Positions 1 to 64,000 of a DNA stretch of 64,000 bases are shown piece after piece (position 1 is the stretch's first letter; the number at the start of each line of letters is the position of its first letter). The stretch is from contig JAIXMQ010000016.1 of the NCBI GenBank assembly GCA_025716855.1, forward strand, positions 496,001 through 560,000, read 5' to 3'. Both the position numbers and the translations under genes were made by a program. The notes beneath the pieces were generated by a model. The model ran no database searches and was not told where the DNA came from. It saw only the letters and a program-made list of their open reading frames with translations. Source of the DNA: Pilaira anomala (Eukaryota; Mucoromycota; Mucoromycetes; Mucorales; Mucoraceae).

Positions 1-6
1 AAAAAA

Positions 7-1570
7 CTAACCTTGTGAAATAGTATTTAAACTAATACTATCTATATATCCATCATCATAATCTACAGAGGATCTACGCCAAGCTGAACTTGAATCTCTT
101 CGAACAGGAAATGTATGATGCTCAACATCACGACTTGTAGTTGCAGAAGGTCCTGTAGTGTCAACATCCTCTTCAATATGATTTAAATCCTCTGTTGAAC
201 TCATGAATTTCTCATCATCATAATCCGGTAAAAGTCTTTCATGATGACTTGAAGCACTATCCCCATCATCATGCTTATGATCACTTTTAGGTTGTTGTAA
301 TAACGCTACACCTGAACAAATAATCAAGAATCCAAATACACATGTAATCACATTGACAGGTGAAGCATCAAATCCACGATACAGCACAATTGAACTAATG
401 ATCGTTAAGGTGGTGAAGATGACGTAATAAGTAGGAGTGACAACTGCTGTATTAAAAATATTCAATGCTTTGTTGAGGTAGATGATTTCAATCGCAAGTG
501 TTACGAGTGTCACGATCAAGACAACATACACAAACCAGTGTGTGAATTGGTTTTCGACCGTAAATGAATGGACTATCGCTCCACCTAATCCTTGTGTAAA
601 TACAACTGAAAGTGATCCAATAAGTGAACAAATGTTAATATAGACCAACATGTTTGTTTTTCCCCATCTAGGTCCACAATAAAACACAAGATATAATGAA
701 ATCAATATAGCAATCGAAGCATACGTAAGAAACCCTATTGATGATTTTAGTTTTTTTTTTTTTTTTTTTTTTTTTTTCACTTTATATATATATATATATA
801 CAAAATGTCTTTACCAGGTGATAACACAAGATGTTTAAATGTCTCAATTGAACTATCGGCAGCACCTTGTTCTGGTGCATGCATCACAATAATAATCGCA
901 CCTAATACACACTGTAAACATCCAATTTTTCCCTGGAATGATAATCGTTCTTTCAAAAAAATCGATGATAAAATAGCACTATTCAAAACTTGTCAATTAC
1001 CCTTAATTTTTTTTTTTTTGATTATATATTATTTCTTACCATAATACAACACTTAATGCACCTAATGGAGTCACCAAAATGGCTTGTGTAAAAGCATACG
1101 CAACAAAATTACATGCTTCACCCACAACCACTATAAAATTTTTTTGATCAATTCATGATTTCCTCTATTTTTTTTTTTTTTTTCTTATATATGCACTTAC
1201 TTAAGATCATACCGCTCCACCACATGGGAGATTTAAGGTATCCGTACCCCTCACCTGCAACACCACCTATCAAACTCAAGAAATTAATTTACAAAAATGA
1301 ATTAAAAATATATATTTTTTTTTTACATGTACATACCTGATTTTTCTGTAGCTTGTAAAAGTCCCTTCTTTTTTAACACAAAACTACTACCAATGAATAC
1401 ACCTAAAAATTACCCGTTAAATTATGTCACTTTTTTTTTGGGTTGACCACACAGGCTTTTTTTTTTTTTTTTTTCTTACCACTTGTAATGGCTAATGTCA
1501 CTCCAATAATCTTGTATAAGGAACCATGAGTATCTCCTATTAAATCAGTCGTTGTATGTGTTGAATTCAT
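7..1570 (-). CDS. NIPA-type magnesium transporter, 401 aa
   Basis: Predicted Mg2+ transporter of the NIPA/DUF803 family (drug/metabolite transporter superfamily), a multi-pass membrane protein. Six exons on the minus strand: 1570-1480, 1402-1337, 1266-1201, 1130-1040, 978-815, 734-7; total 1206 nt, in frame. Family hallmarks read directly: IGSSFVLKKKGL (exon 2), EGYGYLKSPMWWSGMIL (exon 3), TPLGALSVVL plus AILSSIFLKERL (exons 4-5), and PGFLTYAS at the exon 5/6 join. Several hydrophobic segments follow, then a hydrophilic cytoplasmic tail rich in Asp, His and Ser (about the last 90 residues). The poly-Lys stretch visible in a simple reading of exon 6 is the poly-T end of an intron, not protein. 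The stop lies 7 bases from the window edge, so the gene is complete. Family assignment is firm; the transported ion is inferred from family knowledge. Confidence 0.9.
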
Positions 1571-3277
1571 TTCAATATAATAAATAAAAAATAATTAGAG
1601 AAAAGAAGAAAAGAAGAAGAAAAAAAAAAAAAAAGAGAGAGAGTTTCCGAAAATAAATTTGATAAAAATAGATTGGTTAATGTTTTGGGGGGAGCATTAT
1701 GAAAAAAAGGACCAGTTAATTACTACTTACCTTTTTTTTTTTTTTAAATCCAGATGTGTAATGATGAAATTATGTGCAAAAACCACCTTTTTTTTTTTTT
1801 TCTTGTTTAATATCACGTACTATTTTATCATCACTCTATAAATCAATTCAAATAAATGTATATATATATTAGAGGAGAAATAAGACATGAAAGATTTTAA
1901 AGGAGATAGGCTTACAGTAAGAAAAGAGTGAGTGGAGTGACGAACACTCCATCATTAAGCCTATTCTTACTTTTTAGGAAACTCACTTTAATTTTAGCTT
2001 ATTGTCCCCAAAATGACATTTTTTTTTTTTTTTTTTTGCTAATTGCTTAAACAAATTAATAAATATCATTTCTTTTTTTTTTTTTTTTGTCAAACAGGTA
2101 AAATTGAAGATTTTCAAATAGTTTTTTAGATGAAAAAAAAAAAAAAAACAAAAAGCAATCTTCTTTTTCTTTCTGTATAATGATCTGTTGTGATCTACTG
2201 TAGTAAACCATTTACAATATAGTTAGATCTATAATGTAAACAGGTACGTGCGCGTTTTATTTGTAAAATCGTATCAAAGCACATCATGAGAGAAGAATTT
2301 TAAACCTATGAGAAAAAGACACATGATACTCGTATAGGCAACAGATCAAATAATACAAGATAAAGCATTTTGTGTGTGTGTGTGTATTTACAATATCCAG
2401 AAAAATAATTGTGTATGTGTGTGTGTGTGTGACACAAACACATACATTGGGTTACTTTTGGTAAACATAAGATCACCATATATGTACAATTAGAATGTTT
2501 CTTTTTATTTAAATTGTATTAATTTACACAATATTACCTTCATTTACATTTTATTTAAAACCAACATATGAAAAATACATATCATGAGAAAAAAAAAAAA
2601 AAAAAAAAGCTTAAACACATGTATTTTTTTTTTTTTTTTTTTTTCAAGCCACACGTACTTTTAAAAAATCAATGTCAAAATTTAGATTCAGGGTTCTCTT
2701 GGCGTAAAAAAAAAAAAGGACGTTGTGATTTTTATAAAAACACTTTATAGAATCTCAAAAAATTTTAAATTTATAATTTTAATAACACACCACGTATTAA
2801 ATGCTTTTTTTAAAAAAAAAGAAAAACATTATATCGGCTGTTTACTAATAAGAGAGATCACTTCTTTTTCAAAGCATTTGACTATTTAAATAAAAAAAAA
2901 AACAAAAGGAGAGCGACATTTATTTAAGTGCATAAAAAAAAAAAGGGAGGGGGGGAGAGGAGGAGAAGAAGAAGAAGAAAGAAATATAACTATAATGAAT
3001 TTTATGTTATACGCCATATTGTGAAAAAGAAGAAGCTCAATTAACAAAGTGTGTATCCAATTATATAAAACGCCAACCCAGCAAATTGCCTCTTTTTTTT
3101 TTCTATAGCAGTAGATAAATTATTATGTGGTTGAAGTTACTACACATCATCATAAAAGATTATCCCTCCCCCTTTTTTTTTAAAAAAAAAAGAAGACATT
3201 CTTTAAAAAGCTACTACTACTACTACTACTATATACACTCAAGGTTTATTTTTTAAAATATGATTTTGTATATACAT
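1571..3277. other. Intergenic, AT-rich, no gene seen
   Basis: Upstream of the NIPA gene and downstream of the left secreted-protein gene. It holds many A and T homopolymers, TG microsatellites near 2372-2384 and 2411-2431, and GA-rich runs near 1590-1645 and 2940-2985. The short open frames here are low-complexity and have no codon character. T-run/A-run palindromes occur near 2803 and 3173. Confidence 0.6.
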
Positions 3278-3607
3278 TTAAACTGATTCAACATCGCTCA
3301 TGTGGATACACACACCAACATAATGATCAAAATTTGTAGAATGTGCTCCTCCAGCGTGATTCTTATATTCACTTGGTCCAACACCAATACAAGTAAGTCC
3401 TTTTTCACAAATTGCTTTGTTAAAAATTACACCACCTTTTCTGGTAAATCCACAATTTTGACCACGTTTTCTTGTAGTAGTGTCTTCTTTTTTAATAACA
3501 AATTCAAAATCATCACCACCACCACCACCACATCTTCTACTTATATCAGCTGCCAAGACCAATCCAAAGGCGAAAATAAAGTTTAAAACGAGAGCCAGCA
3601 ATTTCAT
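3278..3607 (-). CDS. Small secreted cysteine-containing protein, 109 aa (paralogue A)
   Basis: Intronless small secreted protein of unknown function. Residues 1-19 (MKLLALVLNFIFAFGLVLA) form a clear signal peptide, with cleavage probable before ADIS. A short Gly/acidic pro-region follows, then a dibasic KR just before the conserved C-terminal domain that starts GQNCGFTRK. That domain carries four cysteines (QNC, AIC, LTC, VGVC), enough for two disulfides, and the motif CIGVGPSEYKN. The right-hand neighbour at 5137-5715 is a close paralogue in the opposite direction, so the two form a divergent pair. A TATA-like TTTATAAAG lies about 15 bases upstream of the start. Kex2-type processing at KR is an inference. 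It could be an effector-like or cell-surface protein; I do not recognise the family by name. Confidence 0.8.
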   Translation of the reverse strand: MKLLALVLNFIFAFGLVLAADISRRCGGGGGDDFEFVIKKEDTTTRKRGQNCGFTRKGGVIFNKAICEKGLTCIGVGPSEYKNHAGGAHSTNFDHYVGVCIHMSDVESV

Positions 3608-5136
3608 AGTTTTTTTTTTTTCTTTATAAAGATGATTAAAGTAATTGAAAAAACCCTTCTTTTATAGTGATAATTTGCATAATTGTAGTTTCAAAAAAAA
3701 AAAAAAGGCTTGTTAAATATAATTTGTATTTCAGAAATGAAACCCCTTTTGTTATTAACGTCTTTTGTAAATACAATACCTATCATCATGTTTATAACAA
3801 GGGTTACTACCTATTGTCAATTCATATTTTATGCGATCAAAGAAATTTCATGCCGATAATCGATCATCCTACAGGAATGTTTTATTTCATAGTATGGGTA
3901 TATATACTTGGGTGTGGTGCGGAGGAAGTTCGTACAAGTTGTCACACATCTTACTTTTTTTTTTGAAATTTTTAGTATGAGTTGGCGATAAACTAGAACC
4001 AAATAAACTTTGGGTGTTTATATTACTTATATATTAATACACATAGGATGCCAAAAAGTAGATAACAAGCAAAAAAGCTAATTAAATTTGACTCTCTTTT
4101 TAGAAGCAATATATCAGTAGTAAAATATATCGAAAAATCTTTTTATCATGCAAAAAGTAGGCCGCGTCCATAATTTTTTTTTTTTTTTTTTTTCAAATTA
4201 AATTATGCAAGATGTAGTGAGTAGTAGGTGCATACTTGATAATACCTTCAATATGAGTGAATTGCCCAAAATTTGATAGCCGGTCATTACCTACATTCTG
4301 TTGATGAGTTGGCTTTTTAATAGTTTGGCTTTCAATGTTTTTTTTTTCATTACTAACTGTTGAACCCTCGGGCTATATGGGCTTCCCAGCACCCCTATGT
4401 ATAACCCGGCTGCCCTTAAGAAAAAGCCTATTAATTATGTTGTTCTTAACCACTCTCCCATATATTCTGGTCACAGGAAGTCTATATCAAGTGCCAATTT
4501 TGTTTTCTGTTTATTTCTGTTTACTTATGTTTATTTATGTTTATTTATGTTTATTTATGTTTATTTATGTTTATTTATGTTTATTTACGTTTATTTACGT
4601 TTATTTCTGTTTCTATTATTTATTTTTGTTTCTATTCTTATTTTTATTTTTATTATTTTTATTCTATTTCACCACTTTATTCCCTTTCTCTTTTATTTGT
4701 TATTACTTTACTCTTTATTTATTACTTTATTCTGCCTCAAGTCTCTCCTATTTTCCCAAGCGTCACCTTAAAACTAATCGTATTTTACTTCTCGGTGTTT
4801 CTATAAATTTAGTCTTGACGTTTCAGTTTTTAATTTATTCCAAGTGCAAAGGTTCAATTGTTATTATTTACTTTATATAAGTTTTACGCCATTTGACAGA
4901 TTATACGAAGATTACCGTTTCAAGTTTCTTTTTTTTTTTTATTATTTTACAATAAACATTTATATCGCAGCAGTATTATATGAGATATATCCCTTTTACA
5001 TAGTATCTCCGTTTCTTTATTTTTCTTGGTATAAAAAGAAATAGATTTTTCGTATTTAAAATTAACTTTGTCTTTTTTTTCTATTTAAAAATTCATCTCT
5101 CTTGCTGCTTTAGTGCTATATATACTTTTGATAACT
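3608..5136. other. Divergent intergenic region between the two secreted paralogues
   Basis: Lies between the start codons of the two paralogues, so it should hold both promoters. It contains a 64-base T-rich block near 4170-4195, a less AT-rich stretch at about 4360-4490, and the 10-bp tandem array at 4511-4610. Open frames across the array are a by-product of the repeat and are not called as genes. Confidence 0.55.
4511..4610. repeat. Ten tandem 10-bp units, consensus TTATTTATGT
   Basis: Ten units in exact 10-base register. The central five are identical (TTATTTATGT); the outer ones differ by one or two bases (TTATTTCTGT at both ends, TTACTTATGT second, TTATTTACGT eighth and ninth). The identical core with diverged edges is typical of a minisatellite that expands from the middle. 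Confidence 0.9.
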
Positions 5137-5715
5137 ATGAAACTGTTGGCTCTTATTTTAAACGTTATTTTCGCCTTTGAATTGGTCTTGGCAGCTGAGA
5201 TACGAAGACGTGGTGGTGATATTTTTGAATTTGTTATTGGCGAAAATGTTCGAATAAAGACACATGTCGATTATTTTGAATTTGATATTAATAAAGAAGA
5301 TGCTCAAATAAGAAAAGATGAATTCGATATTAAAAAAGATGAATTTGATATTAGACAAGACGAATTTGATATTAGACAAAATGAGTTTGATATTAGACAA
5401 AATGAGTTTGATATTAGACAAAATGAATTTGATATTAGACAAAATGAATTTGACATTAGACAAAATGAATTTGATATTAGACAAAATGAATTTGTTACTG
5501 TAACAGAGGATGTTCAAATAAGAACACGCGGCCAAAATTGTGGATTTACCAGAAAAGATGGTGTAATTTTAACTAAAGCAATTTGTCAAGAAGGACTTAC
5601 CTGCATTGGTGTTGGACCAAGTGAATATAAGAATAATGCTGGAGGAGCACATTCTACAAATTTTGATCATTATGTTGGTGTATGTATTTACATGAAAGAT
5701 ATTGAATCAGTTTAA
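5137..5715 (+). CDS. Small secreted protein with 7-residue repeat array, 192 aa (paralogue B)
   Basis: Intronless paralogue of the gene at 3278-3607. Same signal peptide (MKLLALILNVIFAFELVLA) and same four-cysteine C-terminal domain, starting GQNCGFTRKDG and ending DHYVGVCIYMKDIESV. Between them this copy has about 80 extra residues: FEFDINKEDAQIRK and then eight full units of consensus (D/N)EFDIRQ at 5317-5484, plus a partial ninth. The DNA units are 21 bp and nearly identical, so the array is young. The KR found in paralogue A is TR here (QIRTRGQNC), so any dibasic cleavage at that point may be lost. An in-frame GTG lies 24 bases upstream; the ATG at 5137 is chosen because it begins the signal peptide and matches the paralogue. 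Function unknown. Confidence 0.82.
   Translation: MKLLALILNVIFAFELVLAAEIRRRGGDIFEFVIGENVRIKTHVDYFEFDINKEDAQIRKDEFDIKKDEFDIRQDEFDIRQNEFDIRQNEFDIRQNEFDIRQNEFDIRQNEFDIRQNEFVTVTEDVQIRTRGQNCGFTRKDGVILTKAICQEGLTCIGVGPSEYKNNAGGAHSTNFDHYVGVCIYMKDIESV
5317..5484 (+). repeat. In-gene 21-bp tandem repeat (eight units)
   Basis: Eight consecutive 21-bp units encoding DEFDIKK, DEFDIRQ twice, then NEFDIRQ five times. The last five differ only by synonymous changes (GAG/GAA, GAT/GAC). All units preserve frame, so length change by slippage or unequal crossover would not break the protein. Confidence 0.95.
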
Positions 5716-6885
5716 TAATATATACATTATATCCATTCATAAAAAAAATAAACTTCATTTTTAAACACTACAAATATATATTGTATGTATGTATACAGTA
5801 GCAGCTTAAAGAAAAAAAAAAAAAAAAAAAGAGCAAGAGTCTTCATCTCGTGTTTTGTAACTTCAGCATCAACTGCTAGAAGAGACAGTTGGCTGGGCTA
5901 GCCTTTTATATTATATAGCTTTCAAAGTATCTCTTTTTTTTAGTCCTGATGTGATAATAGCTTGAATTCATTTTAAAAAGCAATATATATATATATTATA
6001 TATATATATTTATATAGAATAAGCTAAACAAGTTCATAATTACTTCCAGAATTATTTTGTTGGTTTCCCCGGATTTCTTCATCGTAGTAGACTGGTTTCT
6101 TTCAACCTATTGAAACCACGCGTTTTTAAAAATGCTGCTCTTTTTTTTTTTTTGATTCTGCGTAACAACCTACAACAATATCGAAAAAAGCACCTTTAGG
6201 TATATCAACAAAATTTTACAAGATATACCCTACCATTGAACCCCGGAAACACTTTTTCTTTTTTTTTTCCCCCTGAGTACAACAAATAAAGTTTTAGTTT
6301 ACATCTCTTTTACCTAAACAAGAACTAAAGCTTGGTTTCCGTGTGAATTTAACTTTTTTAATGCTATATATATAAAGGATTCAATGCACCGTATACTTTT
6401 TTTTTTTTCCGAATAGAATAGGTAGACTTAGGCACAATGTTAGAAAAGGGCTACTAAAAAAGTCATCATGTATAGACCATTCAAACAGTCGTATATCGTC
6501 GATATATAATTATTCTACGACGATATTTCATATTTTTAATATGATGAAAAAAAAACCTGCAGGTTTTTTTTTTTTCACCAACTTATCCCGCTACCAAAAA
6601 TAGACTTTGCTAAACGTTCAAACGGTCGTACAATCGGATAGAAAAAAAAAGTATTTTTTTGTGAATTCATCAAAGAGTAAAAAAAAAAATATTACCATAC
6701 ACAAACATATGCAGCATATATAGACTTTTTTTCTTCTACCTTTTATTTTTATTTATATTCATTCACTAATACTATAATGGTCTCTTCAAAAAATAAAAAT
6801 AAACAAGTTCCGTAAGTTCCCTATTTTTTTTTTTAATTGTTATATATATCTAACAGTAATATTTTAATATCTGTCTGTATATAAT
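5716..6885. other. Intergenic, AT-rich
   Basis: No gene seen. It contains an AT-dinucleotide tract near 5982-6010, several short inverted repeats (arms GGTATATC/GATATACC near 6198-6230; ATATCGTCG/CGACGATAT near 6492-6526), and a palindrome at 6547-6572. A partly matching motif, TTCAAACxGTCGTA, occurs near 6480 and again near 6616. Confidence 0.5.
6547..6572. repeat. Perfect 26-bp palindrome, A9-CCTGCAGG-T9
   Basis: Nine A, the 8-bp palindrome CCTGCAGG, then nine or more T. It is a perfect inverted repeat with no loop. In this T/A-run-rich genome the flanks may be chance; the central GC palindrome is unusual for its surroundings. Confidence 0.7.
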
Positions 6886-7237
6886 AGCTCAAGTTTTGTT
6901 TGTAAAAAAAAAAATCGGTTACAAGAAAACAATCATCTTTAGTCTTTTATTTTACGTCATTGAAGCTCTTTGCTTTTATCCCTCTGCTCAATTTTTTAAG
7001 CTTTGGAGGTTTTGTAGGATCACTGCTTGTCATTGCTTGTGATGTATTTGTACTTTAGAAACCTGTAAAGCTTATATTTAACATGATAACGCGTAGTTGA
7101 ATTCTTACTCAAAATTTTATTTTATAAGCGCTCAATTATTTAATGGTAATAGCAAGTGTACTTGTACCTATTGTAGCCTCATTTGTATTTTTTGGTGGAG
7201 GGACAGAAAATGATGTTGCAGGTGACGACTTATAAAG
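6886..7237 (+). pseudogene. Decayed copy of the FHS-type sugar permease gene
   Basis: This stretch aligns by eye with exons 3 and 4 of the intact permease gene at 10236-11941. For example, CGGTTACAAG.AAACAATCATCTTTAGTC matches the exon 3 start, and GGAGGTTTTGTAGGATCACTGCTTGTCATTGCTTGTG matches the exon 3 end. The following GTAAAG corresponds to the intron 3 donor, and TTTTTTGGTGGAGGGACAGAAAATG matches exon 4. Indels and stop codons break the frame throughout (for example TTTTTTAAG after the CTCTGCT match). A weak trace of exon 2 ending CCGTAAG may lie near 6810. Similarity is roughly three quarters by eye. It reads as an old tandem duplicate that has lost most exons. It is not expected to make protein. 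Confidence 0.75.
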
Positions 7238-10235
7238 TCATGCACATATATCAACAAGTTGATCGAAGTGGTCGTCAAAATAATAAAGCTCTTTTTTTTT
7301 AAAAAAAAAGTTTTAGATTTGAATTAATCCCTCAAGTTGACTAATTGTACCAAAAGACTCACGTTCGCTCTTTTTCAGTGGGTGAATGTCTTTGATGAAT
7401 ATCTTAATAGGTGCTGAGAAGAGAGGATCTAAGCGGAGAAATGCTGTGTACATCGTATTGTTGAAAAAAAAAAAAAAAAAAAAGATTAACAATTAAATCT
7501 GTTTGAAGCGTAAAGAAAAAATAAAAAATAAAATTAATGACAATCAAGCGTGTGGTCTCAATGCAAACTCAAGAGACAATCGGCCATATGTTGTTTATTA
7601 GTTGTATTATGAGATGCAATAACAAGCTTTGAGTTGACAATTGTACATACTATTGCTTATCAATCACATCGATATTTATACTGTTGAATGTAATGGGTTC
7701 AGTAGATGCTGCAAACAATCTTTTGTGATAACAACTTTTTATCACGATGTTATTTCAACTGAGAGATGGGAAGTACGTTTCTTGGGTCTTTGCGAGGCTA
7801 ACGCATCCAATTTTTTTAGAGCTTTCTCTGCTGATAGTTTCTTCGATGCTTCATTCATCATTTAAGAATGATATGGCAATACGTATGCTGAATTATTGCA
7901 AGAGCTTATGTTCTGGCAATCTTTATTGTATTCATGAAAACAGTAGAATACTTTGAGATAATTTTAGTTACTCCTACGAATGAATGAGTAGTGGTAATGG
8001 CAACAAAAGACAAAGATTGGTGTTTCATAAGTGTGAAGAGTCTGGTATCATAAGAACACGGGTTAAAAAAAGTATGCAGTTGTAGCCTAGCTTACCCCTC
8101 TTTGTTTTTCCATGTCATAGTAAACCTTAAAAAAAAAAAATGTATGGAGACAATGTCAAATTAATTTGTAAAATGTACAATAATTCAAGCAATATCATGT
8201 TTTTTTTTCCAAAATAAAAACGTGTCATCCTACATTACGGCTTTATTATCAATTAAAAACTTTTCTTTAAGATATCAAACTTTCACAGAACCATTTCCTT
8301 TTCCTATAATAATTTTCAATTTACTTTTAAATCGTGTATGCATTTTTATACGAAAATGCAGACCTTTGCCTCATAACTTTTTCTTTGTGAAATGTCAATT
8401 TTTGAAAATAATCAATCAACCCATTTGGGTTGAATCTTATTTTACAATCGGCCCAAATGAGCCGATTTGCCCCATCACAGCTTAACAATAAAATAAATAC
8501 ATGTACAATAATTATAATAATGATCATTTATTTATTTATTTAGCTGTGCTTTATACGTAGTTACATACAAATAGTTAGGAATATAAAGTAGCTAAAATCA
8601 GAAAAGAGCCTTCTTATTGTAGCTGTTGTCTGACTTCAGAATAGCCTGTTTTATATATAAAGAAATTTATCTATAGGCTAAACTTGTGCATGATAGTCAA
8701 AATATTTTACAAGTGGCAATCACAGAGAAGCAAAGAAATTAATGTCAGTGGAAAGTTACTTTGCGAGTTTAAAGAGACAATTGATAATATAGTTTATCGC
8801 GATAGACATACTAAATCAAGAATGATGCCTTACGCAGTTCGAATAAATGGTGTCTCTTGTGCTAACAGCGTGTACTTTGCAATACATTAACTAGAAGTTA
8901 TTGTAACTTATAAGAACCCCGAAGTGTCTCAGATACGTTAACGTACTTACCAATAGAAACTATACAGCATCAAGTAGTTGCGGATAAAGCCATAAAGGAA
9001 CTGTTAAGGATACACACAGTCCCGAAGCCTCTTTTAATCGGCGCAGAAGGCTCCTTTACCAGCAGTAATTTTAGCTGGTAAAAATTGTACCTGATACACA
9101 TCTCTGAAGATCAAGCCAGAGTCATAATAACGCATAAACTAGCACAATTAAAATACGAATGAATAAATATAACACAAATAATGAATGAACAAGTAAAGTC
9201 TTTAAATATTTTAACTAATAGATTGTATCCTTTTAAATAGAAAACAGTTTTTGGTTAGTTTATTTGTTATTTTTCAAAGTTTTCCCCCACAAAGTGAGTG
9301 AGTACACGACGGGAATAATAATAATAATAATAAAAATACTATAGCACAAAAGTCCCTTACCACGGATCATCATGTGGCCATCTGCACCCGTTGAAAAACA
9401 TCAACATTCATATGTTTTTTTTCGCCATGCCTTTGTGATCTATTCCCCAGTCTTTTAAATAACTGCCTAATTCCGCTAATACTGATGATCCCAATCAGGA
9501 ACTACTCCTATAGCAGTTAAAGCTAACTAATTATTTAAATTTTGGGTCCTGAATAGTTTTATTCCATTCTCCTGAACGTGTCACATTGTATCCATTAAAT
9601 AAAATACCAACCAGTTACTTGCTTTGAAGAGTTACACGATTTTCAGTCATTACATAACTTATTCTCACAACCCACTTATTCTCCGTACAAATCATCTTTC
9701 GTGTTTAATATCAAAAGCTCACAGGGGAAAAAACACACACACACCCTTTTTTTAACCCTTTTATTTCTCATAGACACCTGATAAATTGAAAGGATTCTTA
9801 GGAAGGTCTATGGCAAGATAAAAGAGAATAGATATATTATATCATATTTATAAATCCATGTATACTCAAGATACTGAGACCTTTTTTTTTTTTTTGAAAA
9901 ATTAAATTCTTTTTTTTTTGAGTGCTATTTCCTTATTTTTCTCGCACTATTCTTTATAAAGAGTAGTTACTCCGCTGTCATTACTGAATGTCGAATTTTC
10001 TGACTTATCGTGAGAAAGTTAAAGAAAAAAAAATCTAAAAAAGTGATACCAAAATCATCACCTGCCCTCAACTAGACGTAATTACATTTACTTTACAACC
10101 CCAAATACATGCATTGGATGGATATTATGTACATGAGAAAAATAATTGCTTAAAATTTTTTTAGTATATATACAAGCGAGAATACCAAAATTTCCTTTTT
10201 TCGATTTTTATCTTACCCTTAAAAAAAAATACATA
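7238..10235. other. Long intergenic region, no gene recognised
   Basis: About 3 kb without a credible gene. Short open frames at 7641-7956, 8222-8485 and 8684-8890 lack splice support and recognisable domains. On the minus strand around 7740-7865 there is a short coding-looking stretch (ASKKLSAEKALKKLDALASQ) that could be a gene fragment, but its frame breaks quickly. An AAT microsatellite lies near 9318-9333. Further relics of the duplicated permease may be present but are not detectable by eye. Confidence 0.45.
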
Positions 10236-11941
10236 ATGCAGCTTTTTAAAAAAAAGAACGATGATGACACTGTCTCTACATATGAAGAAGAAAAAAATGA
10301 AATAAAGAAACCAAGTTATCTACTTCCGGGAGCTTTGGTTACTACTCTTTTCTTTTTATGGGGTTTTAGTTATGGTCTTCTTGATACCCTAAATAAACAT
10401 TTTCAAAATGTACTTGGAATTTGTAAGTAAATTTTAAACGTTGTTGCGCATGAAAAACCAGCTTTTTGACTCATGTTATTTCAAATATTTAGCCACAACG
10501 CAAACAACATTTATGCAAGTTGCTTACTTTGGTGCTTACTTTTTATTCAGTGTGCCGTAAGTTTTAAATGTTTTTTTTTTCTGTCTATTATTTGTATATA
10601 TTTAAACTATTTTAAATAGTGCAAGTATGATTACGAAAAAGTTCGGTTACAAAAAAGCAATCATCTTTGGTCTTATTTTATATGTTATTGGTGCTTTATG
10701 TTTCTACCCTTCTGCTACAAATTTGAGTTTTGGTGGTTTTGTTGGATCTCTGTTCGTTATTGCTTGTGGTATTACCACATTAGAAAACTGTAAGTCGATA
10801 TATTGACGTATATATCTTTATTTTTCTTTAACTCTTTTTTTTATATTTATTTATTTAAAAAATATAGGCGCAAATACGTATATTACAATTATTGGTTCTC
10901 CAAAACATGCATCTCTTCGTATCAATATTGCTCATTGTTTTAACGGTATTGCCAGTACAATCGCTCCTGTTGTTGCTTCCTATGCATTTTTTGGGGGTAA
11001 TGAAGAAGAAACAGATACCGTTGCCAATTTAGACTCTGTTAAATGGTGTTATGTTGGTGTCGCTGGAGGTAATTAGATAAATTTAAAAACATCAAATTAT
11101 CTGGCATACTAAGTTTATTATATAAATTATTTATAGGTGTATTTCTTATTGCTGTCTTATTTTGTTTTGTTCATATTCCTGAAGTTGATGAAGAAGCACT
11201 TATGGCCGAAGAGTCAGCAAAAAGTGGTACAGTTGCTCGTCGTGCTTCCTTGCTTTCTCCACATTTATTATTCGGCTCCTTTGCTCAATTTATGTACACT
11301 GGTGCACAAGTCTGTGTCGCTTCTATGTTCATGTTCTACGCTAGTGATGTAGGACATTTCCCAGATTCCAAAGGTTCTATTTTACTCTCTGTAGGTCAAG
11401 CTTGTTTTACTGTAGGAAGAATCTTGGGTGCCATTTTAATGAGTAAATATCGTGCTGATCATTTAATGGTAATTTATTCCGCCGGTGCAATTATTTCAAA
11501 TATATTTGTCATTGCTATGAAGACAGAGGCAACAACTTATGCTTTGTTAGTGGTTATGTTTTTCGAGAGTATCTTGTTCCCTACTATTTTCTCTCTGGGA
11601 ACCAAAGATTTGGGAAGAAACCATAAGCGTGGATCTGCATTCAGTAAGTACATAATTCGAGACTGTATATATATGTTATAAAAAAACACTGTATTAATGT
11701 AATTTTTTTTTTTTTTCTAGTCATTGCGGGTGTATCTGGTGGTGCAGTCCTTCCTCCACTTCAAGCATTAATTCATGATAATGTCAATGTTAATATCTCT
11801 TTTGTTATCCCATTAATTGCATGGATAGTTGTATTCACTTATGGTGTTGTTGGTCATCGATGGGTTCGATATGTAGACGACCCAATTGTTGAAACCAGAT
11901 TTGATAATAACAAGGAATTTGAAACAGATAAAGTATACTAA
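10236..11941 (+). CDS. Major facilitator sugar permease, FucP/FHS type, 449 aa
   Basis: Predicted sugar:H+ symporter of the fucose-galactose-glucose (FHS) branch of the major facilitator superfamily, in the plasma or an internal membrane. Six exons: 10236-10422, 10493-10556, 10620-10789, 10868-11068, 11137-11643, 11721-11941; total 1350 nt, in frame. After a charged N-terminus (KKKNDDDTVSTYEEEK) the first helix reads TLFFLWGFSYGLLDTLNKHF, the typical FucP start with an Asn/Asp-rich turn, followed by GISTTQTTFMQVAYFGAYF. Exon 4 carries NTYITIIGSP, matching the N-half signature of the family. Length is normal for FucP-like proteins. The upstream ATG at 10146 is rejected because the conserved region begins just after 10236 and the extra residues are T-run-derived. 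A decayed copy lies 3 kb upstream. The substrate is not decidable from sequence. Confidence 0.88.
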
Positions 11942-14900
11942 AAAGCACACAACCCTTTATATATGTATATATCCTTTTTATTTGTACACCATTTAATTTT
12001 TTTCACTTAATATCTTGTTAAAATTATTCTTTATTCCCATTTTTTTTTTAAAAAAATAAATACATATTATCATATTCGTAGTAGTACTTGATTAGTTAAG
12101 CCCCCCCCCCAAGAAATATCTACTTTTTTTTACACACGGGGGGGGGGGGGGGGGGGGGGTTTATATCACTGGCTTTAAATATTACCACACCTACCATCTT
12201 CGTCATTTATTTTTCTTTTGACGTCAAAACGCTCTGATTTATATTATTGCTCGTCTTTTGTCATGTGAGAAACAAAAAATTTAAACCTTATGTTTTTAAA
12301 GCGAGGAAGCCGTTAAAGTCTTTTCTATCAAACTATTGGTGCGGATAGTTATGATGATTTGATTAATTCCCCACATTTTCCAACAAGATTAGGTTGGTCA
12401 CAAGTATTCATTGGCATCACCAATAATCCGACTTATTAACTTCCCCACATTATGAAATGTCACATAACCAAATGCCGTATTTTTCAGAGCGTATGTCACT
12501 ATTTTCATAGGGCTAACCCCCTTTTATTTTTATTTTTACTTCAATTATGTATTCACAACAGTTGGTTAGTAAAGCTTACACAAAAAAAAAAAAAATAAAA
12601 TAAAGTCGTACAGTTTACAAGCAAAGTTTCGAGAACCGTCCATAAAACTTGACCCGAGTTAGGTGATCACTATGTAGTAAGTGTACATAGAACATATCAC
12701 GTCACGCACAAGTAATATGTATTACATATAGTGACCGAATTGTTTATGTAACCTGTACTTCTTCCAAGTAGCAAACTATTAAGCAATTTTTTTTTCTAAA
12801 CAAAAAGTGTTTTTCATAATGTTGGTAAAATCAAACCAACGGCTTACTCTCTTTTCATATTTTCAGTGGCAAAATCATCAACAAAAAATTTTAAAGTTTT
12901 TTTTTTTATCTTAAATTCCTTCCTGTTTTGGAAATAATAAACTTTTAGAGTTACTTTCCTGGCGGAATTATTAACAAGAACAACAAAAGACTTTTTTTTT
13001 TTTCTTTTCACTAATGAAGGAGAGATATATCATATAACTCATAAAGAGTCAATAAAGAAAAGCTTCTTTGTGGTAGATATATCATATAATATAATCTCAT
13101 TTTTAATAATCATTTTCGATTGAGTTTCAGTAATAGCTTGTTTCGGTTAGACGCGAGTATTTTAAAGAAAAGGAAGACGACTGTGTGTGTGTGTGTGTGT
13201 GTGAAAAACTCAACGCGTAAAACAAATAGAAATAAAAATCGTTTACATCTTTTTTAAAAAAAGAAGAAGGGAATAATTAATTGAAACTATACATTTATAT
13301 CCTTTTATCAGTGACATTTATCCATTACACCAAAAGACATTATATTTAAAAAATATTGAATAAATCCAATTTTTATCATGTCGAAATTCTATAAACTTTT
13401 AAAAGAAGCTGATGATAATTAAGCTAGTTAAAGCATCGAATGCAAGCACATACACGGATACACATACACATGAACAGTTGTAAGACCAATTAAACGCTGT
13501 TACCTTTCACAAAGATAGTATACACAGCAGTTAATAGCGAAAAAACTTAATGAAAAATGTCATTGTATGTAGTGCATTCTTCTCTAAAGAATAACTTTAG
13601 AAGATTTAGTTGGATAGACTGGGGTTTTTTTTTTACTTGCGCGTCATATACTACTTTTTTTTCACTTTGTACTATATCTTATTATTAATATGTAAAAAAT
13701 TCATCCACTCACGAGTTCGAAACCAAAATACTCATGGAAAAAGATAGACCAATTATGATTGAATGTAACCCCACATTTGGTACAATCATAAGAAAAAAAA
13801 AGAGGGGTTTAATGTTTACTTTGTTAATTCTCCGATTTTAAATTCTATAAAAGGAAAATGGTAGGATCCACAAAGATGTTTCCGGTGTCATTAAAATCAG
13901 GATTTCTTTTTCACTCGTGAATTATATGACCTGATCTATAAGTTGTCCAAATTGAGAAATATGGGGGTCATATTAGTGAGTGAAATGGAATAAACAAAGA
14001 GATAGTCTGCTGTGCAGTCAATTGCGATCGTCGGACTACTCCAAAATCAGTGATTTTGTGTAAGAGTTATTGTGCAATACTATAATAGGTCTTTTATGAG
14101 AAGTTCGGATCAAGTAAGTAAATCAAAAAACTTTAGAGCTACATGCTGAGTTAAATGACCTAAACTTTATTTCTCCGGGTGTACTGAAGACTGCAAATCA
14201 AATTTCTCCGTTACAAAAGTAAAACGGTATCGTTTTTTTTTTATTATTTTTTGTAAAAAGACTTGTAAATATGAGTTTTGATCTAAAATGTACTAGACAG
14301 CAGTGATAAAATTTATTGGTGTAAAATACATGAATGACTATTACCTGTATGACATAAAATATCCTAAATAACGATATCACCTCATAATAAACCAAGCAGA
14401 AAGGGCATGTGTGTGTGTGAGCTACGGCTAATTATTAAAAAATTCTCAAGCTTCAGGAACGGAGACGAATGTATTATACAATACAGAAAATTTAAAGTGT
14501 ATAATATTTATTTAGGAACGAAAAAAGTGTATTTTTAGTGTAGAAACAAATTCCTATTTCGTTAATTGTACTTCTTGATTCACACGAAAGGGTCATGAGA
14601 AAAAAGTTGGTCATTTTTGGATTTTTTTTCCCTGAATCTGTTTACTGAATAAATAAATAAAATGATGGTACGATTAAGTCTTGATTTCTTTTGTTATCAA
14701 ATATCGCATCTTATATAGATGCGTCTAAGGTATATATACAGATATTTTTTTAAAAAATAAGCTTTTCTTTTTGTATTTCATTAAAAATGAACAATAAAAA
14801 GAGACCAAGTTGCCATGTTTTGTAAAGATCACAAAAATGCGGGGTCAATTAAAAAATCCTTTCCTTTTTTTTTTTTTTTTTTTTTTTTTGATAGGAATAC

Positions 14901-15202
14901 GATAAGGTTCTGGATTATACGGAATTGTAACCAGGCCTAGAAAATATTCCCAGAAGAGGCGTACACCTGTATCACTTTTTATATTATCCCCACACTTTTT
15001 TGCGTTTTTAAAAATGATAATTGGTCTATCCCCATTTTGTAACTCGTTATCTTTTTTCTTCTCACTTACACCGATCTTGTACTTCAAAGTTATCTGGTTA
15101 CATAGTACAATATCAAAACATGTATATATAGTCTTAAAATTTTCATCTCTTCCATTTTTTTTTTCTTCTTCACTTCAAATTACAAAAGTATAATAATCAA
15201 AA
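11942..15202. other. Intergenic, AT-rich, no gene seen
   Basis: About 3.2 kb between two transporter genes. It contains a run of 10 C at 12101-12110 followed by 22 G at 12138-12159, a GT microsatellite at about 13182-13202, and a duplicated motif GATATATCATATA near 13024 and 13077. No supported coding region; the minus-strand frame at 14845-15087 is largely poly-Lys from a T run. Confidence 0.55.
12101..12159. repeat. C10 ... G22 homopolymer pair
   Basis: Ten C (12101-12110) and 22 G (12138-12159) separated by 27 bases. The two runs are complementary and could form a hairpin; the G run alone could form a quadruplex. Exact lengths of such runs are often wrong in assemblies. Confidence 0.85.
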
Positions 15203-16092
15203 ATGGTTAATATACCTCCTACACCTTCTGGTCCTGAATTCGAAGGCATGTTTATTCAACCATTGACTCCAATCGGTGGCAGTTTAATCGGTTCTTTCTT
15301 TGTTGGTCTTATCCCACTTGTCTTGGTATTGGTTTTATTGGGTATATTCAGAGTTCCTGCACATTTATCGTCTCTATCAGGTCTAATTGTTTGGTAATTA
15401 TTGAATGATATGTCAAAAAAAAAATTTTTTTTTTTTTGCTTATCTAACAAATTCTATAGCATATTTATTGCAATTTTTGGATGGCATATGCCAGCAGCCA
15501 ATTGCTTTGAATCTATTGGTAATGGTATCGTGTTTGCACATTGGCCGATTATGTGGATTGTGCTGAACGCGTTATTTATTTACAACGTTACTCTTGAATG
15601 TGGATTCTTTGAATACTTCCGTAGATGGATGTTGACTTATACCCCACCTGACAAACGTGTTATTTTATTGATTGTTGCTTTTAGTTTCGGTGCTCTTTTA
15701 GAAGGTAAAAACATTTACGCGAAATTACAAAAAAAAAAAAAATACTAAATTTTTTAACAAATAGGTGTCGCTGGTTTCGGTATCCCCGGTGCTATCTGTT
15801 CATCTTTAATGGTCTCTTTAGGGTAAATATTAACAAAAAGAGATATTTAGTATCTCCAAGTAACTTAAACCATATTCTATTTACAGTTTCGATCCTGCTG
15901 ATGCCTTGGTATATACCTTAGTCTTTGATACCACACCTGTTGCTTTTGGTGCTTTGGGTATTCCAGTCACCACTTTAGCTACTATTACTGGTTTAGACGT
16001 AATGCATCTTTCTGCTATGATGGGTCGTCAATTACCTCTTTTAAGTTTATTCCTTCCTCTTTATGTCTTGACTTTCTATGCTGGTACGTATA

Positions 16093-16130
<38 letters not shown>

Positions 16131-17492
16131 AAGAAATACTCTCATAATTTTTCTTTTATTAACACAAATTCATTTAAGGTTTCAGAGCTGGTTTTATTGA
16201 ATGTTGGCCCGCAGCTCTTGTTGCCGGTTTCTCATTTGCCTTCACTCAAGTAAGTATTGAGAAATTAAAATGACACACCCACTTGCATACACAGTTTTTA
16301 ATCACATAGCTTTTTTAGGGTGTTTTTGCTAATTTAGTAGGTCCTGAACTTCCTGATTTAATTGCTGGTCTTGTCTCCTTAATCTCCATTGTTGGATTTG
16401 TTCAATTCTGGAAGCCCAAATATAGACCCGAATTTGAAGCTTCCTTGACTGCTATGAAATCAACTTCCCCTGACATTGAAAACATGAGCGCCAGATCCTC
16501 TACCAGTGTCAATAATAATGCTACTCCTTCTGAAAAGGCACAAAGTGAAGGTACACCCGTAGTAGATTCTGATAAGAACAGCATCCAACAGATCGAACAC
16601 GAAGCAAATGGTGATGACGCTTCAGCTGGAAAGGCAAATGCTGCTATCCCACTTCAAGCAGCAATTGTTAAGCCAAGTCTTCGTGAAACTTTGTTAGCCT
16701 GGAGTCCTTGGATTAGTATTGTCGTTGTTGTCATTATGTAAGTCATCTTTTTTTTTAACTGATTTTTTGTTGAAAAAGCAAAGACTCATGTGCTCTATTT
16801 TTAGTTGGACTTTTGCAAAGGTAAATCATGTCGGAAAGACTGCTGTTAAATGGCCTCATCTCCATCAAGAAGTTTATATCACTCTTTACGGTAAACCTTA
16901 TGATGCCATCTGGAACTTTGAACCTTTAGCTACAGGTACTGCTATCCTTGTTGCCTTTTTCCCTTTCGCTGGTCTTGTCTTATGGGACGGAAACCATCCT
17001 AGAGTTTTCTGGATTTCTTTCAAAAAGACTTGTAAACAACTCTTTTTCCCCGATCTTACTGTTTCTTTCATCATGGCCTTTGCCTATCTTTACAACTACA
17101 GTGGTATTGTCTATACTATCGGTTTAACTTTATCCTCTGTCGGTAAAGCATTCCCCTTCTTATCTGCATGGCTCGGTTGGGTCGCTTGTTTCTTATCTGG
17201 TAGTGATACCTCTGCTAATTCCTTATTTGGTAACTTGCAAGTTGTTGCTGCTCGTGAAATTGGTTTATCTGCCGTTTTAATGGCTGCTACCAACTCTACT
17301 GGTGCCGTTACTTCTAAAATGATTTCACCTCAAAATCTTACAACCGGTGTATCTACCATCGGCTTACAAGGTCAAGAAGGTAAAATTCTTCGTAGAACTA
17401 TTTTACATTCTATTGGTATGTGTTGTTTAATGGGTGCTATTGCATGTATTCAACAATACGGTATTCCTCAAATGATTCCTGGTTATTTGTAA
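15203..17492 (+). CDS. L-lactate permease (LctP/LldP family), 622 aa
   Basis: Predicted lactate/glycolate:H+ symporter of the LctP family, best known from bacteria and archaea. Seven exons: 15203-15393, 15460-15704, 15765-15822, 15887-16083, 16179-16249, 16319-16737, 16805-17492; total 1869 nt, in frame. Diagnostic stretches are EGVAGFGIPGAI across the exon 2/3 join, DTTPVAFGALGIPV (exon 4), and near the C-terminus SGSDTSANSLFGNLQ and NSTGAVTSKMISPQNL. About twelve hydrophobic segments are seen. A hydrophilic Ser/Glu/Asp-rich loop sits in exon 6 (about residues 290-365), longer than in bacterial relatives. Six spliceosomal introns with ordinary host codon use show that it is a resident fungal gene, whatever its origin. 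Lactate is the family substrate; the actual substrate here is inferred. Confidence 0.9.
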
Positions 17493-17690
17493 ATTCTTCT
17501 CACCAAAACACCCTCCCCCCTCCCCCCCAAAAAAAAAGAAAAAGAAAGAAATACCTATTTACCCTTCTATCTTTTTCTCTGTAAACATTTCATCTTTATC
17601 TAATTTTATTTATTCCTTTCTTTTCTCTTTATTATATAATATATATACATCTTAATAAATTACTTTATTTCACTCAAATATTCTCGTTTT
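17493..17690. other. 3' flank of the lactate permease
   Basis: C-rich and A-rich runs just after the stop (17511-17545), then T-rich sequence with an ATATATAC and AATAAA-like AATAAATT near 17650. This is a plausible polyadenylation region; nothing else is seen. Confidence 0.4.
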
Positions 17691-17699
17691 AATACTTGA

Positions 17700-18450
17700 T
17701 CAAACAACATTGTCAGAGGCTGAGGTAATACTATTGAGACAATCGAAATTAGTTTTGACGATGACTACTGTTTGTCTTATGGATTTTTTTTTTCTTAGCT
17801 GCCAAAATCAAGCCTAAACTTTGTGCTATTTACGTAGAACCTCAAAAGTCATTAGCTGATATGACTCTTAAAAACAAGGTAAAAAAAAAAAAAGAAGATA
17901 TGTATGATTTGATTAGGTTGTATAAAATGAATAAATCCTATTTATTTATGATAATAAAGGATACATCAGCTTCTTACTACGCCTCATTGATTGAGCAATT
18001 AGCCAAAGAAGTTGTTGCACCTATGAAAGATATGGGTGTCCGTAAAACAACATTAGTCAAATTATACATAAAGTCGGTTTGGTCTTGGCACCAGAGATAT
18101 TAGCCACGTCGAAGTTTAGGGTCATTTCACCTCACTTGGTGTTTGATCAAGACGTTTCTCAATTTGTTGGTTGATTGAACTATCTTTAATTAAGGTAAAG
18201 ACAGCGGTTTCGCTAATTTATTCAATAAAAAAAAAAAAATTTTTATCATACTGTAAATACTTGAAAAAGCTCATTCAACCAGAATTCAAGCTATTGTATC
18301 GACTTCCTTTTTTTTTTATGTACATACACATCAAACATAATTGGTCGGTTACCAATGGATTAGATGTTTTCTCTAATGATTCGAGTTATCGCTAAGATTT
18401 ATGAGATAGTGTTCTCTCTTTCAGTTGGAAGATCAACATATCTTTAATCA
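17700..18450 (+). pseudogene. Gene relic of unknown family
   Basis: Coding-like stretches with plausible splice sites but broken frames. After a T-rich CTTAG comes AAKIKPKLCAIYVEPQKS and ADMTLKNK, then a donor GTAAAA. After an acceptor ATAAAG comes DTSASYYASLIEQLAKEVV followed by APMKDMGVRKTTLVKLY. A frameshift then leads to HKVGLVLAPEILATSKFRV and ISPHLVFDQDVSQFV. Further downstream KKLIQPEFKLLYRL and HNWSVTNGLDVFSNDSSYR look like later exons. No start codon or continuous model can be built. The family is not recognised. It may be a decayed copy of a metabolic enzyme gene. Confidence 0.4.
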
Positions 18451-18696
18451 ATTATGATTTTTTTTTTATTAAACTCAAGGATTTTTTAGCATTCAATTGT
18501 AAATTTCATTAGAAGAAAATGTTTAAAAAATCATCACATTGTAAATGTCAAAAAGAAACGGTTTGTGTGCTAAATTACATACATTTTGACCTTCCGCTCA
18601 TTACCGTCACGGCACGACTATACGTTCTATTGGTTATTTCTACAATAAATCCTTTTACGCTTTTTTTTCCCTTCTTTTTTATTTAAGAAACACGAT

Positions 18697-21063
18697 ATGC
18701 AGAATCAAATAAATACTACACCTACCATAGACAAGAATTCTTTACGTTCAGCACAATATGGTAAAAAGAAAATAAAAGTCTTTTATGAGTACGTTGTTGT
18801 TATTGTTGCTAAATTTCTTTTTTGAAACTAGCTGCTGTTTCTAATATGCTTCATCTGAATTCACCTGAAGGACCATCCACTAGCGCAGTGGGTAGTCCAG
18901 AAAACATTGTTTGGAAGGTGTTAATTTTTGACAAGTTTGGACAGGATATTATTTCTTCTATTATGCGCGTAAACGATCTTCGTGAGAACGGCATTACTGT
19001 TCACATGTAAGAAAGAAAAAAAAAAAAAAAAAAAGAGAGAGAGAGAGAGTGAGAATGTCCAACAAGCACTCATACTTTATATTAGGCTTTTATCTCAAGA
19101 TAGATCACCATTACCAGACGTACCTGCTGTTTATTTTGTAGAACCTACTTCTGAAAATATTAAAAAGATTTGTGAAGTATGAAATAATAATAATTATTAT
19201 TATCTTTTTTTTTTATTTAACAAGCATAATAACAGGATTTAAATCGTAATTTATATGATTCATATTATATCAACTTTTGTTCAACTATACCTCGTCCAAT
19301 CTTGGAAGAATTCGCAACGAAAACGATTACAGACAATACTTCTGAAATGGTAAACCAAGTTTATGACCAATACCTTAATTTCATCTGCACAAACCCCAAT
19401 GTATTCTCACTAAACCAACCTCAAACATTTGTTCATCTTAATAACCCAACTGCAACTGAATCCTTAATCGATGAAACAATTGATAAAACAGTCAACGCAC
19501 TCTTTTCTGTGATTGTGACAATGGGTGTAATTCCAATCATTCGTTGTCCTCGCGGAAACGCCTCAGAAATCGTTGCCAATAAACTCGATAGTAAATTACG
19601 TGATCATGTTATGAACAGTCGAACCAACCTGTTTTCTGACAACTCTAATGCCAACCTTCAACGACCCGTTTTGATCTTATTAGATAGAAGTATGGACTTG
19701 ACTCCTATGTTAAGTCATTCATGGACTTATGAAGCATTAGTCCATGACGTACTCTCAATGAACTTGAACCGTATCACGATTGAAGCCAACGAAACTGTAA
19801 AGAGAAGAAGCTATGATCTCGATAACAAAGATTTCTTTTGGTCAAAGAACGCATCGAGTCCATTCCCCCAAGTTGCAGAAGATATTGATGCCGAATTAAA
19901 CAAGTATAAAAAGGATGCTGCAGAAATTACAGGTGCAAGTGGTGTCAGCAGTCTTGAAGATGTTGGTAATATCGACATGTCATCCAACACCAAATTATTA
20001 AAGTCAGCTATTAACGCATTACCTGAACTCACTGCAAGAAAGGCAACTTTGGATATGCATATGAATATCGCGACTGCTTTATTAAATGAAATCAAGGATA
20101 GACAACTAGACAACTTCTTTCAGATTGAAGAAAGTATCACTCGACAAAATAAAAATACTTTATTGGAAACGATTCGTGATCCCGAAAAGAAGAATCCTGA
20201 AGATAAAATGAGATTATTCTTGATTTATTATCTTTCAACTGTAGATGAAATATCTAAAGAGGATATGGAAGCTTATGAAAATGCTCTTTCGGAAGCTGGG
20301 TGTGACATTGAACCTTTACATTATATCAAATCGTAAATATACCTTTTATAGTTGTATGTATTTATAAATTACTGACATTTCTATATTTATATTTATATTT
20401 ATATAATGTAGTGTACGTGCATTAATGAGAATGACCTCAATGATCTCATCACCACCTCAACCTCAGACTGGGTTCTCTCAAAATGACTTATTCCGTGGAT
20501 TTAGTAGTATTGGTAACAAGGTAAAAAAAAAAAAAAAATACATGATTTGATAAAAGAAACATCCGATTAAAATAATAATCATAATAATAGTTGTCTGATC
20601 GATTGAAAGAAGGAGGATTAGGTGGAGGATTTGAAAACTTATTATCGGGTGTAAAGAACTTATTACCTACACGTCGAGAATTAGTAGTGAGTAAGATTGT
20701 ATCTGACATTATGACACCACCTCAAAACGAAACTTCAAAAGCAAGTGATTATCTTTATTTCGATCCTAAAGTCAGTAAAAACTCGAGATCACCACGTCAA
20801 CACAAGGTAACTTTCCAAGAAGCCATTGTATTTGTTGTAGGCGGTGGTAATTATGTAGAGTATCAAAATTTACAAGAATTAGCTGCTGTAAGTTACATAT
20901 AACACAAATTTGATATTTCTTTTCTCTAATACTTTTTTTTTTATTCATGTAATAGCAAAATAATAGCAAGAAAAAGATTACATATGGTTCTACAGACATT
21001 TTATCCCCTCATCAATTCTTGGATCAATTAGCTACACTAGGAAAAGAGTCTTCTTTAAAATAA
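18697..21063 (+). CDS. SLY1: SLY1-type Sec1/Munc18 protein, 646 aa
   Basis: SM-family protein that binds the Golgi/ER syntaxin Sed5 and promotes SNARE assembly in ER-Golgi traffic. Seven exons: 18697-18760, 18832-19006, 19086-19176, 19236-20332, 20412-20520, 20591-20887, 20956-21063; total 1941 nt, in frame. Length (646 aa) is close to yeast Sly1. Features read: [33 protein letters not shown] (N-terminal domain 1, given in pieces across the exon 2 end), [40 protein letters not shown] with the invariant DR-S-D-T/M-P core, and [13 protein letters not shown] near the C-terminus. The gene is convergent with ZMAT2, with only 4 bases between the stop codons. Confidence 0.93.
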
Positions 21064-21067
21064 ATAA

Positions 21068-21902
21068 TTATGCTTTGGAAGATCCAAATCCTGAAAAACC
21101 CATCATTTTTGCCATATCATCTTCATCTTGTTGATTTACATCTTCTTTCTTTTTATGATGTTCTTTCTTTTGCTTCTTCTTTTCGCGTCTCTTTTGTCTT
21201 TCTTCTTCTTCTTGTTGTTTTATCGAAGCTAATCTTTCATCAAGATCTAAGTGTTATTCAATGAGTTAGATAGATTCTGTTTATTATTGTTTCTACTTAC
21301 TATATTCTTCTTGTTGAGGATTTTCTTTCTTTCGCTTCAACATTGCCAAACGTTCTTTAACTGAATTAAGATCGGCCTTTTCCACCTTGTTTGAAATACC
21401 CGCATTATTTAAATCTATAATATACTCTTGTCAAAAAAAAGACATTCTAATTCCTTTTAAAAAAATTCTTACGTTTTCTTCCGTTTAAATGGTCAATATA
21501 AGTAACACTATCTTTGATAGTGACATCACAATCTTTACAATAAAATCCAGGTTGCTTTCTAGAATCAGCAGCTTGAACCACTTGTATTTTACCCACATTC
21601 TGTTCAATATTGATACGTTCCTCACGAGCCTTTAAAGCTTCTTTACTCGTATCATCGTCTTTATATTCTTTACGTGGTTTCAAAGGTGGTAACCCAAGCT
21701 TTCTACGTTCGTCATTAAGTTCTGCTTGGCGATCGCGCGATTCTCTTGATTTCGCTTTTGCTGCATATTCTGCTTTATTCCAGGTTCGTCTGAAATCCGT
21801 ATCTTTCTAAATAATAGGAGTTTTTTTTTTTTGTTAAATATATCAATGTGATATCATAAAACATGTTTACTTTACAGCTTTTCCTGCACCGTAAGCACTC
21901 AT
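21068..21902 (-). CDS. ZMAT2: ZMAT2/Snu23-type zinc-finger splicing factor
   Basis: Component of the U4/U6.U5 tri-snRNP / B-complex spliceosome. Four exons on the minus strand: 21902-21876 (MSAYGAGKA), 21806 to about 21475, then two more exons to the stop at 21068. It begins with the family signature DFRRTWNKAEY, then a matrin-type C2H2 finger: YCKDCDVTIKDSVTYIDHLN with Cys-x2-Cys and His-x5-His (HLNGRKH, the last His restored across the intron), followed by GISNKVEKADLNSVKERLA, the conserved region after the finger. The C-terminus is a charged Lys/Glu coiled segment ending FSGFGSSKA. A typical short protein for this family (about 200 aa). It overlaps or nearly overlaps the SLY1 3' UTR. Confidence 0.9.
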
Positions 21903-22500
21903 GTTTTTCTCAAACTAAAAAAACACTTTTTGGTCAAAATTAAAAAACGTTTAAATATAAGGAGGGAAACAGCAGTGCAGTCACATGGTCTCAGTGGGCG
22001 ATTGGTAAAGAAAAAAAAACATTACTGCCCCTCACACACAATAACAATAACAATTGGATACCAATTAAAACTGCATATTTAAGGTTTTTATACATTAAAC
22101 AATAGCCACGCCTATAGTAGGAAAAAAGTTAATTAAGAAGAGAAAAAAAAAGAGTTTATTTATTATATATATATGTATGTATAGAGAGAAGAGAGAGAGA
22201 AGAGATAGAGAGACGATTGTACAAAAGAAAAAGAAAAAAAAAAAAATAGCAGAAAGGGAATAATTAAAAAAATTGCTCGGTAATAAAAAATCATATAAGG
22301 TTTTTAGCCCGGCCAGGTTTTTGTTTACATATAAGAAGATCAAGAGAGAGAGGGAGAAGGAGAGGGAAAGAAAGAAAAAGAAGGGCATATAAACATATAG
22401 AAGGATAAAGAATAAAATAAATATATAAGAATAAAAAAAAGAAGCATACAGATTGAAAAAATGGTAAAATAAACATAACAAAAAAAAAAGTGAAAATAGA
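21903..22500. other. Intergenic, AT- and GA-rich
   Basis: Contains a purine-rich stretch (GAGA runs) near 22180-22240 and 22335-22385. On the minus strand these become CT-rich frames of no coding value. It should hold the ZMAT2 promoter and the 3' end of the homeodomain gene. Confidence 0.5.
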
Positions 22501-23674
22501 TTATATGATATTGTAATAGGAGTTTACCATATCGGATGGTTCGGAAAGACGTCGCATAATCTAGTTGAATTTTACATTAGTATTAAATAAATACATGGTA
22601 TATAATCTCTCTTTTTTTTTTTTTTTTTTTTTTTACCTGTTCATTTTGTTCAAAGAGTGGTTGTCTACTACGTTGTTGATCTAGCATAACAAATAAGTCA
22701 TTATGACTAGCTTGTTTAGTGGTAGAAGAAATCCAATCATCTACATTTCGATTATATGAAGTATGCATAAACTGATTTTCATTGTTACTGATTTCAAGGC
22801 TTTCAATATAAGCCCATGCATTCAATGGATCATTTTCTGTTGTTACATTTTGAAATGTATTATGACTGCCATTCCCTGTTGTCTGATTATTGAATAATGT
22901 CGGATGACTATCCATGATACCAGATACATCATCTATCATCCAACTATATTCATCTTGCTGCTTTTGTTGAGGTGGTGTCAATAATAAAGGTGACGAAGAT
23001 GAAATCATTTCATCTGTACCCGTAGATGCTCCATCACTAAACCAACCCTTTTGATGATGTTGTTGTTGTTGTTGACCATAATAAATTGGATTAGGTGAAG
23101 GTATAGGTAATTGCGGTTCACTAATAGTGATGACAGTAACACCAGTAGATACAGGTACAGAAGCAGCAGCAGAAGCAGCAGCAGGTTGATTAATTGTAAA
23201 TGATGTCGAAGAAGAAGAAGAAGATTGTGATCTGGTATGAGCCATATCTGATGATGATAAAACAATGGGTGAAGATACTTGAAGGTCATCAATTAAACTA
23301 TCATGAGATTTTCCACTACTAATACTGCTACTGCTAGTACTATGATTACTGTTATTATCTTGTTGTTTTGCTTTTGCACGTCGATTTTGGAACCAAACTT
23401 GTACACCGCGTGGAGTCATGGACAAACTCTCTGCTAATTCTTTTCTCGTTTTCGCATTGGGTTTCGGGTTATTTGTAAATGCTTTCTCAAGAATTTTAAA
23501 TTGTCCGCGTGAAGTACGACGGCGATGTTTAATTTCAAATGGGTCATAAAAATTGGGGCTAAAGTTACTGGACGAAATACTAGATTTACGTCCTTCATGA
23601 TATTCGTCAAATTCCTCTTCTTCCATCATGTTTAAATTTTGTTGCTGTTGATTTTGTTGATGTTGTGGAGACAT
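22501..23674 (-). CDS. Homeodomain transcription factor, 365 aa
   Basis: Nuclear DNA-binding protein with one homeodomain at about residues 50-104. It starts HRRRTSRGQFKILEKAF, followed by PKPNAKTRKELAESLSMTPR and the recognition helix VQVWFQNRRAKAK (WFQNRR at about 94-99). The MTPRGVQVWFQNRRAK form is common in fungal homeodomain proteins of the Pah1/Yox1-like kind. The rest is low complexity: Gln-rich N-terminus, and Ser/Gln/Asn-rich middle and C-terminus. Two exons: 23674-22637 and 22560-22501. The first ends ...NEQ at a GTAAAA donor; reading through it instead gives a poly-Lys tail that I treat as intron. Exon 2 adds IMRRLSEPSDMVNSYYNII. Target genes cannot be inferred. Confidence 0.85.
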
Positions 23675-25586
23675 TGATATATATATACAAGTGAGAGAGT
23701 GAGAGTGATATATTGGGAAAGAAAGAGAAAGAAAAAAAGAGAGAGAGAGAGAGAAAGAGATAGTAAGATAAAAAAAAAAAGTTGTTACAATTTGTTAGGA
23801 AGTAAAAAAGATAAAAAAAATCAAAACTAAAATCAAAAAAATGTCTCTTTTATACACAAGTCATTGATGTTTAAAAAAAAAATTAGATTATTATATTCGG
23901 ACTGGTGGAATGTTAAGGGGTCCAAAAATCTAAAAAGTAAAAGGAGGTATCACAAAAAAAAAAAAAAGGTAATAGGAGTAACAAAGCAAAATAAAAGACA
24001 ATATTATTCTTCAACTGCATGAACTAATCAAATCCGTTCATTTTTATATATCTATACAAACATATACTCGCGGAAACAAATGTTGTGTAATTCAAACAAT
24101 TGAATAAACTCTATTGTGTTTTTGTCCAAAAGGAGAAGAGGAGGAGAGAGCAAGTTTACTTAAAATAAAGTGTATTTGACAAAAAGGGGAATTATAATAG
24201 AGATGTCAAGAAGTTTTATTATTATACATCATTGTGCAATATTTCTTATTTTTGTGGGGGGTCAATAGAAGTATTTTACACTTCCATAAGGAGTATGTCT
24301 TTTAAAAATTTATTTATACACACACATACACACACCAAAAAAAAAAAAGAAAAAAAAAAAGACTTTATTTGGAGGAATAATGAAATATCGTATTCCGTAC
24401 CAAAAAAAAAAAAAAAAACGTTGATTTCTGAACTAGACGGCTTGTGATACACACACACGTTTATTTTTGTGTACAATACCCTTTTTCTGCTTCGCTATTT
24501 ATTCCACAAAATGTACATAAATGACTCAATAAATACGTACCGATCGCATGCTGTGTCATTTATATTATCTATATTATCTATATTTATCACTCAACTAGAA
24601 TTAGACGCTAAGGAATTACTTAAATATTAGATGTACTCTAAAAAAGAAAAAATAAAGCGGTATGATATATATTATATACTACACTGTAAAATAAATAAAT
24701 AAAGGGGGTTATATCACTTATATAGAAATTATAGGGGTCCTTTGTCTTTTTTTTTCATTGCAATTAAATAGTTGACTTGAAATGTTGCACTTTCGCCTTG
24801 TATCACAATGTAGATCAAACACGCATCAAAACCACGCAGAAAATTAGTGTTATCAATCCCAGACATTTTGATTGTTTTCCCTGTATTACATTACACCCAT
24901 CATCATAATATATATATATATATATAACATGAATATATTTATACCATTTTCTCTCTACTATCCTGCAGGTTCTTTTTAATAACACTCGTCAATAAAACAA
25001 TTCCCTTTTAAAGCTAATCATATTACCTCCTGTTGTAACTTTTTACAATGACGTTAATTGTAAAGGCAAACAAAAAAGCGCTTGTGATTAAGATCGAAGA
25101 TTTTGCTTCAATCTTGCATACTTGATTTGGTTAATGACATAGCAACTATAAACCCTATTATAAATGGCGTATATGTATATAAAAAAACGCTCGATCTTTC
25201 TCACTCCCCCCAATTTTTTTCTTTTCCCCCCCTCCATCTATTTTTTCTCCCACATGTCCTCCTTAACTGCAAAATAAAAGTGGGATCTCTATAGTCGTTG
25301 ATTGACGTAAAATAAGCCAAGTTTGGTAACTAATCCTATGTTTATATCCCGGATTTTTTCTATATATAAAATACAAAAATGTTTAAAAAACAATACATCA
25401 AATGTATAACGCTCCTATATAATCTATTTTTTTCTTCTTCTTTTTATTCTCCTTGGTTTTATAAATGCAATAATGATATATGTTTTGAATTTTTATTTGA
25501 CGTAAATTTATTTGGAACAAAAAAGAAGGAAATCTATAAAAAATCCCTTTCTTTTTTTTTTATTTGATTTATTTGGCGCTGATAAA
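23675..25586. other. Intergenic, AT-rich, no gene seen
   Basis: About 1.9 kb. It begins with a GA-rich tract (23694-23765), the probable promoter/5' UTR of the homeodomain gene, and has CACA repeats near 24318-24336 and 24451-24460, and an AT tract near 24910-24927. Short frames here (24232-24447, 25103-25294, 25379-25567) are low complexity and unsupported. Confidence 0.55.
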
Positions 25587-28500
25587 TTACCAACGTCTTT
25601 CGTTACCAGAAGCACCGGCACCGGCACCTCTAGCACCAGAAGTAGTACGACGCTCGTTGTCACCGTCACGACGAGGAGCACGATCGCCACCAAAACCACC
25701 TTCACGACGTTCAAAACCGCCTTCACGACGTTCAAAACCGCCTTCACGACGTTCGAAACCACCTTCAGGACGACGGCTACCACCTTCAGGGCGAGCGAAG
25801 CGATCACTACCTTCACGACGTTCGTTAGTAGGACGAGAGACACTACGCCAGGTACCACTACCTTCAGTACGTTCAGGGGCACGATCAGAGCCACGAGCGG
25901 CCTCACGGGTTCTCCATCCACCACCAGTGGCGGGAGCAGGTACGTCTCTATCGGCAGGAGCAGCAGCGGGAGCACGACCTCTCCAAGTACCACCAGTAGT
26001 GGTAGCAGGAGATTGGGAACGACGAGCACCAGGAGGGGTGTAAGTGGATTTGACATTAGCAGCAATAGCAGCCTTTTCAGCTTGAAGTTTGCGTTCAATT
26101 TCTTCTTCCTTCTCTCTTTGCTTTCTAGCGATTTCATCCAATTTCTTTTGTTCTTCAGCATAACGGGCTTCCTTTTCAGCTCTTGCACGTGCTTCAGCTT
26201 CCTTTCTTTCACGTTCTTCAGCTTCACGACGACGTTCTTCTTCTTCACGGCGACGTTGTTCAGCTTCTTCTTGTTCACGCATCTTGATCATTTGTTCTCT
26301 CTTTTCACGCCAGAGTGCGATTCTTTCAGCTTTCTCCTTGGCAATAGCTTCTTCAGCAGCCTTACGCTTAGCGTCAGTTTCAGCCTTACGTTCTTGTTCA
26401 AGCTTAGATTTGAAAGTTGTGTAATCACCCTTGATACGTTGAAGACGTGCCTTGAGTTTCATATTTTCTTCAAACTTGGCTCTAGAAGCAGCAAGCTCAG
26501 CCTTCTTGGCAGCTTCATAGAATGCCTTATCAGTCTTTTGTTGTTGCTCATAGTCTTTCTCCAAAAGAGGAATTTCTTCCTTTCTATAAGCACGTTCAGT
26601 ATGATCAATACGCTTAGAGATTTGCTTAAGACGATCACTTAATTCCTTTTGTTCGGTTTGAAGACGAGAAACCTTGAGGTTCAAGAGTGTGGTAACATCG
26701 GATTGTTCGATTTCCTCAGGCTTCAATTGAAGACCAGTCTTGGAAGAAATTTCTTCAGCAATACGTTTAGCTTGATCACGTTGTACTTCATCTTGAATAC
26801 GCTTAATACGTTCTTCTTCACGACGCTTTAATTCTTCTTCGACACGCTTCTTCTCGGCTTCGGCCTTCTTGGCAGCGGCAGCAGCCTTTTCTTGTGCAAT
26901 CAATTTCTCCTTACGAGCAATTTCAGTCTCAATAATTTCCTTGCGACGTTCAATCACAACCTTACGAGCCAAAGCTTGCTTGTGTTCTTCTTCAGCACCA
27001 GTAAGGGCGCGTTGAACAACTTCTTGTTTGGCCTTTTCGGCATTTTCCTTAACGGAAGGATCAATCATTTGAACAACAGCATGAAGACTGACACCAAGAC
27101 GAGATAATTGAGTACGCATCAAATCTGCAGGAGATGATTGTAATTGAATACCTTCAGTAACAGTATCTTTAGGAGGAGCAAATAAGTCGGTCTCAAAGAT
27201 CAAACTTTGAGAAGCATGATCAATACGAATATTTAATTCTCCACGCTTACAACCGTTCATGATGAACTTTTCAATAGTAGCAGCATCATAATTGAAAGGT
27301 GCAGGGAAAGAAGCCAAGTTCAAAACGAAATCGAGCTTGACGGTTGTATAGACTTGAGATAATTGTTGTAAGAGACGAGTCAAGATAACTTGATGAAGAG
27401 GACGGACGTATTTGGCTAAATCCTTATCTTCTGATAACTTGATCATAATAGGGTTGATCTTCTTACAGATGGAAAGAGGATGGAATTGAACTTCAAGAAT
27501 GTTGTATAAATCACGAATCTCGGGGCGAACACGAGATAAAATGTTCTTGTTAAGTGCTTCCTTTAATAAACCTGTACGGGTAGGATGAGCATTTAAACCC
27601 ATGAGCATAGAGAGACTGTTCAACTTTTGAACACGGTATTCATCTGCTTCAACGTATCCAGGACGAGTCTTAGTGGTGGTAATGATAGGAATAGCGAGTG
27701 CAGATAAAAGAACAACAGAAGCCATATGAGATTGTTGATCTTCAGTCAAGTTCTTGTTGATGGAACGTTCAATAGCAGAGAATCTGTTCCAAGCAGCAGA
27801 GTGGAAAAGATAATCATCAGAGACCATAAAGATCTTTGTCAACTTTTCATAATAGTTGGCCATCATGACAGGCTTAGGAGGTCTCTTACTGGTGGTCAAA
27901 AGAGTATGGATATCTTCAACAGACTTGAAGGCTTCTTGCCATAACTCTAATTCAGCTGCAGCGTTTAATTGAGCGAAACGAGATTCCAAATATTGTTGTA
28001 AAGTCTCGGGGTCGTTCAAGTTGACGGCATGAGGTTGGTGAGAATACTTTGCAACATTAACAAAATGGTTACGAAGGATTTCACAAAGACGACGGAACTC
28101 GGTCTTACGTTCATATGTCAAACAGAATTGGAAGGCCTTTAAGGTAACTGAGTTGTAAAGGCTTTCTAAACGACTGTTGTTTCTCATGATATCCAAAACG
28201 GTACGATAAGCTTCCCATAAGAACTTTAACCAAGGTGTAACGACTGCACGATCGGTACGATCCTTGGATTGATCACCTGAAACGGTACTGAGCATGATGG
28301 ATTCAGGTGTTTCAGAAGCTTCTAAATCTTCAACATCAACAGCAATCTTATCTGCCTTGGCACGTGCTTCTGCGACCTTTTCCTCAGCAAGTGTAAGCAT
28401 CTTGTTGATGATAGTCTACATTTTTAAAAAAAAATCGTATGAGTTGAGTTTCAATTGATTCAACATGTTGAATTATTTTTACCTCAATGGAATTAACACT

Positions 28501-28825
28501 GGTGTTTTGAGCAATGTTACGGTATTGATGGAGACCTTCCTTGACCATCTTTCCCTTCTTGAGTTCAACACAGAGTTCAACATACTTGAGCATGATGGGT
28601 TCCATAACAGTAATAGGATTACTGCGAGAACGCTTTGAGAGAACTACATCATGAAGAGCTTGCAAAGCAGCTTCATCTTGTCCAACAGCTTGGAGTTCTA
28701 ATATAATAAAATAAAGGTCAGAAAAACATGCATCATTTCAATCAATCTATCCATCCATCCAATTCGTTCGTACCTTCGACTCTCTTGAGAACATTATCCG
28801 ATTTAACGGTATAGAATGGTGCCAT
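25587..28825 (-). CDS. TIF32: Translation initiation factor eIF3 subunit a, 1031 aa
   Basis: Largest scaffold subunit of eIF3, which binds the 40S ribosome and mRNA. Three exons: 28825-28774 (MAPFYTVKSDNVLKRVEG), 28697-28483, 28415-25587; total 3096 nt, in frame. It opens with the family start (PF...NVLKR..E), followed by SKRSRSNPITVMEPIMLKY and YRTVLDIMRNNSRLE. The PCI domain lies at roughly residues 310-500. A long charged coiled coil follows (KKAEAEKKRVEEELKRREEE and similar). The last 130 residues are an Arg/Gly/Glu-rich tail with a repeated GGFERRE unit and end ASGNERRW. Divergent from the CH-kinase gene with 417 bp between start codons, so the two probably share a promoter region. Large open frames on the plus strand opposite this gene are shadows of its biased codon use. 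Confidence 0.95.
25670..25800 (-). repeat. 24-bp repeat in the eIF3a tail (GGFERREG units)
   Basis: Three consecutive near-identical units encoding GGFERREG, framed by PEGGSRRPE and GGFGGDRAP. The units are close to identical at the DNA level (TTCACGACGTTCAAAACCGCC on the plus strand). They lie in the disordered RGG-like C-terminus. Confidence 0.85.
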
Positions 28826-29242
28826 ATTTAAAAATGTATGTTCTAAAGGATGTTACGATAATAATTCGGGCTCACATTTTGTTTAAACTATCACAAAAGG
28901 TAAAGAAAACAAGCTATATTAAAGGTCCGTTTTTTTTTGGGGGGTGGGGGATCGTGAGTGCATTGTGAGCGATCCCTTTTTTTTTTCTGTACAAAGTTTG
29001 AATGGTTCGTGCGCTCCTATTTTCTCGAGTTATTCATATAATTATACACACCTTCTCCTTTTTTTTTGTATTCGATTTAATTCCCTTTCTTTTTTTCTTC
29101 TATCTCTCTCTCTTTTTTATTTATTTATTTACTTTTTTACTTTATTTTATTATTATTATTATTATACTTATTATTTATTTACGCCTTTTCGGTTCTTAAC
29201 ACAATTTTTATATATATTTAATACAACACCACCCTGTCAATC
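28826..29242. promoter_or_regulatory. Shared divergent promoter region, eIF3a / CH-kinase
   Basis: The 417 bases between the two start codons. It has a G-rich run at 28939-28950 within T runs, and long pyrimidine tracts on the plus strand (29058-29160). No TATA box stands out. Bidirectional use is inferred only from the gene order. Confidence 0.45.
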
Positions 29243-32200
29243 ATGTCAACCGCCCAATTTAGTGCTCCTCACTTAGCAAAGGCGAAAAGTAGCACAAATT
29301 TATTAGACAGAATTAAACTCGAGCAATCCAAGATTGAGGAGCAGCTAGCAATCGAATACCTGAATAAAACTTTGAATCTCTCGATTTGTTTAGGTAATCT
29401 GCAACAAGAATTAAAAGACGGTATCATTTTATGCAAGTGAGTTTTATATCTATGCAACTGACATCTATATATCTATATAACTAATTCCTTTTTTTTTTAT
29501 AAATATAAGTTTGGTAAATCATATTCGTCCTGGAACGATTAAAATGGTTGCCCAGAAAAAGGGTTTTGCATTTATTCAGGTAAAATATATTTGTATATAA
29601 AAGAATTTTTTTTTTTTGGGATTTTAGATCAATATGCTAAAACTTTCATTTTAGATGGATAATATAACACGATTTTTGCAAGGGGTTCGGCAGGTACAGT
29701 TTGTTCATAAATTGAGGGAGAGAACAAAAGAAAGAAGCATTTTATATTTATTTGTTTTCTTATTAAATTTAGCTTGGTATGGAAGAACCTCGATTATTTG
29801 AAGCCAATGATTTGCATGGCGCTAAAGATATGTCTGCTGTGAGTCTCAACTTACAATCTAAAATAAAATAAAATAAAATAAAAAAATACTAATACAAAAA
29901 CAGGTTATCAATACAATTCTGACATTAGCTGAATTTTCCTCTGTACACACTCCATCCCTACTTAAGGGGGAGGAGGAAGTTCAAGGTAAAAAAAAAAAAA
30001 GAAAAAGAAAGAAAAAAAAACTTGAATTAGTATAAACCCTCTTACTATTTACTATTATAACTTACCAAAAGGAGATGTAAAAGGCCTCCATAAACAACAC
30101 ATATCAACACATGCAGATTATACTAACGGACCTTTACGAGTCAATACCAGAGAATTCGATTCATTGAATGGCAGTAGACCGCCTAAATCTCCATTACGTT
30201 CTTGCTCTCTTAATACAGGAAAGAGAACAAAAGAAAGTAGATCGAACTCTGTCTCTTCAAGCACATCTTCTTGCTCTTCTTCTTCTTCTTCTTCCTCAAC
30301 CAACACTCCTTTAACGCCACCTATACCCATTACGCCCAGAAAAAATTCGGCCAAACCTGCTCCAGAAGATGCTCTGGTAGCTATAGATGAAGATGTAGTG
30401 ACGATTGGAAATGGAAAAATCGTTCTTGAAGATGAAGGAGGAATCACTACCTATGTAACGTGAATTCTGCATAAAAAAAGAAAGAAAGAAAAAACATTAC
30501 ATAATGTAGACTGACCTTATCAATATAGCAACTAGGAAACTGTATAGGTAAAGGCCAATTTGGCTCTGTTTATAGAACACTTGATCTATCCACGGGTGAA
30601 GTAGTTGCAGTAAAAAGAGTAAAATTAGAAAACGATGACCTATATCAAGAAATTATTGTAAGTACCCTTTAAAAAAAAATATTTATGCTCAAAATTACTA
30701 ATTTGCATAAACAGAAAGAGGTCAATATTTTAAAAACATTAACCCATACAAATGTTGTCAAATACATTGGATTTATTCCAACAAAACAATACCTAAATAT
30801 TGTTCTAGAGTATGTACTATTCAAATACCCTAATGCATGTATAGTTTAATAACAAATCTTTTTATATTGTGTGCAATGTTGCGTGATTAGATATGCAGAA
30901 AATGGATCCCTCATGTCAACATTGAAAGCTTTTGGCGCATTCCCCGAGAAATTAGTTGCGTCTTTTTGTATTAAGATATTAAGAGGCTTAGAATACCTTC
31001 ATGAAAATCAAGTCGTTCATTGTGATTTAAAAGCTGCCAATATTTTGACAACAAAGACGGGTGATGTCAAACTCACTGATTTCGGTGTCTCTCTTAATCT
31101 TAAAATCAAGGCTGTAGATGCAGATTCCATTTCTGGAACACCTAATTGGAGTAAAGTAATAAGAGTCATTTTTCTTCTTTTACTATAAAAAAATGTCATC
31201 TTTTTACTAAACTAAATTATTATTAAAAAAAAATAGTGGCTCCTGAAGTAATCGAATTGAAAGGTGCAACTACTAAATCTGATGTTTGGTCACTAGGTTG
31301 TACACTTGTAGAGTTAGTCACGGGTAAACCGCCTTATAGCGATTTACTTGCTATGTCCGCCATGTTTCATATTGTAGAAGATGATTATCCTCCTTTACCC
31401 GAAAACATCTCTCAGGATATGAAAGATTTCCTTCTATGCTGTTTTCAAAAGGATCCAGAAAATCGTTCTTCTAGTACCGAATTATTACAGCATGACTGGA
31501 TAATAAAAAACAAAAAGAAAGCAACTACATCCAAGAAAAATAAAGGTATATATCTTGATTGGTATTTTATAAAAAATACCTGGCGACTAATATATGACCT
31601 CGAGTACAGATTTCATAAATAGTCAAGATTCAACTCCGTACCACCTTTTAGAAGAAACATCACACGCCACACCCAAAAAGAAAACAGCAGGTGTCACAAA
31701 CACAAAGTATTACTCTTTAAATGCAAATACCATCTTACCACCTTCAGCTTCTTTTGATGATGCGAATAGTCATCATTTTATCCAAACATCTTTTGGAAAA
31801 GGTAAGATTTCTTTTCTTTTTTTTTTGTCATGTCGTACTAACTAATTTTTTATTAGCTGTAGAATGTAAAGTATGCAATGAAGTTATGGCCAATGAATCT
31901 GTATTCTGTGAGGGTAAGTTACATGTATTTAACTATCCAAAATTAAAATACACGTTTTAATTTTTTTTTTTTTTTTTTAGTTTGCTCTCTTGTCTGTCAT
32001 AAAGAATGTAAACAAACAGCTTTTTCATGTCCACCTAGAGTAAATGATCAACAACCCTCTTACGATGTAAGTCATACGCATGGTTTTGTTTTGTAAACAA
32101 TTAACATAAATGTATATAGTGGGTATTCTCGGCCAAGATTTATAATCGTAGTACAGGTAACAACACAATCAATGTAACCCGAGGTCATATTCCTCAAGAG

Positions 32201-32503
32201 TTTAGTACCAAGCAAATCAACAAAAGTAACAGTCTTAGAGAAACACGTAGCAGTAGTACTACAGTCAGTAGTCATCCGCAAGCAGAGAGCATTCGTAAAT
32301 ATTCTCGAGCCTTAGGACTTACAGCACAAGAACAAATCGCTTTATGTGAAAACCCTGCTCTATTAATGCATACCATGTCAATGGAAAAGACGGCAATTAT
32401 ACCAATTTTAGCATCAGAAAATGAAACCTTAATCGAGAAGTTGATAAGAAAGAGACACAATAGTAAAAAGCACTCTGCAGATGAACAATGTATTATTTCT
32501 TGA
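29243..32503 (+). CDS. CH domain - STE/SepH-like protein kinase - C1-like zinc finger, 766 aa
   Basis: Multidomain signalling kinase. Fourteen exons: 29243-29436, 29510-29579, 29655-29693, 29773-29838, 29904-29985, 30117-30454, 30529-30657, 30715-30809, 30891-31150, 31237-31545, 31610-31801, 31857-31913, 31981-32066, 32120-32503; total 2301 nt, in frame. An acceptor at 30075 would add 14 residues in frame. Residues about 35-137 are a calponin-homology domain (LKDGIILCNLVNHIRPG, then FIQMDNITRFLQGVRQLGM). A Ser-rich linker follows. The kinase domain (about 264-525) has YQLGNCIGKGQFGSVYR, VAVKRV, LTDFGV and GTPNWMAPEVIELKGATTKS, close to the Cdc7/SepH/MAP3K-epsilon group. The catalytic loop reads HCDLKAANIL, so the Arg of HRD is Cys. 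About 590-625 is a C1-like finger (CKVC, CEVC, CHKEC, C). Possible role in septation/cytokinesis signalling is inference. Confidence 0.85.
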
Positions 32504-32540
32504 GATATATAGAAAAAAGGGAGATCTTAATAAAAAGCAG

Positions 32541-32573
<33 letters not shown>

Positions 32574-32734
32574 TTTTACAAAGGGGAGCCGACATATATG
32601 GAGAGAGAGAGGCAAATAATGAACATTTTACTGCTTTATTTCAATTGATTTTTTTTGGTTTCATTCTCCGTATATTTTTTTCCCTCTTTCTTTCCTTTAT
32701 TACTTTTTTTTTTATTATTATAATTATTATTGAA

Positions 32735-33546
32735 ATGGCAAAAGCAAAAGCAAAGCAATCACTTCCTCTTCACAAGATCATCATGGTTGGTTCAGGTGGT
32801 GTAGGTAAATCTGCACTTACCTTACAATACATGTATGGTGACTTTGTTGAAGAATACGATCCTACTAAAGCTGACTGTAATTATTTCATCTTTTTCTCGT
32901 ATATCTTTTAATTAAAAATTCAATTTTTTATTTATTTTGTTTTTAGCTTATCGTAAGAAGGTTGTATTAGACGGCCAAGAATGTCAAATCGATATCTTGG
33001 ATACAGCAGGGCAAGAAGAATATGCAGCCGTAAGCTTCCCCACTTTCAACAAATCCCCTTTTTACTTTTCTTCAATTTTTTTTTTAATTGTAATAACGTC
33101 TATAATTAGATTCGTGATAACTATTATCGATCCGGTGAAGGCTTTCTTTGTGTATTTTCTGTTTGTGAACAAGAATCTTTGGAACATACACAAGAATTTC
33201 GTGATCAAATTTTGAGAGTATTAGATGATGAAACGGTAATTAGGAAAAAAAAAAAAAAAAAGAAAAAAAAAGAAAAAGAGAGTAAACTAAAATACTAACA
33301 AACTTCAAGATCCCCTTTATTCTTGTAGGTAACAAGGTCGATTTAGCACATTTACGTAAAGTACCCGCAACAGAAGCCCAGTCTTTGGCTAGTGAATGGC
33401 ATTGTCCTTATGTTGAAACCTCTGCCAAAACAAGACAAAACGTAGAAGACGTCTATACAATGTTGATGAGACAAATAAGAGACAGAAAGGCTAAGCAACA
33501 ACAATCAAGTAGTCCAGACAAAGATTCTTGTTGTGTCATTCTTTAA
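32735..33546 (+). CDS. Ral-type small GTPase, 195 aa
   Basis: Ras-superfamily GTPase of the Ral group. Four exons: 32735-32876, 32947-33029, 33110-33235, 33310-33546; total 588 nt, in frame. Nucleotide-binding motifs: [11 protein letters not shown] (P loop), PTKADSY (switch I), [15 protein letters not shown] (switch II), VGNKVD (NKxD) and ETSAKTR. The Ral-specific effector stretch [20 protein letters not shown] is nearly identical to animal Ral. The C-terminus is CVIL, a CAAX box ending in Leu, which predicts geranylgeranylation and membrane anchoring. Ral in animals acts on the exocyst; whether it does so here is inference. The T-run upstream (32543-32570) lies between this gene and the kinase gene. 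Confidence 0.93.
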
Positions 33547-34961
33547 ATTCCCCTATACAACTAATTCCTTTCCTTCCCTCTTTGTGTACATCATTTAATA
33601 ATTTGACATTCAAAAGAAAAGAACTTATCCTTCCTTTTTTCTTTTTTTTTCCTTCATAATTAATTAATAACCTTTTTTCTCTCTTAAACTTTCAATAAAA
33701 TCCCCCCACACCTCCCAAGAATTAGATTTATCTCAGAAGACTTTATCCACAAAAATGGGTTGTTCACGTTTTTTTTTTACTGCCAAGACAGGTTTTATTC
33801 CAGCGCGTGCGGAGTAGTTCCATTTAAAGTTTTTTTCTTTTCTGCTTAAAAAGTTAGATTACAGTGAACGTAGCATCAAATTGCGGGTTTAGAAAAACTA
33901 AAGTGCGGCTTTTTCAAATCGCAGCTTTTTGTGAACTTAAATTGCAGTAAAGCAAGTTTTTTTTTTTTTTCGAAATAATCTTCTCTTTTTATAGACTTTA
34001 CAAAGCTTTGAAATCTACTATAAATCTTGAGGGTGATGTTAAACACAGATCTTGTATTGTATCGATCTGACTTAATGGTTAATTAATTTAAGAGGAAGTC
34101 TATTAAAATTCAGCCAATAATTAAGTTCTTCGTTCTGATATATTAAATAAAAGTACACCATAAGATTTGCTTTGTACCGAGAAGCAAAACATTGCATAAC
34201 CTGTATGTACATACACAATTACCAGGTTTAGCTCTTTTCTTGCCGTTGTACTAAAGAAACAATAGTAGTTCTTAGACGGAAAGTCCGTTTGCTAATTGAT
34301 TATGTGGGTAAATATTGATTTGATATCCCTGATATTCAGCATATTGAAAATGCCGTTTTTTTTTTTTTTTTTATCTTTAGAATTTTGAAGCAAACTTCCA
34401 TTAATAATTTCTTTCTTGCTCGCTCTCAGAAGAAAGAATATATGTAACTAACGTTTCCGAAAAAAAAAACTTTACTTTCACAATTAAAATTTTTATTTTT
34501 GAATTACATATACACTCAATAGATATAATTCCTAAAGCATATCCGATATGACTTTGTAGCTATGCTTGAACATTGACAACATTTTTAAGTTATTTATTGC
34601 AGACGCACTGATATATTTAATGATAGTGCACTCACAAATGATTTGACCCTAAATCAACATCTACGTATTTCTTCCAAAATGAAAAATAAACGAACATGCT
34701 TTCATTTTCTCTAGATTATTTCAGTTCTCAAACCCTAATGATATTTATGAAAAGTAATACAGGTTTTTGGCAGGATGTATAGTTAATTCTATATAAAAAG
34801 GAAGAACTCATGTTTACTTTTCCGACTTGTTTGAAACCCTACTACAACGAAACCAACTATTTTATTTAGGATAGAAACCAACCTGTTGGGAATAAATGCA
34901 TTTTATTCATTTTTGCTAAAATGCCTTAATATATTTTATTTAAATCTGCCATACAAAACTA
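33547..34961. other. Intergenic, AT-rich, no gene seen
   Basis: Start of a 4.7-kb gene-poor segment. It has T runs near 33958-33971 and 34354-34371; no coherent coding frame or repeat family was recognised. Confidence 0.5.
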
Positions 34962-35493
34962 ATGAGCCTTAAGAATTTTTCCTATGACGAGTATTGTAAT
35001 ACACCTCACAATCGTACATTAAGTCACGTTGATATGGATGATATATTAGAAGGCTGTCTTCGAAACCCCAATTATTAGTAAAGTTCAAACAATATGTATA
35101 TTTTTATTTATCAACAAAAATTTATTAACTTCATATTTAGTAGTCGGTCAGTTCTTCAATCTATTGCTAGTGTAGATCCAGAACTTGGTGAATCTATTAA
35201 ACCATTCACTCGATATATCGATCAATCTATTACTGATAAAAAATTGAATATTCCCCAAATCTAACATGAAGAATTGGATCAAGAATTAAACAAATTGGAA
35301 AATCAACTTGTAAATATCAAATCCAATGAAACCAAAATACAACAAAAAGAAAAGAAGCAGGATATGATGGATATACATAGATTCTGAAAAAAAGAATGTT
35401 TCTTGGAAACTCTATGAAAAATGGAAATCATGTCCTATCGGTACTTTACCTAATGGAAAGGTACTTTGTTTTGATATGCCCGTTTTAATATAA
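34962..35493 (+). pseudogene. Two-exon pseudogene, family unknown
   Basis: A gene-like structure broken in two places. Exon 1 starts ATG at 34962 (MSLKNFSYDEYCNTPHNRTL, later GCLRNPNY) and ends at a GTAAAG donor. Exon 2 begins after ATTTAG with SRSVLQSIASVDPELGES and IKPFTRYIDQSITDKKLN. A TAA interrupts after NIPQI. The frame then continues with EELDQELNKLENQLVNIKS. A frameshift near 35385 leads to DSEKKNVSWKLYEKWKSCPI and a natural-looking stop at 35491-35493. Codon character persists on both sides of each break, so this is a recently inactivated gene rather than chance. I do not recognise the family; it may be a dispersed multicopy gene. Confidence 0.6.
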
Positions 35494-36964
35494 TCACAAA
35501 AAGAAAAGAATAAACGCATAAACTAAAAAGGTTAAATACAGCTCTTTACTAAATCATTTATTTAAGAATATTGATCCATATGAATAAAGTCAATATCCAG
35601 CCGGTTAATCAATAATACGATTTCATTATATAATGTGTTTAAAAACTTCGTCCAGTTGTTCAAATTTTTATAATGTGACGCTATTATACATATTAATACC
35701 TAGAAGGGAAACCTCTATTCAAAATATTTACCTCGAGTGTCCGTAAATCACGACCCCTTGAGTCCTGCAAAATAGTAAGACCCGTGTTTAACAGCTTGCC
35801 TAAAAGCGTGCTCCCAAGAAGACTTGTAGCGGGTTCACATACTGTTACAGGTACCATACCTTCAATAAAGTCCTCTCTCTGACGGCCATCTCACCCTAAC
35901 AGGTTCAGGCGGAATACCTTCCCTATTGAATATATGCAATCTACACAGAAAAAAGTATTTATTACTGAGATTTATTAGACAATGAATCATTTCTTTTTGA
36001 TAAATTTATTGGAGGTCATTCCCAATAACCTCCTAGGGTCTTCGTTTAGGGTCCCAACTACACAACGCCTGTACACAACTTTATGAATTGGGTCATTGCC
36101 CGGGCATATCTGAGCGAACTCTACCCGAAACCAGGCTACGGGCAGCACAAGTAGTGGCAGAATGCCTCTCAGACCATGCTTACCAAGTACATAAAATTCA
36201 TTTTCTTATATACCCCGCCAAATCTTTATTATGGACAAGTTGTGGGTTTCATAAACCTTATTTTTTCGGTTTTTTTTATGTCTGAATTTCTCAATAAAAA
36301 TGTTTCCAGCATTTTGAACGATGTTTATTTAGTGCAAATTCAAAGGCACAAAAGTACAAAATCTTGTAGGAAAGTGAATCGTAGCGAATAGAAAGGTCCA
36401 CCTTCACGGTATCTTCTTGGTGTAACTAAAATACAAAACACCAATTCTTCGTGTAATCTTAATCGAAGAAGAAAATTTTTTTCTCACATTCATCTACTTG
36501 TACAAAAAGGTTAATGATACGTATACACTACTGCTACACCTAAAATATTCTTTTATTATACACATAACAAATATCTAGCTTCATTATCCTTAAACTTACT
36601 AATAAAAATAAGACTCTACGTTCTTCTAAACTTTGTAAATGTCAAAATAGTTATGCATGTTTGTGAGTCTGATTGTATGCACCATTTCTAAAGTGATATG
36701 TAAATAGGTTTTGCATAGTGTTAAAATTATTCTCTTTAGTGAGTTATTCAATTTGACAAAGGTAGAGCAAGGGCTTAAAGTAAAGAAAATAATGATGGTA
36801 AAGGTATATATTCCATGCAAGTTTTACGTGACCAAGTATCAAATCGCTTTATTGACATTTAGGATTCAGAAAGTACGTACAGGAACCAATTTGGATCAGG
36901 GCTTTATTATGATACAACTATTCTGCAGAGTAAATAAGAGACGTTTTATTTATTATTTGATATA
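35494..36964. other. Intergenic; includes a less AT-rich block at about 35740-36190
   Basis: No gene recognised. The block from about 35740 to 36190 is visibly richer in G and C than its surroundings (for example GTCATTGCCCGGGCATATC near 36090) and has no long frame on either strand. It may be a fragment of a repeat or of an inserted element. Confidence 0.4.
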
Positions 36965-37250
36965 TTAGGATATATGTCAGACTCATGTATTGCACGCCGA
37001 ATTGTTGACTTAGAGACGTCACTGCCAAAAGAGTTCTTTACTTCTTTTAGTAGAAGTGTCAATTCGTCTTGTCTCTTTCTGTGAGTTTATGTGGTCTACC
37101 CTGTTGTTTTTTGTCCTTTTTTTCATAACGTTTACTTAAAATCCTATAAATACCCGATTCAGATCTTCCAACTTTTTTTTTGTAATTTGCTTCACACTCA
37201 ATCCTCTATCACTTAAGAATTGTCGAGATGGCAACCAGATTTTATGCACT
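36965..37250 (-). mobile_element. Fragment of a Tc1/mariner-type transposase
   Basis: Read on the minus strand, this gives the N-terminal DNA-binding part of a Tc1/mariner transposase, broken by frameshifts. Segments are VGRSESGIYRILSKRYEKK, then GRPHKLTERDK, then (shifted frame) DELTLLLKEVKNSFGSDVSK followed by STIRRAIHESDIYPN. The GRP-HKLTERD linker and the S-T-I-R-R-A-I-H-E helix are characteristic of the family's paired HTH. The catalytic DDE part was not found nearby, nor were terminal inverted repeats, so this is a dead fragment. Confidence 0.7.
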
Positions 37251-37977
37251 TTTTCAAAGGAGATTAAAAAATTTACGCAAGTTTTTGGAACTAGCCTAAT
37301 AAAAACGGACAAGTGATTACAACACAGCCACACTTAATGGAGAAAACCAACGAGAACCAATATTAAAACTTCCCTTCAATATATACGTGATTGGTATTCC
37401 ACTGCACAAATATTAAACAACACGAGCTCTTTGTAAATGAGTCTATACCAAAGGCAGAATGCGATAATGGGCCATTACACACAGATTAAATTGTACTCCA
37501 ATTAGGTGTTAATTTATCCTTTCATTTCTAACACCTTCAACAGGAGTAGTATCGTTCATTTTTTCAGCATAAAATATTTAAGGTAGAAATACTTACAAAA
37601 AATAGCAGTAGCCACTAATTGATATTGTAAACGTTGTATTCGATATATTCTAAAGATATAAAGGATCTGTTGTCTCCTAGATTTATATTACACAAAAGAA
37701 GGATCAGAATGGATAATATTTCTCTATTAGGATTTTGCTTAAAATAGAGGGAAATTTAGTACACAACAGTCCGCAGCATATCATGGTACATTGCTGCGGT
37801 ATTAAGACAGATTAGATAGTCTTGTAAATGCAGGTAGTACCGTGATCGAATACGTGATAAAGTCTCCAGTTAAGGAGTTGATATCTACAAAAAATAATTG
37901 ATCTGTCGAAAAGCATGATGACAGAGAGATTGATTCAATTTTCTGGACATTGTATTTGACTCATGGGAGAAGTATTG

Positions 37978-38011
<34 letters not shown>

Positions 38012-38277
38012 TATCTTCAAACGAAAAACACTGTAGGTCGAAAAATAAAGAGTGAACAGTGTTTTATTTTTTTTAGAATTAATTTCTATATCCGTATGTT
38101 AATCAGCTCAGACATTAGTGTCACTTTATAACATTTCACGAAAATAAAATAAGATTGTTGATCTTTTTTTTTTTTCTTCTTCTTCTTCTTTCACTTCTAC
38201 TTTAGTTTTTTAAAAAATAAATAGAAAAAGATCTTGTTCTTCATAGGGCAGAAAGATAAGATTTTTTTTTCGCTTAG
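37251..38277. other. Intergenic, AT-rich
   Basis: No gene recognised. Short coding-like stretches near 37800-37900 (VIEYVIKSPVKELISTKNN on the plus strand) may be relics. A 26-base T run lies at about 37980-38005 and a TTC-repeat near 38176-38190, just upstream of the ABC transporter gene. Confidence 0.45.
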
Positions 38278-41200
38278 ATGGTATGTACTATTGTAGATAC
38301 TTAAATTATATGTAGTTAATTAAACTTGTGTTTCAGGAACTTTACGAAACTACGTCCAGTTATAACTATCCAAGGTAGAGTATAAATATATATCTCTATA
38401 GAATCCAATAAACTGATCTATTTTAAATAACTTAGAATTGCATATGCTGCTTCACCTATTATTCTAGTTGGATTATCAACCATTTATCTACTCATTCAAA
38501 AATGGCATCCTGTAACTAAATATACATCTAGTCCGGAACTTGAATCAATTTCATTGTCCCTTTCAAAGAGACGATATATCCTGTTGATTCTTACATCGTT
38601 TGAGACAATTGGGTGGTTATATCAATTGATTCAATACACGTTAAAATCAAACAATCAAGATATATATCATTCATTAAGTTTAGGAATTCAGTTTATTGCT
38701 TGGGTATAATATCATTAAGAAATACTTTGCTATACGTATAACGAAATCTAATTTTTTTTTTTCTTACATAGCTTAATTTACTCGTCTTATCGTTTACTTC
38801 GCCCAAAAGAAATCAATATAGATATCGTCATTATACATATGTATTTACCTTTATTTATACTTGTATTTTTTTTGATTCATTCTATCGATTGTTATCTTCA
38901 GATCTCAAACAATATTGGGGTTACTCTTATGTTATAGTATCTTTCATTTTATTTGTTGTCACAGGTACAACTCCTCAACCTTTTCATCCTCGAGATCTTC
39001 AAGCTGCTAGTTATGAAAAACTAGAAATAAAAGACGGTAATGTCTATCGTAATGTAAGTTGAAATCTAGAAAAAGGAAAAGGAGGAAACAAGAAAACTAA
39101 AAAGTAGAGTTACAAAAAACTATAGAATCTCAAGTTGAGTCCTGAATCAACCGCTAGTATATTTTCATGGGCATCTTTTCAATGGGTAAATTAGAAAAAA
39201 AAAAAAATAAGAGATAAGAAACTAACGTGTAAAACAACATAGATGAACCCGTTAGTAGTATTTGGATTTAATAACACTGTGACACGAGAAAATATTTATG
39301 CTATGACCTTTCAGCATTTATCCAGAACAGCCTATGAAGATTTCGTAAACACCAGTCAATTTATAACGCATACTAAAGTATTAAGACGTATTTACAGTTG
39401 TAACAAAAAAGAAATTTGGGGTCAATTCATTTTTTCAAATGTTGCTATTTCATTCAGTTATCTTACTCCCTTTTTCCAACAAAAGTTTTTACAATATATC
39501 GAAATGAAACAAGACCGTCCGTCTATTCAGGTTGCTTACTTATATGTACTTGGTTTATTCTTGGTGGGTGTTTGCAAATTGTTAGCGAATACTGTTCAGT
39601 TATGGTTAGGACGTCGTTGGAATATCCGAACTTTAATCATGTTGGATGCTGAAATATTTTCAAAGACTTTGAGAAGAAAGGACGTGACTGGAAAGATATC
39701 AAAGGAAGCTGAAGCTGAAGAAAAAGCTGCTACGGCTCTTGAAAAGGATAACAGTAAAGGCAAATCAAAAGAAAAGAAAGAACAAAACAAAGAAGACGAA
39801 GAAGGATCGTTTAGTAATGTGGGTAAAGTTACAAATCTTATGAGTGTGGATGCAGATAAATTATCTGACATTCCAAGTTATATTTTCGTAAGTAGTAGTT
39901 TTATTGTAATAGCATTGTGAATTTACAGTTTTATTTTTTAATTAATTAGATGCTTTATAATGCGCCTGTTGAAGCAACCGTTGCACTCTTCTTTTTATAC
40001 AATCTTTTGGGAACTGCCGCATTAGTAGGTGCTGGTGTGATGCTTTTATGCTTCCCAGTCACTGCATTCCTCGGCAAGAAAATGGCTCAACTGTATAGAG
40101 AGCTCACAACTGCCAAGGATAAACGTAACGATTTGGTCAACGAGCTGTTACAAGGTATTCGTATGATTAAATACTTTGCATGGGAAAACAATTGGAAGGA
40201 TAAGGTCTTTGCTGCTCGTCGAGAAGAAATCAAGAAATTGATTGCAACCATCGTAATCGATATATTGTTCAATTTGATTTATTTAGCTGTACCCGTGTTA
40301 GTTACCATTACTTCTTTTGTTTGGTATACTAAAGTAGCTGGTAATGAATTGACCGCAAGTGTTGCGTTTGTCAGTATCACTTTATTTGAAATGCTACGTG
40401 CTCCACTCATGTTTATTCCTGAATCTGTGAATACATTTACTGAAGCTTATGTTAGTTTGAAACGTATTAATGGATACTTACAAGAAGATGAAGTCACTGA
40501 TAGCTTGAATTTGGAGCCAATTGAAGTACCTGAAGGTATCTCCCCACAAATAGTCTTGGCTCGTGTTGGTTTTGAAGCATCTGTATTTGAATGGCATTAT
40601 AAAAAAGTAAAGGAATCCGAAACTAATACTAAGCCTACTACTACTCATTTAACTGCAAATGATAATGATGAAGATGATGAAGAAGCAGCCTTACTTCATT
40701 CTGATTCTGTAGCTTCTACTATACATACTCCCGGACAATCTCAACAAAAATCAAATTTCAAATTAACCGTACCTCAATTTAACTTTCCTACTGGTAAACT
40801 CAGTTTAGTATGTGGTGCTACGGGTAGTGGTAAATCCAGTCTCTTGCACGCACTTTTAGGTGAAATGGACATTGTATCTGGCCGAGTTTATTTGCCTTCC
40901 AGAACCGTACTTAAAACTACAAGCAATGTATCCAAAATTGATCCCGAATTCCCACAACTGTATCTCGATAAGGTAGCCTATGTTGCTCAGCAGCCTTTCT
41001 TACAACACGCTTCTATTCGAGACAATATCTTATTTGGTCTTCCCTATGATGCCGAGCGTTACAAAAAGACATTATATCAATGTGCTTTAATCAAGGATTT
41101 AACAATCTTGACTGACGGTGATCGTACCGAGATTGGAGAAAAGGGTATCTCTCTTTCAGGTGGACAAAAACAAAGAGTTTCATTAGCTCGTGCTGTTTAT

Positions 41201-43609
41201 TCTTATGCCAAGACGGTCTTATTGGACGATTGTTTAAGTGCAGTAGATGCGCACACCTCTAAACACATTTATCAAAAGTGTTTTATGGGTGATTTGTTAA
41301 AGGGCCGTACTGTGATTTTAGTAACTCATCAAGTAAGATTATGTATTTCTGGTGCAAAATTCTTGATCAAGATTGATCATGGTGATGTGCTTGGTTGTGA
41401 TAGTATTGAAAACTTGAGAAATGATGGTAAATTACATCAATTATTGGGCCCTGATCTTCAATCAAGGGAAAATGAAGAAGAAGAAGACGCAGAAGTTGAA
41501 GAGATATTGGAAGAGGAAGGTCAAGATGATCAAAATTCAAGTAGTTTAGATGCTAACCTTGATAGTACTACCGAAGCAGCTAAACTTATCAAAGAAGAAA
41601 CTTCTGCAAAGGGTCAAGTCAAATTTAAGATTTATATGACTTATTTAGCTGCCTGTGGTGGCTGGGCTTTCTGGTCACTATTAGTTGGTTCGTATGTGGT
41701 TGCACGATTATTGACGTTTGGAGAAAATTGGTGGCTTCGAATCTGGGCAGCTTCTTATGATAGTAGTGGTGATGCATCTATTCAGAATTTGACAATAAAC
41801 CAAGAACCCGAGTACTTGATTATGAATACAAAATTACCTGTTATTCATGGTGTATTTGATACATTAGGTGCTGCCGTTCAAAAACAAAATGTATTCAAGA
41901 GCTGGGTATTTGAAGAAAAGACACCTCTCAGTATTGATTATTATATCGGTATCTATGTAGCCATTTGTTTGTCCTATATCATGTTTGATGCAATCCGAAA
42001 TGTTATTATTTACTGGGGTTCTATTCGAGGTGCTCGTACTTTATTTGATTCATTATTGACTCGTATTATTCATGCGCCAATGCGGTTCTTTGATACAACA
42101 CCTATAGGTCGTATCTTGAACAGATTCGGTAAGGATGTTAGTACAATTGATATGCAAATTGCTCGTTCAGCTAGTTTCTTGATTGAATGTATTACGGCTA
42201 TTATTGCTTCGACAGTTGTTATTACTATCATCACACCTCAATTCTTGGTTGTTGCTATTGGCATCAGTTGTCTCTACTTTCTTATCGGTTTATTCTATTT
42301 GCGCATCTCTCGTGAATTGAAACGACTTAATTCAGTCAGTCGATCACCCATTTATTCTCATTTTACTGAATCCTTGATGGGTGTAACCACAATCCGTGCT
42401 TACGGTGTAGAAGAACAATTTATGAGATCCGTATATGAAAAGCTTGATTCATTTATAGCACCTTTTTACTTTCTTTGGATGAGTAATCGTTGGTTATTCG
42501 CTCGTGTTGAATTTCTGGGCGCATTTGTTACTTTATCTACAGGTGTATTTTTAATTCTTAATATTGATCGAATTGATGCTGGTATGGCAGGTATTTCATT
42601 ATTTTATGCTCGTAGTTTCTTGGAAAACGTTTATTGGTTTATTCGACAATATACTGCGGTTGAAATGGACTTGAATTCGGTTGAACGTGTACAAGAGTAT
42701 CTTGAATTAGAACAAGAGCCTCCTGCTACCATTGAAGGGCACCGTCCTCCTGCCGCATGGCCTACAGCTGCATCGCTTGAGGTAAAAGATCTTGTGATTC
42801 GTTATGCTCCTGAACTTGAACCTGTTTTACATGGTGTTTCATTCACTACGGGTGCACATGAAAAGATTGGAATTGTAGGTAGAACTGGCTCTGGAAAGAG
42901 TACGATGGCTTTAAGTTTCTTCCGTTTCTTGGAAGCCAGTAGTGGATCTATTTCGATTGATGGTATTGATATCTCCTCAATTGGTATTCAAGACCTTCGT
43001 TCACAAATGACGATTATTCCTCAAGATGCTGTCTTGTTCTCTGGTACCATTCGTTCTAATTTGGATCCGTTTGAAGAACACTCAGATGGAGCAGTATGGG
43101 AGTCCTTGGAGCGTGCACATCTTTCAAAGGCATCAGATCGCTTACTTCGTTCATCATCAACAGAGAACAGTAACAGTGGTGAAGTTGATGAGTCTTCAAA
43201 GCGATTATCTTCTATCACTAGTTTAAATCAACAAGTGAGTGATGGTGGTAATAACTTTTCTCAAGGTCAACGTCAATTATTATGTCTTGCTCGTGCTTTA
43301 CTCAAGAATAGTAAATTGATCATTATGGATGAAGCTACAGCAAGTGTAGATTATGAGACAGATACCAAGATTCAAACCACAATTCGTGAAGAATTTACAA
43401 ACTCTACTTTACTCTGTATCGCTCATAGACTTCGTACGATTATTGATTATGATCGTGTATTGGTATTAGATCAAGGCCGTGTGATTGAATATGATACACC
43501 TTATAATTTAATTACTGGTAAAGAAGGAAAAGGTTTCTTTAAGTCCATGTGTGAAAAGTCAGGCGAATATGAACTTTTACTTCAAATGGCCACAGATGCA
43601 CATCAATAA
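38278..43609 (+). CDS. ABCC (MRP-type) full ABC transporter, 1651 aa
   Basis: ATP-driven exporter or vacuolar pump of the multidrug-resistance-associated group, resembling yeast Ybt1/Bpt1. Exons: 38278-38280, 38337-38374, 38436-38703, 38772-39053, 39126-39185, 39243-39887, 39950-43609; total 4956 nt, in frame. Order: N-terminal TMD0, TMD1, NBD1, TMD2, NBD2. NBD1 has Walker A GATGSGKSS (about 721), LSGGQKQRVSLARA (about 834) and VLLDDCLSAVD (about 856, with Asp in place of the catalytic Glu, as is usual in ABCC). NBD2 has GRTGSGKST (about 1408), FSQGQRQLLCLARA (about 1534) and IIMDEATASVD (about 1557). Acidic linkers occur before NBD1 (DNDEDDEEAA) and after it. The start is inferred: ATG sits directly between an acceptor-like and a donor site. 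Convergent with PP5, 61 bp apart. Confidence 0.92.
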
Positions 43610-43670
43610 ATTACATTTTCATTATACTAAACACTCTATATAATTTTATTTCTTTTTCCTTTTTTCTTTT

Positions 43671-45585
43671 TTACATGCCTAATAATCCACTAAATTGACT
43701 AGCATATTGCATAGGTTTAACAGAAGGATGAGGTACAGCAGAGAATGTAACATAATCCAATTTCATATCAGGCGTAATATTGATAAGAGCACCCTTATTA
43801 CCGACAGTATCACTATTATGTGTGTTAATTTAAAATAATAATAATAATAAAACAATTTTTCTTACCAGTAATTAGGGGCAGAGAATACAGTGACACATTT
43901 ACCATCATGTTCAATCACATAACCTTCTTCCTTTACTTCATGACTACGAATAATCATATCTAAACCATTTGTTTCCAAAAAGTTCTTTGTGACATCAGGA
44001 CCGAATTGAATACCGACGCCTCTCTTATTAGGCACTCTACCCATTTCAGGTTGAGGATCAGACCATAACAATTCACACATTAAACCATCACTTCCAGGCT
44101 GACCTTGAGTGATACGATCAATCTTTCTGATTTCATCCAAAGTGACGCCATCTCTTGAGAAGAGACCACCATGAGTGACAAAGATCTTGTTCTCAATAAG
44201 ATGAGATAAAGGTAAAGCATTAAATGTTTCAGAGAACAATTTGAACATCATATCACTAAACTTGGCCTTTACCTCACCTTCAAAACCATATACCTTATTC
44301 ATATTATCTGTTTCATGGTTACCACGAGCCAAAAATACTTGTTCGGGGTAAAGTAACTTGTAAGAAAATAAGGTCAAAATGACTTCTACTGAAAATGATC
44401 CACGGTCAACGAAATCACCATTGAATAAATAAGCATGTTTTTCAGATGGATAACCATTGGTTTCAAAAATATTGATAAAGTCATAAAATTGACCGTGTAC
44501 ATCACCACATACTGTGAGTTTACCATCTTTAGGTACTTTGACGTCAATGAGTGAAGGTGCTTCCAACATATATTCACGAATTGCCAGTACAATCTATTAT
44601 ATATATATATATATATATGTATAATTTTAGCTGTCAAAAATATATATATGTATATATATATATGATCATTATTTACCATGAATGCATATTTTCTATGAAT
44701 CATCTTTTCCTCCTTGAAACGTTTGATCATTCCTTTAATAAATTCAAGATCTACTTTTTTCGTTTCCTCGTTGATCTTGGGTCCATTATAACTAGATTCG
44801 ACCTCTATAAAATCACATTTAATCGACTTTGTCCTTTTTTTTTTCTTCCTTTTTCTCTCTTTATTCAACTTACTAATGGCATCTAATTCAATACTATCAG
44901 CTACACTACGTTTAACTTCATCATGCTATTACAAAAAGAATTTATCAGTATACTTTTTTTCTAATCCCTGTCAAATCCTATATTTATATATACCTCAATA
45001 GCCTTTTCAAATTCGATTCTTCTCACAATCTTTGCACATTCATCAAACTTTGCTTTTGCGTCTTTATCAGCAGGGGCACGTTTAGATACAATTTTTAAAT
45101 CTTTCAAAGCAGCTTTGAAATCACCAAGTGCCATATTAGCAGAAGCACGACGATAGTTTGCCTTTTTTTTTTTTTGCATGTGAAAAGTTAGTATTATTAT
45201 TATTTATGACTTTCTCTTGTAGTACCTTTGTAAAATTGGGATCTACTACAAGTGCTTTATCTGAATCACTATAAAAGGGTTGTTAATAATGAAAAGACAA
45301 TATTTTAATGACAAGGTAAACTTACGCAATAGCATAACCATAAGATTCAAGTTTAAGGTGACAGAATGCACGGTTTGTGTAATAAGAAGCGACATCGGGG
45401 TTGACTTCAATTGCTTCAGTATATTTCTCAATAGCGGCAGGAAACTTTTTGTCTAAATATACGAGTTTTTATGTATTAGTAAATAAAATAATTTATATCT
45501 ATGTAATTTTACCCTTGAAAAGGACGTTGGCTTCATTTTTAATTTGTTCTGCTTTTGCTTTAAGTTCCTCTGTGATGACAGTCAT
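43671..45585 (-). CDS. PPT1: Serine/threonine protein phosphatase 5 (TPR-PP5), 486 aa
   Basis: PPP-family phosphatase with an N-terminal TPR domain that binds Hsp90. Eight exons on the minus strand: 45585-45513, 45452-45326, 45268-45226, 45161-44994, 44925-44874, 44804-44677, 44593-43866, 43812-43671; total 1461 nt, in frame. Three TPR units are visible ([60 protein letters not shown]). The catalytic domain has the metal-binding signatures [19 protein letters not shown] and RGNHETDN, plus THGG and the second-shell RSHE. In other PPPs GDFVDRG is the common form, so catalysis should be intact. The C-terminus ends QFSGLLGM. Divergent from the LARP4-like gene with 436 bp between starts. Confidence 0.95.
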
Positions 45586-46021
45586 TTTAAAAGAAAAAAA
45601 AAAAGAGAGAGGGGGTGTATGTGTATTGGGGGAAAAAGAAAGAAATTTTTTTTAGAGAAAAAAAAGTTTGATGTACGATAGATCTAAACCAATCAAATCA
45701 AATAAAAGGTACGATACAAGAGAATGTTTGCTTTTGTTGAAAGTCTCCTGCATCTTGAATATTATAAACGCAATGTCTATGTTTGTTACTCAAAATAAGG
45801 ACGGTTTTTTCTCTATTTTTTTCTTTTTCTTCTCTCTCTCTCTCTCTCTATTTTTTTTCAATAGTGTTTTATCTCTCTTTTTTTTTTTTCCCTCATCTTA
45901 TTTCATCTTATTTCTCCAGTTATATTTTCAACTGTTGAGTTCTATCAAAGGTTCGTTAGATAAACAAGTTCTAATGAACGGATATATTGACAAGTCTTCT
46001 TTTTTTTTCTTTTTTCTTTAG
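45586..46021. promoter_or_regulatory. Shared divergent promoter region, PP5 / LARP4-like
   Basis: The 436 bases between start codons contain TC-rich tracts (45822-45900). The last bases before the LARP4-like ATG read TTCTTTAG, so a 5'-UTR intron could end exactly at the start codon. Bidirectional function is inferred from position only. Confidence 0.4.
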
Positions 46022-48439
46022 ATGACTGTATCTACACCAGAGTCTAACCAAGGTAATGATTTTAAAAAAAGACCGTTTGTAAATAGATATAAGAGACATG
46101 GTAATGGTAATGGCAGCAAATATAATCATGAAATATTACCACATTACCCAATGCCCTATATCTATTATCCACCACCTTCAGTCTATTATCCTCCCATTAC
46201 TACGCGTGATGATGATCTCGAAATCATTATGCATGATGAGAATACAAATTCCGCAGACTTCACTAGAAGGTCCGATCAACAAAGTAAGTAGAGAAACAGT
46301 CTTTATGGAATCTATCATTACTTATGTCTTTTTATTTTCCCTTTATGTAGATAAAACGATTGATTTAAAAGGACAACTAGAGTATTATTTTTCAAGGTAG
46401 AGAAAGAAAATTTTACATTTTTTTTAAAGGAATCTATTGTTTATATCTTTTACATTTAGACAAAATTTAGTTAATGATACTTACTTGGGTATATATATAT
46501 TTATATTAATTAAAAAAAAAAATGACTCATGTTTTTTTTTACATAATAGTGTCTCAAATGGACGCAGATCTTTTTGTACCCATTTCAACAGTTGCAAATT
46601 TTAAACGTGTACGTGAATGGACGACGGATATGAATGTGATTGTAAAGACACTAAAAGAATCAAATATGGTGACAGTGGATGAATCCGGAACCAGAGTAAA
46701 ACCTAATATATCAGTTGAAAGAAAGACGGTTATATTAAGAGATGTACCTGATTCTACAGAGCAAGAAATGATGGATTTATTAAATCAATTAAATTCTCCT
46801 GTGGTACAATCCATAAAACAGGATATTGGAAATATGTGGTATTTTACTTTTGAATCAGAGCAACTTGCTTTACAACTATTAAAGAGTGTCAGAGGTATCT
46901 CCTTTAAAGGACAACCTATTGCTGCCCGAATGAAATCCGAACCAGTTCTCCGAGTGTGAGTACTAGTAATATATATATATATATATATAATATTTATAAA
47001 ATTTATATTTTTTAAATAGCTCTTCTGCAACAAGCACTTTACAGAACATAAATAACAATAACGATAATCAGAAGACGACGCAGCAAGTAGGTGGTAGATC
47101 TTCTTCTTCACCACGTGTCATGAATAATAAAAAGTATTTCAATAAGCCTAATACTACTACTGCCGAGAATAGAAATGACCGGTTTACATCTGATTTATCA
47201 TCTACAATACATCAATTGGATAAAATGGGGATCCGTGATGGAAATAAAACAAAAAGACGTTATAATCATAATAACAGTACAACAACAACAAAATATTATC
47301 CGAAAAATAATGATCATAATTACTCCAGACAACCATATAAAAAATATAACACAAAATCAGATCATCCTATACTAACAAATAATCAAGAAGCATCATCATC
47401 ATCAATAACAACAATACGAAGGCAGGTACCCAATGATAATACTCGCTTGACAGATGAAGCTCGACCTAATCATAATCGGCATAATGAGAATCGATCTAAT
47501 GATACTCCACCTAACGATACTCGAACAAACGATACTCGAGCTAGCGACAGTCGACCTAAACAAAACAACTATAACAATTATAACAACTACAACAATCACA
47601 ACGGCTACAACAACAACAACAGCAACAACAACAACAACAATAACAACTATAACCATAACAACAACAGCAACCACCATAACAACTATAACTATAACAGCAA
47701 CAGCAACCACCATAACAACTATAACCATAACGGCAACAGCAACCACCATAACAACTATAATAACAACAATTACAACAAAAAGAAAAGAGGAAAATCTACA
47801 ACAACAAACAATAATTTCAAAACCAACACTTCTAATAATAATACACTCACTTCTACTACTAATACTCTCACTACAACTAATACTACTACCGCCGCTATTC
47901 CATCCACTGCTATTGCTGTTACAGCTATTGCTGCTGCTGCTGCTATTACTACTACTGCCACTACCACTCCATCTCCTCCTTCTGCTCCTCAAGTTAACAA
48001 AGGTAATGTATATACACAAATGTAACTTTTTGTAGAGTACGCATCTAAAAGTATATTCATGTAAATAGATCAATTAGAACCTACCAATTTTCCTCCCTTA
48101 CCCACACAAGCAACACAAACAACACAAGTAATGCAAGAGATGAAACCATGGAGTAATAATGATAGTACTACTACTGCTGCTATTGAACCAGCTAAACGAT
48201 CTATTGCTGATATCATCAAATCTCGCCCTAAAAAGAAACAAGAAAAAGCCCAAGAAAAAAAGGAAGAAAAGAAGCAAGAAAAGGAACAAGAAGAAAAGAA
48301 ACAGGAAGAAGAAAAGAAACGAGAAGAAGAAAAGAAAAAAGAATCAAGTGTTGAAGCGTTTCCTAGTCTTTGTAATCCCAGTGATGAATTCAAAAGCAAT
48401 ACGTTTAGTTATGCTGATATGTTAAAAAGAAAAGACTAA
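46022..48439 (+). CDS. La-related protein, LARP4 type, 698 aa
   Basis: RNA-binding protein with a La module, in animals linked to poly(A) binding and mRNA stability. Six exons: 46022-46283, 46351-46396, 46460-46488, 46550-46955, 47020-48002, 48069-48439; total 2097 nt, in frame. The La motif is assembled across four exons: LKGQLEYYFSRQNLVNDTYL joined to VSQMDADLFVPISTVANFKR, the LARP4/5 form of the motif. An RRM-like domain follows (RKTVILRDVPDSTEQEMM; MWYFTFESEQLALQ). Downstream is a long Asn/His/Tyr-rich, prion-like region (about residues 370-470), a Thr/Ala-rich stretch, then EPTNFPPLP, a Lys/Glu coiled coil and AFPSLCNPSDEF...SYADMLK. Family placement rests on the La motif wording; partners are inference. 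Confidence 0.87.
47564..47780 (+). repeat. AAC/AAY trinucleotide-rich tract (poly-Asn coding)
   Basis: Imperfect AAC-based triplet repeats with a longer period visible: units reading NSNHHNNYN occur three times with few changes. The tract codes for the Asn-rich part of the LARP4-like protein and is likely variable in length. Confidence 0.8.
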
Positions 48440-48812
48440 TTTTTTTTTTTTCATATATACATAAACGCTTTTGGTTTATATTGGAATGTTGTTGTTTTAT
48501 GACATTTTTCTTTTATTTTATAAACCCTTCAATGATAAATAAAATATTCAAACTCTACTTTAAACAAAGTTACACGGATCAAGTGGGGATATTCACACCC
48601 TTTTCAAAACACTTTTTGCAGATCAAATCTTACTTCTTGTACTACAAACAATATCATCTTGGTTATGAGATTTTCTTGAATTTAATTCATCTCTTTACTG
48701 TAACAGTTTTATAAAGTTCTAACTGTTATTCTTTGCAAACAAAAAGGGGATCTTCATTCTTCAAAAAAAAAAAAAAAAAAGAGGCGGAAGATGAAAGCTT
48801 AATCCTTTATTG

Positions 48813-48843
<31 letters not shown>

Positions 48844-48958
48844 ATCCCTTTTTTAAAGTGTACGTGAAACCTTGAAAGAAAAAAAAAATATATCAGCGTT
48901 AAAATAAACCTTTTTTTTTTTTATTTTTATTAATTACTTTTTTTGTACCATATAAATT
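48440..48958. other. Intergenic between LARP4-like and SLC35A genes
   Basis: No gene seen. It has an A run at about 48763-48780, a T run of about 27 at 48813-48839 and other T/A runs. It should contain the terminator of the left gene and the promoter of the right one. Confidence 0.55.
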
Positions 48959-50118
48959 ATGTCAACACACTATACTTCAAAACGAACATTTAATAGAAGA
49001 CATGAACTACCCATATCTCATAACGATAATGATAAAATAAAAGGTAAGATCTTGTCATCATCTCATTCCTCTTTTTTTTTTTTTTTTTTTTCCACTTCGG
49101 CGTCATCTAATGCTTCTCATGTTTTTCAGAACAGTTAATATATGGACTTAGTTTAAAGCAACTATCACTTCTTGTGCTAGTTGTTCAGAACAGTATGTTA
49201 GTATTACTTATGCGATATTCACGAACTTCGACATTAGACGATCAACCGATTTACATTGCTTCCACCGCCGTGTTTATGGCAGAAATTATAAAGATAATTG
49301 CGTGTGGATTCATGTTATATTATCAAGAAAGATCATATAAAAAATGTATTGAATTAGTTTATCACGAAATCATTCAAAAGCCTCGAGAAGTAGTAAAGAT
49401 GTTAATACCCAGTGGATTATACGCATTACAAAATAATTTATTATATATTGCACTCAGTAACTTGGAAGCCGCTACATTTCAAGTGACCTATCAACTCAAA
49501 ATTCTTTCTACTGCTGCATTCTCTATTTCATTACTCGGTCGATCCTTAAATAGAGAGAAATGGTTGGCACTTGTGTTATTAATGGTAGGTGTTACACTTG
49601 TACAGACTGAAAGTGTCAGTTCGGCAGCAACAGCAGCAGAATCTAGTAATTTAGAAATAAGTGATAATGGACAGAGACCTATGGTGGGACTATTGGCTGT
49701 ATTAACAAGTTGTGTATCCTCGGGTTTTGCCGGTTGTTATTTTGAAAAGATATTAAAGACTTCAACTACATCCATGTGGATTCGTAATATTCAATTAGGT
49801 ATATGTGGTGCTACCTTTTCATTTTTAGGTATGATCATGTCTGATTATGGACAGATCAAGGAAGCTGGTTTATATCAAGGTTATAATTTACTCACTTGGT
49901 TTGTGGTTACAAATCAAGCATTAGGTGGTTTATTAGTCGCTTTGGTTGTCAAGTATGCAGATAATATTCTTAAAGGATTTGCTACAAGTATATCCATCAT
50001 TTTATCGGGTGTCATTAGCTTTTGTTTATTGGACTTTCAACCTTCCCTTTTGTTTATCACTGGTACTGCCATCGTGATTGCTGCGACGTATTTATACGGT
50101 GCAAACAATAATAGATAA
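48959..50118 (+). CDS. Nucleotide-sugar transporter, SLC35A type (UDP-galactose/UDP-GlcNAc class), 357 aa
   Basis: Golgi/ER membrane antiporter that brings UDP-sugars into the lumen in exchange for UMP. Two exons: 48959-49043 and 49130-50118; total 1074 nt, in frame. Family hallmarks: VVQNSMLVLLMRYSRT (first helix), LQNNLLYIALSNLEAATFQV and TYQLKILSTAAFSISLLGRS, GFAGCYFEKILKT, and AVVKYADNILKGFATS-like VVKYADNILKGFATSISIIL. About ten hydrophobic segments are present. The wording is that of the UDP-galactose / CMP-sialic acid transporter group; fungi generally lack sialic acid, so UDP-Gal or UDP-GlcNAc is the likely substrate. Confidence 0.92.
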
Positions 50119-50627
50119 TTTTTACAATAGATTTCTTTATAGATTTTTTTTTTTTACACATGATAATAATAATAATAATAATAATAACTACTCTTTTAAT
50201 AATAAATATCCGCAGCAGCAGCCTCATTTTCTCTGTTTGTCCTTTCCAAGAGCAAAAAAAACGAAACAAGTTTAAGGCGCTTTTTGAATTAGTAGGAGGG
50301 ACGATTTTTTATTTTTACCTTGTAGAAAAACTTTCGGCATGAATTAGAAATTAAATAGAATTGCACTTTTATTTTCACAATCTTGATATTTGTATATTAA
50401 AAACGAAATAAAACGTATCATAATTCTAAATACAGATTACACAGCTTACTTATTTCCATCACAGTGGGAATAAAATATAAAAAAAAAAAATATCAACTGA
50501 CTTTTGAAAAAAAAAAAAAACTTTTAAATAGCCGCGTTTTTTTTTTTTTTTTGGGGGAAAGGGATTAAAGTAAACATTCAATTTTCCAAATCATATCGAA
50601 TCTTTCCCTTCATCTAAATAATCGAAA
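50119..50627. promoter_or_regulatory. Intergenic, promoter side of EF-2
   Basis: ATA-repeat at 50163-50186 after the SLC35A stop, then T/A-run-rich DNA with a GGGGGAAAGGG motif at about 50553-50563 roughly 70 bases before the EF-2 start. As EF-2 must be strongly expressed, a strong promoter is expected here; no TATA box is obvious. Confidence 0.45.
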
Positions 50628-53456
50628 ATGGGTAAAGTGATAATTTCAAGAAACTTTAGTTTATAGAATACAACATCCATCCAGTATCAATATTTGTTAG
50701 ATGGATGGATACTTCGTTTTATTTCATATCCTTACTAACACATCATTTTCTCTATCTATTTCTTTTTTATACTCTTTTTTTTATTATGAATTGATTAGTT
50801 GTAAGTATTTCACCTGAAAAAAGCATGGCAGAAACAATTTTAAACTGCGCTCCATTTTTCTGGGCCTTTTTTTTTTTTTTTTTTTTTTTTTTTATCAAGT
50901 ACTAATTAAACCATTGCTCATGTATAGAATTTCACTATTGAAGAAATCCGTAGCTTGATGGACAAGGTTACCAATGTGCGTAACATGTCTGTCATTGCTC
51001 ACGTCGATCACGGTAAGTCTACCTTGACCGATTCCCTTGTTTCCAAGGCCGGTATTATTTCTTCCGGTCGTGCTGGTGAGGCCCGTTTCATGGATACCCG
51101 TAAGGATGAACAAGAACGTGGTATTACTATCAAGTCCACTGCCATTTCTCTTTATTTCCAAATGGCCGATCCTACTGATATTGAGGAAATTAAGGGTCAA
51201 AAGACCGACGGTTCTGCTTTCTTGATTAACTTGATCGATTCCCCCGGTCACGTCGATTTCTCTTCTGAAGTTACTGCCGCCCTTCGTGTTACTGATGGTG
51301 CCCTTGTTGTTGTTGATTGTATTGATGGTGTCTGTGTCCAAACCGAGACTGTCTTGCGTCAAGCTTTGAACGAACGTATTAAGCCCGTTATCTGTCTTAA
51401 CAAGATGGATCGTGCTCTTCTCGAACTTCAATTAGATAAGGAAGAACTTTACAACTCTTTCTCTCGTACTATTGAATCCGTTAACGTTATCATCTCCACC
51501 TATGTTGATGAAGCTCTCGGTGATGTTCAAGTTTACCCCGAAAAGGGTACCGTTGCTTTCGCTTCCGGTCTTCACGGTTGGGGTTTCACTCTTCGTCAAT
51601 TCGCTATTCGTTATGCCAAGAAGTTCGGTGTTGATAAGCAAAAGATGATGGGTAAGCTTTGGGGTGAAAACTACTTCAACCCCAAGACCAAGAAGTGGAC
51701 CACCAAGTCTACTGATGCTGAGGGTAAGCAACTCGAACGTGCTTTCAACATGTTCATTTTGGATCCTATCTACCGTGTCTTTGATTCCGTCATGAACTTC
51801 AAGAAGGATCAAACCAAGGTTCTTTTGGAAAAGTTAGAGGTTAACCTCGCTGCTGATGAAAAGGATTTGGAAGGTAAGGCTCTTCTTAAGGTCGTTATGC
51901 GTAAGTTCTTGCCTGCTGGTGATGCTCTTTTGGAGATGATCTGTATCCATCTTCCTTCTCCCGTTACCTCTCAAGCTTACCGTTGTGCTCAATTGTACGA
52001 AGGTCCCGCTGATGATGAGTGTGCTCGTGGTATCACTGCTTGTGATCCTAACGGTCCTCTTATGTTGTACGTCTCCAAGATGGTTCCCACCTCTGATAAG
52101 GGTCGTTTCTACGCTTTCGGTCGTGTCTTCTCTGGTACCGTCCGTGCTGGTATGAAGGTCAGAATTCAAGGTCCTAACTACCTTCCCGGTTCCAAGACTG
52201 ATCTTGCTGTCAAGTCTATTCAACGTACTGTTCTCATGATGGGACGTAACGTTGAAGCTATCGAAGATTGTCCCGCTGGTAACATTATTGGTCTTGTTGG
52301 TGTTGATCAATTCTTGGTCAAGTCTGGTACCATTACCACCTCCGAAGTTGCTCACAACATGAAGGTCATGAAGTTCTCTGTCTCTCCTGTTGTTCAAGTT
52401 GCTGTTGACGTTAAGAACGCTAACGATCTCCCCAAGCTCGTTGAAGGTCTTAAGCGTCTTGCTAAGTCCGATCCTTGTGTCATGACTTTCACTTCTGACT
52501 CTGGTGAACATATTGTTGCCGGTGCTGGTGAACTCCATCTTGAAATTTGTTTGAAGGATCTCGAAGAAGATCACGCTCAAGTTCCCCTCAAGACTGGTGA
52601 CCCCGTTGTCCAATACCGTGAAACCGTCACTGCTGAATCTACCATTGACTGTCTTTCCAAGTCTCCTAACAAGCATAACCGTATTTACATGCGTGCTCTC
52701 CCCTTGAACGATGAACTCGCTGATGAAATTGATGGTGGTAAGATCTCTGCCAAGGATGATTTCAAGCTCCGTGCTCGTGTCCTTGCTGATAAGTACGAAT
52801 GGGATGTTACTGAAGCTCGTAAGATCTGGTGTTTCGGTCCTGACGGTACTGGTCCTAACGTTCTCGTTGATGTCACCAAGCAAGTTCAATACCTCGGTGA
52901 AATCAAGGATTCTTGTGTTGCTGCTTTCCAATGGGCTACCAAGGAAGGTCCCGTTGCTGAAGAAAACGTCCGTTCCGTTCGTTTCAACATTCTCGATGTC
53001 ACTCTCCATGCTGATGCTATCCATCGTGGTGGTGGACAAATTATCCCCACTTGTCGTCGTGTCATGTACGCTTCTATCCTTACCGCTACTCCCGGTATTC
53101 AAGAACCCGTCTACCTCGTCGAAATCCAATGTCCCGATTCCGCTATTGGTGGTATCTACTCTTGTCTTAACAGACGTCGTGGTCAAGTCTTCTCTGAAGA
53201 ACAAAAGCCCGGTACCCCCATGGTTGCCGTCAAGGCTTACTTGCCCGTTAACGAATCTTTCGGTTTCACTGCTGATCTTCGTGCCGCTACTGGTGGTCAA
53301 GCTTTCCCTCAAGCTGTCTTCGATCATTGGCAAATTATGCCCGGAAACCCTACTGAACCCGGAAACAAGGTCTACGATATCATTCGTGCCGTCCGTAAGA
53401 GAAAGGGTCTCGTTGAAGATATCCCCGGTCTCGATAAGTACTACGATAAGCTCTAA
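50628..53456 (+). CDS. EFT: Translation elongation factor 2, 844 aa
   Basis: GTPase that drives ribosomal translocation. Proposed exons: 50628-50631 (ATGG), 50799-50800 (TT), 50928-53456; total 2535 nt, in frame, giving [20 protein letters not shown], the universal EF-2 start. Motifs: AHVDHGKST (P loop), RGITIKST (switch), [14 protein letters not shown] (NKxD). Near the C-terminus, [15 protein letters not shown] holds the diphthamide His (about residue 700). Length matches yeast EF-2 (842). Codon use is strikingly biased (GGT, GTC, AAG, CGT) compared with the A/T-ending codons of its neighbours, as expected for a very highly expressed gene. The Thr phosphorylated by eEF2 kinase/Rck2 in other species is Met here ([10 protein letters not shown]); the next Thr is kept. 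Long open frames on the opposite strand are shadows. Confidence 0.96.
50799..50800 (+). other. Predicted 2-nt microexon of the EF-2 gene
   Basis: The two bases TT sit between ATTAG (acceptor) and GTAAGT (consensus donor). A perfect branch-point match TACTAAC at 50733-50739 precedes it, with no AG between that site and 50797-50798. The second intron (50801-50927) has TACTAAT at 50900-50906 and ends TATAG. Only ATGG + TT + AATTTC gives the conserved MVNFT start; joining ATGG straight to exon 3 gives a stop within five codons. Confidence 0.75.
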
Positions 53457-53807
53457 ATTACTCTATTTTGTCATATTATTGCATCTCTTAATAAAATCAA
53501 GCTAAGCAGAATTACCATTTTAACCGTTAGTTTATTTAAATATATACATATATATATATATATTATTGTCCTTTTTTTTTATAAAATGTTTGTGCTTGAC
53601 AGGAAAGTAGGGTTAAATGGGAATTGTTAGATACTTTAGGTTTATGTGTCTCCTTCTAATAAATTGATGGAAACCCTAACTTTATCTAACCAACATGGTC
53701 CGTGCGGCATAGACATATGTCAAAAAAATCTCAATCATTGTGAAGAATATGGATTGTTCAATGTTTTTTTTATATCGAACATCTTTAATTGGCTGTCAAG
53801 AAATATG

Positions 53808-53874
<67 letters not shown>

Positions 53875-54176
53875 GAGAAATGGGACGCGTCAATGTATGT
53901 ATTGTAAAATATTTACAGACATAAGCTCTTATTATTTTATCAGTTTAAGAAATATTCTTCTGCCAAGATGTTTACATAGTAACTCCTGCTATGTATAAGC
54001 TTCATACCTTTTTTTTAAGTTCATGCCACACACACATATAGTTATTCCTTTTTTCTTTAATTTTTTGAAAATCATCAATTTTATTTAAGAGATCAGTAAG
54101 ATTCATAAAAGCGCGTTTCTACCATTACACAAAGAGAAAAATCGCGTGAAAGCTTTAAAGAAACACATAAGAAAGT
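53457..54176. other. Intergenic with a 64-base T run
   Basis: 3' flank of EF-2, containing AATAAAATC at 53489-53498 (likely polyadenylation signal) and an AT tract near 53540-53563. The uninterrupted run of 64 T is at 53809-53872. No gene seen. Confidence 0.6.
53809..53872. repeat. Poly-T run, 64 bases
   Basis: Uninterrupted T for 64 bases, by far the longest homopolymer in the window. It could be the fossil poly(A) tail of a minus-strand retroposed copy, but no flanking cDNA-like sequence or target-site duplication was recognised. Exact length may be an assembly artefact. Confidence 0.8.
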
Positions 54177-54539
54177 TTAATATAATATAACTACATGACC
54201 AGTACGACTATTAGTTTGCAAGGTTGTAGTTCTGGAGGAAACCCAAGCTTCAGTTTCTTGCGCTTCTCTTGCTTTCTTTTTACGTCTTAGAGCGTTTCTC
54301 TTTTGAGTTCTTGTGGAACCTCCTTGTCTTGGTTCTGTTGGCCTTTCTGTTGTGGTTGTAGTATTTACAGGAGTAGTAATATTTATAGGTGTAGTCTTTA
54401 TAGGTTGAGTAGCATGACTCTTTTTACCTTTATATGCATAGCTTGTAGTTTCTTCGATGACAACAACTGTCTCGGGTTGATCGGCTCTTGCAACTTGCCA
54501 TAAAGCACCTGCTACGAAACCCAGTATGACAGGAATCAT
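54177..54539 (-). CDS. Small single-pass membrane or secreted protein, 120 aa, unknown
   Basis: Intronless frame with a hydrophobic N-terminus (MIPVILGFVAGALWQVARA) that could be a signal peptide or signal anchor. A Thr/Pro-rich stretch follows (TTPINITTPVNTTTTTERP, a likely O-glycosylated stalk if luminal). Then comes a strongly basic segment (QKRNALRRKKKAREAQE) and a Ser/Thr-rich end. No known domain is recognised. Coding status is supported by composition and by its position 245 bp from the divergent LAMTOR2 start, but not by homology that I can name. The basic segment would suit a cytosolic tail of a type I/III membrane protein. Confidence 0.55.
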   Translation of the reverse strand: MIPVILGFVAGALWQVARADQPETVVVIEETTSYAYKGKKSHATQPIKTTPINITTPVNTTTTTERPTEPRQGGSTRTQKRNALRRKKKAREAQETEAWVSSRTTTLQTNSRTGHVVILY

Positions 54540-54784
54540 TAAAAAATGTGTATATCAAAATAAAAACGTAATAAAGGAAAAAATAAAAAATTAAATCTTC
54601 CCACCTCTATATATACTTTAAAATATCAGGACAGACCAGATACAGAGTTGATACAATGCTGATTTATTAATTTCTTAATTTTAGCAAGTTCCAAAAGCAA
54701 AAGTTTCGCTTCACGTGATTTGTCGCCAGGTCAAAAGAGTAAAAAAAAAACTGGCAACTTGCTTTATAATTATTTTTGTTCTCC

Positions 54785-55294
54785 ATGTTGAAGCCAAAGG
54801 TGATCTCACAAGTTTTGAGACAGTCATTACACAATGGTATTAAAGCTGCCTTGTAAGAAATAAGAAAGAGAGAAATAGAAAAAAAAACAAGAATAGTGTG
54901 ATGATGATAATGCTTTATAATAGAATTATGACCAGCGAAGGATCGTTAATATCGTTTGCAGCAGATAACGATAAAGATGCCACAATATATTCAGCCATTT
55001 CAGCTAATATTTGGAATACTTATAAAAGTAGAGATAGTCAACTTCAATATCAAATTTTACATTGTGAGGTAATAGGAGTAAAAAGAAACGGTTACTATTA
55101 TTTATATTGACTGTATACAATAGGAAGGCGTTGTGTTTGTCACAGGTATAGGAGCTATGTTACTTTGCCTTGTTGGTGAATCTAAAGTGGACTTGGGTAT
55201 CTTAAAAGCTAAAGCCGAAGCCTTAAAGAATCATCTGGAGGAACCTTTACAGCAAGTAGCGCCATATCAAGAATACACGTTACGAAAAGCTTAA
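54785..55294 (+). CDS. LAMTOR2/p14-type roadblock protein (Ragulator subunit), 127 aa
   Basis: Roadblock/LC7-fold subunit of the Ragulator complex, which anchors Rag GTPases on lysosome/vacuole membranes for TORC1 and MAPK signalling. Three exons: 54785-54852, 54924-55068, 55124-55294; total 384 nt, in frame. The alignment with animal LAMTOR2 is clear from end to end: MLKPKVISQVLRQSLHNGIK, then SEGSLISFAADNDKDATIYS, AISANIWNTYKS, ILHCEEGVVFVTGIGAMLLC, and LGILKAKAEALKNHLEEPLQ. Length matches (animal protein about 125 aa). The acceptor at 54922-54923 was preferred over an earlier AG because it restores the NGIKAALIMTSEGSL alignment. Confidence 0.9.
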
Positions 55295-56572
55295 ATCTAT
55301 CATGAATCGACACATTAATCCCAAAATAAAGAATATACTTACTTTTTCTAATAATTAGCTTTGTCGAACGAGTGTGTTAAGATGATAGATCCACCGATAT
55401 TTGAGTGTTTGATAGTTATCAAAATTGACGAAGGATATATTTGTTTAGGTACCTAACTGTTGATGTCTAAAATAATGATAGTAAGCAAGTCATTGGAGAA
55501 TTAGCACTTATGTTTCAAGCTAATAAATTTCTTGAAATGTTCTCAACCTACTCTACCGAAATCCATTAAGTGCAGAAGGCCGGTAGCCGCTCATTTTTTG
55601 ATGAGTGTTCATAAAATGTAATTTATTTTCGAGTTTTGCTTCTGTAAACATTGTATCATCTATCTCGCATTATTGCATTGGTTATTTTAGGATGTTATAG
55701 TTCATTTGTACGTAAATCGTATCATATTTTATTATGTTGAGTAGATTCACACACAATATGTTCCAAATTAAGCTCAAATTTCGTTCGAGTCTAATTGGCT
55801 GAGTGATCTATTTTATTTTCAAAGATGTAACTTGAGAGTGGAGACATTATAAAGTAAATTAAAATAAAGAAGGCAACTAATGAATTTATTAATGAGGGGT
55901 ATAATAGAGTTAAGAATGAAAATCGGGAATAAGTCTGGGATTATTATATCATGAAGCTACTGAACATCCCGTACCTGTAGGAGGATAATGGATATGATAG
56001 AGAGAGAGAGAGAAAGGTTTCTTCAGAGACAACCTAAATTTGAGTAAAAGAGACATACTAAGGAAGTGAGCAGTAAGAGAGTACGATACTAGATAGAAAA
56101 GCCAAGACTAGATTGAATACATTGAAAGATAACAAAGTATTGCTATTTACCATTCTCACTGTATTTTTAAAATGAATCATAAAATAAACACAAATTTGGT
56201 ACATATAAAGGCATCAACGATAAGGATTTACCCTGGACAAACAAACAAGCACGTAGATTACGATCAGCAAACAGATTACGCGGTAAATCGTTTTATCGAA
56301 GAAAAATGTAGCTTTTTCTTTATTTTTTTTATTTTTTTTTAAAAAAGAAAAGGTGTAATACGTTGTAGAAAACTTTATATATGTAAGATATGTTTCTAAT
56401 CAGCCCAAGAACTTGAATTATCAAACATTATGATCAAAGGAATACTGGAGAAATGTTGGATCAAAAAACTTTACTTTTTGGTAACTAGGGACAAGAAAAA
56501 AAGCACAACAGTAGCGAGGTAAAAATAGACTCGGTCCGTGAAGTCCGTCGTTTAATTTTTTTTTTTTTTTAT
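55295..56572. other. Intergenic, AT-rich
   Basis: About 1.3 kb without a credible gene. A GA microsatellite lies at about 55999-56015. A short basic coding-like stretch near 56208-56310 (KGINDKDLPWTNKQARRLRS) ends at TAG and has no start or partner exon; it may be a relic. Confidence 0.45.
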
Positions 56573-57114
56573 TTATTCAAGTCCGGTTTTTTCACCATTA
56601 CCACTAATTACAGTGTCAAAATCGAGCGTATCGTATAACGAATTATCTGTTTTTCTATAATTGATTTGAATGAGTGAACTTAATGTTTTCATTTCTTCTT
56701 GTTGCAGTAATAAATGAGGCCAATACTTCATACATTCTTTCTCTAATGTTAAAATGATTTGACTTTCCATAGTCATTTGTTCTATATCATACTTTTTTTT
56801 TTTTTTACATGTTAGCAAACTTCATGAGTTTAAATAAGTAACTGTTTTCTTACTTGGCCAATATAAACTCGATTAAACAGTGGCAAATTAATTGTGGTGG
56901 ATTGATCGGATAATGTTAAACATTTTTCTGAAAGTGACACTTGAACATGATTCTATACATATACAAATGCTTTTAGTATTTTGATGACCAGTGTTTAATA
57001 CCAAGAGGTATAATAACTTACACTATTAATTTGAAGTGTAATTGATTCCATAGTTTGTGTCCAAATAATGGAAGATGGTATAACAGAGGATTCGTATTCA
57101 GAATTGACCATCAT
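56573..57114 (-). CDS. Small CS-domain (NudC/p23-like) protein, 136 aa
   Basis: Predicted Hsp90-cochaperone-like CS-domain protein. Three exons on the minus strand: 57114-57022, 56952-56854, 56791-56573; all introns in phase 0, total 411 nt. The order of motifs is that of NudC-type CS domains: IIWTQTMESITLQI, then HVQVSLSEKCLTL, NLPLFNRVYIGQ, and SQIILTLEKECMKYWPHLL (the final K-x-x-x-W-P). The C-terminus is short and acidic. The acceptor of exon 3 follows a run of A rather than pyrimidines, so that junction is the weakest part of the model. The exact subfamily is undecided. Confidence 0.72.
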
Positions 57115-58721
57115 TTTTATTTTCTTCTTTTGGGTATATAATTATGCAAATCGAAAGAAAAGAAAAAAAAATCCAAGGAAAAAAAAAAGAGGGAAAGCTC
57201 GTATATAAATGTACTCATGAGACTCGGCCCGTTTGAGGAGTTTATGACCTTATTCAGAAAGTGAGACACACATATTTTATGAGAGATGGCATAAAATTTT
57301 AATTTTGGTATATTATATGGATACAGTCACAATAAAAAAAAAAAAAAAAAGAGTGATAATTAATACAAACCTTGTCCATAATTAACTTTATTGTCCGTAC
57401 ATGAACTGTCTTTATATTGTTACGGATGTATAGTCCTTTTCGCTTCATCTCCTAAAAAAAGTAGAATCCGACAAGTGCTCTATATTACAACGACTTTGTT
57501 CCGCGATATAGGTGATAGTGTATAATAGCTTTTTCATGTAGCACACTGAAAAAAAGCTCATACATGTTAACTGGGATATGTAAACGCCTCATTATGTTAA
57601 AAGTTAATCAAAAGGTACAAACATCATCACTTTGTATAAAAAAGCAACGATAGTAACTCTTTTTGATTCAAAATACAGTACAGCTATTGATTGATATCAA
57701 AGTTATGTGTGTACAAATAAACAAACTATGTAAATACAAAAGTTGCAGATGCATTTTAGTGTAGTAGATTAAAGTACAAAAAAAAAAAAAAAAAAAAGCG
57801 CTACATTTTAGACAAAGATAGCTTTTCCAACATAAAATTTATTATTATCCACAAGTGATCTTAAAATTTAGGCAAGGTTCAATATGGCTGATGAAGAGCT
57901 GTGCGCCATTCGATTGTACGCCTTCAATTTAATATATTAACGTGTACAGACGAGCATTAAATCCTTACATCACGCTAAAATCACAAAGTGTTTGGGCTTC
58001 TGGTCACGGGGAAATAGTTATAAACTTTAAATCAACACAAACAGAAACAGCCTCATATTTTATTTATTTTTGTGAAAATTGTCACTATAATTGATGTACA
58101 TACATGAGCTGTTTATCAGTATATAAAGCTTTTTCCAAATAAGTTTATATGTGTTGAAAATTAAATAAATATTGAGATGTACATACATAGTACCAATGAA
58201 GCTTTTTGTAATGATAATACAGGCTTATTTTTTTTTTCATAAAAAAAGATAGAAAAGACAAAGTAACTACAAGCTAACTAGTCTTACGCAGGAAAAAGAA
58301 AATATACCAAGCTATAACTTCCTGTGTGTCATATTATAAGAGGTGGAATCCGGCATTGAAAAAGTTAAAAAAAAAATGTCTCAAGTAGACAGACCCCCCC
58401 CCCCCTGGAAATTACTTTATGCCCTCGTATGCAATGACAGTCGTTATAATCAGGGCTGGCTATGTATCGGTTTTGTGTATGTTGCCCTGTTAAATTATAT
58501 TCATGTCAAGTTTAATAGACAAAGAAGACAATTTTTTCTAATGATGCGTTGTACACGATTTTGAATAAGATAAATAACAAAAGTCTTTTTTTTTTATATG
58601 TATAAAATGGAATTGTAATAATATGACTTTTTAACTATATACATAAAATGTATATAGTTTTTTTTTTTGTAAATTTTTTAGAATTTCTACATATAAAAAA
58701 AAAACAATTAGTTCAAATAAT
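57115..58721. other. Intergenic, AT-rich
   Basis: About 1.6 kb with A runs near 57333-57350 and 57779-57797, and ten C at 58396-58405. The plus-strand frame at 58343-58564 has no supporting features and spans the poly-C. No gene recognised. Confidence 0.5.
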
Positions 58722-61375
58722 TTAAGAACAAATGTAATAACACTTTACCCAATCGTCTGGTATTTTTTGTGCCCATCTGAACTTATCCATAAGAGTTTTA
58801 CTGAATACTTTTTCCAATGGGACGTTATATTTACGACACCAAGCGACGGTAATTCGAGGGTCAATATAGTTAAGTTTAGAAGTACCAAGAGCGACTTCTT
58901 TATTTTCTTCTTTATCAGTAGCTTGGTTCTTGGTAGCATAAATACGTTCATCTACCTTTTGAATAGATGCAATAAGCTTTTCAACCGTCATGTTTGCTTT
59001 AGGTTCAATCTTTGCAAGCTTTGCTTCTTTCTTTAAACGATCAGCAAGTTCATCTGCAGCCTTTAATTTTTCTTTTAAATCAGCTTCTTTCATTTTAGGT
59101 TTCTTTTCTGCAACCAATTTTTCATTTTGTTTTTCAAATCTAGACTTAATTCTCTCTCTTTCTTTTTGAACAAGCTCTTTTTCATGTTCTTTAATCCAGT
59201 CTTCCTCAAGGTCACTTTCTGGATCAGCATATTCTGGTTTCTTCTTCATTTTAGCATCTAAAGCGTACAATTGTTTTCTTAACTTCATACGTTGATACTT
59301 TAAAGCACGAATACGATCAGCAATACGAGAGATCATTTGGTCATGAGTCTTACTAGCAGAGCGTTGATGGTTACATAAGATAGCTACTTCACGATTTGCA
59401 CGGTTATAAGATAATAACTTGTCTGGTACAGTATCCTCTGGATTTGTTAAAAGATCAACTTGTTCTTGGAATGTGATGGAAGCATTATAAGTACGGAATA
59501 CTTTAGCAGATAAACCTTTCATACAACTATTCAAGTACTTATTTAATTCAGAAGGTGTTAAACGATCAAAAATCATGTGACCTTCACCCACTTGGTTCTT
59601 AAAGATTTTGATATTCTTGAATACTTGAGTATCAACTTCAACCGTGTTTTGATAACGAATAGAATCTTTACCAAGGAAATCGAAATGCAATGTATTAGGT
59701 GGTTCTAATTGAATATGTTCATAACGTAACGAACAACAGCCTACAGTATCTGCTTCATCGTCTCCTTTTTCGTTACCAGCTCTTAATGCTAATCTATCAA
59801 TAAGGTACATGGCTGTAGCACGTTGACGAACTTCACTTAGTTTATCTTTCAATTCTCTAGTATAATTAGCACGAATCGTCTTTACATATTTCTACAGGAA
59901 AAAAAAAAAAAAAAAAAAAAAGTATATTTATATACATGTAAGACATTCTGCTTAAAATTTTTTTTGGATGTGCGTATAAATGTATACCTTTAATTCTCTA
60001 GCTTTTTCAAATTTTTGCATATCACTTTGTCCTTTCCAAGTCGAGGTAGCAGCTAAAAAGACATATTTGATTGCACCATTCACATTCTCTTTCCATGTGG
60101 CTAACCAAGTAGCAGTCTGATCATGTACTACAGCGGCCCATTTGTGATCTTTGGGAGGTTCAGGAATGACAGCGTCAATGCCTAAATTTAATGTCACTTG
60201 TTCGGGTAAAACTCTCTTCTTCAATTTACCCGTTTTTGGGTGATTTCCTCTACCACGAAATAAACCAGGAGGTTCAATTCGGAAATTGCCTACTTTTTCT
60301 TTACGACCATCAACTAATGCGTACAGGTACTTTTCTTCAGCTTTTTCTCGTTCCTGCTTAGCTTTCTAGAAACATATGTGTATATAAAAATTAGGGATTT
60401 TTTTTTTTCATGCTTTTGTTTTTTATTTTTCTCTTACAGCTTTTTGTTCTTTTGTCATAAGCTTCTTGGCCTCCTTGTCTTTCTCAAACTTTTGCCAGAT
60501 GGGACGGAAATCACACTTTTCAAAACTTGTAATTTTTGGATTCTAAATTAGAAAAAGACATTAGTTAAAATTAAAAAAAAAAAAAAATAGAATTTCATAG
60601 CAAATAATTTACCTTTGGGTCTTTCTTAAGGATCTCTTTCCAATCTTCAAAAAAGTTTTTTTGAAAGACAGGATTAGCAGCATGGTCAGTTTCTAAAAGA
60701 GCAGCAAAGAAAGAAGCAACTTCTTCAGCTTCAGGTGAGAGAGAGATGGGTTGTCCGTCATACTTCATTCTTACACCGTGAGGTACATAAGGTGGTGGAA
60801 ACATAACACCGTTATGTTGTAACGAATGCCATTTGACAGAATCGTCGTGTTCCATTTCTTGAGGTAATTGCTCTTCTTCCCACCATTTATAGAGATCGGG
60901 GTCGTCTTCTTCCTTCTTTACCTTCTTTTCACGTTTAGCAAGTGAATTAGAAGCAGGTCGTTTCTTTGAAGGTTTATCTATATCCATTGGTTCTGCTTTT
61001 GCTTTTTTCAATGGTTTCTTTTTTGACTAAATAATAATAATAAAAAAAAACATGATATGAGCAAGGGGGGGGGGGTGAAGTTATGTAAACAAATAAAAAA
61101 TTTTAACTTACAAGAGGAATATCATCTTCACTATCCGATTCTTCTTTTACGGAAGCAACTTGTTTTATTTCTCTTTTAATAGCTTTTTTAGGAGGTAAAT
61201 TACGTTTAGAAAGTGGTACGTCATCTTCACTACTACTGCTACTACTGCTGTCACTGCTACTATCATCATTCTTAATAGGTTGAGCTCTACTTGTTGCGAC
61301 GCGTGTAGCTTGAATACGTTGCCTTAATGGAATATCATCCAAATCAACGCGTGGTCGATTACTTGACATTTCCAT
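58722..61375 (-). CDS. TOP1: DNA topoisomerase I (type IB), 776 aa
   Basis: Nuclear enzyme that relaxes supercoils by transient single-strand cleavage through a 3'-phosphotyrosine. Five exons on the minus strand: 61375-61112, 61026-60613, 60542-60438, 60365-59988, 59891-58722; every intron is phase 0, total 2331 nt. The N-terminus is Ser/acidic and Lys-rich (nuclear targeting). The core includes [72 protein letters not shown], and [20 protein letters not shown] with the catalytic Arg and FRTYNAS. A Lys/Glu linker follows. The C-terminal [15 protein letters not shown] has the active-site Tyr (about 729). Length agrees with yeast Top1 (769). Either of two in-frame ATGs (61375, 61369) may start; a further upstream ATG at 61459 is possible. 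Confidence 0.95.
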
Positions 61376-61561
61376 CTTATTTACTTTGGGAATATATTTG
61401 TATTGTTTAATTATTCGTTGTAGAAGAAAATAACAATGTTTACCTTTATTCGCTGACATGAACAAAATAAAAATAAAAAATAAAAGAAGAAAAAAAAATA
61501 AAAAAAAATAAAAAAAAGAGTAAAAAAAAAATTTATAAACAAAGTGACAATTGGCGGAAAT

Positions 61562-62493
<932 letters not shown>

Positions 62494-62716
62494 TAAGTGT
62501 GTATATATATTTATATTTATATTTATAGAAACAGCAATAAAAAAAAAAAGGTGGTATGTGTTTAAGAATTAACAACTTTGATAAATAAATAAAAAAAATA
62601 AAAAATAAACCGCTATTTGAAATACTATTTTCTTTTTACTCTTTTTTTTTTTTTTTTTTTTCCTATTTAGCTATCCATTTAACTTTTTTTTCATATCTAT
62701 ATTAACAATAAAAACA
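62494..62716. promoter_or_regulatory. Divergent promoter region, Siw14-like / Bsd2-like
   Basis: 223 bases between start codons, AT-rich with T runs at 62642-62661. It must hold both promoters; no specific element is recognised. Confidence 0.4.
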
Positions 62717-63833
62717 ATGTCTACACGATATCAAAAAGTAAATAAATAAATAAAAATAAATAAGAGTAATTTTTTTTTAATGGAATTACAATCTATTGTA
62801 TAGTTGACAAATACAGAAGAGGAGGAAGAAAGTCAACCATCTAGTTCAGCTACACAAGAACAACAATTGAACGATTTACAAGATTCTTTTGGAGAATCAT
62901 TTGAGGATGCTACAGCAACAGATAGATTATTACCACAAAGACTACCAGAACCTCCAGCAGTACAACAACAAAGAACTGCAGGTCCTGCTGTATTACCTGT
63001 TTCGACCGACGGTGTATTTGCTAATATGTCAGCAAAGCCAGAAACAGAAAGTAATAAATTGGATGAAACTCCTCCTGTAAGTATGAACTAATATATATAT
63101 AAATATAAGGGGAGAGAATATTATATTAGGAGTTAAGGGGAGGAAAAAATATTAAACAATAATTATTATATTAGACTTACGAAGAAGCTGCTGCAGATGC
63201 TACACCACCTTATTGGCAAACGACCATTATTGCTCCAGCTGGTATGGGCGATATGATTCTAGTAGAAGGCATGCCTGTTGGAAGTATATTTGCTTTCCTT
63301 TGGAATTTATTAAGTACGTTGTATATTTATATGAATAGTTTATTATAACTTGACTTTAAACGATGTATATTAGTATCTGCAAGTTTTCAATTTGTTGGAT
63401 TCATGTTGACTTATTTATTACATACATCACATGCATCAAAAGTAAAACATATACAGAAATTACTAATTTATCAACCACATTATACTAATTTATTACTGTA
63501 GCAAGGATCACGGACAGGTCTCGGTGTATCTCTTGTTCAAACTGGTTTTTATATTCGTAGTCGTAAGTAAATTTCTTTTTGTAGTACCAAAAATAATTAA
63601 CTCTCTTTTATAAAGGTGGTACATTAGAAGATGACGAATATTTCTATAGTGGTCAAGAAACAGATTCAAAAGCATCTACTAAAAAAGAAGACAGCACAGA
63701 TGCTGATATCATTGCTTATCTATTAATGATGTTGGGTTGGTTTATCATTATTCGTTCATTAGCTGATTATTTTAAAGCAAAACAAATGGAAAAAATTATA
63801 TGTTCTGAACCTACTATTGAATCAATAGTATAA
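62717..63833 (+). CDS. Bsd2/NDFIP-type ubiquitin-ligase adaptor, 259 aa
   Basis: Three-pass membrane adaptor that recruits Rsp5/NEDD4 ligases to cargo in Golgi/endosome membranes. Six exons: 62717-62737 (MSTRYQK), 62804-63076, 63175-63313, 63374-63441, 63502-63562, 63616-63833; total 780 nt, in frame. The PY motif PPTYEEAAAD is created across the exon 2/3 junction and is the WW-domain ligand. Membrane segments: GSIFAFLWNLLISASFQFVG, FMLTYLLHT onward through GVSLVQTGFYI, and IIAYLLMMLGWFIIIRSL. The N-terminal half is acidic and Gln/Pro-rich, as in NDFIP1/2. A second short PEPPAVQ proline segment is not a PY motif. Confidence 0.9.
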
Positions 63834-63938
63834 TAAAAGAAATATTTTTTATTATTTTTTACACGATTTATCAAACTCTTCGTTCAATCAAAAACTATAA
63901 AGAAAAAAAAAAGATGTATATGTACATCTTTTTCTTTT
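63834..63938. terminator. 3' flank with hairpin AAGATGTA-TATG-TACATCTT
   Basis: T/A-rich flank containing an inverted repeat with 8-bp arms at about 63911-63930, extended by flanking A and T runs. It lies between the stops of two convergent frames. A role in 3'-end formation is a guess. Confidence 0.3.
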
Positions 63939-64000
63939 CTAGTTTCGATATCCATCCCCCACAGGACGAAAACCTGGTTTGATAGCGTGGAGGACCCAAC
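63939..64000 (-). CDS. Possible C-terminal end of a gene entering from the right (partial)
   Basis: On the minus strand one frame is open from the window edge to TAG at 63939-63941 and reads WVLHAIKPGFRPVGDGYRN. The higher GC than the flank and clean frame suggest real coding sequence, convergent with the Bsd2-like gene. It is too short to assign a family. Confidence 0.35.
   Translation of the reverse strand, partial: WVLHAIKPGFRPVGDGYRN

Follow-up and report, generated by a model that had tools for sequence, protein, structure and literature searches.

The closest described counterparts of the exon considered here are the single-nucleotide exons of plants, i.e. that of Arabidopsis APC11 (Guo and Liu 2015, PMC4674806) and the 1-nt exons of plant APC11 and VPS55 (PMC8831610). 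According to the available text of these reports, such exons are constitutive, lie between canonical introns, fall below the length required for exon definition, are essential for the reading frame and are missed by annotation, and they are backed by cDNA and, for APC11, also by mutant constructs. Among fungi, a 20-nt microexon that annotation had overlooked is found in the ascomycete transcription factor Xlr2 of Trichoderma, where its inclusion depends on glucose, and the accessible part of that article calls functional microexons previously undescribed in filamentous fungi (PMC11121469). Other systems offer partial parallels. Ascomycete stwintrons, as outlined in excerpts of PMC5639578, PMC7138796 and PMC9024468, consist of two introns at one place that are removed consecutively, and they leave no exon behind. 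At zero-nucleotide recursive splice sites, which are described for very long introns in the available portion of PMC13149111, acceptor and donor are almost adjacent and removal is stepwise, with a donor following the joined exon. Finally, the placozoan mitochondrial cox1 gene contains an exon of a single base pair, which the excerpted source (PMC5436844) places between non-spliceosomal group I introns.

The locus described here is situated in an EF-2 gene of Pilaira anomala (Mucorales), whose genome comprises 34.25 Mb in 225 contigs, and within a stretch of 64,000 nucleotides that was analyzed as a whole and is hereafter called the window. The start of this gene appears to be split by two ordinary U2-type introns around an exon of two nucleotides, TT, which would yield a mature start of ATG-GTT-AAT-TTC (MVNF); we estimate the probability of this reading at roughly 0.93. 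Such an exon would share all of the structural properties listed above with the plant exons (PMC4674806, PMC8831610, as far as their available text goes), but differs in being 2 nt long, in residing in a fungus and in EF-2, and in being predicted from sequence. Compared with the other systems as excerpted, the Xlr2 exon is ten times longer, the stwintrons leave nothing where the EF-2 site would keep two nucleotides, the recursive sites have no exon nucleotides and lie in far longer introns, and the cox1 introns are non-spliceosomal whereas those of EF-2 are spliceosomal. No report of a 2-nt exon or of Mucorales microexons was recognized in the literature searched, most subscription journals lying outside it, and TT would be the smallest fungal exon in that literature. 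With 1-nt exons already known in plants, it is an extreme fungal case at the small end.

All parts of the gene are on the plus strand. Exon 1 contributes ATGG (50628..50631), that is, the start codon (50628-50630) and the first base of codon 2 (G, 50631). It is followed by intron 1 (50632..50798; 167 nt, GTAAAG...GATTAG), by exon 2 (TT, 50799..50800), which completes codon 2 as GTT (Val), by intron 2 (50801..50927; 127 nt, GTAAGT...TATAG) and by exon 3 (50928..53456), which begins with AATTTCACT (AATTTC...) and holds the remaining 842 amino acids of the EF-2 coding sequence up to a TAA stop. On rereading the sequence, we found the positions of ATGG, TT and AATTTC and their flanking splice motifs to be exact to the base in the original prediction. 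The TACTAAC branch-point motif that it had placed at 50733-50739 is there as well; its A (50738) lies 60 nt from the end of the acceptor, with no AG in between. For intron 2 a branch motif about 20 nt before the acceptor had been proposed, and a CTAAT is indeed present, whose A (50905) lies 22 nt from the acceptor end, again without an intervening AG. The joined coding sequence (ATGG, TT and exon 3) has the 2535 nt and 844 amino acids that had been foreseen, starts with MVNFT and has its sole stop at the end. If TT is skipped, so that exon 1 joins exon 3 directly, translation gives MEFHY and a stop, in agreement with the expected termination within five codons. Read backwards from AATTTC, the frame at once meets a stop, the acceptor's own TAG, and the EF-2 start must therefore be supplied by splicing.

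The product of exon 3 matches the Pfam domains GTP_EFTU, GTP_EFTU_D2, EFG_III, EFG_IV and EFG_C, which is the domain order of EF-G and EF-2, and to this the splice model alone adds the MVNFT-type start. Its closest relatives among the matches listed (the best 120 of 7994) are the EF-2 proteins of Benjaminiella poitrasii (93% identity) and Pilobolus umbonatus (90%), both of which are Mucorales. When bacterial and archaeal genome contigs and viral contigs were scanned with the EF-2 protein, no such locus was found in them. Downstream of the gene, a run of 64 Ts occupies window positions 53809-53872, and many of the examined introns and upstream regions contain shorter T or A runs.

By searching the genome with the EF-2 protein, we identified a second complete EF-2 gene on another contig, C198. 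Its start reads ATGG/GTATGT...CTAAC...TTTAG/TT/GTAAGT...CTAAT...TATAG/AATTTC, with ATGG and TT (positions 3753-3756 and 3901-3902 of the extracted locus, L021) identical to those of the window gene, with introns of 144 and 88 nt as opposed to 167 and 127 nt, and with a branch-to-acceptor distance of 40 nt in intron 1. Skipping of TT here also gives MEFHY and a stop. Thus, in both copies an exon well within the limit of 15 nt for ultra-short microexons lies between GT-AG introns with CTAAC or CTAAT motifs, and in both its inclusion is required for the EF-2 reading frame. The exon is furthermore conserved between homologous genes, as seen directly in the C198 copy and, for other species, through the pattern of annotated protein starts. 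End-to-end alignments of the two copies scored 1.9 SD above shuffled sequences for intron 1, 3.8 SD for intron 2 and 1.3 SD for the 40 nt preceding the ATG, and by this measure the paired introns have little recognizable in common beyond the splice signals and a hairpin (see below). Exon 3, on the other hand, is 98.3% identical, with 44 differences over 2529 positions; all but two of these (42) concern third codon positions, two amino acids are changed, and 12 of the 44 fall within the first 250 nt.

The two genes belong to a duplicated block (window 49155-53468; L021 1232-6530), in which the upstream neighbor of EF-2 is a nucleotide-sugar transporter. Because the transporter copies are only 68% identical at the nucleotide level (919 aligned columns), the block is, judging from this divergence, an old duplicate whose introns have probably long been diverging separately. 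The near-identity of the EF-2 exon 3 sequences is probably the result of gene conversion or of strong selection on codons.

The second copy also provides the better test against chance, as the window site had been chosen post hoc. The pattern AGTTGTAAGT is expected by chance about 0.0005 times in the intron stretch of the window and, whether the genome rate or an order-1 Markov model is used, about 0.0004 times in the corresponding C198 stretch. The two strands of the 34.25 Mb genome together contain 112 occurrences of it, compared with 142 of the reversed control, and in none of the three pattern scans did tiny exons outnumber their reversed-pattern controls (20 vs 42, 122 vs 142 and 112 vs 142). 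The AG-TT-GT motif is consequently no proof by itself. The first of these scans was blind to EF-2, whose branch point is too distant from the acceptor. Four of its 20 matches were inspected (L035, L029, L037 and L024), and one of them, L035, led to the permease exons described below. L029 and L037 were judged by eye to be unlike microexons. L024 (C1:1037125-1037156) has the arrangement TACTAAC...CTAG-T-GTAAGT and is a candidate 1-nt exon by pattern only.

Competing gene models were enumerated for both copies, using GT-AG introns of at least 45 nt, up to three exons and any ATG within 1 kb upstream that leaves the frame open into exon 3. For the window gene this gave nine models with two exons and 146 with three, and for the C198 copy six and 394, respectively. 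Ranked by summed splice-site score, the TT model came first among the three-exon models of both genes (1/146 and 1/394), and it did so with either of two small scoring matrices. The smaller matrix was built from 11 window introns, themselves picked for good consensus, while the larger one added 14 chaperonin sites read by eye, some of whose flanking letters may be mistyped. Within the enumerated set, TT is also the only model that yields MV(NFT) in either gene, so the claim that ATGG, TT and AATTTC alone restore this start holds for two- and three-exon GT-AG models. A less favorable aspect is the first donor of the window gene (GTAAAG), which scores only 4.0 on the window-only matrix; the 11 donors used for training range from 6.8 to 11.3, and the best donor of a two-exon rival reaches 4.4. 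This slightly tempers our confidence in the TT exon. The branch-to-acceptor distance of intron 1, 60 nt in the window and 40 nt in the copy, is long and likewise counts against the model. The corresponding donor of the copy (GTATGT) scores 8.3 on the same matrix, and GTAAAG was also read by eye as the donor of two chaperonin (CCT) introns in this genome (L044, L046).

Conservation outside P. anomala was judged from annotated protein starts in the best 120 of 7994 EF-2 matches. By name, 35 of these could be assigned to Mucorales or Umbelopsidales, with several entries per species, while among the remaining 85 there are a few non-fungi as well as metagenome proteins without a name. In a scripted count, an MV start was found in 12 of the 35, as opposed to 65 of the 85 (Fisher P 2e-5, a value that ignores relatedness among entries). 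Residues other than MV directly before NF occur in eight of the 35 and in none of the 85; they were identified by pattern matching within the first 40 residues, which could not place long N-terminal extensions (e.g. P0059, P0111 and P0119). What precedes NF in these eight is nothing, M (twice), MG, MA, MPFPLQF, MDRSCKE and MVDRLLLIV. Truncated or otherwise altered proteins make up a further 15 of the 35 and 20 of the 85, the latter being all non-MV entries there, and are uninformative about the junction. In seven of the eight odd starts the point of disagreement coincides with the exon 3 acceptor, as is expected if annotation found exon 3 and missed TT; the eighth, P0025 from Umbelopsis, keeps the V before NF and fits an intron elsewhere. 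Missed tiny exons would, on this indirect evidence, explain the odd or missing EF-2 N-termini among Mucorales database entries.

Several other explanations of the locus were weighed against a 2-nt exon. The two introns could be nested as a donor-split stwintron, in which an inner intron interrupts the donor of an outer one (ATG/G(intron)TTGTAA...), so that everything between ATG and exon 3 is removed, the junction reads ATGAATTTC and the protein starts with MNFT. The frame is kept in this arrangement, two database proteins are annotated with precisely this start (P0005 from Radiomyces and P0022 from Chlamydoabsidia), and stwintrons are known from ascomycete fungi, as far as the excerpted reports above describe them. 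We nevertheless regard it as very unlikely, given that the outer donor would be GTTGTA, with a score of -5.7 as compared to 10.4 for GTAAGT in both copies, and that the protein would lose Val-2, a residue present in the 65 MV entries outside the group among the best 120 of 7994. An alternative first exon, with the start provided by some other upstream ATG, had been pointed out in advance as a threat to the prediction. Up to 1 kb upstream there are nine ATGs with nine two-exon models in the window, and 19 ATGs with six models in the copy, and on the window-only matrix their best donors (4.4 and 6.5) are near the first donor of the window gene. On the larger matrix, by contrast, their maxima are 3.8 and 3.7, while donor 1 of the two genes scores 7.5 and 7.7. 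None of these two-exon models gives MV (0/9 and 0/6), and no peptide is common to both genes (six of nine window models and all six copy models compared), which makes this explanation highly improbable.

The first residues could also be dispensable, with translation starting from Met-13 (MDKVTN) and no need for a microexon. Several database entries do begin at this position (e.g. P0008-P0010 from Rhizopus microsporus, P0012 and P0028), but R. microsporus is represented by an MVNFT entry as well (P0003). In the two P. anomala copies the frame is open across codons 3-12, which hardly differ between them, and ATGG and the splice sites, although conserved, would serve no purpose, so that a start at Met-13 appears extremely improbable. 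The last candidate, which the original prediction had itself raised, is a sequencing or assembly error hiding a plain ATGGTT first exon with one intron, and the AT-rich and homopolymer-rich region with its long T runs is one where errors might be suspected. Against this, ATGG and TT are separated by 167 nt in the window, beyond the reach of any small error, and the same architecture recurs at two loci on different contigs with diverged introns, by which such an error is practically excluded. The 2-nt exon thus stands as our preferred reading.

Under the 2-nt exon reading, the spliced message would contain ...ATGGTTAATTTC..., and both introns would be short enough for intron definition, each being recognized through its own donor, branch point and acceptor. 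U1 snRNP occupies several bases of the exon, and the AG is covered when the acceptor is recognized. Both machineries would hardly fit on TT together, and the introns are thus presumably removed one after the other. Removal of intron 1 first would create ATGGTT/GTAAGT, a usable donor, while removal of intron 2 first would create ...TTAG/TTAATTTC, a usable acceptor. We slightly prefer the latter order, since intron 2 has the consensus donor and its branch point lies nearer to the acceptor. The GTAAGT donor, identical in both copies, would furthermore guard against skipping from exon 1 to exon 3. EF-2, which encodes an essential factor of protein synthesis, is a highly expressed and conserved gene, and inclusion of TT should consequently be near complete: as skipping ends the frame after five codons, a cell with high EF-2 output must include TT nearly always. 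The available text of Guo and Liu (PMC4674806) argues similarly for APC11, favoring sequential intron definition or recursive removal, and cites the 9-nt exon of potato invertase, for which the downstream intron is removed first. The suggestion of recursive splicing at the EF-2 site accordingly survives in part, i.e. in the probable stepwise removal, but not in its zero-length aspect, since two bases separate AG from GT and the introns are short, with a combined stretch of about 300 nt.

Apart from the splice signals, the intron 1 sequences of both EF-2 genes have kept the arms of a predicted hairpin, ATCCATCCA and TGGATGGAT, which together with a loop that differs between the copies spans 36 nt in the window (50675..50710, plus strand) and 47 nt in the C198 copy (L021 3776-3822). 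The exact arms at a spacing of 8 to 38 nt are found in only two places genome-wide, namely in these two genes, and the reversed control in none. The hairpin is present in both centroid folds, although the fold of the whole intron 1 shows no unusual stability (z -0.15 in the window and -1.66, a weak value, in the copy). Being identical in both copies, the arms display no compensatory changes, and the conserved element may be a matter of sequence instead of structure. Situated between donor and branch point, the stem would cut the distance between them from 106 to 70 nt in the window and from 103 to 56 nt in the copy. It probably brings the two closer in the manner of the zipper stems of yeast, e.g. 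in RPL7B, which likewise lie between donor and branch point, shorten their distance and, according to the accessible part of PMC12311795, aid splicing; the EF-2 stem differs in being predicted.

Tiny exons were also encountered elsewhere in the genome. An amino-acid permease gene on C160 (L035) reads ...AATTACTG / GTTTTCT (7 nt) / TGG (3 nt) / GCTGTT..., with introns of 63, 85 and 82 nt, and encodes the split peptide GWNY-W-FS-W-AVTIATEL, with permease family matches flanking it on both sides. A second permease gene, on C149 (L070, L071), is split in the same manner, with GTTATCG and TGG between introns of 58, 87 and 84 nt, while a third, on C179 (L069), is intronless in this region and reads NYWYNWAVTVAVEL. 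Judging from these gene structures, this lineage thus appears to tolerate and retain exons of 3 and 7 nt. Given the genome-wide counts without excess over controls, tiny exons in this genome are probably few.

A more far-reaching scenario, which we consider unlikely as a whole, is that TT was fixed in Mucorales EF-2 before an old gene, or perhaps genome, duplication and was then kept, along with an intron 1 hairpin dedicated to it, as a point at which splicing is controlled. In this case the EF-2 level would be set by the order or efficiency of intron removal, with skipping or retention leading to dead mRNAs, and exons of 2-7 nt would be a regular, unrecognized feature of the order. For the regulatory role of the 2-nt exon in particular, our confidence is modest.

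The EF-2 gene of P. anomala would constitute a clean natural test of how the spliceosome handles an exon that is too small for exon definition, and the fungal group concerned has culturable species. An exon of this size is easily missed by gene-finding software, tends to escape common read aligners and, if real, would explain faulty EF-2 N-termini of Mucorales in the databases. The 7-nt and 3-nt exons of the permeases suggest that this annotation problem may extend further.
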